Source of the DNA: Neolecta irregularis DAH-3
Taxonomy: Eukaryota; Ascomycota; Neolectomycetes; Neolectales; Neolectaceae
Direction of reading: 5' to 3'
NCBI GenBank assembly: GCA_001929475.1
Contig: LXFE01000695.1
Location: 192 to 39,095 of the forward strand
Length of the DNA: 38,904 nt
Shown: one piece after another, positions 1 through 38,904 of the stretch
Position numbering within the stretch: the first letter of the stretch is position 1
Layout: each line of letters begins with the position of its first letter
The notes under the pieces: generated by a model
What the model was told of the DNA's origin: nothing
What the model saw: only the letters and a program-made list of their open reading frames with translations
The model's database searches: none
Program-made: the position numbers and the translations under genes

Positions 1-255
1 TACCGACGACCCCGCCGTCCCTTCAAGCGACCCCGCCTCGGCCTCGCGGGCTGCCTGCGCAAACTGCACAAAGGCCGCTTGTGCCGCAATCGCCGCGTCG
101 GGCGGGCGGCAGGACGCATCTGGCGGGCGGCAGGACGCATCCGCAGAGCGCACCAGCCCTGCTGCCAGCGCCGACACGGCCATGCGCAATGTCGCCAGCT
201 CCCGCTGCAGCTGCTCCACCCGGCTCAGGCGCGATCTGGTGGTGCAAGACATCAT
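1..255 (-). CDS. Possible coiled-coil protein, 5' end only (runs off the left edge)
   Basis: An open frame starts at the ATG at 255-253 and runs without a stop for 85 codons to the edge. The protein begins MMSCTTRSRLSRVEQLQREL, and leucines in the first 35 residues have heptad-like spacing, suggesting a short coiled coil. A 21-bp tandem duplication (101-121 and 122-142) lies inside it and keeps the frame, so the peptide DASCRPP occurs twice in a row. The start is divergent from the helicase start, only 48 bp away. I recognise no family. GC content is high here, which favours chance open frames, and another frame on the same strand (361 to 23) is also open, so this is only a candidate. Confidence 0.35.
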   Translation of the reverse strand, partial: MMSCTTRSRLSRVEQLQRELATLRMAVSALAAGLVRSADASCRPPDASCRPPDAAIAAQAAFVQFAQAAREAEAGSLEGTAGSSV

Positions 256-303
256 CCGCTATCCGCCGCGCCATAAATTTTTCACTCCTTCTCTTTCTGC
301 CCC
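256..303. promoter_or_regulatory. Possible 48-bp divergent promoter
   Basis: This is the gap between the candidate leftward ATG (255) and the helicase ATG (304). It holds an AT-rich core (ataaattttt) followed by a pyrimidine tract. If both starts are right, the two genes share a very small promoter, or transcription starts inside the neighbour. Confidence 0.25.
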
Positions 304-3300
304 ATGCTCCGCCGCACTGCCGCCCTGCGGCCCCGCCTCCCACCCGCGCTCTTCCGCACACAGGCCACTAAACAGCGCTCCAGAAAAGACCTGCAGTCCC
401 CCCTCCCGCCCTCGCCAGAGACCGTCTACGACAAATCCAAACTCTTCGACAGCGTGCAGTCCCTCGTCGCCTCGAAAAATCTGCCCCGGGTCAACAACTA
501 CGACGCAAAATCAACAATTACACGGGCCCTCGGCCTCTCAACATACAACGTCTCCAAACGCAGACTCGCAACTTCCCAATCCTGCCCCTGGGCCTGGGAG
601 GCCCTCGTAGACATCCGCATCGACAAGTCCCGCTGCCTAGAGTCCCTTGGCCACGGCCCCTCCAGTGCAGATGCAGTCGCTTGCGCTTGGTTACACGCCC
701 TCTTGGAAATCTACTCCTCCCCTTTGATCGATCAGCTGCACGACCCAAACGATCCCCTGCGTACTTCCTCCGTCACAGACACCCTCTGGTCCTCAGAACA
801 GGATGCCCTCAAAGACGTCTACGACTACTGCGGCCGCTTTGACGAAACTCCCCTCATAAACAGAAGTAACCCCCGCCGCGACCAAGAAATTACGGTGGAA
901 ATATCCCTGCCAACTCAAAATATAATTGCCCGTGGCGCCTCAAAAAGTGTCATAAACGCCCACATCCTCGCCGCAATCGCCTTCAAACAGGCTGCTGAAG
1001 AATACCACAAAGAACACGGCCAGTCAGACCTCCTCGTCAAAGACCTCTCTCATCTCTCTACCCAAACAGCAATGACGTTTCTCGAATTCAGATCAATGAA
1101 ACTCAGACTCTCCCATCCCCGCTCCACCCTCCACAAATCCCCCATTAAAGGCCTCTGGGCCGCTTCAGTCTCCATCGCAGACAAGGAACTCGGCTCCGTA
1201 GATATGACCTCAAAAAAACACGCTGAAGAAGTCGCATACCTCGTCGCCGCAATAGAAGTAAAAAAAGAAGAACCAGACCTCTATAACGACTTTCTTAAAA
1301 CAATAGCTTCTTCCGGTGGCCATCTCCTCAAACCCCTCAAACCTTTCGATACAGAATTTGATAGAGACACCTTTGACGCCATGGACGACACCCTCTTTCA
1401 CCTAAAACGCCTCGGTTGGAACCCATCACACTCCCTTCCCCTGCCATCCATCACTCAACAAGATATCGGAAAAAGAATGAAACCCGCTAAACGCTTTTCC
1501 CAACCAGAACTTGGCTGCAAATCATTTCTCCTCAAAGCAAAATTGGAAGCTTACCATGCAAACGAAAACATCGCAGAATTGCGCGCCAAAAGAGCAGCAC
1601 TCCCCATGTCGGCATACAAACAACAACTCCTCGATCTCGTCAAGGACAATCCGGTTTCTGTTGTTATAGGCGCTACAGGCAGCGGCAAAACTACTCAGGT
1701 ATTATCATTTCAAACTAGACTAATACTAGCTACCCCAAATCATACTAGACAATGAAATTCAAGCCTGCAACGGCAGTCGCTGCAATATCATCTGCACCCA
1801 GCCTCGTCGCATAGCAGCGACCTCGGTAGCCTTGCGCGTTGCCAACGAGAGAAACGAACGACTCCAAGAAACCGTTGGCTACCAGGTTCGATTCGATTCA
1901 AGACCTCCCCAACCCAACGGAAGCATCTCGTTCTGCACTACCGGCGTTCTCCTTCGCCAATTGCAAGAATCAATCACCGAAACTCTTCGTGATGTCACGC
2001 ACATCATCATCGACGAAGTCCATGAACGCGACATTCAAATCGACTTTTTGCTAGTCATTCTCAAACGAATGCTAAAAGATCGCCTAGACAAAAATATTCA
2101 GGCACCCAAAATCGTCTTGATGAGCGCTACCATCGACTCCAACCTCTTTACTGAATATTTTCAAGATCTTTTTCCAAAGGGTACTGCCTGTCCTAAAATA
2201 GATATTCCCGGTCGCACGTTCCCTGTTGCGTCCCACCATCTCGATGAAATAAACGCAGACTTGAAATCGAGATATCCGGTTGCCCGAGCCCCGCTTTTAT
2301 ACGATGCCGATTCAAATATTTTCCTCGACCGCGAACAAGAATTTAAATTAAAAAATGATCGATCTATCGACGTCGTTGATCAAGCGGAAGACCGGGATAT
2401 AGGCGCCCGGATAAATTGGGATGGTAAAAGTGTAATCGGATTCAATGGTCTAATTCAACTTTCTACATCTCAAGACGACGCTAGAATACCGTACGGGTTG
2501 ATGGCTACGCTTATTGCCCATATCGCTGCAACTACAACCGAAGGCTCAATCTTGGTTTTTCTGCCGGGTCTCGTAGAAATTACTAATCTGCACAATCTAC
2601 TCGTTAGAAAACCGGTCCTCGATGCAGATTTAACGGATACGGAGAGGTATAGGATATACATGTTACATTCTTCCATCCCGCAAATGCAACAAGAAGTCTT
2701 TGATAAACTACCTCCTGGCGTCCGAAAAATCATCCTCTCTACAAATATTGCAGAAACATCAATCACGATTCCAGATGTAGTGTTTGTTGTAGATAGTGGG
2801 AAACACCGCGAATTAATGTATGACCAGACTTCACGGATGTCGAGTTTGGCGTGTACTTGGATTAGTAAAAGTAATGCCCGGCAACGAAGTGGAAGAGCAG
2901 GTCGCGTACAACATGGCCATTATTATTCAATGATGACTAATGAACGATTCGATTCTTTGCAGATTGCTTGTCAACCGGAAATTCTTCGAGCGGATTTACA
3001 GAAAATTTGTTTGGATATAAAGTTACTTGGAATGGGCGATTCCGTTGAAACGGTGCTGTCAGAGGCTATCCAGCCGCCAGATCCCGTGGCTGTGGTTACT
3101 GCTGTACAACATTTAATGGCGCTGGACGCCATGGATTCTAGCGAAAATTTAACTCCACTAGGACGGGTTCTCGCCGTTTTGTACGTGTCCCTTGAACATC
3201 TCGACTAATTGCCAGGCCAGTCGAACCTTCGCTTGGAAAAATGGTTCTTTTGGGAGTTATTTTCAAATGCCTGGATCCAGTATTAATCCTCGCCGCGTCA

Positions 3301-4641
3301 ATCGGCACCAAAGACCCGTTTCTCTGTCCCCCACACGCTCGAGCACAAGCCGAAAGCAGTAGATTGAATTTCACTCAAGGTTCTAAATCAGATCAAATTG
3401 GTCTGTTGAATGCATTTACACAATGGCGTCAACTGAAATCTCTTCCAAACAGTCGACAAGCACAATCTGAATTCACATTCAACAATTTCTTGCATAGAAA
3501 TTCATTATCCACAATAGACCAAATCGCAAGACAAATACTCGAATTGCTAATAAAAGCAAATCTAGTAAAACCAGATCGCACCATGAGTCAAAATTTCCGG
3601 TTTGGACCACCCGAAATGAACGTTAATTCCGAATCTATACCGTTGTTGAGGTCGTTGTTGACGGCCGGATTGTACCCAAACATCGCATGCAAAATATCAG
3701 AGTCGAAAAAGGGGTTACGAACTCTGCATAATTCGTGTTCTTTAATTCATCCTTCTTCGGTAAATTCCATGCGAAGGCAAAGAGCACATGAAACAAAATC
3801 ATCGCCGCTGTTTTATACTTTTAGCTCTAAAATGAAGGCCGCTGACGAGTCTTCTCGTGCTGTGTTTCTACGATCAACGACCGCCGTTGATCCGTTGAGT
3901 TTACTAGTTTTCGGGAGACAACTTGAGCAAAAAGGATGGGTGTTGACTGTCGATCAATGGTTGCCATTTTACGTTAAAGGTCGAAGTTGTGGTGTTATAC
4001 TGGATTTCAGAGAAGCAGTGTACAGTGTACCTCGTCCCACTGGAATTAATACTAATTACAAGATTCTGTCTACTACTTTTGCAAGGCTTGGTCAGCAGCA
4101 ATTCAACGCGTTGTCCGATGACGATGAAAATGAACGGTCATTGGGCATGTCAAGTCCCAGTTACTCCCGCTTTGAACGATCCGCAGAAATAGATTGCGAA
4201 ATTCGTCGACGCGAACAATTGACACAAGGCTTTGTACAAACTTTGGAAATTTTCGATAAAATGATAAATCCAGTTTCAGACTCGGATCGACCTTCTAATC
4301 GGAATTTTTCCAGAGAGCCCAGAGAACATTTCAAACCTATTGACAATAAATTGGAACCTGATGGGTTTGTATCTAATTGTAAACGTCCAAATCAGGAATT
4401 CCATCCAAATAACTTTCTGTCAGACTTGCTCGAATCGGATAGTGCAAAAATGAGGAGATCAGTTGATACAAACCCTGCAGTCAAACTACGCGAATTTCTG
4501 TCAGACTTGAACGAATCGGGTAGTGCAAAAGTACCGACCATGAAGAGAACAGATGATCAGTCGTCAAACAATCGTCCTTCGCCATTGGGATCAAGAGAGG
4601 ATTATAATCCTCGTCCCAGTCTCCTTAAAGCGGCAATGTAA
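304..4641 (+). CDS. DEAH-family (DHX-type) ATP-dependent RNA helicase, probably mitochondrial
   Basis: Three exons (304-1698, 1730-3180, 3216-4641) give 1423 residues. Motif I is GATGSGKTTQ at about 456-465. Motif Ia is TQPRRIAA. Motif II is DEVH at about 560-563, a variant of DEAH. Motif III is SAT at about 597, motif V is TNIAETSIT at about 803, and motif VI is QRSGRAGR at about 850. A winged-helix/helicase-associated region and an OB-like end follow, as in DHX29/30/36-type helicases that unwind RNA. The N-terminus (MLRRTAALRPRLPPALFR) is rich in Arg and hydrophobic residues with no acidic residue, typical of a mitochondrial presequence, so a DHX30-like role in the mitochondrion is my inference. 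The last 130 residues are low-complexity and contain an 81-bp (27-residue) imperfect duplication around FLSDL. The first intron (31 nt) sits directly after the Walker A motif. Removing it gives TTQLPQIILDNEIQ. Confidence 0.9.
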
Positions 4642-4755
4642 AAACGAAATAGAAATATAAAATGCTGGAGTATAACATTGACCGGAGTTACCGAGTGGAA
4701 TATACATCGTCTATTTGTTTTTCTCCCACTTCTTTCTGTTATCCTCTCATAGAAA

Positions 4756-6923
4756 TTATATATTAGGTGAAACTCGATCTAGTTGTATCATTTTATCAAC
4801 GTCTTCTTCGACTATCGCGGTTATATATGATCGTGCTTCTAACGCTGCCCAGAATTTCAACCAGGTAAATATATTACCATTTGATCTCAACAGCTTGGAA
4901 CCGCTTGTAGTTCCTACTTCTCGGAGAATAGGCAATGCACTAGACCATCAGTAAATACAGATACAAATATTGGACCTTTGGAATAAGTCCATATTTGGAT
5001 CTAGTTGTCTTCCGATACCTTCGAGAAGTAAACAACTAATCACAACGTTTATGAAATCTCCTTCCATTCGTACATGGTGACTTCTCACCATTCTCAAAAT
5101 TTCATTAAGAACATCGGAAATCTTGATTTTGCCAAGTGTAAATGTCCGGCTTTTTACACTTAATATTAAATTCTGCATTTTCAACGCGAAAATGTGCTTG
5201 TCGATTACTGCGTCCGGCTGTCGACATCTCTCACACATTAATTTTCCAGCTCTGTACCCGTCAAATTCACAAATCGCTTTAAATAAATCGAGAAAATTGG
5301 CTCGGTTCACGTCGTTTAATTCAGTTACTAGACCCGTATCGATGAATATTAGTCGCGGATGAAAACCATCTTGTTCAAGACGTTGTAATTCTATATTCCA
5401 TTCTAAAGGATTTCTTTTATGCGGTTGGAGACGTTTTATAGCTTGAGATGTAGCTTCATACGCATCCATTGCGGAATCGTTGCCTCGGCTCGTAAATGAT
5501 ATAGGGTTTTTCTTTCTGTAAAATGAAACCATGATATTACCTGGATGAAGATCTGCGTGAATAAAATTATCAATAAGCAACATGTGCTAAAACTGTAAAG
5601 ACTATTTTCAACTGGGAATGCAAACCAGGAAGGCATCAAGTCCCATATCAGCCATCGCTTTATCAAAAGTTCCACATCCGTTTTCAAGAAAATGGCTCAA
5701 CGGCAGTCCATGAGAAAATTCCTCAAATAATACTTGACGAGTCGTATAGTCGGCGTACGGTGTAGGAAACGTCGCGGTTTTCCTATCCTTGAAGTTGTTT
5801 TGAAAAGTACCCAGATTGTGGGCTTCAATACGCAAGTCGAGTTGAAGACGCATCATTTCTCCAAATTTATCAACCTCGTCGGGAAGTGAAAGCCATTCTA
5901 GTGTAGGTACAGCGTTGATCAAATTGGCAAAGAATTTCATAATCCGTAAATCTCGATGGATTAGCTTTTCCACTCGAGGATGCAGGACTTTAATTGCAAC
6001 CCACGGCGATGCCTGTTCGTCAAGTGGTGAAGAAACTGGACCGGTCAGCATTTTCAATCTTTTAGATTTCGAAGACTGGCGAACTGCTACTAGATCCGGT
6101 TTCAATTTCGCTCGGTAGACCTGGTTAATAGGGTAAGAACTTGGATCACTCCATTCATACCTGAGCAATCGCACCCACACCCAGCAATTTCTCATCAAAT
6201 TCCTCGAATATTTCATAAAATTCCTTACCTCCAAAGGCCTTTCTGATAATCCTCTTGGTAGCCCAAAGTGGATGCGCTTTCGCATTCGAGTGTAATCCAG
6301 ACATCAATTCACATAATTCTTCGGGAAATATATCCGTTCGCGAGGCTGCCCATTGTCCCAACTACTCCAATCAGTAAACTCATTCCATGATTCACCAAGA
6401 CTTTGATAAACGAGGGTCCGGCTCGTTCTAATTGACAAACGAAAAATTTGTACCACCACAGCGAACCCCACGCTAAAGGTAAAGTAGCCAAAACTGGACC
6501 AAAAAGGAAAACGAGATGAATGAAGCGAAAAGTGGTGGCAATTGGTTCGATTAACCAACGTGATAAATATAATCTGATAGTATGAGCGATTCTTTGAAGA
6601 ATATTCGCGTCAGGAGGAATGTCAAGATTCAGTTCTTCCCACTCTTTCTCTGACAGTTCAAAGAGTTGTTCCTCTGATCGTGAATCGCAACATATTGTCC
6701 CGCCAGCTCCAAGAAGAGAAAACAACCTTGCTGCTTGAGCATGGCGAGAATATCGAGGCCTTGGAAGCTGTTTCAATCGCGTAAACCCTCTCGATCCAAT
6801 CACTCGAGCTCGAATGCTCACTTGGATACTCCGGAATATAACCAGGCGTGGCGAAAACTTTAGGGGAAGTAATCCCACTTGGACGCATGACATGGAGGTC
6901 AATCCCAAATCCACCCGAGACAA
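4756..6923 (-). CDS. UbiB/ABC1-family atypical kinase, ADCK2/Cqd1-like, mitochondrial
   Basis: Five exons (6923-6402, 6361-6161, 6120-5626, 5586-4976, 4939-4756) give 670 residues. UbiB signatures are present: the KxGQ motif KLGQWAASRTD (174-184), the Ala/Gly loop GVGAIAQV (235-242), the VAIKV lysine (about K285), HADLHPGN (416-423) with catalytic Asp and Asn, and DTG (489) in place of DFG. The wording KLGQWAASR and the pair of N-terminal membrane-like segments resemble human ADCK2 and yeast YPL109C (Cqd1), which affect coenzyme Q distribution. The basic N-terminus suggests mitochondrial import, probably to the inner membrane. The last intron (4940-4975) precedes a C-terminal exon ending at the TAA at 4758-4756. 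Without splicing the protein would end early at 4948. The gene converges on the helicase with a 114-bp gap. An alternative start is the Met at 6893. Confidence 0.88.
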
Positions 6924-7169
6924 CTAGTTCAGTGTCGTCATAGTTACAACACATGAATAATCCTAGATAGATACTTGATAAAGTAATTTACAGCGGAAAC
7001 ACTTTGCGAAAACAAAAAAACTGCAAAGAATGACTTTGACAAAAGATACTGCACCATAAACCAGCTCCAAAGATATTGGCCAACCCCATTGAATAAAATG
7101 AAAAAGGAAAGATCGTCCGCGGTAAACCTGGTTAAAAGAGTGCGTGGCTTTACGTCTCACTCTCCTCAT

Positions 7170-10100
7170 TCAAAGAATCCCCTTCAAAACACCACTCTCG
7201 AGCGGATTCGACAAGAATTCGAATACTCTCCACTCGATTTGCCCACATTGCTTCAGTAGGCGTTCTAATACAGTTAATAGGCTCCACAGTGTAGGTGGAT
7301 ACCTAAACGTCCATGCACGTTGACAGAGGATGACTTGCATTTGCTGAATGGCTTGTTTCAATCCATCCCTCTTAAAATGTGCAGGTTGTTTAATACTCTC
7401 ACAGGCCAATGACAAATCGTCATCTAACGAAGCGAAAATCTCCGAATCCCAACTCAGGGGGACGTTCGTCGGAGGAACAGGGAACACATGGCCAGCGTTG
7501 CCTCCACTCAAGTCGGACGGCGGTGAACTACCCTGGCGATGTACTGAGGGGTTCAGCAGAGATCCTCTCGCCATCCCTTGCAAAATACTTCGAGTCTCAT
7601 TGAGCAGTCGTTGCGCTGGTCCGTATTTCTGTCTATCGACCAAACCAATCGCTCGGGCAAGCATATCAGAGGCAAGCAGCTCGACTCGTCGCTGCATAAT
7701 TGCTGAATGTGGGGGAATACCATTACTGAATATCGTATCCAATTCGTTGGATTCAGGAGCTGGCTCTGCGGGAACCATGCTTAGGACCAGAAGCTGAGGT
7801 TGAGGAAGTCTATGGACAAATTTATCTTTAACTGGATCCGTCCAGGATAGGTTGACTGAGAAGATTGGTGCTTCTTCAATTAAATCCCCGGTGTCAAGTT
7901 CATAGCCAACTTCTCCGACCGCTTCGAGACCTGATCGAATTGCTTCCCATGGGTCATCATGCATGGCGGACTTGTCCACTCTCTTCATATCTGTTTCGAC
8001 AATGAGCTGGACGAGAATGTCCTTCTTATCACCGAAACGCAAATCACCAATTTCTGCTTCCGCCTCTCGACCATTTGCTCTAACGAGACACCTGTGAGCG
8101 CCAGAAACTTTGGCAAAATGGGCATGTGATCCTTCAGGTGTTCGGAGTTTAACTTTAAGCCTTTGATGAGAGAGATGTTGCAGACCGCCAAGACATCCCG
8201 CGACTGATTCTCGAAGCATGTACCAATCTTTAACATACGTATATGAACCACCGGTTTCACTTGCCAGATCTGCAAGTAGCCGAGGAACATGAGTCATTCC
8301 ATAGCCAAAAGAATAGATCGCACTTCTTGAAATTCAATAGGAGGTCAAATTGGTTACATACTTGACGAGCTCTGCACGATTCAGGATAAAGTCTTTACCT
8401 TCTTCACCGGTGGGATCAGTTGTAGTTGGACAATCACTTATTAACAAAATATTGGCCAATGGATTTTTGGCTTTTCGTTGCATGAGAAGGTCCAGAGCTA
8501 TACCATCAGTACAGCATCACTCAGAGCCCAAAGTACCTTGATTAATGCCATCAACTACATCTGAAGCATTTTTAACGTTCTTTGAACCAGCGCGAATCTT
8601 GTCAACGGCTTTTTCCCACTGAGCCCAACTCTTTCTCATAAAGCCCGTTTGAATCTCTGCGCCATTTTCAGAACCAAACAAAACAATCGCAATTCTATCG
8701 CGATCTCCCATATTATGAGTGATAAATCGCAACGTGTCTTTAAGCAAAGACATCTTAAGACCTTGCATAGAGGTTGCAGCAGATGCTACAACCACGATGT
8801 CTAGAGGAATATGGTGTTCGCCGAATAAGGGACCACCGGTAGTATTATATCTTCCATACGCATTATATGTTGGAGCCGTGAGGGCGGTGAACGCAGATGG
8901 TGTTATTGATGCACGGTTTCGAGCAAAAAGGCTATTCTTTGAGAAAATTGTTCGAGTTTCCGAGCCAATAATTGAGCCTACATCGTCAAATTCACGACAA
9001 TCATCACCGTCTTCAAAGTGACTGTATCGTCGATTGTCGTTTCTTGGATCAAGCGTATCTCGATCGGGTTCTTGTTGATCTTGGCCTAAAAGTGCTGACT
9101 TCCATTGTTGCAATTGAGATATAGCGGAGAAATTGATACTAAAGGATTCTAGATCATCGGTATCTAGTGTCATTGTAAGTGACAGTTCACCTTATCATTA
9201 ACAAGCTAAAAAGAGGCAAAGGATTACCTCCAGCACTGGTGTCGACAACTCGTTGAATATGCTGAAGATAGATTGAGCCTTTCAGGGTATATTTGAAAGT
9301 TTCTTTCTTTCTTCCCCAAGTTGAGGGCGACTTCTGCTTCAAACATAACATGAGTTTCTCAAACAAGAAAACCTCAAATTCTCTCGACGATCCATTCATT
9401 CCAACAGCCAACACATCCCACATACGTAATTTTCCAGCTTGATGGATATTAATGCCACGCCAATTGATGACACTGTTTTTGAGATTCTCAAGTATAACTG
9501 TTTGGTTTGGAGGTGGGACATTTGGGACTTTGAGATATGATATCGCCTCTTGTTGAGATTTAATGTGTAGTTGTTGGGTGGACCGTTTGTCTGTCGACTG
9601 AGTGACTGAACGGGCGTCATTCCCTTGTTTCTCGTCTGACATTTGCGAGCGAAACTCAGGGAAGCCAGAACTTACATGGAGTGAATCAGATAAACGTCTT
9701 CGAGCCGGTATTTCGATAGTAACGAGACATGTTATACTTTGCGAATCTGGTCGACGAGTAATTGTAGGAAATTCTGAGCGAATGGTAACTCTGGGTCGTG
9801 GAATTTCAAGTTTCAGTGTTCGTGTATCAACTGGATTCTCCAGTTCTTGAGCATCCATGACGTTCAACGCACCTTGAATTGCTTTCACATTACTAGGACG
9901 GACTTGGCTACTGGTGTGATAATTATCAGATCTTGTTCGCGTTGCCTTTTGGGAATACGAATCTACTTGATTAATCGACGACATTCGTTCACTCATACCA
10001 GGAGTTTGTCTTTTCGCGCCGCCTTTTAGGTTGAGTGGTTTACTACAAATCGCACATTGATTGAACTCTTTAGAAAACTCATGGAAACAATCTTCGTGCA

Positions 10101-10455
10101 TTACATGTGTACAATCTATCGGTTCTATGACTCGTTCTCCTGGAAGGTTGTGAGCCAGTGATTCGCTTTCAATCAGTTCTGATGCTGTGAATACCATGAA
10201 ATACCCGCAGACCGCACATTCGGCCTTTGAATGATTCGTATGCATATTAAAAGCACCATCGCTTTCTTCTGCTTTCCGTGCATGACTTGATGAAGGAGGA
10301 GCTCGATGAATTCCCGATAACCCCTGATCTCGAGGGGACGTTTGGCGCAAAGCGGGAAGCTGCGATTCTAGAGGAATCGGCGTATTGAAGTAGCTGTTCT
10401 GACTTTTGTTTGACTTGGAGCTGAAGAAGTCGCGTCTTCTCCCAAAGAGCGACAT
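7170..10455 (-). CDS. RING-H2 / PH / VWA scaffold protein, Far1/Ste5-like
   Basis: Four exons (10455-9228, 9190-8537, 8497-8362, 8325-7170) give 1057 residues. A RING-H2 finger lies at 80-137 (C80, C83, C115, H117, H120, C123, C134, C137). After about 170 low-complexity residues comes a PH-like fold (about 310-440; LRMWDVLAVG, KYTLKGSIYLQHI). A VWA domain starts near 539 (PLDIVVVASAATSMQG). Its MIDAS motif is degenerate, because the usual DxSxS aspartate is missing. The rest resembles a VWA-interacting region. RING, PH and VWA in this order is the architecture of the fungal pheromone MAP-kinase scaffolds Far1 and Ste5, which bind G-beta-gamma, membrane lipid and the MAPKK. That role is inferred from domain order. 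An unrelated VWA/RING E3 ligase is the alternative. Confidence 0.8.
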
Positions 10456-11608
10456 TGAGTAGGGAGGAATATGTCTGCAAGGAATGAAAAATGTCCTTCG
10501 CGTCCCCTGACGCGAATCCTATGATTTAAGACCTCTGCCGGATACTATAAGTCACAGACAAATAGCCTCAGGTCGAGAAGGGTCGGAAACAAATCAGAGA
10601 GCTGCAATCCGGTATTCTTTATGCAGAAGCAGCAGCAGAAGCAGCAGAAGCAGCGTAGACAGGGCAGAACAATGCTGCCTGCTGCGAGGCTCAGACAAGA
10701 GCGGTATCAGGGCACAGAGTAAGGTATTTCATATGAACTCCTCTAGTGCCCAAGTCGGCCCTGTGCTCCATATTTAGAGAGCAACTAGCGTGCTTCAGGT
10801 CTAGTGTCTCCAGGGGACGAAATCTGGGACAGCAAAGAATACACTGAGCTGCAAAGTTTGCTATGATACAAGCAGATGTGCAGAGTTAAGCATTTCGTCG
10901 CGGGCTAGATGCCGAAGAGTGCGATGAGTAGTGTGAGTAGTGAGTTCAGTGAGACACCAAGATCATCCCGATTCTTGTCCAGAATGCGTCCGTTACAGCA
11001 GCAGTTTAAGAACCGTCGCGATCTTATGGTCTGCGTTACTGCTACCAGCGATATGCAGACGGAACCAAGATAGCTGAATTGCCGAGAGAAACCACATCTG
11101 TGGAAGTATTCTTGCTGTATCACCAGTCGCGCTTGCTCACATGTGACGAATTCGACCGATGGGACAAGAGTTGCTAGCAGACACTACAATTGAGGTCGCG
11201 ATGTCTGATTTGGACTGGAAAATCTATAAAGATCCTTGTAAGAATGTCACTATCTTTGTGCAGTTGGTGTGCCATATCTGAAAGACCTAGCTATTCCCCG
11301 CGCTCCTATATATAGATATAGGGCTTGAATTCTGGGGAAGGTTTCGATGGTTCGGCTTTTCAAGGGGACAGTCATTACTGTACGTCATTCCAACCGAGAC
11401 AACAGTGAGGGACTAGCAATCCAAGAGCACGAAGACAATGAAAAATTTATCAATAAGGCAGAAATCTTTTTGCTGGACGAGGACACAGTTTGATTGATAT
11501 TGCACGCTTAAAAGAAAGTACAGCTACATTCAATTGCCCGAAACATAAACAACTCAATAATAATCAGCCATCAAGACATCACTATGCAACCCTTTGGTAC
11601 CAGGAGCA
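10456..11608. other. Gene-poor interval (1.15 kb) with an AGC-rich tract and TATA-like sequence
   Basis: No convincing gene is visible. A short imperfect AGC/AGA-GC repeat lies at about 10623-10665. A run of TATATATAGATATA lies near 11307-11320, about 30-40 bp before an ATG at 11347 that opens a 48-codon frame ending at 11493. That small frame matches no family I know. The interval is the upstream region of the leftward Far1-like gene and the downstream region of the Yra1-like gene. Confidence 0.5.
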
Positions 11609-12629
11609 CTAATAGTAAGACCAAAGAGAGGGAGTAGGCGCATACTCGACTCCATAAAGTCCGTTTTGGTAGCTTTTGGGTGCTTGGGATGGAAGTTCTT
11701 TTGACTGAACAGGCTTCGGTGCTTCTATTGGCTTGGGCGGACAGTTTGCAATCTTCACACGGAGTGTTTGCCCTGTGACGTCAGCATCGGCGAGGCCGAG
11801 GAAATGTATACCATCAGCGAGGACACCATCGAGATCCTTCACAGCAGTGGTAGCCGACGCATGATCTGCAAATATTACTTCACTTGAGACATTGTTCCCG
11901 GCCGAAGAAACATGGCATTTTTGCACTTCTCCATAACGAGACATGAGAGACTACTAGTTAGAGATAATATACCCAAAGACATGCCCTGATATCGGGAGCA
12001 ATGGTTCCCGCCGCAAGATTTTGGATGATGACGACAGTAGAACCTGATGTACCCTTAATACTCAGTTCACCATGACTGGCACTGCCTTTGATGGAAAAGT
12101 GGTTGTTGCTATTAGGCATTCTCAGGGGAGCTTTCTGGGGTTTCGAGACCCGGTTCACTTTGTTTAATCGAGCAATAATATCCCTACCGGTAATTTCATT
12201 ATTCCTATTACTCTTAACAGGCTTGGTCCCCTTCCCCAAATCTATGCGATTAAAGAGCGAATTTTCGTCGTAATCCCTGCTCTCTCTTTGCGCTGACAGT
12301 GGATTCCGTCTCAATTTGACTGAACCGATTCTTTGGAAAAGATCCTTGGAAGTACTTTCGCCGAATTTATCATGTTTCCAGGAGCCGTCAATGTTGGCTG
12401 TATCGGATCGCTGAAACATTCAGATATAATTCAAGTAGCAATGAGGCTACAGAATATTGATAAGGCCCTCCAGATCTCGGCTGACGGCCTTGATTTTGTC
12501 TTTGCGGACCGCGGCTGCTGACTGGTTGAACGTTCTTTCTTTCTGTAAGATCAGCATAGAAGGAATACATATGCACATACTTTCAGGAGTAAGCTCGTCT
12601 AGCGAAGCATCGATATTCATGGAGGACAT
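11609..12629 (-). CDS. YRA1: Yra1/Mlo3/ALYREF-type mRNA export adaptor
   Basis: Four exons (12629-12581, 12542-12451, 12410-11985, 11950-11609) give 302 residues. The N-terminus MSSMNIDASLDEL is a UAP56-binding motif of the kind found at both ends of ALYREF proteins. A basic, low-complexity region with repeated short motifs (LFQRI, LFNRI, IIARLNK) follows. A single RRM starts near residue 171 (STVVIIQNLAAGT, then DIRSLMSRYGEV). The protein would bind nuclear mRNA and recruit the export receptor through UAP56. The intron inside the RRM (11951-11984) begins with GC. Only that splice restores the usual spacing DIR-SLM-SRYG. An in-frame ATG at 12668 would add 13 residues, and I prefer 12629 because family members start just before the motif. 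Confidence 0.85.
11951..11984 (-). other. GC-AG intron in the YRA1-like RRM
   Basis: This 34-nt intron starts GCATGT and ends TAACTAGTAG. The competing GT donor at 11972 would leave only 22 nt and insert three extra residues into the first helix of the RRM. The GC donor gives the canonical helix length. Confidence 0.65.
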
Positions 12630-12977
12630 ATCGAAATTTGGTAGGATGAGTTGCGGTTGAGGATACATTCAGGGCACGGGATCCAATTCCAAATCATCAC
12701 AAAGTGAGAGCTTCTCCATTACCTTTAGGATTCAAGGCTGTCAAAGTGTATTCGCTGAACTATGGACAAGAAAATTAGGGAAAAGGATACATCGAAGAAA
12801 GATAACAAAATGCTAAATCAACGATTACTAAATGAGCGGCAATCCCAGTAGCCTCGTAAGATATGCGTTAATCATAATGATGAGGACATGAAAAGAACAT
12901 CCAGGCATTAGCTTAGCAGTACATTTCGTCAGCCCCGAATCCAAAATAAATGAAATGCCCTTGCCCATGTTGTCTAT
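12630..12977. other. Intergenic region between eIF4G end and YRA1-like start
   Basis: These 348 bp hold no open frame I can support. They should contain the eIF4G 3' UTR and the promoter and 5' leader of the Yra1-like gene, both on the minus strand. I see no TATA box or repeat. Confidence 0.5.
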
Positions 12978-15900
12978 CTAATTTTTGTCGGCTGCTGTAG
13001 CAGTCAGCGAAGATTCACCCAATGTAGATCCTTTAGGAAGTAAATTCAACCTTGGACGCTCACGATGTGGTTCTGTGGAACTTTCTGCTACAGCCTGCGA
13101 AGTGGTTAAATCTTCAGTTTCGTGATTTTCTGCACCTGCAGCCGTCGAGTCACCTATATCCATATTCAGAAGACTTCATATCAGACAATGATTAAGCATG
13201 GAGCAAATACTCAAACTGATTTACGGACTGAGCTGTGTGCGAGGCCTTTCGGATTACAGGGGTGCCACTTCTTGAAATAGAAGGTACTTCATCATCTTGA
13301 AACCTTGCTGGGTGCGACTTCTTTGTACCGTTCCCACTTGCACTTCGTAATGATGAAAATGCACCGCCAGGGCCCAGACCACTGGTCTGACTATTCGTCC
13401 TCATCATTCCAAGTCGACTTAGATCGCCAGCAAGAGCTTGCCGATTGGGGGTCTTAACAGTACTCCATCCATCTCCTCTTGTGCCTCCAGGGTTTGGAAC
13501 ACCGCCATAGCCCAAATTCCGATTCTGACCACGAGAATCACCCCTTCCGGCGTCTGAACGACGTGACTGCGCAGCCGATTTAGCAGCGGCTTCTTGCTGA
13601 GCCTTGGCAGCCTTTAGAGATTAAATTACGCAAAGACAGCAAGATTTACATCGGCATGAATCTCTGCAATAGTTTTCGGGCCAGCTTCTGCGGCCTTATC
13701 AAGCCATCCCTTCTTCCGAAGATCAATCAAATCCTGTAAAATATTAAAAATATCGCAAGAAAATAATGTACCATAACCATAAACTTCATACGAGATGGAA
13801 TCTTACTTTCGAGAAGTTGTCCAAGTCGTTCAAAATAGGCAGTCATCCTGTGAGCCCCCTTATCCTTATCGAGCATCCCACCAACAGTAGTAAGCAATTT
13901 GCATAAACTCTCAACTTCTTCCTCCTCCGGGTCTGTGACATTTTGCAGCAATTTTGTCACGCACTCGTGCATAATTTTCTCGACTAACATACTTCGCTTG
14001 TATAGCTCACCGATAAATTTGATAAGACCGAGACCACGCCGTTTGGCGGCTGCAGCAACATAGTATTCTTCGGAAAGCAATTCGGCTTCCTGAGGATTGG
14101 TAACTCCCTCTAGCTTGGGCGTAACATTCCAACCTCGTTCAAAATCTTCCTGACACCGATTGAGAAGGTATTTCCGGAATAAAAGACCGCCGCTGAGAGG
14201 CTGACCACTCTTTCCAAGAACTTTCTCATCCTTGATGTCGGAATTCATTTGATCCATCATATGTCGAGCAGAATCAGCATAAACACTAGAGAAATTGGGT
14301 TCATCGGTTGCTTTCTCAAATGTAAGTTGGATGACTTGTCGCAAGGTTTGGCCATCAGTTTCTCGTTTTGATTGAGAAGCAATATCCAGAATTTGTGCGG
14401 TGATTTTCTCTTCGTTATTTGGTGTAATCTTGTTGAGCAAAGCTTTAACTTTTCTCTGTACCGTATCAGGTGTCATCAATGGATCCTCGTTCCCTAAGGC
14501 AGGTCCAGCTTCAGCAGATATCTCCGCAAGAGCACGAGGCTTCCATCTAGACGCTGAAGCTTCGAGAGGCTTAATTTGATCGATTGGGATAGTGAGGCCC
14601 TTCTCCATATCAGACTTTTCATGTCTACTTTTGCTCTCGGAGGTGCCACCGCGTCGAGATCCTCCCCCGCGGGTGGATTTCGCGCGAGGACTACCAGGAA
14701 CCGCACCAATCGATGTGGAGACACCAGAAGCAGAAGCGGAGCGGCCAGATCCTAAGGGTCCTAGGCTGGGTTTGAAATGGGCGCCCATAACCGGGAAAGC
14801 ACCCACCGGTTGGCTTCCAGTTGCATTTGCTCCTCGACTTTGAGATCCGCCTTGTTTACTGGACAGTTCAAATCGTTGCTGCGAAGTCAACGTGGAAGCA
14901 GCAGGTCCGAGGCTAGTGAGTCCCAGTGATCCCATTGGTGGTGCACCACTAACTCGCGAAGCAGTTCGACCTCCGGTGCTTCGAGTGCTAGTAGGCCGAG
15001 ATTCTCCGGACAAATCACCGATAGTATCTCTTATCCTATCGTCCCAATCGAACATGGGCTTGTCTGTATAAGCAGCTTGGAACTGAAGCAAGAAATCTTT
15101 ATCGTATACAATACGGCCGGAGGGCGCATTCATATTGAGAGCAGGATTAGGAGATCTGAACCCCTCGGGGTACGAAACTTTTGTGATATCATTGATAAAC
15201 TTGGAAGTTCGTAGAGCGGTGAGGGGAGCGGATGGTAATGGTTCGTTAATTTGTTTGGTGAGACTAAGGTTAAGCGATGACGGAATCTTTTTGTCCTTTT
15301 TCAACGGAGGAGGCATCGTTATGGCGTCTAATTCGCTTGAGGTGAACACCATTTCTGGAAGGGTAAGAGATCTCTTGGAATCGTCGACCTTTGCTTCTCG
15401 TTCATTCGTTAGGCGATTCTCCTCTTCTTGGGCCGTCTTTTCTTCCTCGGATTTTCTTATATCTTTGGCCAATCTGGCAGCGTTGGCTTCTTCCGCTTGA
15501 CGCTTTTCCTCGGCAACTAGAGCAGCTTCTTCTTCCTCAAGTTTCTGTTTCGCAATTCGAGCAGCTTCCTCACGCATGCGTTGAGCTTCAGCGTCAGCAG
15601 CTTTTCTCTTTTCGGCTTCCTCCTCTTTTGCCTTTTCAGCCGCCTCTTGATCAATCTTGGTTTTTCTTTCCAGATCTTCTTTCTCCTTCGCAAGGCGTTC
15701 GCGTTCGGCCTTAGACTTTTCTTCGGCTTCAACTTTCTCGCGTGCTTCGCGCTCCTCGCGTTCTTTGACTTCGTGGATCTGTTTTATGAAAGTGGCTTTC
15801 TTAACTTCCGCTTTAGCTTTAGCATCGTCTTCTTCAACAGAATCTTTTTGAGAACCTGGGTGTTCACTCTCGTTTGCAATAGAGGGGGAATCAGTTTTCG

Positions 15901-17199
15901 TACGTAATGAAGAGACTTTCTTGGAAGGAACAATTTTTGCCACCACTTCTGATTTTGTATCTGGATTAATAATTTTTATCGCAGATGTTTTCTTAGTTGG
16001 AAGCTGGAATTCAGTTGCCTTTGGAGTTGATGGAACAACAGAAGTAGCACTGGCAGAATGGCGATGGCTTTGGGCATCTGAAATAGTTGAGGCTGATCGA
16101 CTCATTGGAGGAGGGCCGAATGAGGGCCCCACGGGACTGACATATGCCGGGCTGGAAGAGGCTGTGTAAGCATTGTTGGGTCGGGGACTTGCTGGCGTAA
16201 ATCCGTGGCTGGACACTCCCATAGGACCTGCGTAATAAGGATAGTTAGGGTCCATCATGGGTGGATAGCCAGGCTATATAATTAGATGAAAGTTATAGGA
16301 GAATGACGCACGTATGTAGGAACCATATAGGTAGGAGTCTGCAATGGACTTCCCATAGGCATTTGTGCATGAGGTTGAGCGTGAGTTGTAAGTGGGCTCG
16401 GGAGAAGATTAGAAGCTCGAGGACTTGGCCTTGTTCGACTTCCCGGTTGGTTGAAGGGCATGGCGGGGCTCGGATTGTTGAATCCTCGCTGAGAAACCAT
16501 AGGAGAACGGAAGTTTGAATTCTGGTATCCGCCCGGATATCCGTTGTACTGACCATGCTGAAACTGCTGCCCATGAGCAAAGTGGGGTTGCGCATATGCC
16601 TGTTGTGGAGTGCGTCGCGGAGACTGTGCGATCTCAGACATATGGTTCTGGTGATGAGCATGTTCTGCAGAGGCAGAGTGCGTTGAATGCACAGAATCGC
16701 GGCGGACCCGCGCAGGAAGAGAAGTCTGGCCGGAGATCGGAATGGAACCGTTGTGTGATTGAGAACTCAAGACATTAGAAACCTGCTAGAAGGCTTAGCC
16801 GCAGCAAAGATCGGCCGGCAGTACTTCTTTGTGCGAAACGGGAGCGGGAGGGGTAGCAGTACTTGCGGGTACTTGCGCAGACTCATCTCGAATTCCTGCG
16901 CTATTAGGCATTTCTGCTCGCTTTTCTACAGCCGGCTGTTTCAGAGGTACTGGGGTGGGACCGTTCGTCAAGGTCACTGGCTGTACAGGAGCAATCGGAT
17001 GACCGTTAGTCTTTGTTGGTTGCTGTTTCACTGGAGCGCTGGACGCGACACTTGCAGAGCGGCCATATGTTGCTGGTATCTGGGGAACGGCAGGCTTGGG
17101 AGTCTGAGGCACTTGTGTAGGTGGCGGATGGGAAGAAATTTGCTGGGGAGGCGGCTTGGGGGCAGAAGCAATTTTAGACCACGACTGTTGCTGCATCAT
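12978..17199 (-). CDS. TIF4631: Translation initiation factor eIF4G
   Basis: Six exons (17199-16825, 16785-16312, 16273-13772, 13733-13650, 13611-13211, 13173-12978) give 1343 residues. The first half is low-complexity (Pro, Gln, Ser), then a long charged Glu/Lys/Arg/Ala coiled-coil stretch (about 420-570). An eIF4E-binding motif YDKDFLLQF starts near residue 673. The MIF4G domain (about 888-1125) begins QRKVKALLNKITP and ends in the exon with DLIDLRKKGW. The C-terminal tail is RG/S-rich and ends ERPRLNLLPKG-like. eIF4G bridges eIF4E, eIF4A and eIF3 on capped mRNA in the cytoplasm. I chose the ATG at 17199. A possible 5'-UTR intron (about 17200-17264) ends in CAG immediately before it. A GCCTGC/GCAGGC inverted repeat lies in the leader near 17307-17330. 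Confidence 0.9.
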
Positions 17200-17580
17200 C
17201 TGCGAAAAAATCCGCCGAGATCCTTCGCGTATGGGACAAAGGATGAGTGGAAGAAACGACTCACCTACAGAGTGGCAAACAAGCACGGGGGTGGGAGGGA
17301 GGGTGCCTGCAGAAAAGGGCAGGCTCGCTGGTGGAGGGAAGAAATTACCAAGCTCGCCTGGTGGTGGTCAGTTGGTGACGCCGCTGATTTTACTGCAATC
17401 CGCAGGTCAGGGATTTCTATTCACATAGATATTTGCAAGGCGCAAGGATGGAAATAACGCGCTATTCTATACTGCCTACCTCTACAACCATTATCTGTCA
17501 TATCACTTGCAATCCTGCGTTTAGTGGCAATAGAAATTTTCCTAGGATCCATGAGCTCTCTCTTACACAGACTAAAGATC
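17200..17580. other. Region upstream of eIF4G, to the PDA1 stop
   Basis: On the minus strand this is the eIF4G promoter and 5' leader, C-rich close to the start, plus the 3' UTR of PDA1. Several frames are open on both strands because of base composition, but none resembles a protein family. Confidence 0.5.
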
Positions 17581-19309
17581 TTATACCTCCGGTATACGTC
17601 CCCGCAAGTAAGGTGGTTCGGATCCAGGCCTGCCTATATCAGAATCATGGAATACGGAATAACTCGTACACGTAGACATCTTTGAACAGAGTCTTTGGAT
17701 CTGCTGCCGGATCTGGCGATTTCTCTGCTTCCTTAGTTTCAGCCTCTACACGAGCCCGAGCTTCCTTATCAACTTCCTATTGGCTAATGAGATCAAGCTA
17801 GAGGTCGATTTGTACTTTCAACTGGAATTCACTCAAGACATTCCATTCCAAGATTTTTGCTTTGAGTCCTGCAATAGCATCATTTGTTGACCGCATATAT
17901 TGGATTTCCTCTCGAGTTCGATACTGCATAATCAGCTGATAGTCGAAGCTCAAACAAACCGTCACACCAGGGTCAGACATGCTGTGACCACCTTGATGGT
18001 CTAGTCATGTTTCACGTGAAGATCGCATACCATATCTATAAGTCTCAAATTCAAGGACCAGAGGTCCCTTCCCGCTTGTTGTCCATTCTTTGGCAAAACC
18101 ACTAGCATGTTTGACCGCAAGAACATCCATTCCATTGACTTTAATACCAGGAATATACTGCCCTCTTTTATAGTACTCCGTCAGAGCACTGCTTCTCTCA
18201 GCCGAAGTTCCCTAACATCGTTAATGTTGCTCTCTCGGCTCCTCTACCATGCCGTATTTGTTGTTCTCGCAGGCAAAAACGCAAGGTAGATCCCAGAGTT
18301 TGGCCATATTAAACGCCTCGAAAACTTGTCCTTGATTTGAAGCTCCGTCGCCATATAGCGTGAAGGCACAGTTGTCACGTCCCATATATTTGAGTGCAAA
18401 TGCTAGACCAGCACCCACAGGAACCTGGGCACCAACAATACCATTTCCTCCAAAGAATCCTTTCGTAAACATATGCATTGAACCGCCTGGACCGGTAAGT
18501 GCCTGTGCATATATCGTGTGGAACCTTTTCCATGCGCAATGCCGTCTTGGCGTCCTAGCAATTCGGCCAATATGGATTTAACCGAGCCTCCTCGCATAAG
18601 GGTGAATCCTAATGATAAGAGCAATCTAGAAAGGGGACATGCCATGACAACGATAAGCTGTGATAACCTGATCATCAGTTAGCAAACAACCTCCATCTCG
18701 GAATATCTTGCCATGTCCTCTATTTTGAGTCAGCAAACAGTAACGAGCTTGAAGAAATCATGCCCTTGGTAATAGCTTTCTCAATACCGACAGCGATAGC
18801 TTCCTGTCCAGTTGATAGGTGACTTGTCGCTGATTAGTAGATTTATTTAGGACCTGTCATTCATACCAGCTAAATGTGGTCAGCGATAAATACCATGGAC
18901 CAAAGAAAGGGAACTATACAATCCTCGAATTTTCTTTGCTTTGTATAAAGCATCTGCAGCCATCTCTAATCGTCGAATAGTGACCATATCGGTATACCTA
19001 TAAAATAAGAAACTGCTGGTGAAGGATGCATACATGGCAATTAATTCCTTCTTCGTGACATCCACCTCCAATTTCGGGCCATCCAATTTATAGAATTCGA
19101 AGCTGTCCGAAGGAAGGGTTACTTTAAAATGCTCATCGTCTTTTTTGGGCTTTTTTTTGACATCTGCCTGGGATGAGGCCGCGTCTATTGTAACTGTTCT
19201 TAGAAACTGCACCTGGTCACTTCTCGTTTTTTAAAAACCTTCGTACAGGGAGAGTTTTGTGAATTCTATTCGAAAAGAGGGATAAGCGGGCGAAGGGACG
19301 GGGCAGCAT
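17581..19309 (-). CDS. PDA1: Pyruvate dehydrogenase E1 component, alpha subunit (mitochondrial)
   Basis: Fourteen exons (19309-19247, 19212-19034, 18997-18920, 18869-18867, 18822-18764, 18719-18712, 18667-18643, 18608-18525, 18486-18248, 18211-18031, 17991-17960, 17923-17816, 17776-17670, 17629-17581) give 404 residues, the usual length. The start [18 protein letters not shown] is a typical presequence. Conserved blocks appear in order: [15 protein letters not shown], the GQEAIAVG block, [19 protein letters not shown], the thiamine-diphosphate motif GDGASNQG (about 211-218) with [14 protein letters not shown], and the phosphorylation loop GGHSMSDPG. The C-terminus [17 protein letters not shown] also fits. 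The enzyme decarboxylates pyruvate to feed acetyl-CoA into the citric acid cycle. Two exons are only 3 and 8 nt long and three introns are GC-AG. The gene is divergent from OMA1. Confidence 0.95.
18712..18719 (-). other. 8-nt micro-exon of PDA1 between two GC-AG introns
   Basis: The exon AGGACATG joins AAG-G to GTT-ATC and yields K-E-D-M-V-I-T-A-Y-R. This has exactly the three residues that E1-alpha proteins place between the ITK-like end and the (I/V)ITxYR block. Both flanking introns (18720-18763 and 18668-18711) are 44 nt, start with GC, end in AG and carry GCTGAC or GCTAAC-like branch motifs. Confidence 0.7.
18867..18869 (-). other. 3-nt micro-exon (CTG) of PDA1
   Basis: The upstream exon ends GGA-TT and the downstream exon begins T-CAC. 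Joining them directly gives G-F-H and loses the cysteine of the conserved GFCH motif. Using CTG as an exon gives TT-C, TG-T, CAC, which is F-C-H. The flanking introns, 18870-18919 (50 nt, GT-AG, GCTGAC near the end) and 18823-18866 (44 nt, GT-AG, ACTAAT near the end), each look complete. Confidence 0.75.
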
Positions 19310-19714
19310 AGTAGCAGACCTTGTCAGCAACTTTTGGTGGTTGTAACTACAATTTTTGGGGAGCCATAAGCCCGCATATTTTTCCTACTCTCAATAATTA
19401 TTTACTCAGAACAATCATACTACGTTCAGGCAATAAATATTTTGGTAGTAGTCTAATCTTATCAGCAAGGTAGTAACGGGTCGGAGTTACGGAAAAGGGT
19501 TTCAACTGGCCATTTGATCGCTTGTACTTTTCTTAAATCCCGCAGTATTGTCTTGAGCAGTCTACTATTTTCCCGTTATTACTCTGTATATTGTCTTTTA
19601 GTTCAACATAGTGTACATAAATGTGATACCTCTGTAGAGTCGCAGTTGCATGTTGCGAGTTGCGTCTACGGCAAAAACAAATTGCCTCACCCATCCTATT
19701 TTCAAAACACTTCC
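19310..19714. promoter_or_regulatory. Shared divergent promoter region of PDA1 and OMA1
   Basis: 405 bp separate the two divergent start codons. The stretch is AT-rich in its middle and contains no supportable coding frame. Both genes make mitochondrial proteins, so coordinated expression is possible. No specific factor site is evident. Confidence 0.5.
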
Positions 19715-20954
19715 ATGATATTTAGATTTGGGGTTTCCTCTATTTCCCGTCCATCCCGGGGTCTCCTCTCACTCCAACGACGATCTTTTTCCATTCAACC
19801 ACCTGCGCGATCGACATATTATCGAATTCCGCGCAGGCCGCAGTCCTCCCGAATCGAGAATTCCCCTCGGCGCTCCATATCATGGCGGAACCGTATTTCC
19901 ACATTTCTGATAGGAGGCGCGACTGTCATGGGCGGCAGTAGTATGCGCATTTGTAAAAATCTCTTTTTGAAATTTAGTTTATTTCGTCTCTCACCTCGAG
20001 ACCGTCCCTATGACTGGCCGCTGTCGGTTTATCGATATGTCACCAGAGGAGGAGCAAGAGCTATCCAAAGTTGCCTACCGGGAAATTATGACTAGATACC
20101 GAAACCAGATATTGCCTGGGAACCACCCAACATCCAGGTTCGTGAGCAATGTAGCTCAGAGAATTATCAAAGTCTCTGGGTTAGAAGGCCTGAGATGGGA
20201 GATTCATGTCATCGATAGTCCCGAGAAGAATGCATTCATACTTCCAGGTGGAAAAGTGTTTGTCTTCACGGTATGTTGAATAAGAACCGGACCATGCTGA
20301 TTTTCACTAGGGGATCCTACCCCTTGCACAGAATAAGGTACCATATATATTCCGGATCTTGTACTTATGCTTATAGGATGGCCTTGCAAGCGTCCTTGCA
20401 CATGGTGAGCCTTTTTTATATGATTTATTCCATTAACCCCAATGATAGAGGTTGGCCATCAAGTTGCGCGACATATTGCAGAACAAAACAGTTTTGGGAA
20501 AATCATTATGCTGGTTAGGTTGCTTTTGACTTTTACTTTCGGCGATTCTTTAGGTATTGGTGGGCTTGTTACAGAGTTTGGGTTGGCTATGCCATATTCT
20601 CGAAAATATGAATCTGAAGGTATCTCCATGAATATCTGGAATCTAACTGTTCAGCCGATTATATTGGTCTGCTATTGATGAGTCAAGCTTGCTTTGATCC
20701 TGGTGAAGCAAAACTCTTCTGGCAGAGAATGGCTAAAGCTGAGACGTCTTCAATGCCACAATTTGTCAGTACACATCCTACCCCAAAGAATCGATCGAAA
20801 AACATTGAGAAGTGGCTTCCAGAGGTATATTCCCCTACGTAAGACGCACTGGATATCTTAGGCATATGAAAACCGAGCTTCCAGTGACTGCGAATCTCAC
20901 CTTGGGGGAATTTACGATCAGTTTGTTCGACATACTAATTATGCAAGTTACTAG
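19715..20954 (+). CDS. OMA1: Mitochondrial inner-membrane metalloprotease OMA1 (M48 family)
   Basis: Seven exons (19715-19940, 19978-20270, 20311-20337, 20377-20404, 20449-20619, 20655-20824, 20862-20954) give 335 residues. An Arg/Ser-rich presequence is followed by a Gly-rich hydrophobic segment (TFLIGGATVMGG). YFVSHLETVPMTGRCRF is the conserved matrix-side motif of fungal OMA1. The zinc motif HEVGH spans residues 191-195 and is split by the intron at 20405-20448. The third ligand is in ESEAD (246-250). A hydrophobic segment with IIMLVRLLLTF lies between them. OMA1 cleaves inner-membrane proteins such as dynamin-like GTPases during stress. Two exons are only 27 and 28 nt long, so the HEVGH motif does not appear in any one long frame. 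Confidence 0.93.
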
Positions 20955-21659
20955 TGTGGTATTTCACATTTTTCACATACAGTATGGCTAGTGAGCATTG
21001 CATTGCGCACCTATTCCGATAATAGATTTCTTAGGAGGTCCAAAATCCAGGTCAAGAAGTGGCGTGCAAACCTGCATGACTTGTAAATAGTCTGTACCTC
21101 CTATCCATTTTCCCTAGTTGGTCGTCTTTCCTTATTCTAAATCTCAAATCTCTTCAAGTCACGCTAATTGCAGAACTTGTCACATATGGTTGTTAGCAAC
21201 AGGAAGCTGAAGTCTTGGACAGTTGAGTGAGAACAATGCTCTGAACTCAATACCTTTTCCTTAACAAAAGAGTTCCCAGCCTCAAGATTATGTTGACAAT
21301 ACCGAAATACCGAGGGCCTCGAGCTTGTTGACTACCAAAACCAACTCATTATTCAATTTGGATTCATCTCATGACATCAGTATCAACTACAGGTATCAAT
21401 ATCTGATATCAAGAAACAATTCCATATATCTTCTACAAAGGACTATCCTCAAAGGACCCAAATCTTTTTTTGGATATGTCCCGTGCACTAAGACATGTCA
21501 GCATTCCCACCCAGCTCTTAGCAATATCATGCAAACTCCGCAATTACAATCTTCCATAGCTACGTATTATCCATTCACATAAGGCATGATGTAACAAATG
21601 GAGATTCCTTTTCATTATGTAAGTTGTAATGAAGCGGCCGACCCTTGTGCTTTAAAATA
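20955..21659. other. Gene-poor interval (0.7 kb)
   Basis: This region lies between the OMA1 stop and the next minus-strand coding sequence. One 85-codon frame on the plus strand (21325-21582) has no family resemblance. A cluster of short GATATC/GTATCAA words occurs near 21375-21415. I see no tRNA and no transposon ends. It probably holds the 3' UTRs of two converging genes. Confidence 0.45.
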
Positions 21660-21806
21660 TTACTGATTCGGACCACCTTGAAAGACTGGTGCCGTCAAAA
21701 TTTGGGAAAGAGCATTGCTATCAATCTCGCTCTTGTTCTGTGACAGAATCTCTTTGAACATTATGACAAATCGACGGAATCTCTCGAGATCTAAACAACT
21801 GGAAGA
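21660..21806 (-). CDS. Unassigned coding-like terminal exon
   Basis: A 48-residue frame ends at a TAA (21662-21660) and follows an AG at 21807. It reads ...CLDLERFRRFVIMFKEIL and closes with LTAPVFQGGPNQ. The amphipathic, helix-rich composition looks like real protein and ends cleanly. It may be the last exon of a small gene: an 8-nt first exon ATGCATTT, then a 31-nt intron ending in TTCCAG, gives MHFCLDLERF. It may instead be spliced onto the preceding NSRP1-like gene, because in-frame joins exist through a 17-nt exon. I recognise no family and cannot choose. Confidence 0.35.
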   Translation of the reverse strand, partial: SSSCLDLERFRRFVIMFKEILSQNKSEIDSNALSQILTAPVFQGGPNQ

Positions 21807-21883
21807 CTAAAGTACATTAGCAATGTTACAAATGCATGACACAACGCTCAAAACAAAGACATGTATACGGAGAGTAAGTGGAC

Positions 21884-23000
21884 TCAAACTGCACTTTGTT
21901 GTTCCAGTTGCTGCTTCTTCCTCGCAAGATACCGCTCCCGCGCGCTCAGAACTTCGCTCTCAGTTTTCGTTCTTTTTATCCTCTCTTCTAGTTCCTGCTG
22001 TTTGAGTACCTCTTCCTCTCGGTCTCTTTTCATGTTCTGGGCCAGCTGCTCCTCTACCATCCGACTCTGTCGAGTTCGGCTTTCTTTGTTGTTATACCGA
22101 TTTGACTGGTAAATTTTTCGAGCTTCTCGGGTAGATGTCTCGGTCGTGGCAAGATGGGATGATGAACATTCGCCAGTATTTAAACCAGCCGCTAGGAGTT
22201 GACGCTTATCAACGATCTTCCCTTCATCATTGAGAACCACGTTTGTGCCTAGTTTCTGAGTAGCTTCATTTGCTTTTTCAATATCGGATTTTTCAGTCGT
22301 CTCCTTTCTGAGAGGCCCAATTAGATTTTGTTTGTTGGATGCGGCCTCGACTGCTAGTTCGTGGTTCTGTTCGTTCCGATCGAGAATGTTTCTGTAAAAC
22401 GTTGCCATTCCCCTCGATTTACTTCGTAGAGCAGCTTTATCATGAATGACCATAATTAGAACAAGGAGATACCTTCTCGAGCCTCTTCTTCGGCCTCGAG
22501 TTTCTTGAGTTCTTGTTGTTGTTGTATGTATGCGGTAGTGACGAATTTTTCCTTGTCTTTGTACATCTCCCCTTCTGCTTCCCGTTCTCGTTGCAGCATT
22601 TTCTCTTGTGCCATCAGGAAATCACGTTTACGTACCTCTGCGGCCGCAAGCAAATTCTCCATATATTTTGGCTGAGTCGTTAGTTTCAGCTCTACTAAAC
22701 TGGATCCACCTTCCGTTCCTTCCTCTCGATCTCCTCTGCTGCTCTCTTCTTTTGCTCTCCTACCTTCATGTTATCGAAAACCTCGTCATATTCGTATGTC
22801 GAGGGATCGACCTCTTCTACGGGATGCGCAGATATATTGTCTGAAAACTTCAATTGTCGATTCACTTCTTGTTTCGGATCGGGTAGAGCCTCTTCATCAT
22901 CAGTATCAAACCGAATGCGAGATCGAGAGCTCTTCTCTAGTTGTTTCTTTTTTATATTGAGGCCATACTGAAATTGTGACTTTATTGGCTGGTTTGACAT
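21884..23000 (-). CDS. NSRP1: NSRP1/CCDC55-like nuclear speckle splicing regulator
   Basis: Three exons (23000-22710, 22671-22473, 22434-21884) give 346 residues. The first part contains QFQYGLNIKKK, a conserved start in this family, and an acidic segment. After the first intron the frame reads ERKPKYMENLL, then a coiled coil rich in Arg, Glu and Lys with YKDKEKFVTTAY, which is the family core domain (DUF2040). A long charged helical tail follows (FYRNILDR and onward). Human NSRP1 acts in nuclear speckles and alternative splicing. The fungal role is unknown. The first intron (22672-22709, 38 nt) uses the donor GTGGAT. The nearer GTTTAG donor would give a 29-nt intron and three extra residues, so I reject it. 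Confidence 0.85.
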
Positions 23001-23136
23001 TAGAGTTGGGGTCCAAGACTGTTTCGAATCAAAGGCGAGACTTCGAAGGAATCGTGTGTGCAAAAATATATAGTATAAATAATAATCTACTATATGCCAA
23101 GAGAAATTGAGAAGAATAGTTCTCTGTTCACGAGCG

Positions 23137-24333
23137 TTAGAATCTTGATCGCCTTTGTTGGATTCTCCATGCAGTAAACCCGGCATATCCGCCCACACAT
23201 ACTGCGAAGAAAAAGAATATCTTGACCAAAACCCATCCCCATGATCCGCTCTCGGATTTTTGTGAAGGAAACTTCCTACCTGGTCGCTTGGGTAAAGTGC
23301 CTGGTTTAGGAACACTATAAATATTTCGACTTGAAACAGCGATGATATCGTGATTATCTATAATCAACCAGGTTCGAAAATGAGGAAATACCGCTGACTT
23401 CGCCAGTTAAAGCCGTAAACCCAAGGTACGAGAGAGACGGAAGGGCGACATTCTTGATATTGAAACAAGAAGTCCATTCCCCTTCCTTTTGATATTGAAG
23501 TTCAAGTTCAAGGTAATTATCCTTGTAATAAGTCAATTTTGCTTTCGTAGGGATATTTGCTCCACGTATTCCACGAGCCTAGTGATGAGTCAAGAAATCC
23601 GGATTTAATTCATACTGTACAACTCCCAATATCATTGGCCATTCCATCATGGGCATTATCATAGGAGGTCATTCCATCCCCCAACATCGCCGTTACGAGA
23701 GGGAATTGTCCAGGTCGAGCTTAATGATAAGCCTTGCTAGGAAGAGGGAAGTGCACAATTCTTGTAGGTATCGAAGAAAATTCCCAGTCCTTCGAATTTA
23801 TCTATAAATCCGAATACCGGGCCTTGAACAGCCCGTTCTTTAGTAATCCACATGGCAAATCCGTCTCCAGAAACTCCAGTGGAAGAACCAGAAATCTTGA
23901 ATGTGACTTCGATCTGTTCAGTTAGTTAAAGTTTGAAAAGTCACAGTACCTCAAAGTTTGTTATTGAAAGCGGTAATCGAGAGAATAGCCACCCGGATTG
24001 GCCGGGACGATCATGGGTCAATCGAATGTGCCTAAATGGGGGTTAATTTTCATGAAGGAGAGGCATCATTGTTCAGACTTATTTGTGTTTATCACAGTAT
24101 CTCCACCAAAATCAAACCTGGAGCTTGAAAATCGCATAGTCGGAATTTGCGTACCATCGAGATTGGATGTCTTGATCCAAATAAGGGTGATAGAGCGAAT
24201 GTGTACGTAACATGACACTTTTGAAACCTGGAGCATCGGAAGTACCCCCAGCACCAGAAGCGCTAGGACCGTCGATTGCACAGACGGGTGCCAAAACCAG
24301 TAGGAAAGGCAGAATTTTTAACAATTGGTGCAT
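23137..24333 (-). CDS. L-type lectin cargo receptor of the early secretory pathway (VIP36/ERGIC-53/Emp46-47 family)
   Basis: Seven exons (24333-24155, 24117-24079, 24031-23950, 23913-23757, 23719-23616, 23578-23392, 23357-23137) give 322 residues. The start MHQLLKILPFLLVLAPVCA is a signal peptide. The legume-lectin fold is clear: RTHSLYHPYLD, then WFDFGGDTVINTN, HIRLTHDRPGQSGWLFSR, GDGFAMWITKERAVQG, DKFEGLGIFFDTYKN (calcium and sugar site) and MTSYDNAHDGMAN. A membrane segment (WVLVKIFFFFAVCVGG) precedes a short cytosolic tail ending RIQQRRSRF, resembling the basic-aromatic export tails of this family. It should bind high-mannose glycans on cargo between ER and Golgi. The closest subtype looks like VIP36, judged by size and the absence of a long coiled coil. 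Confidence 0.9.
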
Positions 24334-24430
24334 TGGAGTGCAAGATCGCAGGCTGCCTCGTCGCTCTTAAGTTTTCCCAGTCACGTTATAGTCGGGAACC
24401 CTATCCACCAAACCTAGCATTCAGTCAAGC
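24334..24430. promoter_or_regulatory. 97-bp divergent promoter of the lectin and TIM13
   Basis: This short gap separates the lectin ATG (minus) from the TIM13 ATG (plus). It includes a TTTTCCC tract and no recognised factor site. Confidence 0.4.
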
Positions 24431-24784
24431 ATGGCTTCGGAACAGAAAAAAACCGAAATTATGGAGCAGGTTACTCGTTCGATGCAGGTTTGTTACTGGG
24501 AAACACATAGAGATAATATTACAGGTTGCAAATGTTTCTGAGCTCGTTTTAGTATAGAGCTTTCTTTGCCTAACCTTGTTGATAAAAAGAAATCGACCGA
24601 GTTATGCTATTCAAAGTGTATTCAACATCCTGGGCCATCTCTGGACAGCTCACAAAAAGTACACTAGTCACACTGATTCTGTCAACTAATATTTCAGAAA
24701 TGCTCCACTCAATGTCTAGATAGGTATCTGGAAGCCTGGCAGGTGGTTGCCGAGACTCTGAGCAGAATCCAACGACAAAGTTGA
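24431..24784 (+). CDS. TIM13: Small Tim chaperone Tim13
   Basis: Four exons (24431-24487, 24525-24551, 24590-24658, 24698-24784) give 79 residues, the usual length of a small Tim. The sequence starts MASEQKKTEIMEQV and contains VANVSELVLKSTELC, the Tim13-type first helix. The twin CX3C motifs are CYSKC and CSTQC, separated by 14 residues. RYLEAWQVVAETLSRI forms the last helix. With Tim8 it would form a hexameric chaperone in the intermembrane space that escorts hydrophobic proteins to the TIM22 complex. All exons are short (27-87 nt), so an ORF-length scan misses this gene. Its stop is 8 bp from the stop of the converging NUC1 gene. Confidence 0.93.
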
Positions 24785-24792
24785 CATGATTG

Positions 24793-25892
24793 TTAGAGTT
24801 TTGGCCCTGGAAGCTGTTTAATCCCTCTGTTTGAGTTTGCGAATTGCCTGACAAGGACTGTACATGATGTCTCCTTACACAGGTCCTTGCGCTTTGAAAC
24901 GGGAAGCTTGTTTAGAAATTCCAGCCCTGCTGCCCTGAAATTGTTAGTCATGATGATCCTACTTTGATATACCTTTCAATAGCCTCCAAAGGCATCTGGA
25001 AATCCGTCAGAGGTGTACTATCGGGAATTGAAACTGTTGAATTGGGCATGACAAAAGCTGCCACAGCAACTTGCTCGGTTTCCCCATTATCAGCCACAAT
25101 AATTTTGTAAAAATGAGTTGGGACGGCTACATTCGGTGGTGTTCCAATGACTTCGTAGGAAACCCTCCATTTTCCGTCTTGATCCTGCTTGGGGAGATAC
25201 AGAGGACCGGTGATAATCCGCACAGTTTGGTATTGTGCCGTTAGACGACGGCAAAAATCTTCAAAATGTGCCCAATCTAAAGTCAGAGCATGAAGGAAGA
25301 AAGTGAAATACAGTTACGGTTTAACTGGGGAGTTTGAGGACAAATGTTGGATAATATAAAAGTCTCGTTCATGGCTTCTTGAGAGATTTTGGCATCTGCA
25401 GCAGGAGCCTAGGTGATCAGGGCAGCTAGGCCTAAGAGTTGTACCTGGTGGCCTCGATCGTAACCGCTACGACTATAATCCGACAGCTTGGTCCGAAATT
25501 TTAACGGGATTTCTGCATCCTCATAAAATTCACTATTCTTGCGATCTCCGTTTTTGCGCTCTAGCGATTTTGCCGTCAATACTTCGGCAACCTATCATAC
25601 ATCACTTTGAGATCCAAGGAAAAAGGAGCAATACCCAAGCAGGATTTCTCATTCGACGGTCATACAATGAGATAAAAGCCTTCCTATTGCCGATATCAGC
25701 AGATATAAGTGGCGTTCCGTATTTAAGGATCTCATTTGGATCGACAACTGCAGTTGCGGTGGGGGAAATTACGAGCGCTGTTCTCTTTGAGACGGATGAA
25801 GACGAGGAGTCCTTTTCCCAGGCAACAGATGCGCCAACAATAGCACCACCGACAGCAGTGCCGAGAGCGAATGCGATAATGCGAGCAGGCAT
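24793..25892 (-). CDS. NUC1: Mitochondrial endonuclease G (Nuc1)
   Basis: Five exons (25892-25635, 25591-25445, 25408-25312, 25276-24973, 24934-24793) give 315 residues. The N-terminus has a membrane-like segment (IIAFALGTAVGGAIVGASVA) that would anchor it in the inner membrane. The nuclease domain follows: NRKAFISLYDRRMRNPAWV, then SGYDRGHQAPAADAK with the catalytic DRGH motif (131-134). NYWAHFEDFCR follows and includes the region of the conserved metal-binding asparagine. VRIITGPLYLP and AAGLEFLNKLP also match the family. The family cuts DNA and RNA non-specifically, in mitochondrial DNA turnover and after release in cell death. The stop (24795-24793) nearly abuts TIM13. Confidence 0.95.
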
Positions 25893-26150
25893 CGATTTTT
25901 CGATTTGGAGTCTACCAGAGAGACTGGTTGTTTTGCCGAGTCAGATACAGTCATATATGCATACATGCGATATTATCCAAATGCAGCCTTGTATAGTTCT
26001 GCCTACTGGTCTATGTTTCTTTGTTCTTCTCGTTACATGACTGGGGTAATATTTGGTTGTGTACCGTCACAGTCATCGCTGAAACCGTCAACTCCACCTT
26101 GAGCAACGCTTTTGCATGCTATTAATATCACAACTACTGTTGTAAGAGTG
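25893..26150. promoter_or_regulatory. Divergent promoter region of NUC1 and the ZIP transporter
   Basis: 258 bp lie between divergent start codons. No coding frame is credible. A CCACCTTGAG sequence (about 26094-26103) resembles only half of a Zap1 zinc-response element, so I do not call a site. Confidence 0.4.
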
Positions 26151-27580
26151 ATGGACCAAGCAGAAGCCCACGGCTGGGTGTTGGCTGCTGTGACTGCCGC
26201 ATTGTGCGTCTCTTTGGAATTCCACCCGACCTCTAACCTCGCAGATGCTTTCTGGGTGGGCTGCTGATCTATGTCGATCTTCCTATCCGCCGGTTTACGC
26301 CATGGAAGACTTTTGATATCAAGACCGACAAAAGGATCCTGGTAGGAGGTCTCAGTCTTGGTTCTGGTGTTCTCGTACGATTATCACGACCTAGCACGGT
26401 TGACAATGGTAGTTATTTACCGCGTTATGGGAGATGTTTCCGGTGTCAAAAGGTTATATTGAAAAATCTAGCAAAAATAGAGATATTCCCTATCCCGTTT
26501 CTGTCATGTTCATCCTTGTTGGCACGTTTATGCTTGGTGTCATTGGTTGTACGGCTCTGAACATGCTTATTCACCAATTTACACCAGGTACCCATACTTG
26601 ACATTTCACATTCTGATCCTTTCAGAGTCAATAGTCCACTGTGGAGGTCATGGAAGAGAGCAGAAAGATTTTTTCAACGATCCCGAGTTGGGAATTGTCG
26701 CGCGAACTCATGGACAAACGCCAGGCGAATGTAACAGCGACGAGGATTCTCCCCTCCTTCGTCCCATCAGTGCTGTTTCATCCCGTGATGTACCTTTCTT
26801 TCCTCAATTATGTTAACTGGGTACAGACATGTAACTCGATAAGTTCCTGTGCTGGATATACCAACCCGTGTGTTAAGCTCTGCGAGGGTCACGAAATTCA
26901 TAAGACATTTCGCAGACAAAAGTCCTGCCAATTCGTTATGAATGAACCATTTTTCAAAACACCGCGACAGAGTTCTGATAGTCTGGAAAGACATACTCAT
27001 CGTCTTTCAGGAACTTCCCTTCATGCGGAACGAACAAGGCCCTTGATTCATCATCACCATAAAACTGACGAGAGTCTCAATATGTGGTCTATAGGTGTCC
27101 AGACTGCTGCTGCCATTGGGATGCACAAGTTTCCTGGTATCTCCTTTACGTATGGACCTGCTAACCAAGGCAGAAGGATTCATCATGTTCATGACAAGTC
27201 AAGCAAACATGGAACTTGGAATTTTGCTGTGTTTAGCGCTCGGGATTCATAACATTGTTGAAGGGTTAACAATTGCACTTCCATTATACGTAGGAACTGA
27301 ATCTCGTTGGAAAGCATTGCTGGCTGTCTTTGTTCTTGGCGCTGGCGCTCAGCCATTTGGCTCGTTGGTCGCAATGATGTGGTTGCGCTCGGGTTCTGGT
27401 ATCAACGACATGGTTTACGGTCTGATCTTCGCTTTTACTGCCGGCTTTATGACCTTTATCGCTATTTCTTCTATGTTATTTCAAGCTATTCGAATGGATA
27501 CTGGAACAGGACGACTTGTCACCACTTGCTTCTTCGCCGGCGTAGCACTAATCGGGATTAGTTTGGCATTATTGGATTAA
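26151..27580 (+). CDS. ZIP-family zinc transporter (Zrt3-like)
   Basis: Six exons (26151-26203, 26245-26374, 26413-26587, 26626-26789, 26827-27136, 27174-27580) give 412 residues. Eight-helix ZIP topology is visible: three N-terminal hydrophobic segments, a long hydrophilic loop with Cys-rich (AGYTNPCVKLCEGHE) and His-rich (IHHHHK) stretches, then helices with the metal-site motifs AAIGMHKFPEG and ALGIHNIVEG, and a hydrophobic end (ALIGISLALLD). The length and cysteine/histidine loop resemble yeast Zrt3, which releases zinc from the vacuole. A plasma-membrane or Golgi zinc transporter is the alternative. The intron at 27137-27173 interrupts the HKFPEG motif. Confidence 0.88.
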
Positions 27581-27809
27581 GGGGATTTTCAGTGACTCCC
27601 AGCTGTCATGTAGCTTAAGATTGAATTAGTCGGTGTTGATCTTGGGCCAAAATGTCACACCAGGTTTGATTTTATGAGTATACATTGCAAGATCTAGATT
27701 AACAGAAGATAACGAGCACAGAAAAGACAAAACGAAAGGTCATAGGATCTATTTTACTTAGAAAGATCAATAGGCTTTCGAATAACTACATTTTTTCCTT
27801 ATGCAGCCT

Positions 27810-28360
27810 TTAAAAAGGCTTTCCCTGCATACATTCTCGGCAAGTATGTCGGCTTGCAAAGTTGGTGAAACCACATACACATTTCCAGTCTCCCTCTCGA
27901 GTCTCAATGCCGTCATTTGAATCATTGGAGAACATATTTCTAGTCCCTCGAGCTATACAGTTAATAACAGAAGAAGTTAAGAATTCTTACATTGGACATT
28001 GGTTTGGGTAATTTGTCGTCCATTGCTGCTAGGATTTCCACAACTAAAGCATACGTGGTTTCGCGCGTAATTGTATTTTGTGCAATCACAAACCCAATCT
28101 CCCTCTTGTCCGGCCCTCTCAGTATCCTTGGTTAATAGCTCAGAACACTCGAAGCAGGAGGCTCGAGATGCAAAATTATGAGCGCTACATTTTGGACAAG
28201 TCCAGTCTCCGATTCTCATGGTACCAAATCCTTGAACTTTTTTGGTGGCACAAATATGCTTTTGTAACTGAGTTGCTGCAGGCCGAAGGTTGAGAATTGT
28301 CTTCGTAGAAACAGCTCTAGACAGGATACGACGTACTGGAGCAAGGAGGGTTCTGAACAT
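27810..28360 (-). CDS. Small protein with three RanBP2-type zinc fingers, probably mitochondrial
   Basis: Two exons (28360-27991, 27952-27810) give 170 residues. The N-terminus MFRTLLAPVRRILSRAVSTK is Arg/Ser/Leu-rich without acidic residues, a likely mitochondrial presequence. Three fingers follow: GDWTCPKCSAHNFASRASCF, GDWVCDCTKYNYARNHVCF and GDWKCVCGFTNFASRHTCR. Each has the four cysteines, and fingers 1 and 3 keep the W and N-F-A/S-R residues used for RNA contact in ZRANB2-like proteins. Fingers 2 and 3 have CxC instead of CxxC at the first cysteine pair. Single-stranded RNA binding in mitochondria is inferred. I know of no characterised yeast counterpart. Confidence 0.82.
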
Positions 28361-28553
28361 GATGAATGATGTTGGTGCAAACTAAAAGGTGTTGCGAAGA
28401 ATTAGAAAATTTTTCCGCAAACTGCAGAGATTTGATCGAAAGAATTTATTTTTTCATTTTAGAACCAAATAAACCTCCTTAAATTCTTTGAATATTACAT
28501 GAATGAACTTTTGTGTTTTTTCTTTCTTCCGATCCAAAACCTGTCCCTGACCT

Positions 28554-30289
28554 CTATCGGTTGCGATATTTTACGTCCCAAGTATACGAATAGAACAAAG
28601 CTCCAATAGGCTGTTGATTAGCAGCCTCTCTAAGTACAAGATACATGTCCCAGAAGACAAAAGGTAATCCAGAAGATACAATTACCAATGATGGTTGCTT
28701 GTTCTCCTCGCATCTTTGATATTTGTTGAGTGAGCATGATCAATGGGATTTGTAAAAGCATTGCGACAAATGCGACACCCATGAGAGAATGGGTGGGAAT
28801 CCCAATTAGGATTTCGTGTAGAAATGCGCTGAAAACAAAGACCATTATGCCGGCTTGTTTGGGTGTATATCCCCGTTGCACCAAGGGCATGTAAACGTGC
28901 CGTCTAAAGAACATATAAACAGGGCGATTCCAGAGGCGCCAATCTGAATATCAGTATAACCGACAAAAATCTGCGAGCACACAGCTTTCCCTGCGGTGTT
29001 AACTGAATATAGCAGGGAAGAGTAATACATGTCGCCAGCATTCCACCAGTCGAGATAGAATGTTCTATCCGCGAATCTCATAGCCTAGCGACCATCAATC
29101 AAGGATACCAAGAAAATCAAGCTTACCTCAGCACAAGCATTCAACCCACTTTGGAAGAAACAAAAGAATCCTGCACACCAGCAGATAACACTGATCGTGC
29201 TCAATTTTAACAAACGCTCGAGTATCCGTCTGATGTCGAGATTCTCCATAGCCTCAACTGAGTTCCTACAAAGAGGAACAGCATATTGTGCAACAATAAA
29301 CCATAGAGCGAAAAGCAAAACCAAGAATTCTGTGGCTCGTTTGATAAAGAAACTTTTTCGAAACCTGGCCGTTCGCGGGTAGCAAGGTTGATATATCAAC
29401 GTGGGTGCTAACCAGAAGTACAACAATTGGTGGATAGATAGGTCCGGATACATAGGGCCATCCATATATGCTGCGGGAATTGGTTCTGATTTCAAGTATG
29501 CATCTCGAAGGTCACGGTTGGTAAGGGCGTAAGAAGCAAGCTTTAAGCAAACGATAACTGAATTCCATGAACTAAATCCATAAAGGGAGCGTACCTGCAT
29601 GCGTTTCAGTGATAAAGCCCAGGACGGGATGATAAATCCGCGTGTATACAGCCCAACTACTAATACCTAGACAAAGAGCCACATTCGCAGAATGAGCCAA
29701 AGCAATTATATCCCACCACTGTCGCCTCTTCGTTACCGAACCATCTTTCTTAGCGCTGAGAGATTCTTTCGCAGCAGAAACTTCGATGACGAAAGATACG
29801 AGGAGATGTAATGGAATTGCAAATGCAAGAATGCTCGCAACAAGAAAGTCCGACGTTCCAAAAAGGTTTGTGGGGATGGTGAGAAGAAGGCCGTACTGTT
29901 GTACATGTCAGCATTTGTATCAGACAGAGCCGGGATGTATACTTTGGCATGATTCTCGATAATCAAACGCAGATTGTTAGCAACCAGGACTAAAACTAGC
30001 TGGATAAGCAGATTAAGATAAGTAGGAATAGAGACTTGCGAGGTTTCGGAAGCCTGAAGGGGTCAATTAGGTTCAATACTTTCACGCTTGTACCTCTCAG
30101 AGAGAGACTCTCTGCGGAGTCTGAACTGAAGAGCGAGGCGGTTGAGTGTGTATGGATAGCAGCAATATGTGTGAATGGGAAGTTCTTGCCAGCATCATGT
30201 TTAATCTGGATTTTCCTTTCTTCCTTTTCGCGTTCTACTGAATCTTGTGAGGAGACGACATTAGCTACGGCTGATATGTCCTCTTTCAT
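28554..30289 (-). CDS. ARE2: Sterol O-acyltransferase (MBOAT family, Are1/Are2)
   Basis: Nine exons (30289-30094, 30053-30036, 29995-29943, 29895-29595, 29557-29127, 29084-29029, 28990-28983, 28943-28645, 28610-28554) give 472 residues. The N-terminal third is hydrophilic and ends in RGFRNLA. Many membrane segments follow. The family motifs are YQPCYPRTARFR, FYLDWWN (342-348) and the catalytic histidine in FSAFLHE (H397). It esterifies sterol with long-chain acyl-CoA in the ER for storage in lipid droplets. Two exons are very short: 18 nt (30036-30053) and 8 nt (28983-28990). The last exon, after the 34-nt intron 28611-28644, encodes HPIGALFYSY and ends KYRNR. A DGAT-type MBOAT is less likely because of the FYxDWWN motif and N-terminal length. 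Confidence 0.9.
28983..28990 (-). other. 8-nt micro-exon in the sterol O-acyltransferase gene
   Basis: The exon GGAAAGCT joins GAC-AT to AT-TGG and gives WNAGDMESYWRLWN. The number of residues between WN and YWR matches human SOAT1 (WNSTSYSNYYRTWN, from memory). The flanking introns 28991-29028 (38 nt) and 28944-28982 (39 nt) are GT-AG with GTTAAC and TACTGAT near their ends. Confidence 0.8.
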
Positions 30290-30370
30290 GTTGATGTGAT
30301 CAGATGAGGGACAATTGTGGCGCGAATTCGATTGGAGGGAAGTGTAATTTTAACTTCCTACATCTATGCC
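30290..30370. promoter_or_regulatory. 81-bp divergent promoter of sterol acyltransferase and PFS2
   Basis: This very short gap lies between two divergent start codons. An upstream in-frame ATG at 30317 would extend PFS2 by 18 residues and shrink the gap to 27 bp. I prefer 30371 because the first conserved PFS2 residues follow soon after it. Confidence 0.4.
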
Positions 30371-32205
30371 ATGGCTCCTACTAACTTTCCTCGATATCAG
30401 CAGCAGAATGGGGAAGAAAGGAAGAAGCCCACGGCAAGAAAGACAGTTGACTATGGATCCTCGATAGCCAAGTGGATGTATGAAAAATACTTGCACAGAA
30501 ACCAATTCGACAAGGGCTCCCTCATTCGGACTGAACCAAACCATATTTCCAATGTACTGTTCGGTCAATTTCTAGAGTCGTTCTGAGATAACTAGTTGTT
30601 ACCGCCTGCTGCATATCTTGATAATCCTGCGACATCGCTTATGACGAAATTTGTACACACTTCCATGAATAAAATAAAACACCCGGTAAACGTAGTCAAG
30701 GTATTCTCTCGTTATGCAGGGTAATGGCTGAATTCAATAGTGGACTCCAGAAGGGAGGAGACTGATAACAGCTTCAAGTAGTGGAGAATTCACCCTATGG
30801 AATGGAATGTCTTTCAACTTTGATACAATTCTTCAGGTCTAATCTTTTGAATCTACGGAAATTAAATTTGAAGGCCCATGAAAGTGCAATACGAGCTTGT
30901 GAATGGTCCCATAATGGGGAATGGCTACTTTCAGGAGATCATTCTGGGATTATTAAATACTGGCAACCAAACATGAATAACGTCAAAGCGTTTAATGCCC
31001 ACGATATGGAAGTTCGAGCACTCGCGTTTGTATCTAATAAACTCTTGATCTCACTTTGTAGATTTTGTCCTTCTGATTCAAAATTTGTGACTGCATCTGA
31101 TGACAAAACTTTAAAAATCTGGAACTTCGATGAAGGGATTGAAGAAAGGACTTTGATAGGTCATGGATGGGACGCAAAAGCGGTTGATTGGCATCCCTCC
31201 AAAGGGCTTTTAGTGTCCGGGTCAAAGGATAATCTAGTGAAGTTTTGGGACCCTCGTTCGGCAAAATGTATCTCGACACTCCATGGCCACAAAAACACTG
31301 TAACAGCAACAAAATTCCAACCAACCCAAGGGAATTTACTAGCCACATGTGCTAGGGATGCGACGGCTCGAATCTTTGATATCCGAGCAATGAAAGACCT
31401 CCGCGTACTCCGAGGTCATGAAAAAGACGTTTGGTCGTTAGCGTGGCACCCTATCCATACTTCACTTATTTCGACTGGGGGCGGAGAAGGAAGAATATGT
31501 CATTATTTATTAGACGAATTATCTCAAGATAATCCAACATCATCACAAGCTAGTCCAACAATCAAAATACCTTTTGCCCACGAGCAGACCGTTAGTTCAC
31601 TTCAGTATCACCCATTAGGCCATATTCTATGTTCTGGGTCAACAGATCGAGCAACTAGGTTCTGGACTCGCGCGAGGCCAGGAGATCCAATGGCTTTGAC
31701 TGATCGTTTCCATATTGGAGAAGCTGCGGCCAAAGAAAAACATGGCGACGCATACTCCAGGCGAAACAGAAATCTGGAGACAAATGAGGAAGATGATGAA
31801 GCAAATGCTCTTATAGACCAGCAGATGCCTCCTGGACATCATTTGAACATACCACCGCCTCCTACAACATTTGTACCAGGGTTGACGAATTTATTCCCTG
31901 CGAATATGCCATTCCCATTTCCTCCACAGCAAATGGGTGGACTGCCTACTCCACTTCCTCCCGGTCTTGGATTTCCTCATGGAATGGCTCCATTTCTACT
32001 CCCAGGCTTTGGAAACGTTCCACCTCCTGAAATTCCAGGAATGGGACAAGTCACAACTTCGTCGACAAGACGAAGAGTTCCCCTACCCTCACAGCAAGAG
32101 CTCAAGAGTGAATTTATCAAGGAGGATAGCCAGCAACCGCGAAGGGGTGCAAGAAAAGGAGAGAAGAAAGGAAATAAACGAGAGCATCCCTATAGGAGGA
32201 GATAG
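30371..32205 (+). CDS. PFS2: Polyadenylation factor Pfs2 (WDR33 family)
   Basis: Five exons (30371-30553, 30596-30700, 30741-30836, 30874-31025, 31062-32205) give 559 residues. The N-terminus carries [13 protein letters not shown] and [11 protein letters not shown], typical of Pfs2. WD40 repeats follow: [51 protein letters not shown] and RATRFWTR. After them comes a Pro/Gly/Met-rich region ([11 protein letters not shown] and onward) and a basic tail rich in Arg and Lys. In yeast the protein holds the cleavage and polyadenylation factor together. In mammals WDR33 reads AAUAAA. The gene converges on ALG8 with only 58 bp between stop codons. Confidence 0.94.
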
Positions 32206-32263
32206 GAAGTGAAACCAGCATGTACAATATTATTATGACTATTTCTAACCAATACTTTGCGCT

Positions 32264-34029
32264 TTATAACTCTGTGATATACAAGTAAAAAAACGCGAAG
32301 AAACTCGAGATGACACCTAGTGCGCAGTACACGCTAGTAAACATCAATGGCAGAAATTCATAGCGGTTGACAAAACAGAGTGGATGGAGAACATTAACGT
32401 AAACTTCTAAAGGAAGGAATCCGATAAAGTAAAGCACCTCAAATCGATCGAGGAAGAACATTCGGGAATGTGAAGCTCTTGGGACAGCTTGCTCAAAGGC
32501 GGCCATGAAAACAATCATCCATAGAGCGGTGTATGCGAACTTGATTGGTGCTTCTGGCAAAGTCAGTTGTGGAAGCTAGCAACAACTGACCAGCCGGTGT
32601 GAAAAGCAGGGGAAATAATGAGAAGTATCCGGCCACTGCGAGAGGTCTAAAGGCGCTCAGATAGCGCCTGTCTTTCAAGGCCAGTAAGCTACAAGCTGAG
32701 CGAACGTGGAATATTAATTTTTCATACCTGAATGGGATGATTGCATTCAATATAGCTTTCTCGTGGACATGGTATCCAGTTAAGAATGCAGCAAACGCGC
32801 ACAAGGTAACGGCCCCAAGACAAACATCGATGTTTTTCGGTCGTAGGAAAAGCTTGATCAATACCAGAAATTGTATTGCAGCTGTGATGATGAATGTCGC
32901 TCTGGGCTCGACATCAGGAAGGACTGCAAAAGACGAGGTTCCGACAATACCACGGGTACTAGATTCCAAACCTTTGCTTTTTAGCGTAAGCTTTAGCGTA
33001 GGTGCAGCTTTATATAAGTATTTCAAGAAACGTAAACTTTACCAAGGATTAACAAGCGATCCAGAAAGCTGTACAAAGCCCAAACATTTGGCGCCCAGTA
33101 TGCATGACATAATCCTCTTGCGAAAGGAAATAATCTTGATAGCAATTGCATAGATTGACCAAGATAAATAAATGGACCCAGTGCGACTGAGAATATTGAA
33201 ATCACAACAGATCCTAATTTGATAGTGTTGGACAATTGTATCCCACGGAAATTTTCTTTCAAACAGTAATTTCGTAGTAGGAAGACGAAATATGCTGGAG
33301 CAATATAAAGAAATATATGTTTGAAACAGAGTAGAACTGAGAATTCAACAGCGGATTGTAAGTATGTGGATGGATGACCAAGATGTGTCAATGAAAGAAT
33401 AAATATGCCAAATAAGAATCCGTTGTATTGAAAATGAATATGGTCGATTATCAAAAGACCGGGCGACAGAAAGATTGAAAGGGCAATTAAAGTCGCCCTT
33501 CCTTTCCGTGCTGCACTCGTCGTCTCGATGAATCTGAATGAATAAGCTGAATTTGAGACCCGGGAAAAATACTTGCTCAGAGCATAATACAATAATATTT
33601 CTGTAAAGATCACTGATGACCTCTGGAAATATATTGTTGCCTTGCTAGCATATTCGAGATTCTGAACTTGCAACATTTTCGAATCGAAGAATTGGGCGAT
33701 TTGTGATAATCCATATTCAAACCACGCAAACAGCGGCGGGTAATCAAGAGTCCACTTGGAAGTAGCCTAGACAAATTAAGCTGCTGAATGGACTAGGACA
33801 GTATAGCGACATTGATGTACCACTGGTATATTGGAAGCGAATAGGTAACCGCTAACCAGTTTCTATGAACCTCAAAATCAGTCGATCTGCTATGGTCATA
33901 AGTCAATTGACTTGAGAAGAAAACGTACTATGCTGGAAAGAGCAGCAATTTGAGGAAACCACTTGCAATTGCACCTTGCTTCAAAGATGGACCTACTATA
34001 TGGGAAGAGAGAACTTGCTTATTAGACAT
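32264..34029 (-). CDS. ALG8: ER glucosyltransferase Alg8 (ALG6/ALG8 family)
   Basis: Six exons (34029-33929, 33889-33811, 33766-33043, 33007-32728, 32688-32591, 32553-32264) give 523 residues with about a dozen membrane segments. [14 protein letters not shown] and [14 protein letters not shown] are the conserved lumenal loop of the family. [13 protein letters not shown] and [16 protein letters not shown] point to ALG8 rather than ALG6. [10 protein letters not shown] is the second family signature. The enzyme adds the second glucose from dolichyl-phosphate glucose to the lipid-linked oligosaccharide precursor. The first intron (33890-33928) falls inside the YRSTDFE motif. I chose the ATG at 34029, which gives a short hydrophilic start before the first membrane helix. 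Confidence 0.92.
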
Positions 34030-34426
34030 CTGAATTCAGGGTCGTAAAAGTTTAAATAACGTGCATCCAGGAGTGAGAGGAAGGAGTTTAGGATCAACGC
34101 CTAGCCCAAACCAGCAGGAGCTGCGTGTCATTTGCAATACAGTAAAAATTAGGCATAAAGTCGCATTGTGTAGAGGATCAAAGTGTATTCAATTTATCAA
34201 CTTTTTGATATCGGTTAATATCCATGATTCAAATAAAATGCAAGAGTGTAGTATCCGAGTTATTGAGATATATTTTCTTCTGCCTAAACTTGAAAGTAAG
34301 AATAGTGAAGCGTTGCATGTAAAAATTCACCATAGAATCACCTTGAAAAAGCTAACTTGGAACGTACATAAACATTTAAACCAAAACAAGAAACCTCTGA
34401 CCTTTGAAACATACATTTGAGCATTA
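34030..34426. other. AT-rich interval upstream of ALG8
   Basis: 397 bp hold the ALG8 promoter and the 3' flank of the secreted orphan gene. A plus-strand frame of 119 codons (34061-34420) covers most of it. It has no signal peptide, no recognisable motif and a composition that follows the AT-rich background, so I do not call it a gene. Confidence 0.45.
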
Positions 34427-35802
34427 TTAATGGTGTGTAATGATTGAGAGGTCATCATACTGCTTTGTTTGCAACCTGTATTTAAACGTAGTTATATCAG
34501 CCTTGTCATAAATCTTGGAGAGCACAGCAGTTACCAGGTCTCGATAGAATATAAGCCCACCCGCATTTGGGGGATCGATGTGTAAATATTTTTCAGGTTC
34601 AAGAAGTGAGTGTAGAACGTAGTTCAATATCATTATCGTTCGATCTTGTCCATCATTGTCCCGGCCGGGATAGTAATCGAAGAGTATATATTTAACATTG
34701 CCATACTGGGAGGTAGTCTTCATTGCTTTTTGAAACAGTGCCACGATGTCGTTGTCTTCGTGGCCGTCGTATTCGTCATCAGAGTAAACAGGATCAGAAA
34801 TGCTTTCAGAGACAACGCTGTGATCGTCACCGTCTACATCGTCAGAGGAAACGTCGTCCTCTACGATGTCGTCTTCGTCGTCCGAGTTACCCTCAACGTA
34901 GTAGCGATCCTCTAATTTTCGCCGGCTATTTGATACATAAACCATCAAAGGCTCTGCTGGTTTGTTAGGAGCGTCTCGTACTATCGCATAATCACGAAGC
35001 CCGAAATAAACGACAAGTATGTCGATATCCGGTCCACGGATGGAAATCTGGGTTTCGCTTGGATCGTAACTAATCTTTATGTCTGTGCGGATATGCGGGC
35101 AGAATATATCCAGAAAAGTAAACACAACGTTTGCAAAGGATTCTGAATGTGATTTGACGCCCTCCAAGCTCTTGTGGCCAGAAAATGCCACAAGGTCAGA
35201 AATTGCTTTTTGATTAATTTCTGTTGATGGTTTGCTATTCATGGCAGGTGGGCAAGCCTTTATGACATTCTCGAAGAAGGCCTTTGATATTCCATCCTCC
35301 TCAAAGTTAAGACCATACCCCTTTGCAAGATCGCTGATCCACTGGGATTCTGGATGATGATCATGAGAAAATCTCTCCCCAACGGGTTCGACTTGTTCTG
35401 ATTCAGAAACCCTAAATTATCAAAATCACCTTCAGTCACAAACACTTACTGATATATCTTTAGCGGGCCACAGTCAGAGGCATAATTAAGGGATAATTGT
35501 GATATCGGCTTCCCATATATTAGGCACATAAATGTCCCCGGCAGGGCGATAAATCTCTGATATGACGGGAACTGGTCCCAGTCGCCCACCTTAGTAACCA
35601 TTAACACTTTGCAGAAATATTTGGCCTCAAGGCATTTCCTTTTACAGAAATCTATTGCATCATTTTCGTCCAACAAAGAGTTCGTGTTATAGGTTTCACG
35701 CGGACCAGTGTAGTCGACGACATCGTGGGGAACATCATCTGTGATGTCTGTGAAATGCCCCGTTGCCAAAGATACAAAAAGAAAGAAGAGATTTGGTAAC
35801 AT
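34427..35802 (-). CDS. Secreted acidic protein of unknown function
   Basis: Two exons (35802-35450 and 35411-34427, with a 38-nt intron) give 445 residues. MLPNLFFLFVSLATG is a signal peptide with probable cleavage near residue 15. The mature part has scattered cysteines (CKRKCLEAKYFC, FMCL, SDCG, KACPP, IFCPH) and no membrane segment after the signal. A long Asp/Glu/Ser stretch lies at about 292-338, followed by a folded-looking C-terminal third with LLEPEKYLHIDPP. I recognise no family. Its size, secretion and isolation between two conserved genes fit a lineage-specific secreted protein. A host-interaction or cell-wall role would be speculation. Confidence 0.7.
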
Positions 35803-37023
35803 GTCAGTGGTTGTATCTGTGGGTTGGGTATAATTTGTGTGGATATAAGCTGAGCAGGCACTGTACCAATAGGACTTGGTTATTTTGGCACTTTTACGCA
35901 GTATTCCAGACCAGCTTAATACCCATTGCAGACGCTCTTAGCTGTTTGTCTTTTCCTGTCTCAAATCTGTCTCACGGTGGATGTGTTAGGACACCATCAA
36001 GCTAATCCGGATGGTTCGTCCTTACTGTAGGCTCTGGTTGCAATCTGAATAGCATGCGCTATAAAGGAAACAGACTAATACTATTGAGTTTCCAAGGAGA
36101 GCCTGTTCAGTATGCTGGGCAGGCCTACATTATGGATAATTGTGAGGACCCAAGGATCGGTGATCGCGTGTAGACACCCAGCTCAGATGCACTGACAAGT
36201 AAGTAACATTGCGAAAGACCACAAGCCACCAATGTCCGGATGGGGGCATTAGTGCGCCACGCAGCCAATTCGGCGATAAGACCAAGCGAAATCTGGTAAT
36301 TTATTTTTGTCCATGCGAAGTGGCAATCATGAAGTACTTGTTGCAAAGCCGGTGAATTGTCACCTGTTCTGAACACTTTTCCGATCCGTGTCTCACCTCC
36401 AATCCCATAGATTCCTACTTTCGAGACAGCTCTAGGACGCCTCCACGCTCACAAGCTGCCTCCGTCTATCCTCACAGTCTCGGCTTATTTCAATTACTAC
36501 TATAGGTCTCTTACTTGGGGAAGTTAGGAGTGCTACCGCTCCCAGAGTACTCTCTGACCCGCCACCCTGTTTCAATATTGTCCTTCCTTGTTTCTCCCCC
36601 ACATAGACCTGTAGGGCCGCCTTGCCAGCAATGGCTATAAAAGGAGGCCCATTTCCGCTCTTGTTAGATAGCCAATAATATTACAATTCTTCTGATACCG
36701 ATCTCCAAAGATCAGGAAGACCGATATCTCCGTGCTCACCAATTTACACCCAATCTATTACAACAACTACAACAACTACCAAACCACAATCCTTAAGCTA
36801 CAACCAGCGTGTGACATACTCGACACAATCTTCTCGGGGCAAATGATCAGACACATTGTTCGTAACGGCAGAGATCTATATATGCGTTTGATAACATAAT
36901 ATTGAGCTAAAGGGAAATCACAGAACCACGGCCCAACGCCCCGCCCTGAAGAATGACCAAAACAAGACATTGAAGAAACACAGAATATGATAGATGCCAC
37001 TGACGATAACTAGACATAAAGCA
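35803..37023. other. Gene-poor interval (1.2 kb) with a promoter that has no gene
   Basis: This region lies upstream of the secreted orphan and downstream of SIP5. No supportable coding sequence was found; the 83-codon minus frame at 36125-36376 has no family resemblance. A strong TATA-like element and a CAACAA-rich leader-like tract (about 36750-36800) are its only notable content. Confidence 0.45.
36636..36644 (+). promoter_or_regulatory. TATA box without an obvious gene
   Basis: TATAAAAGG is followed by about 200 bp that look like a fungal 5' leader: CT-rich, then repeated CAACAA and CAACTACAAC. The first ATG downstream (36844) opens only 18 codons before a stop, and the SIP5 3' end comes next. 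It may drive a noncoding RNA antisense to SIP5, or be left from a lost gene. Confidence 0.4.
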
Positions 37024-38159
37024 TTATGCAGCTTCGTAATGCTTTGAAGCCAACGTCTGACATTCGGATGGAGATTGACTCGTTGGATGAAGAAGGATAT
37101 CAGTTGAGATGCCATCATCAGAGTTGACAGTAGGAGGTGTCTGAGGCCCGTTGACGTGTCGTGTGAGAGAAGAAGCGGACGTAGACCGAACAAAAGGAGA
37201 TTCTTGTGTCTCTAGCAGTTTCCTTTCCTCCTCTTCTTTTTTCTTTCGTTCTCTTTCCAGCCGACGATCTTCTTCTTCCAGACTCAACTTGAGGGCTTCT
37301 TGAAGTAAGATATCATCGATATCATCTCGACGTCTTGAGCTGTTTGTAGGTCTAACCAGTGACGATTGCATTCGGCTTCGATTATTCTGATCAATGATAG
37401 CTTGATTAGCTGCTTGTAACTGAAGTGATTTCTTTGCCGTCTTCCATGCGCGTCGATAATCAGGTCTAATATGATCTGTACTTTTCAAAAACTGAAACTG
37501 CAACAAAATACCATACCACATATTATTACCCTTTCATCGGCTTTATCATATCTTGTCTTCTCCACCGGTGGCGGGTAAACAACGCCGAAATCTGATTCCG
37601 TGCAGTATGGACAACTTGGAGCCTCGTTGAAGACGTCAAATGTCTCTTGATTTCTCCGATGAGGGGGAGCTCGTTTGATTTGCACAAAGCATTCTGAACA
37701 GATTGGTTGGGAACAACATCGAGCAACATTCATCATCGGGTAGAACTAATATTTGTCAATTGCAACTGAATATATGCGTACCAAGAAACAGATTGGACAT
37801 TCCTCGCATCCTCTGTACATATCTACCAAACTGTCTTGCGGAGGAAACGGAAGAGAAGCAGTACTTGCTCGAGACCGGGTTGAGCTGGAAGGGTGTCGTG
37901 CCGAGGTCACACTTGAAGTCTTGCCTCGCTCGTCCAACAAAGATCTTAATTTTGCATCTGACCATGATGAATCAAAGTCGGAGAGTCCTCTGTAAAACGG
38001 TGCAAATTTACGATCTAGTTGCAACTGACGGACAATCTGAAGGCAATAATCGATGGGTCCATTGTATACTCCCTGTGGAGTCGTGTAGCCGCCGTCGATA
38101 TGTTCAGCAGACTCTCGAGTTGGAGAAAGAATTGCCGAACGAGAAGAGTTCACTCCCAT
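37024..38159 (-). CDS. SIP5: Sip5-like RING-type zinc protein
   Basis: Three exons (38159-37782, 37745-37530, 37491-37024) give 353 residues. MGVNSSRS is a probable N-myristoylation site. GGYTTPQGVYNGPIDYC and VRQLQLDRKFAPFYRGL are the conserved Sip5 N-terminal block. The zinc motif begins with CPICFL, continues with CCSQPICSEC and ends with CPYC. A charged coiled coil (SLEEEDRRLERERKKKEEEE) lies in the C-terminal half, after DHIRPDYRRAW. Yeast Sip5 links the Snf1 kinase to the Glc7 phosphatase regulator Reg1 under glucose limitation. Two acceptors for intron 2 (at 37492 and 37498) lie 6 nt apart and both keep frame. Confidence 0.88.
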
Positions 38160-38390
38160 GGATCATAAAGGGAAGGAGATTTGAATGATTTGGAGGTTAT
38201 AAATCAGTGCTTTGCAATATTGTAAAAGGTTGGGCAGAATAAACAGGTCCTCCCCCGATTTAACAAGATTTCCAAGGAAATAGATTTCTTGGAATATACA
38301 TATATTAAATTATCAACTGTGATCAATTCATGTATTCTATTAATATTATTCTAATGCAAACACTACGATTTCTCCACCTTGTTTGCGCTA
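38160..38390. promoter_or_regulatory. Divergent promoter region of SIP5 and the enoyl-CoA hydratase gene
   Basis: 231 bp between divergent starts, AT-rich near 38285-38360 (ATATACATATATTAAATT). I see no other feature. Confidence 0.4.
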
Positions 38391-38904
38391 ATGTTCACCA
38401 CCACTCGGGCGTCGATTAGTCGATTGTCAAAACGCATGTTCTCTGCAATTCAAACTTCTCTTCCGTCAAAAGCAGTAGCTCGGATTACTCTTTCTCGACC
38501 TCCGGTAAATGCGTTAAACAGCGCCTTGTTTACTGAACTCAACGCTGCTCTTCGAGAGTATGCAGCTGATCCATCGATTAAAGTCGTTTTGCTTACCGGT
38601 TCTAAAAAGGCTTTTGCAGCGGGAGCGGATATTAAAGAGATGAGCAATTTATCGTTTGCCGATGCGTATGGGAAAGAATTTATATCTCACTGGAGTGAGA
38701 TGATGAACTTTTCCAAGCCTGTCGTTGCAGCTGTGAGGGGCTTTACATTGGGAGGAGGATGTGAATTGGCGATGATGTAGGACGGTGTTTCAGGACCCTG
38801 CTGAAATCCAGGGCGGATATTTTGTATGCGAGCGAAACAGCAATATTTGGACAACCAGAGATAAAGTTGGGGGTGATACCTGGTATTATCTTGTTATTTA
38901 TTAG
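38391..38904 (+). CDS. ECHS1: Mitochondrial enoyl-CoA hydratase (crotonase family), 5' part
   Basis: Exon 1 (38391-38776) and exon 2 (38812-38882) encode 152 residues. A donor follows at 38883 and the gene leaves the window in or just after that intron. MFTTTRASISRLSKRMFSA is a mitochondrial presequence. ITLSRPPVNALN, then FAAGADIKEM (oxyanion hole) and GGGCELAMMADILYASETAI follow, then FGQPEIKLGVIPG. The two catalytic glutamates of the family fall in GGGCE and QPE. It hydrates 2-enoyl-CoA in beta-oxidation and branched amino-acid breakdown. The ATG at 38379 upstream would add four residues. Confidence 0.9.

Follow-up and report, generated by a model that had tools for sequence, protein, structure and literature searches.

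A predicted three-nucleotide exon in the pyruvate dehydrogenase E1 alpha gene of Neolecta irregularis

The gene for pyruvate dehydrogenase E1 alpha (PDA1) of Neolecta irregularis DAH-3 appears to carry a constitutive micro-exon of only three nucleotides, CTG, located between two ordinary short introns of the U2 type. We assign this reading, which is drawn from genomic sequence and protein comparison, a probability of approximately 94%. The proposed exon occupies positions 18867 to 18869 on the minus strand of the window (the entire 38,904-nucleotide stretch of DNA that was analysed, placed within its assembly by looking up the pattern GGATTGTATG), where it would supply the third base of a phenylalanine codon and the first two bases of a cysteine codon. 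The intron upstream is 50 nucleotides in length (18870 to 18919, minus strand; GTATAG...TTTAG) and the intron downstream is 44 nucleotides (18823 to 18866, minus strand; GTATGA...ACAAG), and both interrupt the reading frame in phase 2. An earlier note on this DNA had given the same coordinates, lengths and borders, which proved correct when the minus-strand letters were read again and which were also returned by spliced alignment.

The most direct argument for the exon comes from the protein that it would complete. Exon 3 (78 nucleotides, 18920 to 18997, minus strand) encodes a segment ending in KIRG followed by TT, with the final letters ...CGAGGATT at position 18920, and exon 5 (59 nucleotides, 18764 to 18822, minus strand) begins with TCACCT, the letters immediately after the downstream intron being TCACCTATCAACTGGACAG; both exons were placed by the aligner and in the joined model. 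Joining GGATT, CTG and TCACCT yields the codons GGA TTC TGT CAC CTA, or GFCHL, as the earlier note had argued, whereas removal of all 97 nucleotides (18823 to 18919) as one intron yields GFHL, still in frame. The cysteine restored by CTG is present in every one of the best 120 of 7,997 homologues, 119 of which read FCHLST and one FCHLSI. CTG would thus restore conserved protein sequence, and, being shorter than the limit of 15 nucleotides and enclosed by two spliceosomal introns whose ends are usable, it would count as a coding micro-exon. The conserved residue corresponds to position 66 of the human E1 alpha chain 1ni4_A, as counted by hand, and we take it to be Cys62 of the mature human protein, which we presume is linked to the active site. 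A literature search on the role of this cysteine in E1 alpha returned nothing on point.

The PDA1 coding region spans 17521 to 19309 on the minus strand and is modelled with 15 exons (63, 173, 78, 3, 59, 8, 25, 84, 239, 181, 32, 108, 107, 43 and 21 nucleotides) and 14 introns of 34 to 50 nucleotides. When joined, the exons form a reading frame that is open throughout its 407 codons and is followed by a stop codon. The spliced aligner spans 19203 to 17530; exon 1, the first intron and the final few codons were placed by eye. Among the best 120 of 7,997 matches, the predicted protein is approximately 72 to 74% identical, over 93 to 98% of the length, to named fungal E1 alpha proteins from Choiromyces, Tuber, Saitoella, Protomyces and Savitreella. 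It also matches the human structure 1ni4_A with an E value of 8e-125, and this full-length similarity, together with relatives that bear PF00676, identifies it as a pyruvate dehydrogenase E1 alpha. A search of the whole genome with PDA1 gave five matches, four at this locus and one elsewhere. The latter is 33% identical across 132 residues only, and no better copy was found in the genome. Another interrupted coding region of the window, on the plus strand at 20000 to 20960, is divergent from PDA1 and was judged by eye to resemble a zinc metallopeptidase such as OMA1. It contains the stretch VGHQVARHI. A DHX36-like helicase is encoded at 1832 to 3208 (plus strand), and its closest relatives among the matches listed are unnamed metagenome proteins with 52% identity.

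To locate exons, we used an aligner that scores a protein profile built from the best 120 of 7,997 homologues and that demands of an intron only a GT or GC start and an AG end, ignoring all other splice signals. The CTG exon was returned at every intron penalty tried (-8, -12 and -16), and it also survived a run that permitted any intron ends at a cost. Its inclusion improves the coding score by 17 units over the best solution with a single intron, such that the aligner would drop the exon only if one extra intron cost more than this amount. That best solution, among 113 single introns of 20 to 150 nucleotides within 18768 to 18997, is the 97-nucleotide intron noted above; the runner-up, of 85 nucleotides, ranked lower still.

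The splice signals that the aligner ignores were judged against other genes of the same genome. For this purpose, 19 gene-locus pairs were aligned to reference proteins (11 plus 8), from which 17 gene models with 91 introns were kept. A RhoA-like model was left out for one implausible gap of 1,484 nucleotides, as was an Arp3-like model with four introns, an unsuitable reference and one gap of 946 nucleotides. For Ran, the permissive model allowing any intron ends was used; the stricter model broke the invariant GDGGTGKT loop. The 91 introns range from 31 to 82 nucleotides with a median of 37, and only two reach 60 nucleotides. Their ends are GT-AG in 86 cases, GC-AG in three, AT-AC in one and GT-TG in one, and all percentiles were computed against the 89 introns with GT-AG or GC-AG ends.

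By this measure, the two introns flanking CTG are largely typical. Both lengths fall within the observed range, as the earlier note had supposed, and each intron contains its own branch-like motif, a further point on which that note holds up. The motif of the upstream intron, CTGAC (18879 to 18883, minus strand), scores at the 100th percentile and that of the downstream intron, CTAAT (18833 to 18837, minus strand), at the 57th. The presumptive branch adenosines lie 11 and 12 nucleotides before the respective intron ends, and the median distance for the reference introns is 10. The acceptor directly before CTG is at the 37th percentile and the donor directly after it at the 72nd. Two sites are weak, namely the donor of the upstream intron (17th percentile) and the acceptor of the downstream intron (4th percentile), and the same two sites would also be used by a single 97-nucleotide intron.

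Short exons are found elsewhere in these gene models. The 17 kept models contain 74 internal exons, the three smallest of which measure 11, 12 and 14 nucleotides, and CTG is the extreme of this set of short exons. The exons of 11 and 12 nucleotides are both in Ran, and that of 14 nucleotides is in beta-tubulin (L048, 1253 to 1266). In the Ran gene (reverse complement of L080), a correct reading requires two introns with unusual ends, one of 43 nucleotides with AT...AC (1099 to 1141) and one of 36 nucleotides with GT...TG (1693 to 1728). The former sits inside the GDGGTGKT loop and looks U2-like, with a CTAAT branch motif, and not U12-like. Three further loci are richer in GC than the window (GC content 0.445), with values of 0.593 (L046, contig C36), 0.511 (L081, contig C183) and 0.499 (L075, contig C263), and their introns are 31 to 36 nucleotides long and mostly end in CAG. 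A second organism may be present in the assembly, or base composition may vary within it.

We also estimated how often an equivalent arrangement would arise by chance. The 97 nucleotides were subjected to 20,000 dinucleotide shuffles with the ends fixed, and both introns were required to be at least 31 nucleotides long. Any three-nucleotide exon that restores GFCH was present in 131 shuffles, and one accompanied by a fair branch score (at least 5) in 18, but none of the 20,000 matched the branch and donor scores of the real sequence. An earlier set of 1,000 shuffles gave 12 cases with introns of at least 20 nucleotides, seven with introns of at least 34 nucleotides, and two when GT donors alone were also required. 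Across the genome, the pattern CTRAY-N4-9-YAG-NNN-GTATG matches 10 times versus seven times in a reversed control, which is no clear excess, and so the layout by itself proves little. The case for the CTG exon rests on the protein evidence and not on this pattern. One of the ten matches (C64), in a gene that looks like HSP60, is an ordinary exon start.

A very improbable alternative is that the 97 nucleotides (18823 to 18919) are removed as a single intron and that the E1 alpha of this species simply lacks the conserved cysteine. Such an intron has GT...AG ends, keeps the frame open and is the best of the 113 single-intron solutions. However, it would sacrifice a residue found in all of the best 120 of 7,997 homologues, would be longer than any of the 91 kept introns (maximum 82 nucleotides), and would leave unexplained an internal branch motif, acceptor and donor whose quality was equalled in none of the 20,000 shuffles. 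The preference of the earlier note for the micro-exon over this intron is thus favored by cysteine conservation, spliced alignment, branch motifs, donor strength, intron sizes and the shuffles alike. Even less probable is a spliceosomal twin intron (stwintron), in which one intron lies inside the donor of another and the whole 97 nucleotides are lost in two steps. These elements are known in Ascomycota, and one could imagine an inner intron that begins with GTTCCC (18914) and ends with TTTAG (18870), but the [D1,2] type, described as comprising almost all known stwintrons, needs GT after the first G, where bases 2 and 3 here are TA. Moreover, any such scheme also produces GFHL, such that loss of the whole unit deletes the invariant cysteine. 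It is equally far-fetched that an assembly error or gene decay removed the cysteine codon and left CTG as a coincidence, for although the assembly is a draft in 363 contigs and GC content varies between its loci, all 15 exons join into an open frame of 407 codons, no better PDA1 copy than the 132-residue match was found in the genome, and the shuffles indicate that the flanking splice signals were not built by chance.

A second micro-exon, absent from the earlier note, is predicted a short distance downstream of CTG. This exon consists of eight nucleotides, AGGACATG (18712 to 18719, minus strand), giving ITKEDMVITAYR. It was first placed by eye and then returned independently by the aligner that requires GT or GC...AG introns, and it is part of the joined model. 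The resulting protein segment, AITKEDMVITAYR, resembles forms found among the best 120 of 7,997 homologues, such as ITKEDSVIT, and omission of the exon from the PDA1 model introduces 17 stop codons. The exon would be flanked by two GC-AG introns of 44 nucleotides each, one before it (18720 to 18763, minus strand; branch motif CTGAC, donor at the 20th percentile) and one after it (18668 to 18711, minus strand; branch motif CTAAC, donor at the 4th percentile). A third GC-AG intron, of 34 nucleotides, is located at 18609 to 18642 (minus strand) in both the alignment and the joined model, and thus such introns account for three of 14 in PDA1 versus three of 91 in the other kept gene models. The rival to the eight-nucleotide exon is an 88-nucleotide GC-TG intron that would give KDDQ and that is preferred only when any intron ends are allowed. 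We rejected this intron because its 3′ end would come almost directly after the CTAAC motif, and we favor the eight-nucleotide exon since it needs just GC-AG ends, with a branch adenosine 11 to 12 nucleotides away. This exon is likely to be real, but we are less sure of it than of CTG.

How might an exon of three nucleotides be spliced? The earlier note held that splicing must depend on intron definition. The median intron length of 37 nucleotides is consistent with this view, although the mode of recognition is something that we infer. Given introns of about this size whose branch motif lies close to the 3′ end, each intron flanking CTG would be recognized across itself. The two would probably be removed sequentially, because three bases offer too little room for U1 on the downstream donor together with U2AF/U2 on the upstream acceptor. 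After the first removal, CTG would be joined to a normal neighboring exon and the other intron could be spliced conventionally. Of the two introns, the downstream one may leave first, to judge from its stronger donor (CTG|GTATGA). Skipping of CTG would preserve the frame and cost only the conserved cysteine. We consider it improbable, although conceivable, that regulated skipping serves as a one-residue switch to an E1 alpha without the cysteine and that Neolecta habitually tolerates exons only a few bases long and unusual intron ends (GC-AG, AT-AC, GT-TG) through strict intron definition.

Exons of this size are rare, but the description 'very rare' in the earlier note needs to be qualified, since three-nucleotide exons have been published in animals and one-nucleotide exons in plants and Fusarium. 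The comparisons that follow are limited to the portions of the reports that were available. One close parallel is a one-nucleotide exon, supported by RNA reads, in the Fusarium cytochrome P450 CYP621A (PMC12940212, which also describes an eight-nucleotide exon in a Phanerochaete P450). Like CTG, this is an ultra-short, constitutive-looking ascomycete exon that is needed for a conserved motif and is betrayed by an intron longer than the species norm. In contrast, the CYP621A exon restores the frame and is RNA-confirmed across 20 orthologues, whereas CTG can be skipped in frame and is known from the DNA of one genome.

In plants, there is a constitutive one-nucleotide exon in Arabidopsis APC11, in a report that gives the smallest exons known before as six nucleotides (constitutive) and three nucleotides (alternative) (PMC4674806), and micro-exons of 1 to 15 nucleotides include a one-nucleotide exon of VPS55 (PMC8831610). 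The APC11 and VPS55 exons are similarly constitutive, at the lower limit of size, in housekeeping genes and missed by annotation, but they are experimentally validated, and the introns flanking that of APC11 are longer than those in PDA1. Three-nucleotide exons of animals occur in mouse Ncam and Drosophila troponin T (PMC8042270) and in Drosophila homothorax (PMC7392893). Inclusion or skipping of each changes the protein by one residue without shifting the frame, as would hold for CTG, but those of troponin T and homothorax are alternatively spliced. Another ascomycete micro-exon, in Xlr2 of the filamentous fungus Trichoderma, is 20 nucleotides long and regulated by glucose, and the accessible text of that report states that functional micro-exons had not previously been described in filamentous fungi (PMC11121469). 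Our literature search, in which subscription journals were poorly covered, found no earlier report of the PDA1 CTG exon or of a three-nucleotide exon in a fungus. Tiny exons are therefore rare but already known, and CTG is a new example and not a new phenomenon.

For Neolecta itself, the available text of one study counts 4,202 introns in N. irregularis across 1,211 shared orthologues, approximately 26% of them independently acquired (PMC7940399). A term search of the main text of the genome paper (PMC5309816) found neither 'intron' nor 'exon', and fruit-body RNA-seq data for the species, in paired reads of 75 bp, are public (GEO GSE300630; PMC13263728). No Neolecta entry is present among the best 120 of the 7,997 PDA1 matches scored, and yet EF-1alpha from another contig of the same assembly (L071) is 100% identical, over 100% of its length, to a Neolecta irregularis DAH-3 entry in the same protein database. 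Loss of the tiny exons during annotation would explain this absence from the best 120 matches.

The interest of CTG is that its host is a fungal housekeeping gene conserved universally, that the introns around it would be only 50 and 44 nucleotides long and that a second micro-exon is predicted beside it. If the exon is real, PDA1 would offer a compact natural test of the minimum exon size under intron definition and of the order in which introns are removed. Furthermore, automatic gene models of the intron-dense Neolecta genome may lose exons such as these.
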